NCBI GenBank assembly: GCA_903889905.1
Contig: CAISZI010000031.1
Location: 1-45,649 of the forward strand
Source of the DNA: Candidatus Wirthbacteria bacterium
Lineage (GTDB): Bacteria > Patescibacteriota > CG2-30-54-11
DNA: 45,649 nt
Direction: 5' to 3'
Within the stretch, counting starts at the first letter, position 1; every line of letters starts with the position of its first letter. The notes below the pieces were generated by a model that saw nothing but the letters and a program-made list of their open reading frames with translations, searched no databases and had not been told where the DNA came from. Of this stretch, positions 1-45,649 are shown piece by piece. The position numbers and the translations under genes are program-made.

Positions 1-720
1 GAATGTCACCATATTCCCGCCAAAACTTTTCGTGAAGCGATCGTTCATTTCAATCCGTATTATCTCTACGGACTGACGGCGACTCCCAAGCGAAAACATA
101 ATGACGAAAAACTTATTTTCATCTATGTCGGGGATATCATCTCGGCGATCGATGGACAAACACAATCGATGAGCAGATCACAGGAACTGGAGGTCGAAAT
201 CCGAGAAACAGCGCTGACCGTACCTTTTGATTACCGGATTGATGATTTTCAAACCCTATCAAAAATTCTAACCTATGACACCAGTCGCAACCATCTGATC
301 GTCGAGGACGTATTGATGCAGATCAAGAAAAACAAACGAGTGCTGATCCTGACAGAGAGAAAAGAACATGTTGATGTGCTCGAATTGTATTTGAAAGGGC
401 ATTGCGAAGTCATCACGATGACAGGAAATGACTCTGCGTCGCAACGAAAGATAAAAATGGAACAAGTGACTCTGGGACATTATCAAGTACTACTCGCCAC
501 CGGGCAACTTTTTGGCGAAGGACTTGACGTTGCTGATTTAGACGTTCTTTGCCTCGCCTATCCATTCTCATTTGAAGGCAAACTCATTCAGTATATTGGC
601 CGCATACAACGTTCATCTGGAACCAAGTTGGTGATTGATTATAGAGACAAGCAAATCGACTATTTCGAAAAAATGTTCAAGAAAAGAAACAAATATTACA
701 AAAAAAATGCGACTCGTTAG
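1..720 (+). CDS. DEAD/DEAH-box superfamily II helicase, C-terminal part (5' end outside window)
   Basis: The frame is open from base 1 and stops at 720, so only about 239 C-terminal residues are visible. The fragment starts inside motif II (ECHH, the end of a DECHH box), then has motif III-like GLTATPKRK at about residues 24-32 and helicase C-terminal motifs (LLATGQLFGEGLDV, then QYIGRIQR as motif VI). It is therefore an ATP-dependent nucleic-acid translocase of the XPB/type III restriction class. The DECHHIP arrangement followed by GLTATPKRK is seen in helicases of the TOTE-type conflict systems and in stand-alone restriction-type helicases; without the N-terminus I cannot choose. It sits at the edge of an accessory region with a Fic gene and an AbiE pair, which fits a defence role. 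The internal ATG at 169 is not the true start. Confidence 0.8.
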   Translation, partial: ECHHIPAKTFREAIVHFNPYYLYGLTATPKRKHNDEKLIFIYVGDIISAIDGQTQSMSRSQELEVEIRETALTVPFDYRIDDFQTLSKILTYDTSRNHLIVEDVLMQIKKNKRVLILTERKEHVDVLELYLKGHCEVITMTGNDSASQRKIKMEQVTLGHYQVLLATGQLFGEGLDVADLDVLCLAYPFSFEGKLIQYIGRIQRSSGTKLVIDYRDKQIDYFEKMFKKRNKYYKKNATR

Positions 721-758
721 TGTGATTCGAGGCGGACCATTATTTTCAAATTCATCAA

Positions 759-1841
759 TTACTTACTCAGCAATTGAATCAGTTTGATATTGCTGAAAAT
801 TCGATACCTGCCAAGTTTACTTTCCTGCAAGATACCCAATTTGGATGTTGATAATTCCGTCAGGTAGCGCGTGGCAGTTTCGCGATGAATTTTCATTTCC
901 TCCGAGAGTTTACTTGGCGTGATCACCGGAAACCGATACAGAACCTCCAGGAATTCAGCTGAATAGATAGTACGGAATTTTTCTCTGACCAACTCTTTTT
1001 GGTTTTCCAGTAGTTTAATCATGGCAAGAAGGGATTCTTTGGTTGCTTTGGCCTGCTGATAAAACCCGTCCAGCATGTAACTGACGTAATCATTCCATTT
1101 GTCTGATTGCGTTACGCCTCGCAGATATTTGTAATATTCAGATTTCCTCTTGGTGATGTAATTGCTGATGAACAAAATCGGATAAGTGAGCAGTTCCGAT
1201 TGCACCAGAAACAGGACCATCAGAATCCGCCCTGTACGGCCATTGCCATCGTCAAACGGGTGGATGGATTCGAACTGATAATGGCCAATGATATTACGAA
1301 TCAACGGATCCAGGCCATCGTCTGACGTATTCATAAAGGTTTCCCAATTGCTGATGAATCCGGGAATCCTCGCTGCAATCGGCGGCATATAGACGATTTT
1401 ACCTGTCGCACTGTTTTGCAATGCATTCTGACCCAGCCGATAATCCGCCTTGAACCGAGGGATTAAGCGGGAAGCAATCCCAAGTATTAGCCGACTACTG
1501 ATTGGAACTCGCTTCAACTGATCAAATCCCCAAAGAATCGCTTCGCGATAGTAGAGTACTTCCTTGTCGGGTTCCTTGCGTTCTGATTCCGGCAATAGTT
1601 GATTACGTAGCGCTTCAACAACCGTTGTGACGATATTTTCTATTTCTGAACTGGCAACCGACTCACGCAAAATGCTTGGAGACAGCAACAGGAGAGGATT
1701 AGGAACGCCAATACTGATGCCTTTGAGTTCAGCCAGTTCGCTGCGGGCTTTGATGAGCAAGTCAAAAATTTCTTTACTGTTGAAATCGATCTTGGGTGGT
1801 AGCAACGCCAAATCGTGGGGATATGCTGGATTGATCGACAT
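759..1841 (-). CDS. Fic family AMP-transferase-like protein with C-terminal winged helix
   Basis: A 360-residue protein with the full Fic active-site motif HPFDDGNGRTGR at about residues 194-205. Fic enzymes usually transfer AMP to hydroxyl side chains of target proteins. An inhibitory-helix motif of the class II type, SSEIEN, is at about residues 64-69, so the enzyme is probably self-inhibited. The last ~70 residues (TPSKLSEEMKIHRETATRYL) look like a winged helix-turn-helix, suggesting it binds its own promoter. I place the start at the ATG of MSINPAY because AGGAG lies 5 bases upstream; the frame extends 48 bases further but through the operator-like palindrome. Neighbours are defence-type genes. 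The target protein cannot be predicted. Confidence 0.88.
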   Translation of the reverse strand: MSINPAYPHDLALLPPKIDFNSKEIFDLLIKARSELAELKGISIGVPNPLLLLSPSILRESVASSEIENIVTTVVEALRNQLLPESERKEPDKEVLYYREAILWGFDQLKRVPISSRLILGIASRLIPRFKADYRLGQNALQNSATGKIVYMPPIAARIPGFISNWETFMNTSDDGLDPLIRNIIGHYQFESIHPFDDGNGRTGRILMVLFLVQSELLTYPILFISNYITKRKSEYYKYLRGVTQSDKWNDYVSYMLDGFYQQAKATKESLLAMIKLLENQKELVREKFRTIYSAEFLEVLYRFPVITPSKLSEEMKIHRETATRYLTELSTSKLGILQESKLGRYRIFSNIKLIQLLSK

Positions 1842-1851
1842 GTCAGCTCCT

Positions 1852-1899
1852 ATATGCTGGATTTTTCTATATTTTCCAGCATATCTCAATTTGTGTCAA
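1852..1899 (-). promoter_or_regulatory. Promoter -35 and 10-bp inverted repeat upstream of fic
   Basis: A perfect inverted repeat, ATATGCTGGA (1852-1861) and TCCAGCATAT (1875-1884), with a 13-base A/T spacer, lies directly upstream of the fic Shine-Dalgarno. A consensus -35 TTGACA reads leftward at 1894-1899, so the palindrome covers the expected -10 and transcription start. This is the layout of an autorepressor operator; the likely ligand is the C-terminal winged helix of Fic itself (inference). Confidence 0.6.
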
Positions 1900-1913
1900 G
1901 TCTTTGGACAATA

Positions 1914-1966
1914 GATGTATACAAACCAGCCCACTTTGAATACCTCTCGTCAACCAATGTATACAA
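1914..1966. repeat. Two copies of TGTATACAAA upstream of fic
   Basis: TGTATACAAA occurs near 1916 and again near 1958, each centred on the palindrome GTATAC. They lie between the fic promoter and the AbiEii terminator. They may be binding sites for an unidentified regulator, or chance A/T-rich repeats. Confidence 0.3.
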
Positions 1967-1991
1967 AGTGATTAACTAAAGAATCGGGCAC

Positions 1992-2019
1992 AAAAAAAAA
2001 CCACTCTTATCGGGTGGTT
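1992..2019 (-). terminator. Rho-independent terminator downstream of abiEii
   Basis: On the minus strand, AACCAC and GTGGTT pair around a short loop and are followed by nine T. It lies about 110 bases after the AbiEii stop codon and reads in the same direction, so it should end the AbiE transcript before the fic promoter. Confidence 0.7.
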
Positions 2020-2066
2020 CAAATTGTCTACTTTGACCATGGCCATGAGCGAGTCAGCGAGTCGAA

Positions 2067-2107
2067 TGGCTGCGAACCGTGAAAACTGTTCGTACTTATT
2101 ACATGGG
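2067..2107 (+). repeat. Type B tail repeat, copy 1
   Basis: About 41 bases beginning TGGCTGCGAACCGTGAAAAC, repeated with divergence at 4437-4476 and 3572-3611. Read in the frame starting TGG CTG, the copies encode related peptides (WLRTVKTVRTYY, LRTVKAVRTYY, WLRNVDAVRIHY), which suggests they are gene-tail remnants rather than structural repeats. The shared TGGCTG is also the start of the tRNA-Gln attachment core. Confidence 0.5.
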
Positions 2108-2131
2108 AACAAGCGGTGCTAGATAATCTTT

Positions 2132-2845
2132 TTAGGTGGATTGCTTATCACCTTCAACCAATACATTCAGCAAAAAAATGGTATCTTTTCGAAGACTTGC
2201 TCTTGCCCAATCTTTTTGTCCGGGCGTGAGCAACTCTCCTAAACCACTCAAAATGGAACGATCACTCAATTTTTTCAATTGACTGATGCATTTTAGGACA
2301 AGATCTGTAAATGGTATCTTGGCTCTTTGCTCTACAATTCCCTTATTAATACCCCAATGGCTTTTTAGAAAAAACCAGACATCGTATATATCCCGACTGG
2401 TTTTACCAATCCTTTCATACATCGCCATCAATTTGTGGGCAAACATATCCTCCCTGACCATGACAAGCATGGAAACACCCAAATAAGTCAAAATCTCAAA
2501 ACGAGACCCGAAAGATCGAAGATTGATCTCAATTTTGATATGAGAGGCGCCTGATTCATATGACAGTACCGCTAATAAAGTATTTCTCTTCCTCTGCGCT
2601 TCTTGCACTGTCCCATAGTGACTGGCTATTTGTTCTACCTTGGCAAATACATATTCCGCCTTGGTCTCATCCAGCAGATCAAAGTCCAACTCGACAGAAA
2701 ATCTTTCCAACCCATAGAACAAAAAGGCGGCCGTTCCTCCTTTGAATCCGAGGACGGAGGCTATCGAGGTATCGGAATAAATCTCCTTCAGAATTTGGAG
2801 AAGGATTGTCTTGTGTCTGGCTGCATTGAGCGAAGAGACAGTCAT
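2132..2845 (-). CDS. AbiEii-type nucleotidyltransferase toxin
   Basis: A 237-residue protein with the nucleotidyltransferase signature FKGGTAAFLFYGLERFS followed by ELDFDLL near residues 34-57. AbiEii toxins are nucleotidyltransferases that stop growth upon phage infection and are countered by the AbiEi partner. The usual first acidic residue of the DxD-like motif is Glu here (SVELDFD), a conservative change. A later MVREDMFAHKLMAMYER segment matches the conserved lysine-containing helix of the family, and TSRDIYDVWFF follows it. Its start overlaps the stop of the partner gene by four bases, so the two are translationally coupled. Confidence 0.87.
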   Translation of the reverse strand: MTVSSLNAARHKTILLQILKEIYSDTSIASVLGFKGGTAAFLFYGLERFSVELDFDLLDETKAEYVFAKVEQIASHYGTVQEAQRKRNTLLAVLSYESGASHIKIEINLRSFGSRFEILTYLGVSMLVMVREDMFAHKLMAMYERIGKTSRDIYDVWFFLKSHWGINKGIVEQRAKIPFTDLVLKCISQLKKLSDRSILSGLGELLTPGQKDWARASLRKDTIFLLNVLVEGDKQST

Positions 2846-3438
2846 TTGTTGGCTTCATTAAACGAATAAAACTCTCTGACCTTGGCCTCCATACGTTTAT
2901 TCCCATACATGGGCAGCAATTGGAACACTTTCTCCCAATTCAACGAGAGAAGATTGTCGAAGTGATAGTCTTTTTGAATATAGATGGTATCCAAAAAAGC
3001 TCGTTCAGGAGTTGCGATAGAACAACCATTTTCCTGAATGATACCCGCTGGTTCTATTAGTACAGTGTTCTTTATCTTGCGGTAGTGATAAGTTTGGTTA
3101 TCAACAATGATCTCTCGGGTCAGGTAAGATGCCACGAAAATCTGGTCATAATGCTGAAAATTAATTCCACTTTTGACCAGGACCGTCTCGAAACTGACAT
3201 ACGATGGAATAAATATCCGACTGGCCAGTTCCAATTCTTCATAATTCTTGTCTTTGGCATAGATCGCACGTCTAATTCTATAAAGTCCTCCGGTCCGGAC
3301 ATAGTAGTTGACCATTTCAATCGCAGCTTTGGTGTTGGTAGTACCCCACAGCAAACAAATATCTCGAAAAGAAAATACCGTTCGGGGTGATCGGAGGATA
3401 GCAGAAAGTGTTTTTTTCTCGTGTATCATCGTCTGCAC
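2842..3438 (-). CDS. AbiEi-like antitoxin / transcriptional regulator
   Basis: A 198-residue protein placed first in a two-gene operon with AbiEii and overlapping it by four bases. The N-terminal ~70 residues form a winged helix-turn-helix (FSFRDICLLWGTTNTKAAIEMVNYYVRTGGLYRIRRAIYA), followed by the family's C-terminal region (ASRIFIPSYVSFETVL, then CSIATPERAFLDTIY). AbiEi proteins repress the operon and neutralise AbiEii without stable complex formation (type IV). The start is uncertain: GTG at 3438 or ATG at 3429; neither has a clear Shine-Dalgarno and the predicted transcript start is only about 20-30 bases away, so near-leaderless translation is possible. Confidence 0.83.
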   Translation of the reverse strand: MQTMIHEKKTLSAILRSPRTVFSFRDICLLWGTTNTKAAIEMVNYYVRTGGLYRIRRAIYAKDKNYEELELASRIFIPSYVSFETVLVKSGINFQHYDQIFVASYLTREIIVDNQTYHYRKIKNTVLIEPAGIIQENGCSIATPERAFLDTIYIQKDYHFDNLLSLNWEKVFQLLPMYGNKRMEAKVREFYSFNEANK

Positions 3439-3495
3439 ATTGAATAAAATTCAATATCTGGTTCATATTTTAGTACATCTTTTCATTATTTTCAA
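3439..3495 (-). promoter_or_regulatory. AbiE operon promoter and operator
   Basis: Leftward -35 TTGAAA (3490-3495), 17-base spacer, -10 TAAAAT (3467-3472). Immediately downstream, ATTGAA and TTCAAT (3439-3455) form a palindrome with a 5-base centre overlapping the expected transcript start. This fits autorepression by AbiEi. Confidence 0.6.
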
Positions 3496-3522
3496 ATATC
3501 AACAAACGTCGCAGACAAAAAA

Positions 3523-3550
3523 ACGCCATTCTAATCACTTAGAATGGCGT
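3523..3550 (-). terminator. Terminator hairpin after the 182-residue gene
   Basis: A perfect 12-bp stem (ACGCCATTCTAA / TTAGAATGGCGT) with loop TCAC, followed leftward by seven T. It ends the transcript of the gene at 3655-4203. Confidence 0.75.
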
Positions 3551-3611
3551 CATATCAACAATAAAAGGCTATGGCTGCGAAACGTTGACGCTGTTAGAAT
3601 CCATTACATCC
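3543..3611 (+). repeat. Mosaic repeat joining type A flank to type B tail
   Basis: The first 16 bases, ATGGCGTCATATCAAC, are the same as those at 6279 and nearly the same at 4299 (type A left flank). From TGGCTG at 3572 the sequence switches to the type B tail found at 2067 and 4437. The switch point coincides with the beginning of the tRNA-Gln attachment core, as expected if recombination joined different element ends there. Confidence 0.5.
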
Positions 3612-3654
3612 AAATCCAATCCATTTCTTGATGGGTCGATTAATCTTTCTCAGC

Positions 3655-4203
3655 CTACTTATTTTTGTTCCCAATCCGTTCCAATGCCGCACGAATACCT
3701 TCGTGTCCTGCTGCATAAGCCGCAGCCTTTTCCGGATAAAGAATACAAAATGCATCCCATTGTTGCATTCTTGCCGCAACTCCTAAACTGCTCAACCGTT
3801 CCAATGTCTTTTCTGGCTCTCGGTAATCCCCAAAATTCCGATTAGCTTGCACCGTGCTAGCTTCTTCAAATGTTCGTACCAGTGGATCAGAATTTAGATC
3901 TTGATAAATTCGTTTCGACTCAATTGTTTTATATTGTATAAACCGCTCGGGATAAAGTTCTCGATATCTGGCGCGTGCTGCCGAAGAAATGGTCTGAGCT
4001 TGAGGATTGGTGGTGTCTCCCATCATAAAATCCTGCCAACCAGCGCTAAACTTTGGAGACTCCGGATGATGGGTTTCCCATTGTTTCTGTATTTGAGCTT
4101 GTAACTCCAGATAGGTTGGATCTTGTTCTAATCCAACCGCAAATCCGTCTTGCAAATCATTTGTTTGGTTACCTTCTGATAGCCTGTCTGTTATTTGCGT
4201 CAT
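3655..4203 (-). CDS. Hypothetical protein, 182 residues
   Basis: I do not recognise this protein. It is polar, predicted mostly helical and without a signal peptide or membrane segment. Two stretches resemble each other in pattern (ARARYRELYPERFIQYK and MQQWDAFCILYPEKAAAYA), possibly a duplicated short helical motif with a conserved YPE turn. It stands alone between the AbiE operon and repeat copies, reads leftward and has its own terminator at 3523-3550. It may be cargo of one of the older integrated elements. Confidence 0.6.
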   Translation of the reverse strand: MTQITDRLSEGNQTNDLQDGFAVGLEQDPTYLELQAQIQKQWETHHPESPKFSAGWQDFMMGDTTNPQAQTISSAARARYRELYPERFIQYKTIESKRIYQDLNSDPLVRTFEEASTVQANRNFGDYREPEKTLERLSSLGVAARMQQWDAFCILYPEKAAAYAAGHEGIRAALERIGNKNK

Positions 4204-4298
4204 TTATCACCTCTACACTTAATATTTTTTAAGTACTACCATGATTTTATATTATATCAAGGAATATCAAATTAACAAAACATCCAAAAACAGTCAGG

Positions 4299-4383
4299 AT
4301 GGCTTCATATCAATTAATTTTTCGTGGCTATGGGATAGGGATTTCCCATTGCGTCTGGCTCCATGGGACCTTGCTTCTCATCC
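4299..4383 (+). repeat. Type A att-like repeat, copy 1 (degenerate attachment site plus recombinase tail)
   Basis: These 85 bases align without gaps to 6279-6363 (about 84% identical by eye). Bases 4325-4343 match the tRNA-Gln 3'-end core at 17 of 19 positions. In the frame of the core, the sequence downstream encodes WLWDRDFPLRLAPWDLASHP, 16 of 20 residues identical to the tail encoded at the left end of the 16.8 kb element. I read it as the attachment site of an older related element. Confidence 0.6.
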
Positions 4384-4436
4384 ATATCTACTTAAGCGTT
4401 CTTTATGTATCAATGACTTATTCTCGTTATTCTTTG

Positions 4437-4476
4437 TCTGCGAACCGTGAAAGCTGTTCGAACTTATTACATCGGG
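4437..4476 (+). repeat. Type B tail repeat, copy 2
   Basis: TCTGCGAACCGTGAAAGC onward, closely related to 2067-2107. It lies about 55 bases after the type A copy. The rest of the 467-base gap 4204-4670 holds no gene I can support; TACAAT near 4602 could be the -10 of the next gene. Confidence 0.45.
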
Positions 4477-4670
4477 AAGTAGTTTTCTGTGTAATGAACC
4501 GGTGGTCGCTAAAAGGTCAAAAAATACTGAATAAAACTAAATAACCAATTGGCTATTTGGTCTGTCTTTCAAGCATATCCTGAATTAACCCGGGTACTTT
4601 ATGGTACAATATATTTCAAATAAAAAAATGTTCACATTAATCAGTTATCATTACATCATGGGGTAAAGAA

Positions 4671-6260
4671 ATGATTGACTGGGAAAACGGTTTGCCCGAC
4701 TCTAATATTCTTGCATGTCTCTCCCTGGAACAGACAATGCCAATGCAAACTCAGTTGTCCGATTTTTTAGTCGCGGGTAGACGCACCCATGCCAGGCCGC
4801 AATCGAGCGTCGATTATCGCTGGTCTGAAAACCATCCCGGCAAAATTCGCTTTGGTTTAAGCACAATCGACATTGCCGACAATGAAGCTGCCGTCGAACG
4901 CTGTCGCCGACAAAACGTCGAAATCGGAAGACTTATAAGCGCCAAAATCAACTTGAATAAGCATCAACGTAAAACGTACGCACCCTTCAACGGTCCGGAG
5001 ACCTGCGGTGCATTGACGCCGGTGACGATTGCAACAGATCAGCTTCCGATCGGTAGTATCCAGGAAATAATGCAACAGTATAATAATGATTATTTTCGAA
5101 CTTTATATCTGCATGACAAGGCTGCGTTAGGCTATTCTTATACTGGGACACTTGAAGACTTGGGGATACTCGGAGCAGCATTGATTTGGGACATCGAGCA
5201 TATTCAAAATGGCCAACTTGATGCCATCCAGATGATCGATGATGAAGGTAGCATTGTGGACAATCCTTATCCACAAATCGATTACCCTGGAATCAAAATA
5301 CTATACAAGGCAGACGGACAGGAAAGGTCTCATACCCAATACAGTTATGGTTTGGGGCATTATCCCGAATGGCTTCAGCAGCAATTGTTTAATGAAGATT
5401 CCCCCTATGACATACTTTATCTGCGAGGAACTCATTGTTTCACAACAAGTCAAGCGCAGCAATTAGAATACTATATCCATCTAATGTTTGTAGCACCTTA
5501 TGGCTTTGTGGTTGCCGATACGGATAGAGTAAGTCTTACAATGAATATGCCTTACGGACCAAGTTATTATATCTCCAGCGTAGATCTACCAGAGGATGTT
5601 AGATATGGTTATGCGTCCAAAGACGCCCTTTTTACTTCACCCTCTTCCACCGTCGGGCGAGAAGGAAAAGTCTATTTGATGAACAGGTCAGAATGGCCCC
5701 CTGATAATACAAGGACTCTTGCCAATAAAATTTATAATGTGGGCAATCGACGAAACCGTGCCCACAAAAAAATGGAGGCACTTAAATGTTATTTGGAAGC
5801 GATTCGACTTGATCCAATTGATCTTCATAATACCCATAACGCTGCTGCTGTTTTGGAAGAACTGGGCGATTACTCATCTGCTTCAAACTATTTCAAACAG
5901 TGTGCTTTATTAACGAACGACAGAGACCAAATAGCTCACTATCTCCAACTTGCTGAACATTTAAGTGCAATGGAATCACGTGTTCATATTGATATTACTT
6001 CATTACTCTTAGAAACAAGTTCAGATCAGGAGATTAGTGCCTTGAAGACATGGGAGCTGACAGACTTGGACTCTCAAATTGGTCTGGCAAATAGAACTGG
6101 GCACCCTGAAGACAAACTTGCCTTTTGTCTTCAAGCGGCCCATATCTCACCTACCTCACCAAAATATTATGAATCAGCAGCCGCTGTTTTTGACAGTGCT
6201 GGTTACAGTGCCTTAGCGTCAAACATGAAACAAAAAGTAGAAGCACTTAGGCGTCGTTAA
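4671..6260 (+). CDS. Large orphan protein with C-terminal TPR-like repeats
   Basis: A 529-residue protein with no signal peptide. Residues ~1-350 have no fold I recognise; they are rich in aromatic residues and contain IWDIEHIQNGQLDAIQMIDD and YDILYLRGTHCF. Residues ~360-525 look like tetratricopeptide repeats (NRAHKKMEALKCYLEAIRLD, then NAAAVLEELGDYSSASNYF, and near the end YESAAAVFDSAGYSALASNM), usually protein-binding. The start follows GGGG at a spacing of 7. It is alone between two att-like repeats (4299 and 6279), so it is the only intact cargo of the ~2 kb segment between them. Function unknown; a defence or phage-related role is a guess from context. Confidence 0.65.
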   Translation: MIDWENGLPDSNILACLSLEQTMPMQTQLSDFLVAGRRTHARPQSSVDYRWSENHPGKIRFGLSTIDIADNEAAVERCRRQNVEIGRLISAKINLNKHQRKTYAPFNGPETCGALTPVTIATDQLPIGSIQEIMQQYNNDYFRTLYLHDKAALGYSYTGTLEDLGILGAALIWDIEHIQNGQLDAIQMIDDEGSIVDNPYPQIDYPGIKILYKADGQERSHTQYSYGLGHYPEWLQQQLFNEDSPYDILYLRGTHCFTTSQAQQLEYYIHLMFVAPYGFVVADTDRVSLTMNMPYGPSYYISSVDLPEDVRYGYASKDALFTSPSSTVGREGKVYLMNRSEWPPDNTRTLANKIYNVGNRRNRAHKKMEALKCYLEAIRLDPIDLHNTHNAAAVLEELGDYSSASNYFKQCALLTNDRDQIAHYLQLAEHLSAMESRVHIDITSLLLETSSDQEISALKTWELTDLDSQIGLANRTGHPEDKLAFCLQAAHISPTSPKYYESAAAVFDSAGYSALASNMKQKVEALRRR

Positions 6261-6278
6261 ATGTTTTTTATGAAAAAA

Positions 6279-6363
6279 TGGCGTCATATCAACCAAAAAT
6301 CCGTGGCTGGGGGATAGGGATTTCCCATTTCGCCTGACTACATGGGACCTTGCTTCTCATCCC
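6279..6363 (+). repeat. Type A att-like repeat, copy 2; left attachment site (attL) of the 16.8 kb element
   Basis: Bases 6305-6323 (TGGCTGGGGGATAGGGATT) are identical to bases 23119-23137, the last 19 bases of tRNA-Gln read antisense, in the same orientation. Downstream of the core the frame continues as FPFRLTTWDLASHP and stops at 6365-6367. This is the tail the recombinase would have in the excised circle. The left flank resembles that of copy 1 at 4299. Confidence 0.75.
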
Positions 6364-6459
6364 TGAATTCATTGGCTGGCTGTGGTGAACAACATTGTAA
6401 CGATCCTGCGCAACCACAAAGGGCATATTTACATACCTGACCTCAGACCAATCTAACCG

Positions 6460-7068
6460 TTAAACCCACCCAAACTGATGTGACACATACGCAACGACCA
6501 GCCCGCCGATGATGGTCAGGACAAAAGAAATGATTTTGAAACGCCACATAAGTCGTAGCACCTGCCAGATCAACCAAACTGGGTTAACATAATTCCATTT
6601 GTTGTTTCGACTGCCAGTACCATTCGGTTCCGGTTTCGATTCACGATCCGTAGCGTGACTAGGTACTGGTTTTGAATCAGCGGCCACAGTCGGATGAAGC
6701 ATTTTTTGTAAATCAGCATCCTCCATGGCGCTCAACTTCCCACTGATGTAGTTCAAGTCATCAATGACTGCGTCAATTGATTTCCCCACGCGCTGGAGCA
6801 CGTCTGCAGTAAAGGCATTTATGTATGGTGAGTACAAGCCACGATTTACACCATCAGAGAGCCGTGGTCTATTCCCAATTTTTTTAATTGGTTCTTCCAA
6901 TCTCGCATACGTCTGTGTGAGCTGAGCCCGAGCATCTGCTATCAATTCATGGTTTGTAACAGTATTGGCAAGAGCATCACGTGATGCAAGGCGGAGTTTC
7001 CGGTAATCGATGACTAAATCTTTGAAAGTCTGAATTTCTTGCTTTAGCTCTGTCAAATTCATAGCCAT
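6460..7068 (-). CDS. Hypothetical protein with C-terminal membrane segment
   Basis: About 202 residues if started at MAMNLTELK; the frame runs upstream to 7152 and would add a hydrophobic stretch (YAIMYIMFVLLSGLI). An N-terminal helical, coiled-coil-like part (about residues 1-60) is followed by a polar Pro/Ser-rich linker (KPVPSHATDRESKPEPNGTG) and one C-terminal transmembrane helix (IISFVLTIIGGLVVAYV). No family recognised. It is the last gene of the leftward set and is followed by the element's left end, so it may be a membrane-anchored effector or accessory protein of the element (inference only). Confidence 0.6.
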   Translation of the reverse strand: MAMNLTELKQEIQTFKDLVIDYRKLRLASRDALANTVTNHELIADARAQLTQTYARLEEPIKKIGNRPRLSDGVNRGLYSPYINAFTADVLQRVGKSIDAVIDDLNYISGKLSAMEDADLQKMLHPTVAADSKPVPSHATDRESKPEPNGTGSRNNKWNYVNPVWLIWQVLRLMWRFKIISFVLTIIGGLVVAYVSHQFGWV

Positions 7069-7162
7069 TTTCAGTCTCTTTTGGATTAAACCACTGAGCA
7101 AAACGAACATAATATACATTATTGCATATTTATGTTTCCAGTGCCGAACCATTAATCACCGT

Positions 7163-7348
7163 CTACCGAGTTTCATGTTGCAAGATATTGTCCAGATTCT
7201 TGCTTCCCTCCGCCTTTTGTTCCCTCTGCAATTCCAAAATCAGATCAGCCAGCCCGTAAAACGTCTCCAAGACCTGCTGGAGTTCGTCGTCGGAGTACTT
7301 TTGACCATTTTCCCCGAGTATCTTTCGCGCTTCTTCGACAGTAACCAC
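7163..7348 (-). CDS. Small conserved-looking protein, 61 residues
   Basis: Begins MVTVEEARKILGENGQKYSD and ends in a charged coil. The pattern of an ARKILG helix, a (Y)SDDEL turn and a hydrophobic LADLILEL helix suggests a compact three-helix protein. A GTG start is used with a G-rich Shine-Dalgarno-like stretch before it. It lies 21 bases from the next small gene upstream, so both are probably co-transcribed. Comparable tiny proteins accompany mobile elements in CPR genomes, from memory; function unknown. Confidence 0.6.
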   Translation of the reverse strand: MVTVEEARKILGENGQKYSDDELQQVLETFYGLADLILELQREQKAEGSKNLDNILQHETR

Positions 7349-7369
7349 CCTGCCCCCAGTTTAGTTTAC

Positions 7370-7543
7370 TTAACTACTTTTTTTAACGGTCGTCGCGTCT
7401 TTCGACATTTTGTGGTTGATAATCTTCTTAAACAAACCCATAACCCCCTCTGCCTGTTTCCGGGCTTCTTGGTCGGTCAGTTCTTCCCCAAATTTACGTT
7501 TGTAGATCACTTTGTAATCCTGAACAGCTTTGTCGGATAGCAT
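7370..7543 (-). CDS. Small element-associated protein, 57 residues
   Basis: The sequence MLSDKAVQDYKVIYKRKFGE followed by ELTDQEARKQAE matches, from memory, a very common small protein of CPR mobile elements that has no assigned function. The ATG at 7543 has GAG eight bases upstream; a GTG three codons earlier is possible. It is all-helical and probably a small DNA- or protein-binding accessory factor. Confidence 0.65.
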   Translation of the reverse strand: MLSDKAVQDYKVIYKRKFGEELTDQEARKQAEGVMGLFKKIINHKMSKDATTVKKSS

Positions 7544-7612
7544 AATAACCACTCGTGAAGTGAATTTATAATTCTAAACTGCCCCAATCTAAATGGATTA
7601 CCCACCCCTCGC

Positions 7613-7768
7613 TCACTCTTGGTTCTTCTCTTGATCTTCTTTCCTCTCTCTTGCTTGCTTGGCAATAAAAGAATCAACCGCAATTTCAGCCAATTGGCGT
7701 AAAAACCTTTCCACCTCTTCGTCGGGAGTGTCGTACGGTTGTACTTTTGGTGTCGGTATTGATGGCAT
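7613..7768 (-). CDS. Small protein, 51 residues
   Basis: A short frame starting MPSIPTPKVQPYDTPDEEVE, with a central amphipathic helix (RFLRQLAEIAVDSFIAKQAR) and a charged tail ending in E. It lies between the 57-residue gene and DUF3644, on the same strand, filling what would otherwise be a 240-base gap. The regular heptad-like hydrophobic pattern and tight spacing support it as real. Function unknown. Confidence 0.55.
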   Translation of the reverse strand: MPSIPTPKVQPYDTPDEEVERFLRQLAEIAVDSFIAKQARERKEDQEKNQE

Positions 7769-7787
7769 TATGTTACTAAGGTAATAA

Positions 7788-8774
7788 TTATAAACTCTGC
7801 AGTTCTTTTTCGATCAACATCGCTACCCAATTATCGGTATAGATGTAATCTTTGTGAGGTTCGTCATATTGGCAGAATTCAACCTTGCAATCCCTCGGGT
7901 TTTTGCATTGAGTTGGAGGTCTGACTTGATACTTTTTCCACATTTGGGTATGCCATCCCATCCCTTTGTCTATCTTTGCCTTTGAATTGATCATAGCTAG
8001 AACCGTTGATGGTTTGTAATGACCGGGGTTGACTACAGACACGACTTTTTCTTTAATTCCTACAATCATCTTTTCATATTGTGCCATTTCGGCAGGGTCA
8101 GCTGGATCAAATCTGACAAACTCAATCGCGACGTCGGAGCTGTTTCGGTGATTACCGATTTTGGGGATAAAGAAGGCTTTGAACGCATATTGTTGAGAAT
8201 TGGCCACGTCCTCAGTAAGTGAATCCCTAAATTGCTTAATGAAACTGAACACTTTTTCGTCCTGTTTGGTTCTGGGCAGACTTTTTCTCTGTGTCGTAAA
8301 CTGCAGCGGAATAAATAAACTTTCAACGATCGAATGGACGTCCCCAAATTCTTTGACAATAAGTTCTTCGAAATTCAGTAACAGGGCTTGGCACTCCCCT
8401 GATATCGAAGGGTCGATTATTGGCATAAATCTGTGTTCAATTTTGTTTCGGAGTGTGACAAAAAAATCAATATTCTTGAATACTGGATTGTTCGGATAGT
8501 GGTAAAAGTATTTGGCACACTCAGTCAATTCCCATGTTCTGTAATCCCCATCAACAACTTCGTATCTGCGTTTACCTTTCTTACGGTAGTATTTGACACC
8601 TTGTCGTTCAAAAACAGCATGGAGCAGCGATGTCCAAGCAATGCACATCAAAACAATGAAACCACCTGAACGAAAAGCTGTTTTGGGCTTATTGTAGATA
8701 TCCACAGCCAAAAGAGCTGATTCTTTTGCCTTTTCCAAGAGATTCGCAACCTTCTTTGGTAAACCTCTGCTCAT
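7788..8774 (-). CDS. DUF3644-family protein with HEPN-like motif
   Basis: A 328-residue protein recognised as DUF3644-like from the N-terminal helical region (LEKAKESALLAVDIYNKP followed by FRSGGFIVLMCIAWTSLLHA). At residues 109-114 it has RNKIEH, which matches the R-N-x3-H signature of HEPN ribonuclease-type domains, directly followed by a conserved-looking RFMP. DUF3644 proteins are often seen in defence islands. It is downstream of DUF499 with a 92-base gap and no terminator visible, so it is probably part of the same transcript. The C-terminal ~70 residues contain several Cys/His (TQCKNPRDCKVEFCQYDEPH), possibly a metal site. Likely role: nucleic-acid-targeting effector or sensor, inferred. 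Confidence 0.75.
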   Translation of the reverse strand: MSRGLPKKVANLLEKAKESALLAVDIYNKPKTAFRSGGFIVLMCIAWTSLLHAVFERQGVKYYRKKGKRRYEVVDGDYRTWELTECAKYFYHYPNNPVFKNIDFFVTLRNKIEHRFMPIIDPSISGECQALLLNFEELIVKEFGDVHSIVESLFIPLQFTTQRKSLPRTKQDEKVFSFIKQFRDSLTEDVANSQQYAFKAFFIPKIGNHRNSSDVAIEFVRFDPADPAEMAQYEKMIVGIKEKVVSVVNPGHYKPSTVLAMINSKAKIDKGMGWHTQMWKKYQVRPPTQCKNPRDCKVEFCQYDEPHKDYIYTDNWVAMLIEKELQSL

Positions 8775-8865
8775 TTTACAGACCGCTGTAATACTTTAAT
8801 TGCACAATTTACTACTGTTCATGCAATCGCAATATGGTGATGCGCGCTTTCGGCTTCTCTCGTCT

Positions 8866-11800
8866 TTACTCCTTCTCAAACCCCTGACTCGTGAACTTCA
8901 ACGTCCGCCCATTCTCTGTGACAGTACGCACAACCTGATCAGATGCACCCTCGGGAATGACAGCCTCAATCTCCATTGTTACTTTGACTGTTGCCCCATC
9001 AAGAGCGACAAGATGCGACAATACTTCTTCTGCAATACGTCCAGCATCACGCCCTACGCGAGATGGATCAAGATTTACGCTACCATGAAAACGCTTCGGT
9101 TTGGTTTGAACAGGGACAACAGGTTGATTTGACGTAACTGCGTCAGTCGATGTCATTGGTATTGGCTGACTATCAGTAGATTCTAATGCTGCTTGTTGCT
9201 GATCAGCGGTTCGCTGTGCTTGTGCCTTTTCCGAACGTACGACTAATCCTGAGTTTGGTGAAAATAGTGAAATATTTTCCCCACAGCGTATGCCTCGATA
9301 CCGTTCGCTCGTTTCGTCATAACTGTCAGCATATCCAAAAGTCTCCTGCTGCCATGTCATAAGCGATACGCCATCACGAACAGCCTCAGTTAAAACTGCG
9401 GGAGAAGACAAACGCGGCAGGTACAAATACCGCGAAAAATCGTCTGAGAGCTGTACCATCGAGACGTGATCGCCACGCCAAAGTGGGATACGATCCAGCT
9501 CCATCTTCAAACGGGTACCAGCTAATGCGGTTATCATAAGCTCATCATTGCGTAGTCTCTTACTCGCTCGTGTGGCCAATGAATCCAAACCACTCAACCT
9601 AATCGCCTGCCACTCGATTTTCGCTTGGGGTTTACTCTGAGTAGGTACAAGAAGCCATTGATATGCTTCAGGTAGTTTGGCATCGATGGCACTATTGGCT
9701 GCACTTTTCTGCGTTTCAGCTTGCTTGATTTGGTGTGCGGTCAAGTCAAGTGATTCTTTATCTGTCAGTATAGACTCCCATGCCAAATAGTGACGGACTG
9801 ATTCATCCAATTCTTGCAAACGAGTCTGATCAACTGCGAGAAAAATCAACGAATTGCGATACAGACGAGGAGCAGTGCCCCTGTTTTCCAGTATTTCTTG
9901 GGCAGCTACAATGGCTTTACTTTTGGCTTCCTTCGAGTATGGCTGACCAACGCCCAAAACGACCAAACGAGTGTCCATTTCGTCTGGTACATCAGCGCTC
10001 GATTGAGGCACGGGGTGAACACGACCAAAATCCCCAGTAGTCCTCAGATTGATGCGTAACCTCTTATCAATTTCTGTTACTACAGCATCAATATCGCGCC
10101 GAAACTGTTCTGATCTGTCACCGGCAAGTTTTGTAACAGTAGGTTTCGTATCATACCAATAGCGCGTTCCATCTTGGTATAGATAAGTAGCTCTGCTCGA
10201 GAGCCGACGCAACGCATCGCCAAACACGGCTGGCGATTCTCCGGGCATGACGCAGCCAAGTCTGACACGACGATCTTCTATCCCCCGATGAGAGTCGCCT
10301 GCGCTTGGTGCGGAACCAAGATAAATAGTCCGCGCAACACGACGAGAAGCAGAGTACTTACCCAAATTGCTGAACTGGGCATCTATCTGTACTGGCAACG
10401 AATTAGGACCATCGACATCTTTTTCGATAATTGGCATCCAGTTATCGGAAAGATAACGGGTCAACTCAGATTGAATACGCGGGTCATCGATGCCAACGTG
10501 TGCGGGGAGAATCAATGGGTTTTTATCTCCCTTTTCCCATAAAGAGTGGATGACAGCAGCCATAAGACGCAGGACACCACGCGTTCTCTGAAATTTCACC
10601 AGAGTTGACCAATCATTGTAGAGCCTATCGAATACCTCAGGATGGATCGGGTATGCAGCCTTTATTCGCTTCTCATAGTCAGCTTCATGGCACTCAGATG
10701 GGAACTCCTGTTGCTGGGAACGATACATATCAAAAAAAGACTGGGCGACAGTATCACGGGCAACGAACTGTTCTTTTGAAATCAAAGGTTCAAATAAACG
10801 ACGCCTGACGATCTCGAACCCCTCCTCAGCGGTAGCTGGTCGCCAAGAGGCCTCTACTCGCCCTACAGCGTTACGTAGACGCTGAAGAGCAGCTCTGCCA
10901 CGTTCACCACCAACTTCAATGTCATCTGCCACAGCATGGGGTGAACCCGTCGTATCTGAAGCAGGCAAACTGATCACAAGAAGGCAGTTCTTGGCATCCT
11001 TGGCAGATTCGGTCAAAGTCTGGGCAAAGGTAAAGTGAGTTTCGAACGTCCCGGCAGGAAGGTCATCCTTGTCATGAAGCTGACGCGCATACGCAACCCA
11101 CTCATCGATCAAGATGAGGCACGGGCCGTATTCAACCATCAGCTCACGGAGTGCGTCACCTGGACTTGTCGCCTTTTCATCATCCGCCTGAATTTTTTGA
11201 AAAGCTTTTTTACCCCCCAGCTGCCATGCAAACTCACCCCACAACGTTCTAACGACCGTGCCATCTGCTTTCACTGAGGGATTGCCAGGAGAAATCTTAT
11301 TGCCAACCAGTACAACCCGATTTGCTTTGGGAATGGATTCGACTCCTGCACGTGTGACTACTTCTTCGACTCCAGTTAGCTGTGTCTCTTTGACACCAGA
11401 AAAAAGATGATAAAGAGCGAGCATGGAGTGGGTCTTGCCACCACCAAAGTTAGTCTGTAGTTGAACGACGGGATCAGCTCCTTTGCCCGATAATCGCTGC
11501 AATGCACCCGTAAGGAGTCCTTTTAGACTATCCGTCAGATAGGTACGACGAAAAAACTCAACCGGATCACGATATTCATCTACGCCCTCACCAAGGTAGA
11601 CTTGCCAAAGATCAGCAGCAAACTCGGCTTGCTGGTAGCGACCACTCGCCACATCTTGATGAGGTGTAACAACTTCACGCCACGGCTTAAGCGTCGGATC
11701 AGATGATGACTCAATAGTGGTCTGGACCGCTCTTCGTTTTTCACTGCGTGCTTGTTCGTCAAAGATGACACGACGAAGCTCCATTTTCATCTTATTGACT

Positions 11801-12186
11801 TCATCAGCCTGAGCTGCCGATATTGCAGTCAATAGACGAGCCGCTGAGTCCAGTGCACGATCAGCATCATCACTGGTGAACGCTTGCTGATGTGCCCATT
11901 TGTTACGCACATCCCTAAGTTCACTCACGAGGCTTCGTTCAGCAAAGCCAAGTGTCTGCTTGAATACAGAATTCCAAGATTCCCACATTAGTTTGAGCAG
12001 AGCAGCAACATCCCACTCGGTAAAAGGTTTATCAACAAGCAATCGATCTTCCCCGAGGTAAGTCCGTGCTTGCATCAGTGCCTGCTCAGCATAAATGCTA
12101 GTCATCTCCCGTTCCACATAAGGTGCAATACCTACTTTTAGTAGATCCATTGCTTTGGAAATACGGTCATGATTTGTGATCGCCAT
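8866..12186 (-). CDS. DUF499 P-loop ATPase of the defence operon
   Basis: A 1106-residue protein. Residues ~1-130 form a helical Swt1-like HEPN domain with RNKWAH at about 94-99. The ATPase core has Walker A NFGGGKTHS (about 246-254) and Walker B CLILIDEW (about 355-362), typical of DUF499. A ~100-residue disordered region near 970-1030 is rich in Gln and Ser and is followed by a small C-terminal domain with KPKRFHGSVNLDP. DUF499 ATPases travel with DUF1156 methyltransferases and helicases in predicted antiphage loci. The start has GAGGG about nine bases upstream and lies 14 bases after the methyltransferase stop. I infer an ATP-driven switch or remodelling subunit working with the helicase and methylase. 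Confidence 0.9.
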   Translation of the reverse strand: MAITNHDRISKAMDLLKVGIAPYVEREMTSIYAEQALMQARTYLGEDRLLVDKPFTEWDVAALLKLMWESWNSVFKQTLGFAERSLVSELRDVRNKWAHQQAFTSDDADRALDSAARLLTAISAAQADEVNKMKMELRRVIFDEQARSEKRRAVQTTIESSSDPTLKPWREVVTPHQDVASGRYQQAEFAADLWQVYLGEGVDEYRDPVEFFRRTYLTDSLKGLLTGALQRLSGKGADPVVQLQTNFGGGKTHSMLALYHLFSGVKETQLTGVEEVVTRAGVESIPKANRVVLVGNKISPGNPSVKADGTVVRTLWGEFAWQLGGKKAFQKIQADDEKATSPGDALRELMVEYGPCLILIDEWVAYARQLHDKDDLPAGTFETHFTFAQTLTESAKDAKNCLLVISLPASDTTGSPHAVADDIEVGGERGRAALQRLRNAVGRVEASWRPATAEEGFEIVRRRLFEPLISKEQFVARDTVAQSFFDMYRSQQQEFPSECHEADYEKRIKAAYPIHPEVFDRLYNDWSTLVKFQRTRGVLRLMAAVIHSLWEKGDKNPLILPAHVGIDDPRIQSELTRYLSDNWMPIIEKDVDGPNSLPVQIDAQFSNLGKYSASRRVARTIYLGSAPSAGDSHRGIEDRRVRLGCVMPGESPAVFGDALRRLSSRATYLYQDGTRYWYDTKPTVTKLAGDRSEQFRRDIDAVVTEIDKRLRINLRTTGDFGRVHPVPQSSADVPDEMDTRLVVLGVGQPYSKEAKSKAIVAAQEILENRGTAPRLYRNSLIFLAVDQTRLQELDESVRHYLAWESILTDKESLDLTAHQIKQAETQKSAANSAIDAKLPEAYQWLLVPTQSKPQAKIEWQAIRLSGLDSLATRASKRLRNDELMITALAGTRLKMELDRIPLWRGDHVSMVQLSDDFSRYLYLPRLSSPAVLTEAVRDGVSLMTWQQETFGYADSYDETSERYRGIRCGENISLFSPNSGLVVRSEKAQAQRTADQQQAALESTDSQPIPMTSTDAVTSNQPVVPVQTKPKRFHGSVNLDPSRVGRDAGRIAEEVLSHLVALDGATVKVTMEIEAVIPEGASDQVVRTVTENGRTLKFTSQGFEKE

Positions 12187-12200
12187 TAACTAACCCTCAA

Positions 12201-15077
12201 TTAGATAAATGTTTGTTGCACAGGTTCAGTCACGACAATATCCTGAGAGAGACGAACTATTTCAGGCCAGCTCTGAACAAGTGTGTTATAAGCTAACGCG
12301 TCTGCAGAACGCTTCTTGCGTTCGCAAAGGGAATAAAGACGGTAACAAAGTGCCCTTGCCTCCTCTGATTTTGTTCCAAGTTTTGCCACGATCTCCGCTG
12401 CAGCACCTTCACCACCTTTATCAAGTACTCGTATTAAATGATGCACAACCTCCCAATCAGTAAGCCGAGAATCTGTGGATGGGTCCCAGTCAATAGGTAG
12501 TTCGTCTGCTCTAAGAAGGCGAACTTTGCCACGACTGGACAATAAGATTCCCGCGTCCTCTAAACCTCTTACACTCGTATTCTTAGCCCTTGCTAAATTG
12601 TCGGCAACACCAAACTCCCCCTCGATAAATCCCAGTTGCTCAAACCATGCTAATGCCCAGCGACTATCAGCATCAAAAGATCCTTCTTGTTCAGCAAGAG
12701 TCTCATCAAGGGTCTGGTTAATCAACGTAAGTGCATCACGTACTGAAAGTGGCTTTCCCGTAGCATCAAGTACTTTAGAGAACCGTGTATAGATTGCCAT
12801 CCCCGGACCAATTGATGCCTGCGCTAAATCCACTGGGGCAATATTGCTGCGCTGCATACTAATTAGAGCCAGCGGGAGTTCAGTCTTTAGTATAGAAAGA
12901 AACTCCCGTCGAGTTGTGGTGGGAGCATCTGTTGCACGCTTCCGACATACAAGAACAATACTTGAAGCTAGTGCGTTAGCTCCTATACCGATCGATCTTT
13001 CGCCTCGTTCCGTGCGCATCGGCCATGTTCCTGTCAAGGAAAAACCCGCGTGTATAACTGCATCAAGAAATGTCTCCCAACCTGTACTAGCTGTTCCATC
13101 TATACCTTCTCTCTCCGATTGCTTAAATGCATAGTAAATAGTGACAGGGAAGGCAGGATGTACCTGCTCGGAAAGGCGATGCATTACTTGCGTCATACCA
13201 TCAAGGAAAAAATGTTCGGCTTTGTCCTTACTCCCATGTCGGTTGGCTGACGCTACTAATTCTTCAGCTTTTGGCACACTGAGAGTTGCGAAGATATCTG
13301 GGAAGATAGTCTTTACTGAACGACGCAACCAGACATAAAAAAAGTCAGATAGATCTGCGTAGCAAATGTTGTCATAGTATGGTGGATCTGTAGAAACCAC
13401 CTTCGCTTCCGTTAATGTTTGACTTGCCGCATCGGCTTGTGTTGCAGTTCCATTTGGATGCGCTGGCAAGCTTTTCGACGCCTCAACCGATGCTTCCACG
13501 ATTGAGAACCACGAACCCATTTTTGAAAAAGGAGAAAGTTCAACGTAGTCCCAATTCATAGGAATCGCTTGTCGAGAAAATAATGCTCGAACACTTTGAT
13601 TTGAGTTATTCCAGCTACATAACGAATTTGATAAATCGCACCACCGAGATGTAGCAAGCGATAAATATACTACAACTGCCTCTGCATATGCTTTGGCGTC
13701 AACGCCCCCATCTCGAAGGGTTTTATTGTCATCAGCAAGACCCGCAGAAATCGCATCTTTCTTTACCAGTGCAACCGATTCCTGTACTAAGTCAGAGAAG
13801 GTCGTTAACGCTACTAGCTGGCGAGGGGTAAAAATGTCGCCAAGGTTTGTCATTCCATATACGGGTGGTTGGAAGTTGCGATGCTTCATTGGCATCTCAC
13901 AGTCTGGTTTCCATATCGGCTTTGCATGTCGAGCAATCGTCTCCATGCCCTCGCTTGGTGACAGATATAAGCGACTTCGATCTCCTTCGACTACAATGGC
14001 CATTAACTTATCACCAAGTCGCCCGGCATGTCCCTCAGACCGAATATAATCGTATGGAATCGGCGTACCAGACATAACGCACTTGAAGGCTGCTCTTTTT
14101 CCAGCAGATGTTCCTTTCTTTGCTGCTTCAACATCCTTTGGTTTTCCCAATTTGACCACAAACTTGTAACCGCTCTGCACAATCACAGGCTCGATAACAA
14201 TTTCCTTGCCAACTCTATTTGAGAGCACAAAAGTAGATACGAGTGGAACATCTATTTGTGAGAAAGCCGGATTGGGACTTTTGACTGTTCGCGCCCAAAT
14301 GTATGCAATTACGTTCAGTTCCTTCCCCAAATATTTATCTAAATCTGATCGTTCTCTCACCATTTCAGCTGTGATAGAAATTTTGGGGTAAAGAAATCCG
14401 ATACGTTTCTCTGCTTCCTTATGAATCCATTTCCCATAATAGTGAATATCTTCGGCTAGCCCTTTTGCGCCATTCCATTCCTTTGCAAAAAGAGTCTGAT
14501 CCTTACGTGAGTCGGGATTGATTGGCGGCCTGCCCGCGAACCTAGGTGGAATCTCTAACATAGCTTTATTGATTAAAACCGCTACAGGATTAAGGTCTGA
14601 TGCATAACTGTCTAACCCTAATCGCTGAGCTTCGAGCGGTAAGGCACCACCACCGGCAAATGGATCGTGAAACGCCGGAAGGACATATCTATCAAAAAGT
14701 TCCTGAGCGTTTGGGTGATCAGCATTGGCAGCACAGGACATGCGCCAGGAATTCCATATCTCATCACGTGCCTGCTTTAGCACTGTCTCATTCGTGGTAT
14801 TTTCCCATAATACCAAGTCTTCGATTATCTTAAAAAGACGCTTTCGTTCCTTGTCCTGTTTCTGAGGTGTGGGAAAAAGGTCAGGATGCGAAGATGGATC
14901 ATCTACCATCTGGGCAAAAATCACTGCACGTGCTGCCGCAAGTGGACGACGGGCCCACCAAATGTGAATTGAACGAGGATGTCTTCTCGTAAAAGGCTGT
15001 TTTTCTAATGCACAGGCTTTGTTGATGGCCTCCAGAGGCAATGAAACTTCAATTAATTTTTTATAACAAACTGTCAT
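12201..15077 (-). CDS. DUF1156 adenine-specific DNA methyltransferase
   Basis: A 958-residue protein that opens with the DUF1156 signature (KLIEVSLPLEAINKACALEK, then HPRSIHIWWARRPLAAARA). SAM-binding motif I is at about 136-150 (DPFAGGGALPLEAQRLG) and the catalytic DPPY motif at about 564-567 (TDPPYYDNICYADLSDFFY), the pattern of N6-adenine methyltransferases. DISARM class 1 methylases (DrmMI) share this domain. In such systems methylation marks host DNA and absence of the mark on phage DNA triggers defence. The gene overlaps the helicase stop by four bases (ATGA), so the two are translated together. The target sequence cannot be predicted. Confidence 0.92.
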   Translation of the reverse strand: MTVCYKKLIEVSLPLEAINKACALEKQPFTRRHPRSIHIWWARRPLAAARAVIFAQMVDDPSSHPDLFPTPQKQDKERKRLFKIIEDLVLWENTTNETVLKQARDEIWNSWRMSCAANADHPNAQELFDRYVLPAFHDPFAGGGALPLEAQRLGLDSYASDLNPVAVLINKAMLEIPPRFAGRPPINPDSRKDQTLFAKEWNGAKGLAEDIHYYGKWIHKEAEKRIGFLYPKISITAEMVRERSDLDKYLGKELNVIAYIWARTVKSPNPAFSQIDVPLVSTFVLSNRVGKEIVIEPVIVQSGYKFVVKLGKPKDVEAAKKGTSAGKRAAFKCVMSGTPIPYDYIRSEGHAGRLGDKLMAIVVEGDRSRLYLSPSEGMETIARHAKPIWKPDCEMPMKHRNFQPPVYGMTNLGDIFTPRQLVALTTFSDLVQESVALVKKDAISAGLADDNKTLRDGGVDAKAYAEAVVVYLSLATSRWCDLSNSLCSWNNSNQSVRALFSRQAIPMNWDYVELSPFSKMGSWFSIVEASVEASKSLPAHPNGTATQADAASQTLTEAKVVSTDPPYYDNICYADLSDFFYVWLRRSVKTIFPDIFATLSVPKAEELVASANRHGSKDKAEHFFLDGMTQVMHRLSEQVHPAFPVTIYYAFKQSEREGIDGTASTGWETFLDAVIHAGFSLTGTWPMRTERGERSIGIGANALASSIVLVCRKRATDAPTTTRREFLSILKTELPLALISMQRSNIAPVDLAQASIGPGMAIYTRFSKVLDATGKPLSVRDALTLINQTLDETLAEQEGSFDADSRWALAWFEQLGFIEGEFGVADNLARAKNTSVRGLEDAGILLSSRGKVRLLRADELPIDWDPSTDSRLTDWEVVHHLIRVLDKGGEGAAAEIVAKLGTKSEEARALCYRLYSLCERKKRSADALAYNTLVQSWPEIVRLSQDIVVTEPVQQTFI

Positions 15078-18000
15078 TTCGACTCCTTCGTCTTTTGAGT
15101 GTCTGGTACCACTGCTCGAGCAACCAGCTCCCCAAAATCATAATTAACGCTAGTCACCCCAAAATCAGGTTCCCGTTGAAATGGCTGATAGACATAGTGA
15201 ACCCGATGCGACCGATCTGGCATAAGCTCTACGATGGCGAGAATGAAATTATCTGGTTGATTGAGCGAATAGAGTATTTCGTTACGGGTCACCGTAAGTG
15301 TCGCGGCGCCTGACTCTCGCCCTTTTACCTCAATAAACCGTAACAGTCCTGTTTTGGGGTCATGACTTTCTATGTCATAACCCAGTTTGTCAGTTTCTCG
15401 ATCGACAGGTACATAACCAAGCTGACTCTCAACTTCCATCACCACCTCCCGAGCATATGCCGCAACTGCCTGATTATCAGTGACTGTGGTTGTAGTGTTT
15501 ACTTTCTTCCCTTCAATTTGAGCCAACAATCCCATAGGTACGACCACAAAACCGCCTAATATGACCGGAGGTAGTGCCGATATCTGCGCTTCGAGATCAA
15601 GCTGTTCTAGCCGTTTCTGAAGACGAGTCTGAAGATCATCAGCTCTTCGCCGCGCTTCCTGAGAATTGAGTTTGGCATTCACTTTGCCTGACTGCTCTTG
15701 CAGCTTCAATTGTTCTGCACGGTGATCCCAATAGTTGATCTCCTTGGTGAGACGTTCTTTAACTGCAATACGGGTCTTATTGATCAAACTGATGCGACGG
15801 TCACGAACCTCGGAAATATGTTCTGGCACAACATGTGAAATAGCATGATTTTGGGCTATTTGTTCAGATTCCTTAGTGATCCACGCACAGGCAGGGCTAT
15901 CAAGTATGGCATCAACACCTGGTTCATCTGATCGTAATGGTCTGTAATCCAGATAGGGAGCATAGTGAATGTGTCGCGTATCTCCCTGCTCGTCAACTTC
16001 TACATAAAGTACCCGTTTAGAAATTACTCTACGATCACCGCTGCGAGTGATACTGGCATCCTGTAGTTCATGTTCGAGGTAGAACAAAATTCGCGGTGAG
16101 GTACCCATATCTCGCTCATCAACCAGTATCGTCCCCCTTCTGAGAAGATCACGATGCCTCTGTAGGGTCAGATCAATCGTTGCGTCGAGTAGTGGGTGCC
16201 CCGGGCATACAAAAGCAGCTAGAGGCTGCCCCTGTGGCGCAATAAGAGGCTTTTCAAAGGCTATCCGTTCATATCTCGGTAGTACTGGGTCGCCAGTACC
16301 AATCATGCGGTCGCAGTTGCGCACTGTCGCAGGCACATGAGTTACTTCGTAGCGTCGCGTTTCCCTCTGCTTTACTGCACCACCAAGCTGGTGGAATGCC
16401 TCAAGGAAGAATGACTCTATGTAGTGAGGCTGAAGCCTACGGGTTTCAGCGCGTTCCATATTTTCCCGCACTTTTTGCACTGCTGTGGCATCCATCACAT
16501 CTTGTACTAAAGCTTTTTCTTCAAACAATTCCTTGATCTTGGTTTGATCAAGTGCATCTGTAACAGTCTTGGTCAAACGGGATTTAACATCCTCACGTTC
16601 ACCATATCGTATAGCCTCGATGAGTAATTCTCTGAGTGACTTGCCCTCAAACAGAAGCTTCCCGAGGACATCGAATACCTGACCACCGAGTGCTTTTCGC
16701 GCTTCCTCTAACTTCTTAAACAAAGTCAGATATACGTCACCTTCTCTGGTCTCCTCGGCAATCAAATTCCATAAATGGCACACTTCCGTCTGGCCGATAC
16801 GATGGATACGACCAAACCGCTGTTCGAGTCGGTTGGGGTTCCAAGGTAAGTCGTAATTGACCATGAGGTGAGCTCTCTGCAAATTGATACCTTCACCAGC
16901 GGCATCTGTTGCAACGAGTACCTGTACCTGGGGATCGTGTTTGAATGACTCTTGAGCAAGTCTGCGTTCCTCTCTACCCATAGCACCATGGATTTTGACA
17001 ACAGCTGAATCACGCCCCAGCAATGTTTTGATCTTTTGTTCAAGATAGGTAAGTGTATCGCGGTGTTCGGTGAAAATGACAAGTTTTTGCTTGGTCGATG
17101 GAATAAATTGAGGTTTGGGTTTCGATTTATCAGCATCAGCCGATGCTGCCGTGGGTGTAAAAATTTCATTCAGCAAATCGGCCAACTCACGCCATTTGCG
17201 ATCTTCCCCACTTCGCCTGACCGCCTGTGCTTGAGATTCAAGGTTTGCTAATGTGGCAATTTCTGCTTTCAGCTCTTCAATTGTCTGAGCAGCAGTCGCT
17301 TGATCCAATACCTGTTCTTCTGTTTCTTCAACTTCTTGATCAGGGGCATCTTCTAGTTCATCCACATCATCTGCATCGAGCGTAGGCATGTCGGCCATGA
17401 AAGCCTCGATTTGTGCCCCACGCTGTTGGATCTCCAGGTCTCTCAGCTTCTTTTTCAGTCGCTCACCCCGTCGTCGGAGCGATTGGTAAATGGCTTCGGG
17501 TGAGGAAGCCAAACGACGCTGAAGAATAGTAAGGGCGAATCCTACTGTCCCTTTGCGCCCTTCGTTTTGCAGTGCTTCCGCTCGATTAAACTCCTCCTGA
17601 ACATATTCCGTTACTTTTTTATACAGCAATGCTTCCATATCCGACAGCTTATAAGGCACAGAATAAGCGATACGCTCTGGAAACAAAGGTTTCCCGTCGA
17701 ATTTAAGAAGCTTTTCCTTGACCATACGACGCATCAGATCGGACACGTCAGCAGTATGCGCACCATCCCTGACTTTGCCCTCAAAACGATCTCCATCGAG
17801 CAACGATAAGAAAAGCTGGAAGTCTTGTTCTTTTCCATTGTGCGGTGTTGCTGTCATGAGCAAAAAATGCCGTGTAGTAGATGACAGCATCTGCCCCAGT
17901 TTGAAACGTTTCGTGTATTTTGTCTCTCCGTTGAAAACGCTGGCAGACAGCTTATGTGCTTCATCGCAGACAACCAAATCCCAGTGGCAATCAGGCGCGA

Positions 18001-18655
18001 GAAGCTTTTGTTGAACATCTTCATCTCGAGACAATTTGTCTAGACGGGCGATCACAAGATTGTTTTCAACAAACCAGTTTCCCGTTCGTGCTGCTTCCAA
18101 TTTGTCATTGGTCATGATCTCAAACGGAAGCTGAAAACGCCGATGTAGCTCATCCTGCCACTGCTCGGCGAGGCTTCCCGGGCAGACAATCAGGCATCGT
18201 TGCAGATCACCCCGGGCAATGAGCTCTTTAATCAGAAGACCAGCCATAATCGTTTTTCCCGCGCCCGGATCATCAGCTAGTAGGAACCGTAAGGGCTGCC
18301 GTGGCAACATAGACTCATAAACAGCGGTAATCTGATGCGGTAGAGGCTCTACAAGCGACGTGTGCACAGCAAGTACTGGATCGAACAGGTGCGCCAGATT
18401 TATACGCTGAGCTTCAGACACAAGGCGAAACAGCGCTCCGTCTCCATCGAAGCTCCAAGGCCGTCCCTGTTCAACGATCTCAATACTTGGTTCATCATCA
18501 CGGTACAGCAGCCTATTGGCAACGCGACCCGAAGCGTCTTTGTACGTTAGTTCAAGCGCTTCTGAGCCAAACCACTGTACGTTGACAACACTAACCACAG
18601 AGTCGGGCAGAATGCCTCTGAGTACGCTTTTGGCTTGTATGTCTTCCAGTTTCAT
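15074..18655 (-). CDS. SNF2-family helicase with C-terminal DUF3883 domain (DrmD-like)
   Basis: First gene of the defence operon, 1193 residues. Motif I is DDPGAGKT (about 128-135), motif II DEAH (about 231-234), motif III TATPHNGKEQD, and motifs V/VI DAAGEGINLQRAHLM and EQRFGRIHRIGQ. A long acidic coiled-coil insertion (about 395-490) separates the two RecA-like lobes. The C-terminus (GYDIESHDPKTGLLRFIEVK) matches DUF3883, a restriction-endonuclease-like fold with visible D...EVK residues. DISARM DrmD is a SNF2 helicase with the same general layout. It likely translocates on DNA and detects or processes unmodified invading DNA (inference). AAGGAA lies about eight bases before the ATG. Confidence 0.9.
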   Translation of the reverse strand: MKLEDIQAKSVLRGILPDSVVSVVNVQWFGSEALELTYKDASGRVANRLLYRDDEPSIEIVEQGRPWSFDGDGALFRLVSEAQRINLAHLFDPVLAVHTSLVEPLPHQITAVYESMLPRQPLRFLLADDPGAGKTIMAGLLIKELIARGDLQRCLIVCPGSLAEQWQDELHRRFQLPFEIMTNDKLEAARTGNWFVENNLVIARLDKLSRDEDVQQKLLAPDCHWDLVVCDEAHKLSASVFNGETKYTKRFKLGQMLSSTTRHFLLMTATPHNGKEQDFQLFLSLLDGDRFEGKVRDGAHTADVSDLMRRMVKEKLLKFDGKPLFPERIAYSVPYKLSDMEALLYKKVTEYVQEEFNRAEALQNEGRKGTVGFALTILQRRLASSPEAIYQSLRRRGERLKKKLRDLEIQQRGAQIEAFMADMPTLDADDVDELEDAPDQEVEETEEQVLDQATAAQTIEELKAEIATLANLESQAQAVRRSGEDRKWRELADLLNEIFTPTAASADADKSKPKPQFIPSTKQKLVIFTEHRDTLTYLEQKIKTLLGRDSAVVKIHGAMGREERRLAQESFKHDPQVQVLVATDAAGEGINLQRAHLMVNYDLPWNPNRLEQRFGRIHRIGQTEVCHLWNLIAEETREGDVYLTLFKKLEEARKALGGQVFDVLGKLLFEGKSLRELLIEAIRYGEREDVKSRLTKTVTDALDQTKIKELFEEKALVQDVMDATAVQKVRENMERAETRRLQPHYIESFFLEAFHQLGGAVKQRETRRYEVTHVPATVRNCDRMIGTGDPVLPRYERIAFEKPLIAPQGQPLAAFVCPGHPLLDATIDLTLQRHRDLLRRGTILVDERDMGTSPRILFYLEHELQDASITRSGDRRVISKRVLYVEVDEQGDTRHIHYAPYLDYRPLRSDEPGVDAILDSPACAWITKESEQIAQNHAISHVVPEHISEVRDRRISLINKTRIAVKERLTKEINYWDHRAEQLKLQEQSGKVNAKLNSQEARRRADDLQTRLQKRLEQLDLEAQISALPPVILGGFVVVPMGLLAQIEGKKVNTTTTVTDNQAVAAYAREVVMEVESQLGYVPVDRETDKLGYDIESHDPKTGLLRFIEVKGRESGAATLTVTRNEILYSLNQPDNFILAIVELMPDRSHRVHYVYQPFQREPDFGVTSVNYDFGELVARAVVPDTQKTKESK

Positions 18656-18745
18656 GGCTGCATTTCCTTATTTCTAGTAGTAACCAAGAGATACGCCATA
18701 ACCCGCTTCGCAGTGGTCACAGGCGATAATGCTGGTTTTCCCAAT

Positions 18746-18773
18746 CGAAAACCTCGTGAGTGAGGTCTTTTCG
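18746..18773. other. Hairpin in the leader of the defence operon
   Basis: CGAAAACCTC (18746-18755) and GAGG...TTTTCG (18762-18773) pair with a two-base bulge. It lies about 90 bases upstream of the helicase start and could act in the leader mRNA. No T-run makes it a clear terminator. Confidence 0.35.
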
Positions 18774-18909
18774 CGTCATTTTTCACAACACGAGTCGATT
18801 ATAAATCCTTCATTCCAACACAAGCAAATACAATAATACATTAATGAGTATTATGGTGCGGAACGCTTCACGGCAAACATCCAGAAATGGTACCCACACT
18901 AAGACCTAA

Positions 18910-18931
18910 ACAGTTAATAATACTAAACTGT
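18910..18931. promoter_or_regulatory. Palindromic operator candidate O1 (defence operon side)
   Basis: ACAGTT-AATAATACTA-AACTGT is a palindrome with a 10-base centre. Its inner 18 bases (18912-18929) are the exact reverse complement of 19179-19196. It lies about 255 bases upstream of the helicase start in a 636-base intergenic region that has no gene I can support. Confidence 0.55.
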
Positions 18932-19042
18932 CGGTTCCAGTTAGTGCTAGTCTCCAAACTAGGTTGTATAAGGAATCCCTATGTGTTGTGCGGAACATCA
19001 TGATAGAGATCAAAACGTTTGTCTTGCGGTCTGGGATGCTGA

Positions 19043-19093
19043 ATTGATCAAATAAAAGGTAAAGAACCAGCGAGTTCTTCTTATTTGATCAAT
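19043..19093. other. Strong hairpin between the divergent transcription units
   Basis: A perfect 13-bp outer stem (ATTGATCAAATAA / TTATTTGATCAAT) encloses an inner stem AAGAAC / GTTCTT. No T-tract follows on either strand, so it is not an ordinary terminator. It may be an RNA element or a DNA site between O1 and O2. Confidence 0.5.
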
Positions 19094-19176
19094 ATTTTGA
19101 GTGGGCAACAGCAATAAACCAACATATGCCTATGGTCAGACAAAACATTTCACAACTTGGCAGGCCCCATATACAA

Positions 19177-19199
19177 GTAGTTTAGTATTATTAACTACT
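19177..19199. promoter_or_regulatory. Palindromic operator candidate O2 (regulator side)
   Basis: AGTAGTT-TAGTATTATT-AACTACT, with perfect 7-bp arms and the same 10-base centre as O1 in inverted orientation. It lies 93 bases upstream of the winged-helix regulator gene. Two inverted copies of a complex 18-bp sequence in one divergent intergenic region point to a single dimeric regulator binding both. Confidence 0.6.
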
Positions 19200-19291
19200 C
19201 AATCTAACCTACCTGAAACCTGCATTTATTTGTACTGTAATGCGATGTAGCGTTATGATTTAAGTTGTCTTAACTCATATCTTCAAATCAC

Positions 19292-20119
19292 ATGACGAAA
19301 AGAAAAACCAATCTTTCGACCAAAGTGACAGTAACCAGCTTTATCAGCCTGAGTGCTGTAACATTAAAAGCTTACTACAAAACGTTGATCAACATCTTGG
19401 AAGCCGTTTGTGAGGCTGAATTGAGTATTAGAGACCAGCAGGTAAACAAATTATTCATGCTGGTACAGATGCGGATTGGTGATCTCTTGCAAATACCGTT
19501 GATCGCGACCATCGAAGCAGCCTACCCCAAAGTTATTACACACTTGATTGGAAACCAAGTACGTCTGGAAGAGGATTGGATGCAATATAAGGATAGATAC
19601 TATACTTTCTTGGCCGTAATCGATGCTTTTCTCATCAAGCACAATTTCAGTGAGAAACAAGAACTTGAAAAAGAAGACGTGGCAATTTTAAAAACTACAA
19701 ATGACGTCGTCTCCAAATATCAGAAACATATCACTGACATATTCAATCAATACGCAGCACAAATACCCGCAATTAACACCCTCACCTGTGGCAAACTAAG
19801 TCTCAATAGTCAAACTGGACTTCTAATCTACGAAAAAAAACAAATCACCGTCGACACAGGAACAACGCTGGTAAAGCTTTTGCTTGTTTTGTTAAGAAAC
19901 AAAAACACAGTGGTACCATATCCTGTAATTTGGCCCTCGATAAAGGATGGGGCGTTGCCAGATAAGAACAACAAACTCATTGCTCGTGAAATTGGTTATG
20001 TCAGACGCGACCTATTGAGTTATCTCGGCAATCATGGTCTAAAGGAGAGTCAGGTAGAACAGATTGGAAACATGATTACAACACACAAAGCAACTGGTCT
20101 TTCAATGGACGAGCCATAA
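19292..20119 (+). CDS. Winged-helix regulator of the integrative element
   Basis: A 275-residue protein. The N-terminal ~160 residues are helical with no family recognised. The C-terminal ~100 residues (from LTCGKLSLNSQTGLLIY) have the order of an OmpR-type winged helix: a beta strand pair, KLLLVLLRNKNTVVPYPVIW as the helix bearing the family's conserved VV..e.iW pattern, and REIGYVRRDLLSYL as the likely recognition helix. It lacks a receiver domain, so it is not a response regulator. It is divergent from the defence operon and next to palindromes O1 and O2, so I infer it represses or senses for the operon and itself. A terminator follows at 20175. Confidence 0.65.
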   Translation: MTKRKTNLSTKVTVTSFISLSAVTLKAYYKTLINILEAVCEAELSIRDQQVNKLFMLVQMRIGDLLQIPLIATIEAAYPKVITHLIGNQVRLEEDWMQYKDRYYTFLAVIDAFLIKHNFSEKQELEKEDVAILKTTNDVVSKYQKHITDIFNQYAAQIPAINTLTCGKLSLNSQTGLLIYEKKQITVDTGTTLVKLLLVLLRNKNTVVPYPVIWPSIKDGALPDKNNKLIAREIGYVRRDLLSYLGNHGLKESQVEQIGNMITTHKATGLSMDEP

Positions 20120-20174
20120 CTCACATTCGTCTCACTTTCATCTCGTCCACCAATCGGCCGCAAAAAGGTACCCT

Positions 20175-20203
20175 AAACCTGTTATAACGACAGGTTTTTT
20201 TGT
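20175..20203 (+). terminator. Terminator after the winged-helix regulator
   Basis: AAACCTGT and ACAGGTTT form an 8-bp stem with loop TATAACG, followed by an uninterrupted T-run. It separates the regulator from the small-protein/replication gene pair. Confidence 0.8.
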
Positions 20204-20216
20204 ACTTGGGGAAAGC

Positions 20217-20384
20217 GTGATTTCGGAAACTCAACTTAAAAAGTTCATTGAATTGTTCCATCAGCGTTTTGGCGTCACTTTGACCAATGAGCAGGCATTG
20301 GAAAAGGCGATCAAGTTACTCACGCTGGTTCAAATCGTGGTCGAATCTACCCATGAACATGAGAAAGAACGCAACGAAAGCTAA
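20217..20384 (+). CDS. Small helical protein, 55 residues, GTG start
   Basis: Starts GTG with GGGGAAAG just upstream. The protein (MISETQLKKFIELFHQRFGV, then TNEQALEKAIKLLTLV) is two amphipathic helices with a charged tail. From memory, similar short proteins sit directly upstream of replication or HTH genes in CPR mobile elements. Its TAA stop is followed immediately by the GTG of the next gene, so the two are co-translated. It could be an adaptor or regulator; function unknown. Confidence 0.7.
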   Translation: MISETQLKKFIELFHQRFGVTLTNEQALEKAIKLLTLVQIVVESTHEHEKERNES

Positions 20385-21323
20385 GTGTTTATATTATTAA
20401 TTGGTAGTAATGCTATGTCAGATGTGATGCTCTGCTGGTTTAAACTCGAAGGCAACTTGATTGCAAATTCCTGGTACCGTCACCTTCGATATCCAAATGG
20501 CAAAGCAAATATGAATGCAATTGCCATATTAGCCGAAATCTTTTACTGGTACCGACCTAAAAAATTTGATCCTACTACCGGCGATTGGAGTTCTGGGCAG
20601 CGAAAAAAATTCCGCGACGACAAACTTCAAAAATCGTACAAAGAACTGAGTGCCAAGCTCGGTATCACAAAAAAGCAAGCTACATTGGCTGTGGATTTTC
20701 TCGTGGATCAAGGCATCCTAATCCGAGAATTCCGAACGGTAACAACGACGAAAGGAGTAAAATTGTTTAACGTAATGTATCTCAGTATTAATACTGCCAA
20801 TTTAGAAAAAATAACTTATCCAACATTAGAAACGAAACGAGTAAAACCATTACAAGTAGGTATCCTCCAACCATCTAAGGAACAAAAAGATGCCGTAGAC
20901 AGCGATACGTACTCACAGAGTTCTTCTCCACAGAGTTCACTCTCTAAAGAGATTGCGAATAGTAATTCGCCACAAGTAGTCACCTTGAGCCAAGCAGACA
21001 AGATAGCAGACAGAGAAGCCAAGGTGCGAACGTTGCAGTCGCTTTCACCTATTCTTGAAACCTACATTCGCCGCAAAGGATATGCAGACGATGACACTTT
21101 CATCTTTGATGAAGGTTGGCGGTTCGTCAGAGCAGCAAAACGCCTACTCAAATATTGTCGCAAAGACAAAGTATTCGCTCGCAAGGCACTCAACGACATA
21201 GCATCGTCCTTTGTTAGACGGGGATGGAGTGATTGGAACCTCGAAACCATCGTCAAGAATACACCTGATTACATTACTGAATGTAGAAGGAACGGCCACT
21301 TACCGCCCGGGTGGGACAAGTAG
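20385..21323 (+). CDS. HTH-containing replication-type protein
   Basis: 312 residues from GTG 20385, or 302 from ATG 20415. The N-terminal ~130 residues contain a winged HTH typical of plasmid/phage replication proteins (KANMNAIAILAEIFYWYRP, then SYKELSAKLGITKKQATLAV, then VDQGILIREFRT). A Ser/Gln-rich linker spans about residues 165-210. The C-terminal domain (residues ~225-312) is helical and basic, ending RRNGHLPPGWDK. I infer a DNA-binding replication or partition role for the excised circle. It lies between the 55-residue gene and a strong two-state hairpin region that precedes the recombinase. Confidence 0.6.
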   Translation: MFILLIGSNAMSDVMLCWFKLEGNLIANSWYRHLRYPNGKANMNAIAILAEIFYWYRPKKFDPTTGDWSSGQRKKFRDDKLQKSYKELSAKLGITKKQATLAVDFLVDQGILIREFRTVTTTKGVKLFNVMYLSINTANLEKITYPTLETKRVKPLQVGILQPSKEQKDAVDSDTYSQSSSPQSSLSKEIANSNSPQVVTLSQADKIADREAKVRTLQSLSPILETYIRRKGYADDDTFIFDEGWRFVRAAKRLLKYCRKDKVFARKALNDIASSFVRRGWSDWNLETIVKNTPDYITECRRNGHLPPGWDK

Positions 21324-21383
21324 AGAAGCTAACAGGCCGACAACAATGGAGTTGCTCCATAAATAAAACTCCGTTATGCTTGA

Positions 21384-21494
21384 AGTGCTTTCCCTAACAG
21401 TTGTTGACCAAATTTGCCCCAAAAAAGGGCGGTTCAGGCCGACAAGGTTGACTTCGTCAACGACTGTTGGGAAAGCACTGAACCGCCCTTTTTT
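21384..21494 (+). promoter_or_regulatory. Two mutually exclusive hairpins upstream of the recombinase gene
   Basis: Segment A (21384-21408) pairs with A' (21456-21479) over about 24 bases with one bulge and one G-T pair. Segment B (21421-21437) pairs perfectly over 17 bases with B' (21478-21494), which ends in TTTTTT. Because B lies in the A:A' loop and A' lies in the B:B' loop, both cannot form at once. B:B' is a terminator and A:A' would act as an antiterminator. A small internal hairpin GTTGAC-TTC-GTCAAC is at 21447-21461. The recombinase starts 35 bases downstream. Confidence 0.65.
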
Positions 21495-21528
21495 GTTTAG
21501 TTTAAAATTATTAACTTTGAGGAAGAAC

Positions 21529-23199
21529 ATGAGTCACAATAGTCCTTTGCGTTACTTTATGTACGCCCGCAAAAGCTCGGAGACGGAGGACAGGCAAACG
21601 CAGTCGATCGAAACGCAAATCACTAGACTTAGAGAGCTTCAACAGCGTAAAAATTTACCTGTTGTTGGCGAACCGCTTACTGAGGCTTGTTCTGCTCGCG
21701 AACCTGGGAAAAGACCCGTTTTTAACCAAATGCTTGAAAGAATCAAGCGGGGCGAAGCAAACGGAATCCTGACTTGGCACATTTCTCGCCTGAGTCGTAA
21801 CCCTGTTGACTCTGCTCAAATCTCATGGCTACTACAAACTGGCGTGATCCAGTCAATTGAAACACCAGAACGTCCTTATCTGCCAAACGACAACGTTCTT
21901 TTCATGGCCCTGGAAGGCGCGATGGCGAACCAGTACTTGCTGGACTTGTCCCGAAACGTCAAGTCAGGTATGTTACGTCGAGTTGAAAAAGGAATTTTGC
22001 CCAACAAATGCGCGCTGGGTTATCGAAACGTTCAAATAGACAACGAACATATAATCGTCAAAGACGATCAACGGTTCGATTTGATTAAAAAAATGTGGGA
22101 CATGGTATTGAGCGAGTCACATACTCCAGCAAAAGTACTCGAAATTGCCAATACGATGTGGGGCTTGAAAACGAGGAAAACCAAGCATGGCGGTGATAAA
22201 ACGTTGTCTCGCTCCACGATTTACAAAATCCTCTCGAACCCATTTTATATGGGACTGATACAGTTTAATGGCAAGCTTTACCAAGGTAACCATGTAGCCA
22301 TGGTCACTCCGCAAGAGTATGATCAAGTGCAAATAATTCTCGGTAAAAAGACGCAAGCACGACCGAAGAAACATAGTTTTCCTTTTACGGGAACGATGAT
22401 TTGTGGCGAATGTCGCGGTGCGATAACCGCCGAGACAAAAGTAAGGTTCTCAAAAAAACAAAACCGCAACCTTGTCCATTGTTATTACCATTGCGGCCAC
22501 CAGAAAAAGCATGTCACTTGTCACCAGCGTGGAGGAATTTCTTCTGAGGAACTTGAAGCAATGATCGACGAAAAGTTACGCAAATCAACTATTTTGCCAG
22601 AATTTACCGCGTGGGCGCTGTCTGTCCTGCAAGATAGGCATCAGCTCGAGATAGATACCAGCAATAGCCTTTACGAGAATCAGCAAAAAGCGCTGCTGGA
22701 TTTGGAGAAGCAGCGGGGAAACCTTCTGCAAATGAAAATGAAGGCGCAAATTTCTGACGATGATTTCACTACACTGCGAAACCAGATAAACACAGAAGTT
22801 AATCGACTTAGGGTGGCAGTAAGCAATACCGAGCACAAAGCCGATAATTGGCTTGAAAATGCAGAAAAAGTCTTCTTCTTCGCCCGTGATGCTCATGAAG
22901 CCTTCGCAACAGGCGATGACCATCGGAAAAAGGAAATACTTTTGTCACTTGGTTATAACATTATACTCAAGGACAAAAAGCTCAATATCGACGCCAACGA
23001 GTGGCTTGTACCGATTCAAAACGATTATCCAGCCCTTGAAAAAGAACATATTCGATTAGAACAGTCGGATTGCAATGATGACAACAAAAAAGAGGCTCTC
23101 GCCTTAACTCATACCAAATGGCTGGGGGATAGGGATTCGAACCCCAATAAACAGATTCAGAGTCTGTTGTCCTACCATTGGACGATCCCCCAAGAATAG
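21529..23199 (+). CDS. Serine site-specific recombinase of the integrative element
   Basis: 556 residues from ATG 21529, which has GAGGAAG upstream; the 51 upstream codons lie in the hairpin region and are not used. The resolvase domain starts YFMYARKSSETEDRQTQSIE, with the catalytic serine in RKSS, and has HISRLSRNPVDSAQ and ANQYLLDLSRNVKSGM. A recombinase domain and a zinc ribbon follow (MICGECRGAI and HCGHQKKHVTC), then a coiled coil. It excises and integrates the element. Its last 27 codons (KWLGDRDSNPN onward) are antisense to tRNA-Gln and use a stop beyond the tRNA; in the excised circle the frame would instead continue from the shared core into FPFRLTTWDLASHP encoded at 6323-6364. Confidence 0.93.
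   Translation: MSHNSPLRYFMYARKSSETEDRQTQSIETQITRLRELQQRKNLPVVGEPLTEACSAREPGKRPVFNQMLERIKRGEANGILTWHISRLSRNPVDSAQISWLLQTGVIQSIETPERPYLPNDNVLFMALEGAMANQYLLDLSRNVKSGMLRRVEKGILPNKCALGYRNVQIDNEHIIVKDDQRFDLIKKMWDMVLSESHTPAKVLEIANTMWGLKTRKTKHGGDKTLSRSTIYKILSNPFYMGLIQFNGKLYQGNHVAMVTPQEYDQVQIILGKKTQARPKKHSFPFTGTMICGECRGAITAETKVRFSKKQNRNLVHCYYHCGHQKKHVTCHQRGGISSEELEAMIDEKLRKSTILPEFTAWALSVLQDRHQLEIDTSNSLYENQQKALLDLEKQRGNLLQMKMKAQISDDDFTTLRNQINTEVNRLRVAVSNTEHKADNWLENAEKVFFFARDAHEAFATGDDHRKKEILLSLGYNIILKDKKLNIDANEWLVPIQNDYPALEKEHIRLEQSDCNDDNKKEALALTHTKWLGDRDSNPNKQIQSLLSYHWTIPQE
23119..23137 (+). other. Right attachment site (attR) inside tRNA-Gln
   Basis: TGGCTGGGGGATAGGGATT, identical to 6305-6323. It covers the CCA end, discriminator, acceptor 3' strand and part of the T arm of tRNA-Gln on the opposite strand. 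Confidence 0.75.
23119..23192 (-). tRNA. tRNA-Gln (anticodon CUG)
   Basis: A 74-base cloverleaf on the minus strand. The acceptor stem TGGGGGA pairs with TCCCCCA, discriminator G, and CCA is encoded. The anticodon stem ACAGA/TCTGT has the loop CTCTGAA with anticodon CTG at 23158-23160. The T arm contains GTTCGAATC. The U1-A72 start and G73 are typical of bacterial tRNA-Gln. It is the integration target of the element and remains intact after integration. Confidence 0.97.
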
Positions 23200-23252
23200 C
23201 ATGGAGCAAGGAGTTTGGAGGAATGGTTACTCCAGGCTACGTGCTCCATGCT
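23198..23252. other. Hairpin at the 5' side of tRNA-Gln
   Basis: AGCATGGAGCA (23198-23208) and TGCTCCATGCT (23242-23252) are perfect 11-bp inverted repeats, with GGAGT/ACTCC inside. It begins six bases before the tRNA 5' end. It could guide 5' processing or be a repeat element; no terminator T-run. Confidence 0.4.
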
Positions 23253-23374
23253 AAAAGCTTACAGCCCAAAACTACCCGGATAGCATATCAAAAAAGCCCC
23301 CGATGTCAATGCAGGTTGGCGCATCGCGATCATCCTCCCCGCCATTGACTTGGCAGGGAGGATGAAATGGACTT

Positions 23375-25456
23375 CTAGTGGATCGTGATCGAACCCAAGT
23401 CGGTAGCAAACGTCAGATTGGGGCGGGGGCCGGTACTTCTGGCACGATAGCTGTTGGAAAACTCGCCGGCGTGTTTGCTACTGGTGATATTGGGAGCAAG
23501 CCCGGCAGGCAGCGTCACCTCGATACTGCCAAGTCTAGTACCAAAACGGTAGTTCTGATCGTCCTGCATGCTGACAAAAGAAGCGCGCACCGACCCGACA
23601 TCGCTGCTCATCGCCAGCTCACCGCTGTGGTGATCCGCCACCACCTCGCCCAGGTGATTGGTGATCGTACCGCCAAAGACACTGTCGGTGACTTCGATAC
23701 TGCCGGTCTGTCCCTTGATGGCGGCCTGGTCAAAGTGGACGTTGTCCATGCGGATGGCGCCCACGTCATTCGTTACGATCAACGTCGGTCCGGTGTGCAG
23801 TGGCGCAGACAATGGTTCACTGAGAGGCAAAGCGGGCGATTGGCTCAAATTGGAAAGCTGTATGAGGCCGGCGCGATTGCTGAGTTCTGCCTGATCCACC
23901 AAGCTGTTTTCGATATCAAGCAAACCATCCGTATTGGCAATGTGCAGGTCGTCGGCCTGGACGTCGTGGATGAGCGTTTGACCCAGGGCATTGGCGATGT
24001 CGAGTTTGAGATGGGCCGGCACAACCAGACGGTAGCGGACAACTTCATCGTGCGTGACAAAACGGTCGTTGGACCGAACCCGTACAGTCAGAGTGTCGGC
24101 ACTTTGCGTCATGGTCGTGGCAATAGCCGCGGCGTGCTTGCTGGCGTCGTCGGATGAAATTCCGCGGGCTTGCTTGATCTCGGTCAAGGTGATGTGATCC
24201 GCGGTCTGACTCCCCACAATTTCGATATTGGTCGGGATGCGGTCACTGGTCATGGTCAAAGTCAGCGCGCTGCCCGCGGCAAATTCCTGCGTTGTGGTGG
24301 TTTCGTTGCCAGCCCAGTTGCCAACACTGGCATAGATTACCGCGCCAATTACCACCATCACGGCCAACAGACCAACTGCCCCCATAAATCGCAGGGAATT
24401 CCCGCGCAGCAGGGAACGGTGGAAATGCACGCGGCCAACAAAGGCCAAAAAGGTGATGAGAAGCATCAGAAAAACAGCTCCCAGACAAACACTAACCACG
24501 GGCAATCCCCAGCCCAGCATGGTCAAAAAATTCATCCCAACCATATGCATCGGCGCAAACGCCCAGACAAACGGCAGGACAAATAACACAATCGTTAGCG
24601 CCAGCAGCACCAAAAATACCGGGAGATACAGTGCAGCGAAGATGAGGAAGATCACCAGGACGGTCACAATTTTGCCAATGATTGAGATCCATCCTGGCAC
24701 TGGACCAATTGGAGAATTGACAGTCTGGACGCTCTCGGCTGGCGTCTCCTCGGGGATAACCAGCCAGAGAATGGGATAAAAAATAATAGAAATACCGGTG
24801 ATGATGAGCAGCACCATGACCAGGCGCACCAGCACCACATCGATGGCGAGGTAATGGGCGATGCCCATGGCCACACCACCCAGGACTTTGCCTTCCCGGG
24901 CACGGCGCAGACGACGCACCGGACTCGGACCCACCGTCAAAGCCTGATTGGCCTCGGTTTCGGCTGCCGATTCCTCGGGAATTGCCAGCCAAAGGATGGG
25001 ATAGAGCACGATCGAAATACCGGTGAACACAAGCAACACCATCAGCGCCCGAACCAACACCACGTCAATGCGGAAATAATTGGCAAACCCCATGGCCACG
25101 CCACCAATCACCTTGCCCTCGCGGGCGCGACGGATGCGACGCTCAGGTGAGAGGCCCCGGAAGCCGCTGTCGGTCTGGGTGGATTCGAGGTATTGTTCGG
25201 GTTCGCCCAGTGACGATAGAACTTCAAGAACTACCTGGGCATCGATGCGGTCATGCCTGGATTTGCTCTGTTTGAGGCGGGCTTCCAGGGCATTGTAGAG
25301 GTGCTCCTTGATGTCCCGAACCAGTTCTTTCTGGTCGTCGCCAGACAAGGTGCCGGCTTTGGCCTGCAGTTTGTCCAGGTAATTTTTCAAAACCTGGCGT
25401 GCTTCGGGTGTCATGGACAGCTCATCAAAAGCGCTGTCGAGATTGGGTTGGTTCAT
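23375..25456 (-). CDS. Membrane protein with two PspC domains and a C-terminal adhesin-like beta domain
   Basis: A 693-residue protein. Residues ~1-95 are a soluble helical HAAS/DUF1700-like domain. Two PspC domains follow in tandem (RRIRRAREGKVIGGVAMGFA at about 106 and RRLRRAREGKVLGGVAMGIA at about 182), each with a membrane helix ending LYPILWLAIPEE or FYPILWLVIPEE. At least three further membrane helices follow (about 255-375). The last ~300 residues form a DUF4097-like beta-helix outside the membrane. PspC proteins take part in envelope-stress control. It is second in an operon with a PadR regulator 23 bases upstream and is presumably repressed by it. The duplicated PspC is unusual. Confidence 0.85.
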   Translation of the reverse strand: MNQPNLDSAFDELSMTPEARQVLKNYLDKLQAKAGTLSGDDQKELVRDIKEHLYNALEARLKQSKSRHDRIDAQVVLEVLSSLGEPEQYLESTQTDSGFRGLSPERRIRRAREGKVIGGVAMGFANYFRIDVVLVRALMVLLVFTGISIVLYPILWLAIPEESAAETEANQALTVGPSPVRRLRRAREGKVLGGVAMGIAHYLAIDVVLVRLVMVLLIITGISIIFYPILWLVIPEETPAESVQTVNSPIGPVPGWISIIGKIVTVLVIFLIFAALYLPVFLVLLALTIVLFVLPFVWAFAPMHMVGMNFLTMLGWGLPVVSVCLGAVFLMLLITFLAFVGRVHFHRSLLRGNSLRFMGAVGLLAVMVVIGAVIYASVGNWAGNETTTTQEFAAGSALTLTMTSDRIPTNIEIVGSQTADHITLTEIKQARGISSDDASKHAAAIATTMTQSADTLTVRVRSNDRFVTHDEVVRYRLVVPAHLKLDIANALGQTLIHDVQADDLHIANTDGLLDIENSLVDQAELSNRAGLIQLSNLSQSPALPLSEPLSAPLHTGPTLIVTNDVGAIRMDNVHFDQAAIKGQTGSIEVTDSVFGGTITNHLGEVVADHHSGELAMSSDVGSVRASFVSMQDDQNYRFGTRLGSIEVTLPAGLAPNITSSKHAGEFSNSYRARSTGPRPNLTFATDLGSITIH

Positions 25457-25479
25457 GGCTATCGATCCTTGAAGTTAAA

Positions 25480-25803
25480 CTATTTAAATAACTGGTTGAT
25501 ACTATCCTGCAATTTTCGCCACTCGTTGCTCATGCGGTCGAGGTACTGCTTGCCCTCGGCCGTGAGCTCGTAGTATTTGCGTGGAGGACCGGACATGGAC
25601 TCTTCCCAGGTGTAAGACACTAGACCATCTTTGCGCAGTCTAGTAAGCAGTGGGTAAAGTGTTCCCTGCACCACGACAATGCCCACTTTTTCCATCTGGG
25701 TGATGATATCGTAGCCATAGAGCGGCTTGCGTGAAATCAGTTGCAAAACAGCGAGTTCCAGCAAACCTTTTTTGAATTGAGTGGAATCGTCTTGGTTGGG
25801 CAT
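25480..25803 (-). CDS. PadR-family transcriptional repressor
   Basis: A 107-residue winged-helix protein of the small PadR type: FKKGLLELAVLQLISRKPLY (helices 1-2), GYDIITQMEK, GTLYPLLTRLRKDGLVSY (recognition helix and wing), PPRKYYELTAEGKQYLD. PadR proteins repress neighbouring operons and are released by small molecules or envelope stress. GGAG lies eight bases before the ATG. A perfect palindrome overlaps its own -10 box. The PadR plus PspC-domain gene pairing is common in bacteria. Confidence 0.92.
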   Translation of the reverse strand: MPNQDDSTQFKKGLLELAVLQLISRKPLYGYDIITQMEKVGIVVVQGTLYPLLTRLRKDGLVSYTWEESMSGPPRKYYELTAEGKQYLDRMSNEWRKLQDSINQLFK

Positions 25804-25829
25804 CCGGTCACTCCAGCGAAAGATTGAAC

Positions 25830-25865
25830 ACCTACTATGTTATGCATAGTAGGTAGCATTGTCAA
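25830..25865 (-). promoter_or_regulatory. padR promoter with overlapping operator
   Basis: Leftward -35 TTGACA (25860-25865), 17-base spacer, -10 TAACAT (25837-25842). A perfect 10-bp palindrome ACCTACTATG-TTATG-CATAGTAGGT (25830-25854) covers the -10 region. This is the expected PadR autoregulatory site. Confidence 0.8.
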
Positions 25866-25928
25866 GTACTTAAAATTTAAGCCATCAGATTAAATGCCGT
25901 ATCCTATTTAATTGAGTTTTTTGGTGTT

Positions 25929-25957
25929 TTGACCTATCATTTCTGACTGTCTGTTAT
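25929..25957 (+). promoter_or_regulatory. Promoter of the MFS transporter gene
   Basis: TTGACC (25929-25934), 17-base spacer, TGTTAT (25952-25957). The expected transcript start would leave a leader of only about 13 bases before the ATG, and no Shine-Dalgarno is visible. Confidence 0.45.
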
Positions 25958-25976
25958 TTTTAATGCTATTTTGCGT

Positions 25977-27281
25977 ATGTCCGCGACCAAAACCGAGCAA
26001 ACCCTTACTCCAGCGCCAAAGAGTGTCCTTCAGAGCCGGAATTTTCGCCTGCTCTTTGCCGGCCAGGCTATTTCCAACATCGGTGACCAGTTTGCCTTTA
26101 TTGCGCTGCCGTGGCTGGTGCTGCACCTCACCAACAACCCCATTCTGATGGCATCGGTGCTGGCACTGGCTGGGATCCCCCGCGCCGGGCTCATGCTGTT
26201 TGGTGGCGCTTTATCGGACCGATTTTCGGCGCGACTGGTGATGCTGCTCTCGGATGGGATTCGCATGATATTGATGGCGATCATGGCCGTCCTCATCCTG
26301 TCCGGTCATGTACAGCTTTGGATGGTGTATGCCATTGCCCTGTTGTTTGGTACAGCAGACGCTTTTTTTATCCCCAGCATGACCAGCATTGTCACACAAA
26401 TTTCGCCACCCGAAGAACTCCAGAAAGCCAACACCATTACCCAGGGCATGAACCAGCTGAGTCAATTTGTCGGACCCGTGCTGGCGGGCGTGGTCATCAG
26501 TTACTTTGAAGCGGCGCACCGCCACCATCTCGAAGGCATCGGTATTGCCATGGCGATTGATGCGATTACCTTCCTGGTTTCGGTGATTACCCTTTATCTG
26601 CTTCAGGTTCCACCCAGCCACCCCCATTCCGAAAACGTGCTGGAATTGATCAAATCCGGGCTGGATTATGTCTGGCATGATGTGGCCCAAAGGTATCTGC
26701 TGGTGGCCGTCGCGATGATCAATTTTCTGCTTGTGGGACCGTTTATTATCGGGACACCGGTCATGGCGCGCTACCGGTTGCACGGTGGGCCGCTGGCCTA
26801 TGGCATTATCATTTCGGCCTGGGGCATTGGCGCGTTGATTGGCTTCATCTTAGCTGGTGTGTTGCCAAAGCCCAAGCCCGAACAACGTGTCAGAGTCTTG
26901 CTCACCGCCTGCGGCTGCATGGGCATTTGCATGATCCTGATCGCTTTTGCCCATTCGACGCTGGTCTTTACCCTGATCAGCCTGGTCATGTCAATTTTCA
27001 TTGGCTATGTGACGATTTCGTTCCTGACCCTGATTCAACAAAACACACCCCCCAAAATGATGGGCCGGATCATGAGTATTATCATGTTCTGTACAGTTGG
27101 GACGTTGCCGGTGTCGGAATTGATCGCTGGTTTTTTGCTGCGTTTCACCACGGGTGGCATGTACATCGGATCGGGCGTGCTGCTCCTGGGCACAGTGCTG
27201 TTTATTGGCCAGGTGCCAGAAGTCAAAGCCTATGGACTCAAGCTGGTGGACGTACGCGCTAAAACCTCCATCGTTGGGTAA
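25977..27281 (+). CDS. MFS-type exporter (MFS_3/EntS-like)
   Basis: A 434-residue polytopic membrane protein with about 12 hydrophobic segments. It begins with NFRLLFAGQAISNIGDQFAF and contains GGALSDRFSARLVMLLSDGI, the loop 2-3 motif A of the major facilitator superfamily, and a second-half region with PVMARYRLHGGPLAYGIIIS. This subgroup exports small hydrophobic molecules or siderophores; the substrate cannot be inferred. I start at ATG 25977; a TTG two codons earlier is possible. It is transcribed divergently from padR, and a terminator follows. Confidence 0.88.
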   Translation: MSATKTEQTLTPAPKSVLQSRNFRLLFAGQAISNIGDQFAFIALPWLVLHLTNNPILMASVLALAGIPRAGLMLFGGALSDRFSARLVMLLSDGIRMILMAIMAVLILSGHVQLWMVYAIALLFGTADAFFIPSMTSIVTQISPPEELQKANTITQGMNQLSQFVGPVLAGVVISYFEAAHRHHLEGIGIAMAIDAITFLVSVITLYLLQVPPSHPHSENVLELIKSGLDYVWHDVAQRYLLVAVAMINFLLVGPFIIGTPVMARYRLHGGPLAYGIIISAWGIGALIGFILAGVLPKPKPEQRVRVLLTACGCMGICMILIAFAHSTLVFTLISLVMSIFIGYVTISFLTLIQQNTPPKMMGRIMSIIMFCTVGTLPVSELIAGFLLRFTTGGMYIGSGVLLLGTVLFIGQVPEVKAYGLKLVDVRAKTSIVG

Positions 27282-27307
27282 CTGTCCAAACGCATCAACT
27301 TGTTGCC

Positions 27308-27337
27308 AAAGCCACGTCCCGGACGGGGCTTTTTTTG
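27308..27337 (+). terminator. Terminator after the MFS gene
   Basis: AAAGCC-A-CGTC...GACG-G-GGCTTT forms a strong interrupted stem followed by TTTTTTT. It ends 27 bases after the stop codon begins its downstream region. Confidence 0.8.
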
Positions 27338-27455
27338 ACGCTGCGCAAACCCATCCATAATTTATCCACAATACTAAGGTTTAATGGCAGTACCAACATT
27401 TAGCCATTCATGCACACGTTAACAATAGCTTTCCATTATTAAGTCACAACAACCC

Positions 27456-28037
27456 ATGAAAAAACTCGTCTTGTCCGTCGGTGTCATCATGGTATTTGGC
27501 CTCTACAGTCTACTGGGCCAAAAAAATCAAACCACTCAACTGGCATTGCCTCTCCCCAACTCGCAGCCCAAAACTGACACCAGTACCACCGCCGCCCAAA
27601 CCGGTCTGCTCAGCGCCGTGACGTCCACGCCAGCCACCTCCAATCCCCCGTCATCCGGATCCTCGAACACCCCGTCGACCGATGCATCCGGTTCCACTGG
27701 AGCAACCGCGCCATCCTCTTCAACCAGCACCACAACCACGCCATCCAGCGGCCAGTACAAAAATGGCAACTACACTGGCAGTGCCTACGACGCATACTAT
27801 GGCAGTGTCCAGGTCAAGGCTGTGATCACCAATGGACAGCTGAGTGATGTCCAATTCCTGCAATGGCCCAATGATCGTCGCACCTCACAGAATATCAACA
27901 ACCGTGCCACTGTGGCTCTCAGACAGGAAGCCATCCAGGCGCAAAGCGCCTACGTCAACATTGTTTCGGGCGCCACGGACACCAGCCAGGCATTTATGCA
28001 GTCGCTCTCCTCCGCCTTAGCTCAAGCACAGGTCTAA
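27456..28037 (+). CDS. Extracytosolic FMN-binding (flavinylated) protein
   Basis: A 193-residue secreted or membrane-anchored protein. The N-terminal signal/anchor is KKLVLSVGVIMVFGLYSLLG. A Ser/Thr/Pro-rich linker spans about residues 35-98. The FMN-bind domain occupies about residues 100-193, with YKNGNYTGSAYDAYYGSVQV and the flavinylation motif SGATDTS near residue 172. ApbE covalently attaches FMN to such motifs; the ApbE gene is 2 bases downstream. The protein is likely a one-electron carrier on the outer face, reduced by the membrane protein encoded further downstream. Confidence 0.9.
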   Translation: MKKLVLSVGVIMVFGLYSLLGQKNQTTQLALPLPNSQPKTDTSTTAAQTGLLSAVTSTPATSNPPSSGSSNTPSTDASGSTGATAPSSSTSTTTTPSSGQYKNGNYTGSAYDAYYGSVQVKAVITNGQLSDVQFLQWPNDRRTSQNINNRATVALRQEAIQAQSAYVNIVSGATDTSQAFMQSLSSALAQAQV

Positions 28038-28039
28038 CC

Positions 28040-28792
28040 ATGCAAGACACACAAGCCATCATGGGTATGCCGATCACAGTCGCCATTGCCGACAGCTACG
28101 CGACGCGATCAGACCTCGAGCCCGTGTTTAATTACTTTACCTGCGTTGACAAACAATTCAGCCCATTCAAACCGGACAGTGAAGTGTCACTATGGAATGC
28201 ACAAGCGATTGGCGCCCGCGAACTCAGTTCGGATATGAAAGAAATTCTGGAACTTTGCGCCGAAACCAAGCAGGCGACCAATGGTTACTTTGATATCCGC
28301 AAACCCGATGGACACATTGATCCGTCCGGGCTTGTTAAAGGCTGGGCCATTCACAACGCCGCCCGACTGCTGGAGGAAAATGGTTTCCAAAATTACTATG
28401 TGGAAGCCGGCGGGGACATCCAGGTCAAAGGACTCAACCCTGAGGGCGAGAACTGGAAAATCGGCATCCGCAACCCATTTAACCGCAAACAAATCATCAA
28501 AGCTCTGCGAGTCGCATCCCAGGGTGTCGCCACTTCCGGCACATACATCCGCGGGCAGCACATCTACAATCCGCTCAACCCCGAAACCGATCTAACCGAT
28601 ATTGTCAGCATTACCGTGATTGGCCCCAACATTTACGAAGCTGACCGGTTTGCCACGGCTGCCTTTGCCATGGGAGCGGATGGCATTCATTTTATTGAAC
28701 ACTTGCCCGGTTTTGAAGGCTACCAGATCGATCACGACGGCATTGCCACCATGACCACCGGCTTTAGCGCCTTTGAGGTGACCCATGCTTAA
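28040..28792 (+). CDS. apbE: FAD:protein FMN transferase
   Basis: A 250-residue ApbE-family enzyme that uses FAD to attach FMN to Thr/Ser in flavoprotein motifs, with Mg2+. Visible signatures are MGMPITV near the start, the HIDPSGLVKGWAI segment (SGxxKG of the family), YVEAGGDIQVKG and SQGVATSGTY. It is somewhat shorter than typical (about 300 residues) and lacks an obvious lipoprotein signal, so it may act without its own membrane anchor. It overlaps the next gene by eight bases; the FMN-binding protein upstream is the obvious substrate. Confidence 0.92.
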   Translation: MQDTQAIMGMPITVAIADSYATRSDLEPVFNYFTCVDKQFSPFKPDSEVSLWNAQAIGARELSSDMKEILELCAETKQATNGYFDIRKPDGHIDPSGLVKGWAIHNAARLLEENGFQNYYVEAGGDIQVKGLNPEGENWKIGIRNPFNRKQIIKALRVASQGVATSGTYIRGQHIYNPLNPETDLTDIVSITVIGPNIYEADRFATAAFAMGADGIHFIEHLPGFEGYQIDHDGIATMTTGFSAFEVTHA

Positions 28793-30305
28793 ATTTGTCG
28801 ACAATTTGCTCAACCGCATTACCATGTACCGGTTGGTACTCTATTATTTAATCGGCTTGCTGGTGCTGGCCGCAGGTCTGGGTGCTTTTAACCTGATTCC
28901 CTACAGCCCGATCATGATTGCTCTTTCGACCCTTATCCTGTTGGTCGTTTCCTATGTGGCCAACCAGGTGTTTGCCAAAACCTTCAAAGCCCCCACCAAC
29001 GTCGAATCCGTCTATATCACCGCACTCATCCTGGCGCTGATCATCACCCCGATCGCGTCGATTGGCGACGTCATGTTCCTGTTCTGGGCCGGTGTGCTGG
29101 CGATGGCGACCAAATTTGTTCTGGCTATTGGCAAAAAACATCTGTTTAACCCGGTGGCCATCGCCGTCGTGATCACGGCTTTTGTCATCAATCAATCGGC
29201 CAGCTGGTGGGTCGGCAACCTCTACATGACGCCGTTTGTCGTCATCGGTGGCCTCATGATCGCACGCAAGATCCGGCGCGAAGATATGGTGTTCAGCTTT
29301 ATCCTCACCGCGATCTTGACCATCCTGGGTTTTAGCCTGGTTAAAGGCGCCAACCTGATGACCACGTTTAACACGATTGCCTTTCACTCCTCGCTCTTCT
29401 TCCTCGCCTTTGTCATGCTCACCGAACCACTGACCTCGCCGGCCACCAAAGGTATGCAGAACATTTTTGCCATCATCGTCGGTGTCTTGTATGCGCCGCA
29501 GATTCACATCGGTGCGCTCTGGAGCACGCCGGAACTGGCTCTGGTCGTGGGCAATGTCTACGCCTTTATGGTCAGTCCCAAGGAAAAGCTGGTACTCAAA
29601 CTCAAAGAGGCGATTCAACTCACTCCCGACACCTTCGACTTCATCTTCCCGCTCAAACGCAAACTGGCTTACGAGCCCGGCCAGTACATGGAATGGACGC
29701 TGCCGCACGACCAGAGCGATGACCGTGGCAACCGCCGCTATTTCACGCTGGCGTCATCCCCTACCGAAAACAACCTCCGCATTGGCATCAAATTCTACGA
29801 TCCCATGAGCAGCTACAAACACGCCATGTTGAATGACATCGGGAAAACGGAAATCGTGGCTGGTCAGCGCGCTGGAGACTTTGTCCTGCCCAAAGATCCA
29901 AACGAAAAAAGTGTCTTCATCGCCGGTGGTATTGGCATCACGCCTTTCCGCAGTATGCTAAAATACCTGGTGGATACCCATGAGCGCCGCAACATTGTCG
30001 TGATCTTTTCCAACAAAAACGCGTCCGACATTGTCTATGTCGATGTCCTGACGCAGGCACAGCGGGAACTTGGCATCAAGGTGTTTTATACCATTACTGA
30101 CAAGTCCAAAATTCCAGCCAACTGGAACGGCGAAGTGGGTCGCGTCACACCGGACATGATGCGGCGTCTGGTGCCAGATTACATGCAACGAAAATTCTAC
30201 CTCTCCGGGCCACACCAGATGGTGACTGGCTTTGAAGATACACTGCAAAAAATGCAAGTGGGTGGCAATCAGATCAAGACAGACTTTTTCCCTGGATTTG
30301 TTTAA
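28785..30305 (+). CDS. RnfD/NqrB-like membrane domain fused to a flavin oxidoreductase
   Basis: A 506-residue fusion. Residues ~1-270 have about nine membrane helices with RnfD/NqrB-like features (KHLFNPVAIAVVIT, AFVMLTEPLTSPATKG). The position where NqrB/RnfD carries a covalent FMN (an SGAT-type motif) reads TSPAT here, so this part may not be flavinylated the usual way. Residues ~270-506 are a ferredoxin-reductase-like module: YEPGQYMEWTLPH and RRYFTLASSP bind FAD, and VFIAGGIGITPFRSML with FYLSGPHQMV bind NAD(P)H. I infer transfer of electrons from cytosolic NAD(P)H across the membrane to the FMN-binding protein encoded first in the operon. Confidence 0.85.
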   Translation: MLKFVDNLLNRITMYRLVLYYLIGLLVLAAGLGAFNLIPYSPIMIALSTLILLVVSYVANQVFAKTFKAPTNVESVYITALILALIITPIASIGDVMFLFWAGVLAMATKFVLAIGKKHLFNPVAIAVVITAFVINQSASWWVGNLYMTPFVVIGGLMIARKIRREDMVFSFILTAILTILGFSLVKGANLMTTFNTIAFHSSLFFLAFVMLTEPLTSPATKGMQNIFAIIVGVLYAPQIHIGALWSTPELALVVGNVYAFMVSPKEKLVLKLKEAIQLTPDTFDFIFPLKRKLAYEPGQYMEWTLPHDQSDDRGNRRYFTLASSPTENNLRIGIKFYDPMSSYKHAMLNDIGKTEIVAGQRAGDFVLPKDPNEKSVFIAGGIGITPFRSMLKYLVDTHERRNIVVIFSNKNASDIVYVDVLTQAQRELGIKVFYTITDKSKIPANWNGEVGRVTPDMMRRLVPDYMQRKFYLSGPHQMVTGFEDTLQKMQVGGNQIKTDFFPGFV

Positions 30306-30326
30306 ATTATATTATTGGAGGTCAAC

Positions 30327-30722
30327 ATGATGCGAGGTTATTATTACGGCAATGGCCCCGAAGTGGGTGCTTTCCCCTGGAACATCGGTGGCGCTATCTT
30401 GATGGTGCTCTTCTGGGTATTGGTCGCCATTGTATTTGTGGCGATCCTGCGCCATTTCATGCATTCGGATCATCACGGTGAACATCAGGCCGCCATAGCC
30501 GAAGCTCATCATTGCCATTGCCATGACGATCAGTGCAGTTGTGAAACCGATACACCGCAAAGACTGTCTCCTCTCGATATTGTCCGCGAACGTTATGCCC
30601 GCGGTGAAATCGACAAAGCCGAATTCGACCAGATGAAACGTGATTTGACCGACCCCATGGAACCCAAGGCCAAACCAGCACCCAGAAACAACCCTTCGGC
30701 ACCGACACTTCAGCCCAAATAA
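30327..30722 (+). CDS. SHOCT-domain membrane protein
   Basis: About 131 residues with GGAGG five bases before the ATG. One membrane helix (about residues 18-40) is followed by a His/Cys-rich segment (HHCHCHDDQCSC near 62-76) that could bind metal. A SHOCT domain follows (LSPLDIVRERYARGEIDKAE), which usually mediates oligomerisation, and then a Pro-rich tail. It is 21 bases after the fused oxidoreductase and probably belongs to that operon. Confidence 0.8.
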   Translation: MMRGYYYGNGPEVGAFPWNIGGAILMVLFWVLVAIVFVAILRHFMHSDHHGEHQAAIAEAHHCHCHDDQCSCETDTPQRLSPLDIVRERYARGEIDKAEFDQMKRDLTDPMEPKAKPAPRNNPSAPTLQPK

Positions 30723-30947
30723 TCCACGCAGCGCCTGCAAATGCTTTTTGAGGCACCAGTTTATCACAATCATCCGACAAGTTTTTGTTCTTGAACTGGA
30801 TGGCTTTGACTACCAGTCGGCGAATACAGTGGTGAGCATGTGGTTTTTTCAGTACTGGATACAGACGCCCGGTAACCCGCACAGGCTTGTTTTGAGGGCA
30901 TCTGGATTTAAAAGACACAGGACTCGCCTTGAGGGATTAAAGTATCA

Positions 30948-30953
30948 TATAAT
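30948..30953 (+). promoter_or_regulatory. -10 box upstream of the HAD gene
   Basis: A consensus TATAAT lies about 34 bases before the ATG at 30987. No good -35 is seen at 17 bases (TTGAGG lies at 13). The rest of the gap 30723-30986 shows nothing else. Confidence 0.4.
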
Positions 30954-30986
30954 AGATGCCTGTTAACTATTAATTTGATCATTCCC

Positions 30987-32110
30987 ATGACGGATCAGAC
31001 CATAACCCCGTCAATATTGTTGAGCTTAGACTGGGATGGTACCCAATCCCAGGGGACGCCAACAAACCTGGAAAGTCTGTATCATGCAGGACTTACGGCT
31101 ATTTCGAAATTCCCACATCATCATGGTCCCAGAAAGACACGGGAGCAAAGAGCGCTAATCTCAAGCTGTTTGCATGACACCACTGGCACCACGGATAACT
31201 GGCTGACGAACGTTCTAATCCAACGATTCGGGATTGGCCATACACGTCTGCAGGAATTCCGGTCCTACTATTACCCGGCACGGTCCGATTTTATAAATGA
31301 TGCCATCGATCGAAAAAAACCATTGACGTTCTGCCTCCTGATACTATTTTTCTATTGGAATATCTTAGACAATCCCCTGAAATTCTGGCGATGCAGACAT
31401 CTGGCAATGAACGGTCAGCCTTACTCATCCGTCTTATCAATGGTTTTCGTAACACTCCCTTGTGGTCACTGATTGAGGCTAATGCTTTGGATCATGAAGG
31501 TAACCTGAAGGCGATAACAGGAGAAATGGCGGATTCCCGCCTGGGATTGCTGAACAAAACAGTCCAGATTGCCACAGATAAATACGGATTTACCCCGCAA
31601 TTGGATCCCAACAATCCTCATTTCATTAATTTGGTGTATGCAGCGGACAGCGCCAAAGATCTCGCTGCTGTCAGGCAGGCCAATTTTGCGCTTCCGGACC
31701 CGGACAGGCATTTCATCTTAAATAGACACATGGTTTGGCGGATGATCAAGATGGAGCGTGAACAATCTGGTATTTCCAGCCTGCTCAATCCCAATCATTT
31801 CACAGAATTTGGCCGGTGGGCGTCCGGAACTCAATCTGTACATCCTTTATCCCCACTTAGATTATCCAATGGTCAACGCAAGTCTATTGACCTGAGAGAA
31901 CTGTCGTCAGTCAAAACAGCCAGCTTCGCCATGCCCGAAATAATCCAATGGTTGTATCCAAGCCGTGCGTTAAATCGCAATCAGATTGAACGCATCGCCC
32001 AGGCAATTGCCACAACCCAGGAGCATTTACCCTGGCTGAGCGAGGAATGGCAACGTGAATTTGGTTACCGGAAGCCGGATTTGGGGCATCAGGAAGACAG
32101 AATGATTTAG
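30987..32110 (+). CDS. HAD-superfamily hydrolase, frameshifted at an A7 run
   Basis: Two overlapping frames together give one HAD protein of about 374 residues. The first (from ATG 30987) carries motif I SLDWDGT; reading moves -1 at A7 (31313-31319), and the second continues TIDVLPPDTIFLLEYLRQSP with motif II MQTSGN and motif IV-like VYAADSAKDLAAVRQANF. HAD enzymes are mainly phosphatases with an Asp nucleophile in DxD. The join A-AAA-AAA is a slippery heptamer in the upstream frame, so this may be a sequencing error in a homopolymer, transcript slippage, or a real -1 frameshift. Past the shift the first frame runs into 50 unnatural codons. Its stop overlaps the convergent ATPase gene by four bases. 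Confidence 0.7.
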
Positions 32111-32733
32111 ATCTTCCATACAGCGGCGGCAATTTCCACTAGTTCCCCCTCATCATGGCTCACGTACACCGTCGTCATACCAAACTTAGTCAGCCACTGC
32201 TTTAAGTCTCTAATCAACCCAGATTTCATCTCCGCATCGAGTGAGCTCATCGGCTCGTCCAAAAGGAGAACCCGTGGTCCCGGCGCCAAACAGCGTGCCA
32301 ACGCCACCCGTTGCTTTTGGCCATGCGAAAGCTCGCTGATTTTTTTGCGGTCATAACCGGCCAAATCCATTATCGCCAGCAGTTCGCCAACCACGCGCGT
32401 GATCTCTGCTTTGAGTTTGTGCTGTACTTCCAAGCCAAAGGCAATATTTTGCCAGACGTTCATGTGCGGCCAAAGCGCGAAGCCCTGAAACATCAGCCCA
32501 ACGCCGCGCTGCTGCGGAGGCAATTTCGTCACATCTTCCCCATCAATTAAAATGGTTCCCCCATCTACCACTTCCAATCCTGCCAGGCACCGGAGCAGCG
32601 TCGTTTTACCACAGCCCGATTGCCCCACAATTCCCAGTATTTTACCTTTGTCGACACTCAGACTGACATCCTGAAGCAGCACCGGAAAGTCGACAAACCC
32701 TTTTGATAAATGACGCACCTCAAGGTAAGCCAT
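32107..32733 (-). CDS. ABC transporter ATP-binding protein, thiamine/iron type
   Basis: A 208-residue ATPase. Walker A is GQSGCGKTTLLR (about 38-49), the signature LSHGQKQR (about 135; LSGGQ variant), Walker B RVLLLDEP, D-loop SSLD and H-loop VYVSHDE. It is short, ending right after the H-loop region, as in ThiQ, and lacks the regulatory C-terminal domain of FbpC/PotA. It is last in an operon with a two-domain permease and a binding protein governed by a TPP riboswitch, so it powers import of thiamine, a thiamine phosphate or a precursor. The gene is one base from the permease stop codon. Confidence 0.88.
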   Translation of the reverse strand: MAYLEVRHLSKGFVDFPVLLQDVSLSVDKGKILGIVGQSGCGKTTLLRCLAGLEVVDGGTILIDGEDVTKLPPQQRGVGLMFQGFALWPHMNVWQNIAFGLEVQHKLKAEITRVVGELLAIMDLAGYDRKKISELSHGQKQRVALARCLAPGPRVLLLDEPMSSLDAEMKSGLIRDLKQWLTKFGMTTVYVSHDEGELVEIAAAVWKI

Positions 32734-32734
32734 C

Positions 32735-34363
32735 TCAAAACTCCTTATTTTGTAACCATTGCATCAGTCCCACGCCAATCAGACAAAGCACCATGAGCAA
32801 GCTGCCCATGGCCAGCGCCCGGCCAAAGTTGAGACTCCCGGGACGACCCAAAAACTGACTCATCAGCAGAGGCATCGTGGTGTTTTCAGCACGCGTCAAC
32901 ATCACGGTTGCTCCAAACTCCCCCAGCGAAATCAAGCTGGCAAAAATCAACGCCGAGAGCAACACCCTCTTCATGAGCGGCAACCAAATTTTACCAAAAA
33001 TCCATACCGGCCCGGCACCCAACGTCGCCGCCACCTCACCCAGTTGTGGGGCTAATTTGCTCATGGCGGGCAACAGCGACCCCAGCACGATACCCATACT
33101 GAGCAAACTGTGGACCAGCACCAACAACGCTTTTGTTCCCAACAACGACCGGAACAGGGGTGACACCAACATGCCGAGTCCAAGTGTCACAGCCGAAATC
33201 CCCAGTGGTGCCAGTAATAGATAGGGCAAAAGTCGCACCAGACCACTTTGCCGTCGCCGCTCCACCAAGACAAAAATCAGCACCAGACCAGCCGCTGCGA
33301 CAATGCCAACCGTGCCCATTGCCACCAGCAAAGAATTTTCCAGCGCCGCAAGTGGCGAGACCAGCAGATTGGCAGAACTGGAGGAAAACAACGCGATGTA
33401 ATAATGCAAACTGACCTGTTTGCCGACCAGCAAAGAACGAAACAGTAACACCAGCAACGGCAACAATACCGCACCAAAACTGACCAGAAGTGACAACCGA
33501 TACAACCACTTGTGCAGCGCAGCGACCACGCTGAGCTGACGTTTGACGTGCGTCACCGCGGTCGCCACCACGTGTCGGGTCAGCCATCCGTAGAGAACGG
33601 CAAACGCGCCCAGCACCAGTAACTGCAACAACGACAACGCTGCGGCCTGGTCCAGTCGCAAGTAATTAAACGTCTGCCGGTATATTTCCACTTCGATCGA
33701 GCTGAATTTGATCCCGCCCAGCAGCAGCACCACACCAAACGAGGTACAACAATAGACGAACACCAGCAGCGCCGCCGCGCCCAATGCTGGCAGCAGTAGT
33801 GGCCAGACAAGACGCCCAAAAAAGGTCAATGGATTTGCGCCGGCAACTCTGGCAGCGTCCAGATACGCTTCATCCAAATTGGCCCAAAACGGAGCCGTCA
33901 GCCGTATCACAATGCTGACATTATAAAAAACATGTGCTGCCACGATCGGCCACCAACTCACCCCCACCGTAGCATCGCCAAAAATCATCCGCGCCAGCAG
34001 CGCCACCACCACCGTCGGCAACACAAACGGCACCATCAGCAGGGTTTGATAAATCGCTTTACCCCGAAAATCATACCGCCCCACTATCATCCCAAGCCAG
34101 CCACCCAACACCACACAAATTGCCGTGCAAAGCAGCGCCTGCCCGACCGTAAAACCAATGACTTTGCCAAAATGTGGTGATCGGATAACATCCACAAACG
34201 ATCTGACGCTCAAAACCCTGCTCCAGATTGCCCCCACAGGTACCACCCAAGCCGCGGTAAAAACCACGACCATCCCAATCAGCAGTACTCGCCCTATATC
34301 TATTCTTTCCCGCCTCCCCTTAAGGTAAGGGGAGGTTGGAGGGGGTATGTATCCCTCACTCAC
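32735..34363 (-). CDS. Thiamine-type ABC permease with two fused transmembrane domains
   Basis: About 542 residues with some 12 membrane helices. It holds two copies of the EAA-type loop for contact with the ATPase: DEAYLDAARVAGANPLTFFG and LGEVAATLGAGPVWIFGKIW. This ThiP/FbpB-like single-chain arrangement suits the single ATPase and binding protein of the operon. The start is uncertain; a GTG at 34363 overlaps the stop of the binding-protein gene and fits translational coupling, while the frame remains open to 34456. If GTG is right, the N-terminal ~16 residues (SEGYIPPPTSPYLKGRR) are encoded by a REP-like repeat that sits in the frame. Confidence 0.85.
   Translation of the reverse strand: MSEGYIPPPTSPYLKGRRERIDIGRVLLIGMVVVFTAAWVVPVGAIWSRVLSVRSFVDVIRSPHFGKVIGFTVGQALLCTAICVVLGGWLGMIVGRYDFRGKAIYQTLLMVPFVLPTVVVALLARMIFGDATVGVSWWPIVAAHVFYNVSIVIRLTAPFWANLDEAYLDAARVAGANPLTFFGRLVWPLLLPALGAAALLVFVYCCTSFGVVLLLGGIKFSSIEVEIYRQTFNYLRLDQAAALSLLQLLVLGAFAVLYGWLTRHVVATAVTHVKRQLSVVAALHKWLYRLSLLVSFGAVLLPLLVLLFRSLLVGKQVSLHYYIALFSSSSANLLVSPLAALENSLLVAMGTVGIVAAAGLVLIFVLVERRRQSGLVRLLPYLLLAPLGISAVTLGLGMLVSPLFRSLLGTKALLVLVHSLLSMGIVLGSLLPAMSKLAPQLGEVAATLGAGPVWIFGKIWLPLMKRVLLSALIFASLISLGEFGATVMLTRAENTTMPLLMSQFLGRPGSLNFGRALAMGSLLMVLCLIGVGLMQWLQNKEF
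34306..34350. repeat. REP-like palindrome, copy 1
   Basis: CCTCCCCTTAAGGTAAGGGG is the core of a hairpin followed by AGGTTGGAGGGGGTA. Related units lie at 38027-38118. Here it lies within the first codons of the permease gene. Confidence 0.6.
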
Positions 34364-35432
34364 CGCTAATCTTCTGCCACTCATCCAACCACCCTTGCCG
34401 CTTCTGCCCAATCGTGTCCTCATCCAGACTCTGCACATTTCTGACTTCAGTGGCAAACTTCGTCAACACATCCGGCAATTTCGCCTCGTTATTGGCAGGG
34501 TATACCCACATTTTGAGCGGAATGTCTTCCTGATATTTGACCGAAGTCATGAAGTCCACCCATTTCTGGGCCAGGTCCGGCACTTTGGATCCCTTGAGAA
34601 TTCCCACATACTCAACCTGACGAAAACAGCTGCCCGGTATATCCAAAACCGCTACGCCTGGGCTGGTTTTACCTTCGCTAAAGTAAACATCTGATGCCGG
34701 ATCGGAATTGTAACTCACCACCAACGGACGACTGCCACTGCCGCCACCGGCAGTAAATTCTGTGTTATAAGCGGTACTCCACCCATCAACAACCTTGGTA
34801 CCATTCACGAGCAGTTTGTGCCAATACTCCGCATCGTTGTTTTCTCCCAAATACCCAATCGTGGCAGCAAAAAAAGCCATTCCAGGTGATGAAGTGGAGG
34901 GATTTTCCACCACCAGCAGATTTTTGTAAGCAGGCTGTGTCAAATCTGAAATAGTCGCTGGAAGCGCAACCTTATGCTGCTCAAACCAGGTTTTGTCATA
35001 AACCAGGCAGACATTGCCATAGTCCACTGGTGTCACCAAACCGCGGGAGGCAGCTGCAGGCATCAGCTCCGACTTAATTGCACCGGCATTGGTGCTGATG
35101 TATGTCGAAAAGATGCCCGCTTGCGTGGCCCTCGTCAGGTAAGTATTGTCCACGCCGTAAAGCACATCGGCGATCGGATTGGACTTGTCCAGAATGGCCG
35201 TATTCACCACTACGCCAGCATCGGCTAATTTATTGAACTCGACTTTTGCATTGTTCGCCTGCTCAAATTCCGCAACCAGCGCTTTGTCCACATCAAAACT
35301 GTCATGCGTGAGCACCCGCAACGTGCGCGTCCCGGCCGCAACCGGGGCTTTGGAATGACCACTACCAATCACACACCCGCTAACCGCAAAGATCAAACTC
35401 AAGACCATGCCACCCAAAGCTATTTTCTTCAT
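34356..35432 (-). CDS. Thiamine-type substrate-binding lipoprotein
   Basis: A 358-residue periplasmic/external binding protein. The signal peptide ends in a lipobox (VSGC near residue 19). The mature part resembles ThiB/iron-binding type 2 proteins: LRVLTHDSFDVDKALVAEFE, VLYGVDNTYLTRATQAGIF, TPVDYGNVCLVYDKTWFE and a C-terminal MWVYPANNEA. GGAGG with spacing 5 selects ATG 35432. A TPP riboswitch and terminator lie in the leader, so substrate is thiamine or a close derivative. It overlaps the permease start. Confidence 0.9.
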   Translation of the reverse strand: MKKIALGGMVLSLIFAVSGCVIGSGHSKAPVAAGTRTLRVLTHDSFDVDKALVAEFEQANNAKVEFNKLADAGVVVNTAILDKSNPIADVLYGVDNTYLTRATQAGIFSTYISTNAGAIKSELMPAAASRGLVTPVDYGNVCLVYDKTWFEQHKVALPATISDLTQPAYKNLLVVENPSTSSPGMAFFAATIGYLGENNDAEYWHKLLVNGTKVVDGWSTAYNTEFTAGGGSGSRPLVVSYNSDPASDVYFSEGKTSPGVAVLDIPGSCFRQVEYVGILKGSKVPDLAQKWVDFMTSVKYQEDIPLKMWVYPANNEAKLPDVLTKFATEVRNVQSLDEDTIGQKRQGWLDEWQKISGE

Positions 35433-35442
35433 TTTTCCCTCC

Positions 35443-35471
35443 ATAAAAAAAACCATCCTCAAGGGATGGTT
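35443..35471 (-). terminator. Riboswitch-controlled terminator before the binding-protein gene
   Basis: AACCATCC and GGATGGTT pair around CTTGA and are followed by eight T just before the gene's GGAGG. The upstream AGGGATG of the aptamer 3' strand can pair with CATCCCT of this hairpin, giving a competing antiterminator. Confidence 0.85.
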
Positions 35472-35484
35472 CAACATGACAATT

Positions 35485-35580
35485 GTTTCATCCCTGCGTC
35501 GGCATTACCCGTACCAGGTACAATGGGTCTTCCGGCATCATCCGGAACTCTCAGCCCGCTTTGGCGAGCTCCCCACTTTA
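35485..35580 (-). promoter_or_regulatory. TPP riboswitch (THI element)
   Basis: Reading leftward the leader contains GGGGAGC, then GGCTGAGAG, GACCCATTGTACCTGGTACG, GGGTAATGCC and GCAGGGATG. These are the conserved blocks of the thiamine pyrophosphate aptamer (CUGAGA, ACCUG, UAAUGCC, AGGGA). When TPP binds, the AGGGATG segment is held in the aptamer and the downstream terminator forms, so the thiamine transporter is switched off. Confidence 0.95.
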
Positions 35581-35586
35581 ATTATT

Positions 35587-36201
35587 TTAAGATACGGTCG
35601 CAGTGTAACCAATCCTATCCGTACTGTCAAAAGTCAAGACACGGTCAGGTGTCACCAGGGCATCCAGCCGAATATCATGCGCTTCGGTTGGTAACTGGTC
35701 CAGCACCTGAAACAAATAGGCCACTCCTACTTTGTAAGCATTACAACCTTCACAATTTAAATAGCGGTCATAATAGCCCTTGCCCCAGCCCAAGCGGTTA
35801 CCACGCGTATCAAACGCCACGCCCGGCAAGACCACCAAATCCAGTTCGCTGGCCGGAATTTCAGGGCAGTTTGCCTTGGGTTCCATGATGCCCAGCGTCC
35901 CCATCACAAAATCATCTTTGAGGTTTTGAATGGCAAACATTTTCATCTCAGATGCCGAAATCACTTTTGGCGCAACCAAACGTTTCCCTTGGGTCCACAG
36001 CAATCTAAACAGCGGTTCAATATCGGGTTCTTTGTGAATCGGGCGGAACAAAGCAATGGTTTTGGCCTGGCGAACCTGTTCCAATGACGCCAATTTGACA
36101 CAAATCGCCTCACTCCACTTGACCCTCAGTTGTGGCAACAGTTTGTCGCGCAAGTCCCGGGCGATCTGCCGGGTGTGGGCTTTGAATTGCTTGGTCTCCA
36201 T
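35587..36201 (-). CDS. 5-formyltetrahydrofolate cyclo-ligase
   Basis: About 204 residues, the family's usual length. It converts 5-formyl-THF to 5,10-methenyl-THF with ATP. Visible signatures are IALFRPIHKEPD (about 49-60), VAPKVIS, the DLVVLPGVAFDTRGNRLGWG segment (substrate and ATP loop) and KGYYDRYL. I start at METKQFKAH; upstream residues in the frame are A/T-rich and not conserved-looking. It lies upstream of the riboswitch on the same strand and close to the folD and formate-THF ligase genes, giving a one-carbon cluster. Confidence 0.9.
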   Translation of the reverse strand: METKQFKAHTRQIARDLRDKLLPQLRVKWSEAICVKLASLEQVRQAKTIALFRPIHKEPDIEPLFRLLWTQGKRLVAPKVISASEMKMFAIQNLKDDFVMGTLGIMEPKANCPEIPASELDLVVLPGVAFDTRGNRLGWGKGYYDRYLNCEGCNAYKVGVAYLFQVLDQLPTEAHDIRLDALVTPDRVLTFDSTDRIGYTATVS

Positions 36202-36341
36202 TGCGATTTCCAATATGGATGGCAAGGTTATTGTGCTACGAACCATTGGCAGAAACAAGAGTTTGTTAAATACTTTACAAATAATTAAAATTAATATAGA
36301 CTTCGTATGAGTTAAAATAATCAAATGCTCAAGGAATTAAG

Positions 36342-37073
36342 ATGAATGAAGAAATACCAAAATCTACCGACGGTGTGTTTCAATCAACTCATGCCGAAGT
36401 TGCCATTGAACAAATCCAGGATCATGAACGGTTTGCAGATGTAGATGCCGCATTCAAGGAGCTTCCCGCTCCAGCCATGCTAAGTATTCTGGACGACTTT
36501 ATGGCGTCATTAGGTGAAAACCGGTCACGACCGATGGAGTCTGCAGGTATTATGTTTCAAGCTAAACGCGATATGTATTTATTGGTGAGAGGGTATACTG
36601 AGAAACAAATTCAAAATCCAAAACTAATCAAACATGTCGAAACCTTATTCAGGGCTATGGTCGCCTCTCATATGCGCGAGGCGCTGAGTGATGACGTTAC
36701 TCCGGCATTTGAATCCTTATTTCGCGAATTGGCCCGTGAGGAAAGGATAGCACTTGAACACTGTTTTTTACACTTTGATCTGTCCAATAAACATAACGCT
36801 GAATTATCCGCTAAGGCTGCTTTAACAAACAAAGCAACTGACACTGCCCCACCTCAGTCTGCGGAGGTTCCAACTGCGCAACCCAACGAGACAACCCCAA
36901 CGATCGCGGAACCGCCATATGACCAGGCCGCGGTCAATCACTATTTAACTTTGAGAACACAACTGCTTGAACGAGCGCAACTGGATCCACAGAAAGTCGC
37001 CTATCAAAATGCGTTTGATAACGCCGTAAAAGCAAGTGGTAATGCTTTCGTACGAGGAGAATACACTGGCTAG
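36342..37073 (+). CDS. Hypothetical protein, 243 residues
   Basis: I do not recognise it. Residues ~1-160 are predicted helical (DVDAAFKELPAPAMLSILDD, SLFRELAREERIALEHCFLH). A disordered Pro/Thr-rich linker follows (about 163-198) and then a helical tail (HYLTLRTQLLERAQLDPQKV). No signal peptide or membrane helix. It is alone on the plus strand between divergent and convergent metabolic genes and has its own bidirectional terminator. Confidence 0.65.
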   Translation: MNEEIPKSTDGVFQSTHAEVAIEQIQDHERFADVDAAFKELPAPAMLSILDDFMASLGENRSRPMESAGIMFQAKRDMYLLVRGYTEKQIQNPKLIKHVETLFRAMVASHMREALSDDVTPAFESLFRELAREERIALEHCFLHFDLSNKHNAELSAKAALTNKATDTAPPQSAEVPTAQPNETTPTIAEPPYDQAAVNHYLTLRTQLLERAQLDPQKVAYQNAFDNAVKASGNAFVRGEYTG

Positions 37074-37100
37074 TTTCGATAATTATTCCGCCCACCACAA

Positions 37101-37133
37101 AAACCCGCCATCCAAAATTGATGGTGGGTTTTT
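37101..37133. terminator. Bidirectional terminator between the orphan gene and folD
   Basis: AACCCGCCATC and GATGGTGGGTT form an 11-bp stem with loop CAAAATT. It is preceded by an A-run and followed by a T-run, so it can stop both converging transcripts. Confidence 0.85.
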
Positions 37134-37148
37134 GTATGAATCCAAGAT

Positions 37149-37997
37149 TCAATTCTGATTCTTCATCGCAATCAGCGTATTCTCCAGCAGACACGCGATT
37201 GTCATCGGCCCTGTGCCACCTGGCATGGGCGTGATCCAGCTGGCAACATTTTTGACATTGTCAAAGTCCACGTCGCCGACCGTTTTGCCATCCACTTTGG
37301 AGACACCCACATCCAGCACAATCGCGCCCGGTTTGACCATGTCGGCGGTGACCATGTGCGCTTTACCGGCAGCGGCGACCAGTATGTCAGCCTGCAGGCA
37401 TACTTCTTTTAAATTTTTAGTCTCGCGGTGGCAGATCGTGACCGTGGCATCAGCGTAAAGCAACAAAAGTGCAACCGGCTTGCCCACGAGGTTACTGCGA
37501 CCAATGATCACGGCATGCTTGCCTTTGATAGGTATACCCGTGTGTTCGATCAGTTTCAGACAACCCCGCGGAGTACACGGGCTAAGTATCCCTTCTGGCA
37601 TACCCCGACGGTGATTAAGCAACGCGCCACTATTCATCGGGTGAAAGCCGTCCACATCCTTGCGCGAATCAATCGCATTGAGCACGGTTTGTTCGTCGAT
37701 CTGTTGGGGTACAGGAAGCTGCACCAGAATACCGTGGATTTTGGCGTCTTGGTTGAGTTCGTCAATCACAGCAAGCAGCGTAGACTGCGTGGAGTCCTCT
37801 GGCAAAACTATTTTGCGCGAGTAAAACCCTACCTCGGCGCAGGCTTTTTCCTTGGAATTCACATAGAGTTCTGACGCCGGGTCATTACCAACTCGCACAA
37901 CAGCCAGGCCAGGTTTGACTGTCCAGTCGCGGATTTCATCGGCAATGCTTTGTTTGAGTGCCTTGGATATTTGTCTGCCGTCGAGGATCTGGGACAT
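37149..37997 (-). CDS. folD: Methylenetetrahydrofolate dehydrogenase/methenyltetrahydrofolate cyclohydrolase
   Basis: A 282-residue FolD interconverting 5,10-methylene-, methenyl- and 10-formyl-THF with NADP. The catalytic region is VNSKEKACAEVGF (about 45-57), followed by GILVQLPVPQQIDEQTVLNA and the nucleotide-binding VIIGRSNLVGKPVALLLLYA (about 158-177) and PGGTGPMTIACLLENT. Start is supported by AGGAA six bases upstream. With the ligase just upstream and SHMT nearby it completes the cycle feeding 10-formyl-THF. Confidence 0.96.
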   Translation of the reverse strand: MSQILDGRQISKALKQSIADEIRDWTVKPGLAVVRVGNDPASELYVNSKEKACAEVGFYSRKIVLPEDSTQSTLLAVIDELNQDAKIHGILVQLPVPQQIDEQTVLNAIDSRKDVDGFHPMNSGALLNHRRGMPEGILSPCTPRGCLKLIEHTGIPIKGKHAVIIGRSNLVGKPVALLLLYADATVTICHRETKNLKEVCLQADILVAAAGKAHMVTADMVKPGAIVLDVGVSKVDGKTVGDVDFDNVKNVASWITPMPGGTGPMTIACLLENTLIAMKNQN

Positions 37998-38026
37998 GGG
38001 AATTCCTATGATTAAGACGAAGAGTA

Positions 38027-38118
38027 ACCCCTCCTAACCTCCCCTTACTCTAAGGGGAGGAACTTGAGATCATCTCCTCCCCCTTCCCTTAAGGTAAGGG
38101 AAGGCTGGGATGGGTTAT
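38027..38118. repeat. Inverted pair of REP-like palindromes
   Basis: Two related units face each other: AACCTCCCCTTACTCTAAGG (near 38038) with a following GGAGG, and CCTTCCCTTA-AGG-TAAGGGAAGG (near 38087). The outer sequences are also complementary (TAACCCCTCC versus GGATGGGTTA). The unit matches the one at 34306-34350. It fills the gap between formate-THF ligase and folD. Confidence 0.65.
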
Positions 38119-38124
38119 GATTCC

Positions 38125-39774
38125 TCAAAACAAACCCCCAATTTTCCCTTCATTATCCACATCCATATTGTTGGCCGCCGGTTCTTTGGGCAGTCCGGGC
38201 ATGGTCATGATGTCACCGGTAAGCGCCACAAAAAAGCCAGCACCGGCACTGAGACGAACTTCTTTGACAGTCAAGGTAAAACCACGCGGCCGCGCCAAAA
38301 GAACGGAATTATCGGAAAAAGAATACTGGGTTTTGGCAATGCAGACCGGCATATGTTCGTAACCCCACTCCCGAAATTTCTTGATCGACTTCTGCGCTTT
38401 GTCGGCAAAAATGACGTCCACAGCGCCGTAATAATCCATGGCGATTTTGCGGATGATGTCTTCGGTGCTGAGTCTGGTGTCATAAAGAGGATGAAAATCG
38501 GCTGGTTTGGCTGTGACTTCAAGCAGTTTCTGGGCAATTTCCATCCCGCCTTCGCCGCCTTTGGCCCACACTTCGTTTTTGAACACATCCACGCCAAACC
38601 TGGCACAATAGTCGCGGACAAAAGTGAATTCGGCTGCGTGGTCGGCATCATCCGTATTGAGCTCAAGATTGAGAGCGACAACGACGGGTAGCCCAAATTT
38701 CTGTAAATTTTCAATGTGGCCACCCACGTTCTCAATTCCAATTTTCATATCGCCACTGCCATGATGTTTGATGGCGCGCATCGTGGTAACCAAAACGGCC
38801 GCCGCGGGCTTGAGCCCACCAAAACGACATTTGATGTCGCAGAATTTTTCGGCTCCCAGATCTGCCCCAAAGCCTGCTTCGGTCACCACATAATCCGCCA
38901 GTTTAAGCGCCAGTTTGGTCGCCGACAAGCTGTTACAACCATGGGCGATATTGGCAAATGGGCCACCGTGGACAAAAACCGGTGTGTGTTCCAGAGTTTG
39001 GACGAGGTTGGGTTTGATCGCGTCTTTGAGGAGCACTGCCATCGCCCCCACAGCCTGGAGGTCAGAGGCGGTCACCGGTTTGCCGGCAAACGTGGAGGCC
39101 ACGACAATCTTGCCAAGGCGTGATTTTAAATCTTCAAGATCAGAGGAAAGGCATAAAATCGCCATCACTTCCGACGCCACCGTGATGTCAAAACCATCCT
39201 CGCGCGGCATGCCATTGGCTTTGCCACCGAGACCCACAACAATTTGACGAAGAGCGCGGTCGTTCATGTCCATACAGCGGCGCCAGGTGATGGTGCGCAC
39301 GTCGATGCCAAGGCTGTTACCCTGGTGAATATGGTTGTCGATCATGGCCGCGAGCAGATTGTTGGCCGCGGTCATGGCGTGCAGGTCTCCCGTAAAATGC
39401 AGGTTGATGTCTTCCATAGGCACGACTTGCGAATGTCCGCCACCCGCCGCGCCACCTTTCATGCCAAACACAGGACCCAGGCTCGGTTCACGCAGACAGA
39501 TCATGGATTTGACGCCCATGCACCCAAACGCTTGCCCCAGTCCAACCGTCATCGTCGTCTTGCCTTCACCGTATTTGGTCGGACTCATGGCGGTCACGAG
39601 GATCAGTTTGCCATCTGGCTTGCTCGCATAGCGTTCTTTGACACCTGTCGCAATTTTGGCTTTGTACTTGCCATACTGCTCCAAATCGTCAGCGCCCAGG
39701 CCGAGCTTGGCCGCCACGTTCCAAATAGGTTCCATCACATTTGCCTGTGCAATCTCGATGTCTGCTTTGCCCAT
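38125..39774 (-). CDS. fhs: Formate-tetrahydrofolate ligase
   Basis: 549 residues, the family's usual size. It joins formate to THF with ATP, giving 10-formyl-THF. The ATP-binding loop is [19 protein letters not shown] (about 61-79), and other family blocks are [20 protein letters not shown] and [21 protein letters not shown] start at MGKADIEIA, with GGAGG four bases upstream. It precedes folD with a REP pair between. A sigma70-type promoter lies 37 bases upstream. Confidence 0.96.
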
Positions 39775-39810
39775 GGTCCCTCCGGTTTGAAAATCAAACA
39801 AATCGCCCCA

Positions 39811-39839
39811 ATCTTAACCCAACTGCCCAGCTGCGGCAA
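39811..39839 (-). promoter_or_regulatory. Promoter of the formate-THF ligase gene
   Basis: Leftward -35 TTGCCG (39834-39839), 17-base spacer, -10 TAAGAT (39811-39816), about 37 bases before the ATG. Confidence 0.5.
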
Positions 39840-39870
39840 TGCTCCATGGCGTAATAAGGCAACAAACCAG

Positions 39871-39993
39871 CGCTGGAGGTGTCTAAGTCAACCGCAATGA
39901 CGCGGGAAAAGCACAACCAATAAAACAAAGTGTGTCAACAAGAAAGCGACACAAAACAAGCATTCATGAGGATTGACTTGGACACCTCTGGCG
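39871..39993. repeat. MITE-like 123-base segment with 21-bp terminal inverted repeats
   Basis: CGCTGGAGGTGTCTAAGTCAA (39871-39891) is inverted at 39973-39993 with two mismatches. The 81 bases between contain no gene. It lies between the one-carbon operons and may be a miniature transposable element or a long RNA hairpin. Confidence 0.5.
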
Positions 39994-40012
39994 CGCAAAC
40001 ACTACGACCAAC

Positions 40013-40876
40013 TTATGACAAATTCTCCGCCAGCAACTCAATATACTCCGGCGTTGTCCCGCAACAGCCCCCAATGATACTAAATCCCTGTTTGGCCCAA
40101 TGTTTGGCATGCTCGAGGTAAGTCTTAGGTGTGATATTCTCATGAAACTTCCACCCCAATCCATCACTCGGCTCGCCGTGGCCATTGGCATAAATACCTT
40201 TGACGCCGCTGTAGTTGGCTACCAGCTTGTCTGCCGCTGCCTGAATCACCAATGGTGGCCGGCAGTTGAGCAAAATCGCCTCAACATCGAACTGCTTGGC
40301 CAGGGCAACGGCGTCTTCAAGTCTTTCTCCACTCAAAAGATCACCCGCGGGATTGGTCACAAAACTCACCCAAACCGGAAGACCGTTTGGCTTGGCAGCT
40401 GCCAGCAGGACTTCAGTTTCGAGTAAGGTATTCATCGTTTCCAAAATGATAAAGTCCAAACCTTCACCCGCAAAATATTCCACCATCTCGCCATGTTCTT
40501 CCTCGAGCTCAGCCCGAGCTGGCACAAGGTTGGGAGAATAACAGTCTTCCACTGTGGTGATGCTGCCGCCCACCAACGCCTTTGGATTGATTTTGTTCCG
40601 CGTTTTGACAGCATGCTCAATCGCCCGTTTGGTTGATTCTTTGGCTAGTGGCCGCTTCCCAATCCGCTGCCAGGTGCGAATGTTGGTGCGAAAAGTGTTG
40701 GTGGTAATAAGATTGGCACCGGCTCGCAGGTAATCAGCATGGATTTCCTGCACCAGTTGTGGCGCCGACAAATTCGCCCCCGCCGACCAGAGCGGAAGAT
40801 TGGTCGGAAAGCCACGGCGTTGCAGCTCAGTGCCAAACGCGCCGGAGAGAATGGTGATGGGCTGATTAGATTTCAT
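40013..40876 (-). CDS. Homocysteine S-methyltransferase
   Basis: A 287-residue enzyme of the zinc-dependent homocysteine methyltransferase family, which methylates homocysteine to methionine from S-methylmethionine or SAM. It begins ILSGAFGTELQRRGFP, has GANLITTNTFRTN near 52-64, and the three zinc cysteines in LNCRPP (about 214) and GGCCGTTP (about 269-276). The Cys pair plus single Cys matches the MHT/MMUM and MetH N-domain type. It overlaps the end of the preceding methyltransferase gene by 11 bases, so they form one translational unit. Confidence 0.92.
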   Translation of the reverse strand: MKSNQPITILSGAFGTELQRRGFPTNLPLWSAGANLSAPQLVQEIHADYLRAGANLITTNTFRTNIRTWQRIGKRPLAKESTKRAIEHAVKTRNKINPKALVGGSITTVEDCYSPNLVPARAELEEEHGEMVEYFAGEGLDFIILETMNTLLETEVLLAAAKPNGLPVWVSFVTNPAGDLLSGERLEDAVALAKQFDVEAILLNCRPPLVIQAAADKLVANYSGVKGIYANGHGEPSDGLGWKFHENITPKTYLEHAKHWAKQGFSIIGGCCGTTPEYIELLAENLS

Positions 40877-41825
40877 TTTGTGCTCCTTGGTTTAATTCTG
40901 GTTTGGTTGTTTTGCGACCGCGAATGACATAAATGGCATGATAGACGGGTTGTTTCTGCTGATTCAAAACATGGGCTTCTGCCCCATTGATTGGTTCCTG
41001 ACCGTCCGGATCATGAAAAAACTCAAATACATTACCTCCGCTTTTTTCGTCATTTGCGAGTGATCCGATATTCGTTCCAGTGTCCTGCTGCACGATCTGA
41101 TGATGCACGATTTCTGGCTCAAAACCAAACTCGAGCATCATCTCCTTCAATTTGGCCTGCGAGGGTCTGCCGCCCAGGTTTAATATTATCTCACCACCCG
41201 GCGGCAAGAAATCCCAGGCCTGAATGAGGAGCGCGGCATTAAGTCCCAGCCCCAATTGGTTCCATTTTCTTACTTGCCCATTAAGTCCAGCAATTTCTAC
41301 TTCATCATAATAATCACCTGTATTGTGGCCATCGAAAAGCTGCCGGTTGGCTGGAAGTTTGACCTGTGGGATACATGCCACCACAACTTCATACGGCGCC
41401 CGACAATTCTGGCGGATCCCGTCAAGCAAACTTCTGGCATAAAGTTCAACTTGTTCAATGTCGGTTTCTGCAACACTGCGACGCAAGTTGTTTTCGGCCA
41501 CAGGCAGAACTTCGGGGTTGATGTCGGTAGCGAGGATGCGACGGGCTTCCAGTCTAGCCAAAAAACCAGTCACCAGGCCAGAACCCATGCCAACCTCAAC
41601 CACATTTTTGCTGCGAATATCTGCCCGAATTTTATGCAAACCACGTAGTAAAGCTCCAGTCCATCGATCCGGGTTCCAAGTGTGTTCATTTAGATACAAC
41701 CAATCTGGTAACAGGTCCTCTACTGTGTCGTCACTCACATCCAACAATACGGGCTCAGCTACACCCAGTTCTAGCTGCTGAATCAAGGCGTCCTGACCTA
41801 TTTTATACCCTCCCTTTTCGCCCAT
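40866..41825 (-). CDS. Methionine S-methyltransferase-like (MMT N-domain) methyltransferase
   Basis: A 319-residue class I SAM methyltransferase. Motif I is VVEVGMGSGLVTGF, motif II ATDINPEVLPVAENNL, and motif IV reads VACIPQVKLP instead of NPPY. Together with LGLGLNAALL and GEIILNLGGRPSQ these match, from memory, the N-terminal half of plant methionine S-methyltransferase (CIPQI, FGLGL, MIFNMGGRPGQ). It would make S-methylmethionine from Met and SAM. The plant enzyme's aminotransferase-like C-terminal half is absent. GGAGG four bases before the ATG selects the start. The downstream overlapping homocysteine methyltransferase could use the product, and a Met-rich attenuator controls the pair. 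Confidence 0.75.
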   Translation of the reverse strand: MGEKGGYKIGQDALIQQLELGVAEPVLLDVSDDTVEDLLPDWLYLNEHTWNPDRWTGALLRGLHKIRADIRSKNVVEVGMGSGLVTGFLARLEARRILATDINPEVLPVAENNLRRSVAETDIEQVELYARSLLDGIRQNCRAPYEVVVACIPQVKLPANRQLFDGHNTGDYYDEVEIAGLNGQVRKWNQLGLGLNAALLIQAWDFLPPGGEIILNLGGRPSQAKLKEMMLEFGFEPEIVHHQIVQQDTGTNIGSLANDEKSGGNVFEFFHDPDGQEPINGAEAHVLNQQKQPVYHAIYVIRGRKTTKPELNQGAQNEI

Positions 41826-41840
41826 TCTTCCTCCTTGATA

Positions 41841-41873
41841 AAACAAAAAAGCCACCTCGCTGGGAGGTGGCTT
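41841..41873 (-). terminator. Attenuator terminator of the methyltransferase operon
   Basis: AAGCCACCTC and GAGGTGGCTT form a 10-bp stem with loop CCAGC, followed leftward by six T. It ends about 15 bases before the operon's first ATG, so it must be bypassed for expression. Its 5' arm contains ACCTCCC, which can pair instead with GGGAGGT at 41901-41907 (the end of the leader peptide gene). Confidence 0.85.
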
Positions 41874-41898
41874 CGATTAAACAAAAAACAAGAAGCGT

Positions 41899-41985
41899 TT
41901 ACCTCCCTGGGCATACCATCATCATGCTCATCATAGTGATTGATGAGGTCATGATTTGGCGACGCATGGAGGAGGAACGAATCAT
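41899..41985 (-). CDS. Methionine-rich leader peptide, 28 residues
   Basis: A short frame starting ATG at 41985, 22 bases after the predicted transcript start. It encodes 28 residues, eight of them Met, including MMSMMM at residues 18-23, and ends PGR-stop. The stop codon TAA overlaps the antiterminator segment. A weak GGG is the only possible Shine-Dalgarno. In the classic attenuation design (as for His, Trp, Thr), ribosome stalling at codons for the scarce amino acid chooses the antiterminator fold. Here the sensed molecule would be charged Met-tRNA. Confidence 0.75.
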   Translation of the reverse strand: MIRSSSMRRQIMTSSITMMSMMMVCPGR

Positions 41986-42013
41986 AACGCTTTACCCGAT
42001 AAAAAGTGGCACG

Positions 42014-42042
42014 ACTATAACGACTTTCGCTGTGGCTGTCAA
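42014..42042 (-). promoter_or_regulatory. Promoter of the methyltransferase operon
   Basis: Leftward -35 TTGACA (42037-42042, perfect), 17-base spacer, -10 TATAGT (42014-42019). The expected transcript start is near 42007. It lies just past the end of the SHMT gene, so the operon is independently transcribed. Confidence 0.85.
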
Positions 42043-42054
42043 TTGGAAAAAGGA

Positions 42055-43422
42055 CTAAAACTCGAGCGGGAACTTGGCACACAGCGCTTTGACTTCGGCG
42101 GCGATGTCATCGAGTTCGGTGATGCCTTTGGTCGCTTCCATGAATTCAGCCGTTTTGAGGTTAGCAAAGGGCGCAACCAATTTGATCACCCGGTCAAACC
42201 ATTCCACGATCATGTCCATCTCCGGTTCCTTCATGCCGCGTGTCGTGAGTACAGGCGATCCCATACGAATGCCCGAAGGATTCATGGGCGATCCCGTTTC
42301 GTGTGGCACCGAGTTGCGATTGAGGATAATGCCAGCCCGGTCCAATGCCTTGGCTGGATTGCGGCCACTGAAACCTTGTTTGCGCATATCCAGCAAAACC
42401 AGATGTTTGTCAGTGCCGCCCGAAACGACCTTGTAACCTTTTTTGACAAATCCCAAAGCCAGACGCTGCGCATTTTTGACCACTTGATGGGCATAAACTT
42501 TGAAACCCGGTTCCATAGCTTCTTTGAGGCAAACAGTGAGCGCCGCGATCGTGTGTTCAAATGGCCCGCCCTGCAAACCTGGAAATACCCCAAAATCAAT
42601 CTTCTCAGCCAAATCACCACGGCACATGATGGCGGCACCACGGGGTCCGCGCAAAGTTTTATGCGTCGTAAAGGTGACCACGTCCGCCAGTCCCACGGGC
42701 GACTTGTTCGCACCTGCGGCAATCAATCCCGCTTCGTGAGCAACGTCTGACATGTACAAAGCACCAACCTCCTTGGCAATCGAGGCGAGCTCGACGTAAT
42801 TGATTTCACGTGGGTAAGACGTGCCGCCCGAGATGATCATCTGGGGTTTGTATTGCTGGGCGATTTTACGAATTTCGGCGTAATCAAAAAGTTCGGTTTT
42901 GGGATCCACTTTGTACTGCACGACGTTGAAAATTTTGGACACGATACTGACTTTGCGGCTGCCCCCCAGGTAAACCTGGTCGTCGGCGCCGGCTTCCAGC
43001 CCGCCTTCTTCTTTTTCGGGAAATGACCACCCGTGCGACAAGTGTCCGCCATCGGGTAAATACATACTTAGGATCGTGTCACCGGGCTTCAAAAGCGAAT
43101 TATAAACAGCCAGGTTGGCATTGGCGCCAGCCAGTGGTTGCACATTGACGTGCCAGTCGGCCGGAAGGTTAAAGACCTGCTTCATGCGTTCGATGCAAAG
43201 CAGTTCCAGTTTGTCGGTAAACTGATTACCTTCGTAGTATCGTTTGCCGGCATAACCTTCGGCGTATTTGTTGACAAAAACCGAACCCAGTGCGGCACGG
43301 ACCGCCGGAGAAGCAAAATTTTCAGAAGGAATCATGGACAGTTTATTTTGTTGTTTTTGTTCTTCGCTCTCAATCAGGCCAAAAACGTCGGGATCCTGCT
43401 GCTGCAACTTAGCGCTTTGCAT
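42055..43422 (-). CDS. glyA: Serine hydroxymethyltransferase
   Basis: A 455-residue PLP enzyme that converts serine and THF to glycine and 5,10-methylene-THF. Family blocks are MIPSENFASPAVRAALGSVF, NKYAEGYAGKRYYEG, the PLP lysine in TTHKTLRGPRG, and DEHL-like KHLVLLDMRK. GAGG lies five bases before the ATG. It is somewhat longer than the E. coli enzyme (417 residues), with an insertion near 130-180 (GADDQVYLGGSRKVSIVSKI). Together with FolD, formate-THF ligase and the cyclo-ligase it forms the window's one-carbon set. Confidence 0.96.
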   Translation of the reverse strand: MQSAKLQQQDPDVFGLIESEEQKQQNKLSMIPSENFASPAVRAALGSVFVNKYAEGYAGKRYYEGNQFTDKLELLCIERMKQVFNLPADWHVNVQPLAGANANLAVYNSLLKPGDTILSMYLPDGGHLSHGWSFPEKEEGGLEAGADDQVYLGGSRKVSIVSKIFNVVQYKVDPKTELFDYAEIRKIAQQYKPQMIISGGTSYPREINYVELASIAKEVGALYMSDVAHEAGLIAAGANKSPVGLADVVTFTTHKTLRGPRGAAIMCRGDLAEKIDFGVFPGLQGGPFEHTIAALTVCLKEAMEPGFKVYAHQVVKNAQRLALGFVKKGYKVVSGGTDKHLVLLDMRKQGFSGRNPAKALDRAGIILNRNSVPHETGSPMNPSGIRMGSPVLTTRGMKEPEMDMIVEWFDRVIKLVAPFANLKTAEFMEATKGITELDDIAAEVKALCAKFPLEF

Positions 43423-43546
43423 GACGACCTCAAGTTAAAGGTAAACGTGGACATCATTGTAATGAGAAAACTGGTGGGAATCAAACAGATATTCCCCCGC
43501 TTGGTAACATTTGTGGCTATCATGTTGAACCTGCTACAGGTGAAAT

Positions 43547-43612
43547 ATCCTTACTACCGACAAGATAATACGTCGGGGTTACGCAGCGACTCGCTTCTCC
43601 CGTAGTAAGGAT
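43547..43612. repeat. Intergenic repeat with 11-bp inverted ends
   Basis: ATCCTTACTAC (43547-43557) is repeated inverted as GTAGTAAGGAT (43602-43612), flanked on one side by CTTCGTTCAGAATGAC, a motif common in intergenic repeats of many bacteria. No gene is in the 238-base gap 43423-43660. Confidence 0.5.
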
Positions 43613-43660
43613 TCTTCTCTTCGTTCAGAATGACGGCATTGCCTTTTACCCGTTTGGTGA

Positions 43661-44815
43661 TTAGTTATTAGAATTTAGAATTTGTTTCCCAATCTGCCCC
43701 AGCGCCACCGCATTTTCTCCACCCACGGTTTCATTCCAGATCACTTCAACGCCCAATTTGCGGCAGTGATGAATGGTAAACTCCCGGATCAATTCCACTT
43801 TAAAAAATTCACCCGCCAGTACCACCGGCAATTTGTGTGTATGGCTGAGGTGTTTAACCATTTCCAGGTTAATCTTGGCAACAGTTTTGACAAAGGCCAT
43901 GGCCATATCTGCTTTATCGCCGCCGAAAGCCATTTTCTCCACCAGTTTACCAATGATTGGCCGTGTATCCACCACAAACTGGTCGCCTTTTTTGCCAACT
44001 TCAAAAGGCAGGGTATGCACCTCGGGATTGCCTTTGCGCGCCAGGGTGACCAATTTCTTGGCTGCCTGGCCGGGTTTATCCACAACCAATGTATTCGTGA
44101 GCAGTGCCAACACGGCGTCCATCAAACGACCGAAACTGGTGGTTTGTAAATTTTGTTCCGGATGCTTGAGCAGTTCCCAGACATCCATAAACACGCCCCG
44201 GTCGACAGATTCATAAAAAAACTGATCGATTTTGACATTGCCAAACGTCGTCCAAAGGTAAGACAACATCATGCGATAGGGCTCGGCATCCGCATAGCTG
44301 CCACCTGGCAAAGAAACTGGCAAAAAATACCCCAAACGTTCCAGCCCCGCTTTGCCCAGGCGATAATACTCTCCGCCCCATTCATTGCCATCAAACCCCT
44401 CACCACCCGTTGTGAGAGTGCACAGCACAGCGCGCTCAATCAGCGTCGAAGCAGTTATGATCTGCGCCGACATCAATGCTTCCTCATGCTGCACTTCCGC
44501 CAGCGACAAGCCATAATTGGCTGCGACACGCAAAGCCAGTTTCGACGTCGCGAGCTGCTCGTTCAAATCCGTCACCATCACCTGTGGCATGAACTCTGCA
44601 TCCGTCAGAGCCGCTCTTACCAATTCTTCCAGTTTTTGTTCGTCAAACGGGTTGAACGGATTAGAAAGCGTCGCCAGCCAGGCATCCCCATTCTTGGCCG
44701 CACATACCGAGAGTGCCCGATCCGTACCCAAGGCGAGCGTTGTCATGGGCATGGGTTTGGCGAGGGCAATGCGTTTCACTTTAATACCAGGAATTTTCTG
44801 CCAGGCGTCGAGCAA
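43661..44815 (-). CDS. Stand-alone HypF C-terminal (Kae1/TsaD-like) domain protein
   Basis: 384 residues from TTG 44815, or about 363 from ATG 44752. It resembles the C-terminal carbamoyltransferase part of HypF: TTLALGTDRALSVC at the start of the ATPase fold, TLTTGGEGFDGNEWGGEYYR and PVSLPGGSYADAEPYRMML are the HypF blocks. The N-terminal acylphosphatase, zinc-finger and YrdC domains are missing. The metal-binding HHHAH motif is degenerate: VQHEEALMSA keeps only the first His. No hydrogenase gene is near. It may therefore have lost hydrogenase maturation and gained another nucleotide-dependent role (inference). It follows hflX by 13 bases, probably as an operon. Confidence 0.7.
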   Translation of the reverse strand: MLDAWQKIPGIKVKRIALAKPMPMTTLALGTDRALSVCAAKNGDAWLATLSNPFNPFDEQKLEELVRAALTDAEFMPQVMVTDLNEQLATSKLALRVAANYGLSLAEVQHEEALMSAQIITASTLIERAVLCTLTTGGEGFDGNEWGGEYYRLGKAGLERLGYFLPVSLPGGSYADAEPYRMMLSYLWTTFGNVKIDQFFYESVDRGVFMDVWELLKHPEQNLQTTSFGRLMDAVLALLTNTLVVDKPGQAAKKLVTLARKGNPEVHTLPFEVGKKGDQFVVDTRPIIGKLVEKMAFGGDKADMAMAFVKTVAKINLEMVKHLSHTHKLPVVLAGEFFKVELIREFTIHHCRKLGVEVIWNETVGGENAVALGQIGKQILNSNN

Positions 44816-44828
44816 GCAACCGTCTCGA

Positions 44829-45649
44829 TTAATAAGTAACGGAATGTTTTTCGATCAGAGGTTTAACGCGTTGCTTGATCTCGTCTTTGAGTTCCTGCAA
44901 GCCTGTTCCCTTTTCCGCCGCAATCCACACCGTGTCCGGAAGCGGCTTCCTGTCAGCCTCGGCCAGTTGATCCACTTTGTTGTAAACACGTAAAATCGGC
45001 ACTTTGGAACCAATCCGATCCAGGGTATCCAGCACCACCTGTTCTTTCTGATCGCGGCGCGGGTCACTGGCATCCACCACCATTAGCACCAGGTCGCCAG
45101 TTGCCACCATATCCAAGGTTGACTCAAAACCATCCACCAGTTCATGTGGCAGTTTGCGAATAAACCCGACTGTGTCAGTGAGGAAGGCAAACTGACGGCC
45201 ACCATCTTGAGTCTCGCCAAGAAAGATTTTACGGGTCGTAGGATCAACGGTCGTAAACAGTTGGTCGCGCACCACCACATCTTCACGTTTGGTCAGCGCA
45301 TTGAGCAGCGTCGACTTACCGGCATTGGTATAACCCACCATCGAGATCAGTGGACGCTCTTCCTGCCGACGGTTCTGGTTTTGTTGCACGCGCGTTTGCT
45401 TGACTTCAATTAACCGTTTTTTGATGAAGCCAATTTTACGTTTGTAGGCTTTGCGCTGGGTATTGGCCACCGCTTCACCAGCGCCCAGCACACCTTTACC
45501 CTGGCCGCTCATGTCCACGCCACGGCCACCCACCAAACGGCCAGTCTCGTATTGCGCTTCAGCCAACTCCACCTGCAATTTGCCTTCGCGGGACTGAGCT
45601 CTTTTTTTGAAAATTTCCAGAATAATACGCGTCCGGTCCGCGACCTCGA
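44829..45649 (-). CDS. hflX: GTPase HflX, 5' end outside window
   Basis: The frame is open to the right edge: DRTRIILEIFKKRAQSREGK precedes the first internal start at 45578. About 273 C-terminal residues are visible. The GTPase domain has G1 GYTNAGKSTLLNAL, G2 TTVDPTTRK, G3 DTVGFIRKLPHELVDGF, G4 YNKVDQ, and the typical LVLMVVDASDP. HflX is a ribosome-associated GTPase that splits stalled ribosomes. The conserved GGxGTRGPGE loop before the coiled coil is altered here to GQGKGVLGAGEAV. The C-terminal domain is short and ends IEKHSVTY. Confidence 0.93.
   Translation of the reverse strand, partial: EVADRTRIILEIFKKRAQSREGKLQVELAEAQYETGRLVGGRGVDMSGQGKGVLGAGEAVANTQRKAYKRKIGFIKKRLIEVKQTRVQQNQNRRQEERPLISMVGYTNAGKSTLLNALTKREDVVVRDQLFTTVDPTTRKIFLGETQDGGRQFAFLTDTVGFIRKLPHELVDGFESTLDMVATGDLVLMVVDASDPRRDQKEQVVLDTLDRIGSKVPILRVYNKVDQLAEADRKPLPDTVWIAAEKGTGLQELKDEIKQRVKPLIEKHSVTY

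Follow-up and report, generated by a model that had tools for sequence, protein, structure and literature searches.

Results

A methionine-rich frame and a terminator precede an mmtN-like gene

The window, by which we mean the whole stretch of 45,649 nucleotides that was analysed, comes from an uncultured bacterium of Patescibacteria type and has a gap on its minus strand between the glyA stop codon (42055) and the ATG of a methyltransferase gene (41825), and this gap holds a promoter, a methionine-rich reading frame and a terminator. The elements and the two genes behind them are as follows.

42037..42042, minus strand: −35 hexamer, TTGACA (sequence)
42014..42019, minus strand: −10 hexamer, TATAGT, with a 17-nt spacer to the −35 hexamer (sequence)
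41986..41992, minus strand: strand 1, outer part, AAGCGTT; partner AACGCTT at 41893-41899 (sequence, fold)
41970..41975, minus strand: strand 1, inner part, CCTCCT; partner GGGAGG at the end of the leader frame (fold)
41899..41985, minus strand: leader frame MIRSSSMRRQIMTSSITMMSMMMVCPGR, 28 codons plus TAA, eight Met; ATG at 41985, TAA ending at 41899
41917..41934, minus strand: Met run ATGATGAGCATGATGATG (MMSMMM), the proposed stall site
41892..41908, minus strand: strand 2, the 5' half of the antiterminator, AGGGAGGT (41908-41901) plus GCTTC (41896-41892) (P = 0.004)
41862..41874, minus strand: strand 3, the terminator 5' arm GAAGCCACCTCCC, common to terminator and antiterminator (sequence, fold)
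41848..41874, minus strand: intrinsic terminator, a hairpin of strands 3:4 with 11 pairs (−18.3 kcal/mol); TTTTTTGTTT then runs to 41841
41830..41836, minus strand: Shine–Dalgarno sequence of the methyltransferase gene, AAGGAGG (sequence)
40866..41825, minus strand: mmtN-like gene for a putative methionine S-methyltransferase, 319 amino acids, ATG start (PDB 7vvv, E 8e-24; homologue beside HMT in genome G206)
40013..40876, minus strand: homocysteine S-methyltransferase (HMT) gene, 287 amino acids, overlapping mmtN by 11 nt

The glyA gene ends 12 nt upstream of the −35 box. The promoter scored 11 out of 12, the best among eight matches within 4.1 kb, and transcription is inferred to start near 42007; a strong Shine–Dalgarno sequence for the leader frame of the window was absent. 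A short frame with seven internal Met codons was not obtained in any of 5,000 dinucleotide shuffles of the region, and eight Met among 28 codons exceeds what the Met frequency of the window (2.3%) would give (binomial P = 2e-6). The leader RNA folds with a z-score of −4.8. Scanning the window for a short frame enriched in one amino acid and followed by a terminator, with A, R, S, L, G and K excluded, returned this element as the only one of its kind in 45.6 kb.

Strand 2 spans the last leader codons and the stop, and its GGGAGGT (41907-41901) is complementary to ACCTCCC (41868-41862) in the terminator. The full antiterminator pairs AGGGAGGT plus GCTTC with GAAGC plus CACCTCCC (−19.5 kcal/mol; P = 0.004 against shuffles). 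A further hairpin between strands 1 and 2, which includes AAGCGTT/AACGCTT and CCTCCT/GGGAGG, reaches −22.9 kcal/mol (P = 0.01). The promoter, the Met-rich frame, the terminator beside the gene and the frame-end strand able to pair with the terminator 5' arm are thus shown by sequence and comparison. They bear out what a sequence-only reading had claimed for the window. Its TTGACA-17-TATAGT promoter was exactly placed on the minus strand, its 28-codon frame with eight Met including MMSMMM held base for base and beyond shuffle expectation, and its strong terminator before the methyltransferase gene held. Its mutually exclusive GGGAGGT/ACCTCCC pairing also held, within an antiterminator longer than it had noted, and its third pair, AAGCGTT/AACGCTT, held as part of the larger 1:2 hairpin.

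A second U-rich run, TTGTTTTTTGTTT, lies at 41877-41890 (minus strand), immediately 3' of strand 2, so a weak terminator might also lie at the end of the 1:2 hairpin; loci L203 and L197 have U-rich runs at the equivalent place. Elsewhere in the window, a TPP riboswitch lies at 35474-35585 (minus strand; 59 bits, above the Rfam gathering score).

The downstream genes point to an S-methylmethionine cycle

The match to 7vvv covers residues 50-306 of the 319 residues of the MmtN-like protein, and the GxGxG, PQ and NxGxR motifs are conserved in the alignment. We take 7vvv to be MmtN; its PDB title reads just 'SAM-dependent methyltransferase'. The first gene is therefore called MmtN-like by sequence relation, and its activity is inferred. 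The HMT is the sole PF02574 match in its 2-Mb genome, in which metA was not found. Taken together, the identities of the two genes suggest an S-methylmethionine cycle, and the earlier claim of a methionine-cycle operon held in this form. The pairing of mmtN with HMT has already been reported for CPR bacteria, with methionine S-methylation shown for five CPR MmtN enzymes and an S-methylmethionine cycle predicted (PMC9135737). The Group II MmtN and HMT of that study are of the same enzyme type, and have the same gene neighbour, as those of the window; its relevant sections do not mention a leader or attenuator. We found mmtN and HMT in the same order in G206, a distant Patescibacteria genome, and as an operon in that order in G624.

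The leader is not tied to mmtN

The sequence-only reading had suggested checking whether the leader is conserved before orthologous methyltransferase operons. This check failed: no Met leader preceded the mmtN homologues of G206, G624, G526 or G631, the first two of which are mmtN–HMT operons. The genomes G526 and G631 are TGA-recoded; their mmtN homologues (L011 and L012) contain 10 and 12 in-frame TGA codons, so TGA is probably read as an amino acid there. Upstream of mmtN in G206, a promoter and a terminator are separated by merely ATG-TGA, without a leader frame, which leaves open the possibility of a different kind of attenuator; this region (L007:2380-2720, minus strand) has a promoter-like TTGACG-17-CATACT, the ATG-TGA and the terminator CTCGCGAATCACGCGAGATTTTTT, and then the mmtN–HMT operon. 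Searches of genome contigs with a single-protein MmtN query, and of viral contigs for HMT, gave no match. The Met leader was thus absent before the mmtN homologues checked and stands before other genes, indicating that conservation applies to the device, not to its place in this operon.

A search for paired Met codons in three genomes of the window's family returned five short frames followed by a T-run: the window leader, two tandem leaders before metA, and two frames without leader context (L034 and L037), of which L034 was rejected as a leader because it is antisense to ftsH. The tandem leaders, MIRTSAAVRLMMSMMMDMVWHGRR and MLSPGSSSCRFMMMPMMHLRI, belong to a sister genus, and each has its own terminator upstream of metA. 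All six residues of MMSMMM recur as an identical run upstream of metA in the sister genome G002. Also within the phylum of the window, the leader on contig 5 of G134 is that of DMXL01000005.1 (Candidatus Peribacteria).

In a partial scan of 85,000 species for paired Met codons followed by a T-run, Met leaders were found before a metB/metC-like gene (cystathionine synthase/lyase-type, Cys/Met PLP) in Flavobacterium terrigena and before metY in Christiangramia and Melioribacter. In the latter two, our reading of the sequence places a second leader, followed by a separate terminator, between the first one and metY. The second Christiangramia leader, MRTTCNQMMSMCMEMMCMCRMECYCQNLRI (L082, reverse strand, ~2725-2820), has 9 Met and 6 Cys among 30 residues and could conceivably respond to cysteine as well as methionine. 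The Flavobacterium and Christiangramia loci also carry SAM-II riboswitches (L077:4006-4066 and L082:6167-6244, both plus strand); these are encoded on the other strand and point away from the Met leaders, so that two different sensors of one pathway are found close together. No Met leader lay upstream of the strong Cys/Met PLP genes in G000 and G002; the open frame preceding them is one that we take to be cysteine synthase or cystathionine beta-synthase. A Desulfobacterales locus (L064) has a Met leader and a strong terminator but lacks 2:3 pairing (P 0.78), and was therefore not counted as supported.

Met leaders precede probable SAM hydrolases in a Patescibacteria family

A search of 380 Patescibacteria genomes led to family f63, in which 21 of 74 genomes carried a supported unit, that is, a Met run, a terminator and 2:3 pairing. 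The reversed control pattern gave one match. Three f63 matches were not counted as supported (L221, with a 2:3 pairing P of 0.29, L223 and L235). Where promoters were found, they were mostly TTGACA-16-TAnnnT with the start codon 6 to 9 nt past the −10 box; the frame therefore begins at or beside the first base of the RNA.

Six f63 units and one unit of family f65 precede related proteins that are probable SAM hydrolases by fold matches (L217:1622-2659, L227:1793-2836, L203:476-1477, L224, L216, L218 and L230). Sequence matches were weak (Pfam SAM_HAT_C, E 0.004 for one member; PDB 2zbu, E 0.25). A first AlphaFold model was useless (pLDDT 37), and a model built with seven sequences reached moderate confidence (pLDDT 63). 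In a fold search with the AlphaFold model, all 26 PDB matches below 1e-3 were SAM hydrolases, SAM hydroxide adenosyltransferases or SAM-dependent chlorinases (SalL-type); 2zbv we take to be a member of the SAM hydrolase/chlorinase superfamily. The model predicts that these proteins probably form a divergent Patescibacteria family of SAM hydrolases that Pfam does not recognise, with their activity inferred. SAM hydrolases release methionine from SAM.

Behind the remaining f63 units lie genes for a methyltransferase-domain protein or for small proteins of 64-99 amino acids, or genes without a recognised family. Because several units stand before unrecognised genes, methionine supply does not explain the class everywhere. 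Small proteins of this size lie directly 3' of Met leaders in L228, L229, L232, L234, L197, L198 and L219, and several start with MVNLLP or MVVL.

Frame-end pairing and geometry recur across units

The search patterns demanded ATGATG runs and a downstream T-run, and these two features were thus selected; 2:3 pairing and gene context were not. For each unit, we asked whether the frame end pairs with the 5' arm of the terminator beyond what dinucleotide shuffles give. This pairing was significant (P < 0.025) in 11 of 13 units (Fisher combined P = 1e-13; 3e-12 after dropping a near-duplicate unit). In f63, 21 of the 24 pattern matches had P < 0.035, with a combined P of 1.5e-22. As units within f63 are related to one another and the two sets have three units in common, the two combined values are not independent and that for f63 overstates the support. 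Among 21 aligned f63 units, a 7-bp 2:3 helix was kept nearly throughout, and two of its pairs have changed on both sides. From one phylum to another, the sequences that pair are different. The RNA sequence varies among units, and the Met run, the stop and the geometry persist. The distance from the stop to the U-run was 44-58 nt in all 12 main units.

When folding was modelled with the ribosome footprint masked, placing the ribosome on the Met run instead of the stop increased the upstream pairing of strand 3 in all 12 units. At equilibrium, the antiterminator gained in five units (at least 0.23 with the ribosome on the first Met pair), not including the window, whose full RNA favoured the terminator (0.93-0.94) even with a stalled ribosome. 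Antitermination in the window must therefore be kinetic, as in trp. The sequestering 1:2 pair, which the sequence-only reading had proposed, lacked support as a general trait (combined P = 0.10 across 11 units).

Proposed mechanism

The window has enriched leader codons, a terminator before the first gene, an exclusive antiterminator, a geometry in which the ribosome would cover strand 2 (by the model) and downstream genes supplying methionine, and so has those features of an attenuator that sequence and modelling can show. The element is likely to be a transcription attenuator that is ribosome-mediated and specific for methionine. Independent units sharing this geometry precede metA and metY, as well as a metB/metC-like gene and a probable SAM hydrolase, which makes methionine attenuation the best reading. 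The earlier claim that ribosomes stalling on Met codons exert the control thus has good comparative support; stalling and readthrough themselves are inferred, without expression, ribosome-profiling or termination data.

When methionine is plentiful, the ribosome would reach the stop codon and cover strand 2, the terminator would form and transcription would end before mmtN–HMT. When charged elongator Met-tRNA is scarce, the ribosome would stall on the Met run and leave strand 2 free, so that the antiterminator would form as strand 3 emerges and the operon would be transcribed. MmtN would then make S-methylmethionine from methionine and SAM, and HMT would remake methionine from homocysteine and S-methylmethionine. 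If the leader of the window went untranslated, the 1:2 hairpin is inferred to hold strand 2 and favour termination. It is possible that methionine shortage, which also limits initiation, blunts the response of the attenuator. A unit without a 1:2 hairpin should, by inference, allow readthrough whether it is initiation that fails or elongation that stalls, a behaviour that would be fitting for methionine.

Alternative explanations

The gap could instead contain an ordinary glyA terminator together with a chance Met-rich frame and a chance promoter. In favour of this, glyA ends just upstream of the −35 box and no other glyA terminator was found in the gap. Against it, such a frame was absent from all 5,000 shuffles, a like design precedes metA, metY and a probable SAM hydrolase, the 2:3 pairing is significant in the window (P 0.004) and overall (1e-13), and the terminator adjoins the Shine–Dalgarno sequence of mmtN, not glyA. 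We consider this explanation very improbable. The same holds for an attenuator that senses another signal, such as copper, oxidants or general translation speed, through a Met-rich peptide. Met clusters can bind Cu(I), and other systems are known in which a leader frame senses copper or translation speed, which lends this idea some plausibility. Yet many of the downstream genes supply methionine, none that is recognised is for copper or stress, and strand 2 sits where a ribosome at the stop codon would cover it.

The least credible of the three is a SAM or methionine riboswitch, or a T-box, with an incidental frame. Methionine genes are often under such RNAs, and the SAM-II riboswitches on the other strand of the Flavobacterium and Christiangramia loci speak for it. 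Against it, no Rfam family, including an aptamer or T-box, matched the leader in any of six loci, and the only Rfam matches in the window were TPP and tRNA. The RNA sequence also differs among units, whereas the Met run, the stop and the geometry persist. Ribosome-mediated methionine attenuation thus remains our preferred reading.

Discussion

The trp, his, leu, ilv, thr and phe attenuators known from Proteobacteria and Actinobacteria (systems cited in PMC2965389 and PMC1262725) likewise have a frame rich in the regulated amino acid. Trp-type attenuators also share with the Met units a terminator before the first gene, an antiterminator that uses the terminator 5' arm and a strand 2 at the frame end. 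By contrast, the Met units sense methionine, their hosts are Patescibacteria, Bacteroidota and Melioribacter, they are often tandem or leaderless, and a 1:2 protector is not general. According to Naville and Gautheret (2010), leader-peptide systems had been demonstrated in no groups other than Proteobacteria and Actinobacteria, to which they added a case from Firmicutes (PMC2965389). In a survey of Actinobacteria, methionine operons showed no conserved RNA structure (PMC1262725). SAM-II riboswitches and T-boxes also provide RNA control of methionine genes, and SAM-II occurs near two Met-leader loci, but the aptamer or T-box is absent at the Met leaders themselves.

A leader peptide, metL, has been proposed before metNIQ in Streptomyces lividans (PMC8079986). 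It resembles the Met units as a proposed Met-dependent leader peptide before a methionine gene, but its sequence, MSTTSDRTPATEATTTPGARCMCRRMCAF, lacks a Met run and no typical terminator was found (PMC8079986). We found no other Met leader in the open-access literature searched; subscription papers were not covered, so this absence is not proof. With this one weak exception, the earlier statement that no well-described Met attenuator was known largely held.

Comparison suggests that Met leaders are a largely unrecognised way of sensing methionine. The evidence tips modestly towards a cross-phylum class of methionine sensors, in Patescibacteria, Bacteroidota, Melioribacter and probably more, whose members are often leaderless or tandem. 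On this interpretation, units without a 1:2 protector would switch on when either initiation or elongation fails, and Patescibacteria would couple Met-tRNA charging to the recovery of methionine from SAM. Such a dual on-switch would be special to methionine because its shortage hits initiation and elongation alike.

Textbook attenuators sense Trp, His, Leu, Ile/Val, Thr or Phe, and methionine genes were thought to rely on SAM riboswitches, T-boxes or MetJ. A Met version common to distant phyla would fill this gap and raises the sharp question of how elongator Met-tRNA is read when the same amino acid starts translation. It also suggests translation-coupled control of transcription in Patescibacteria, whose gene regulation is little known. 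Met leaders can, moreover, hint at gene function, as with the probable SAM hydrolases.
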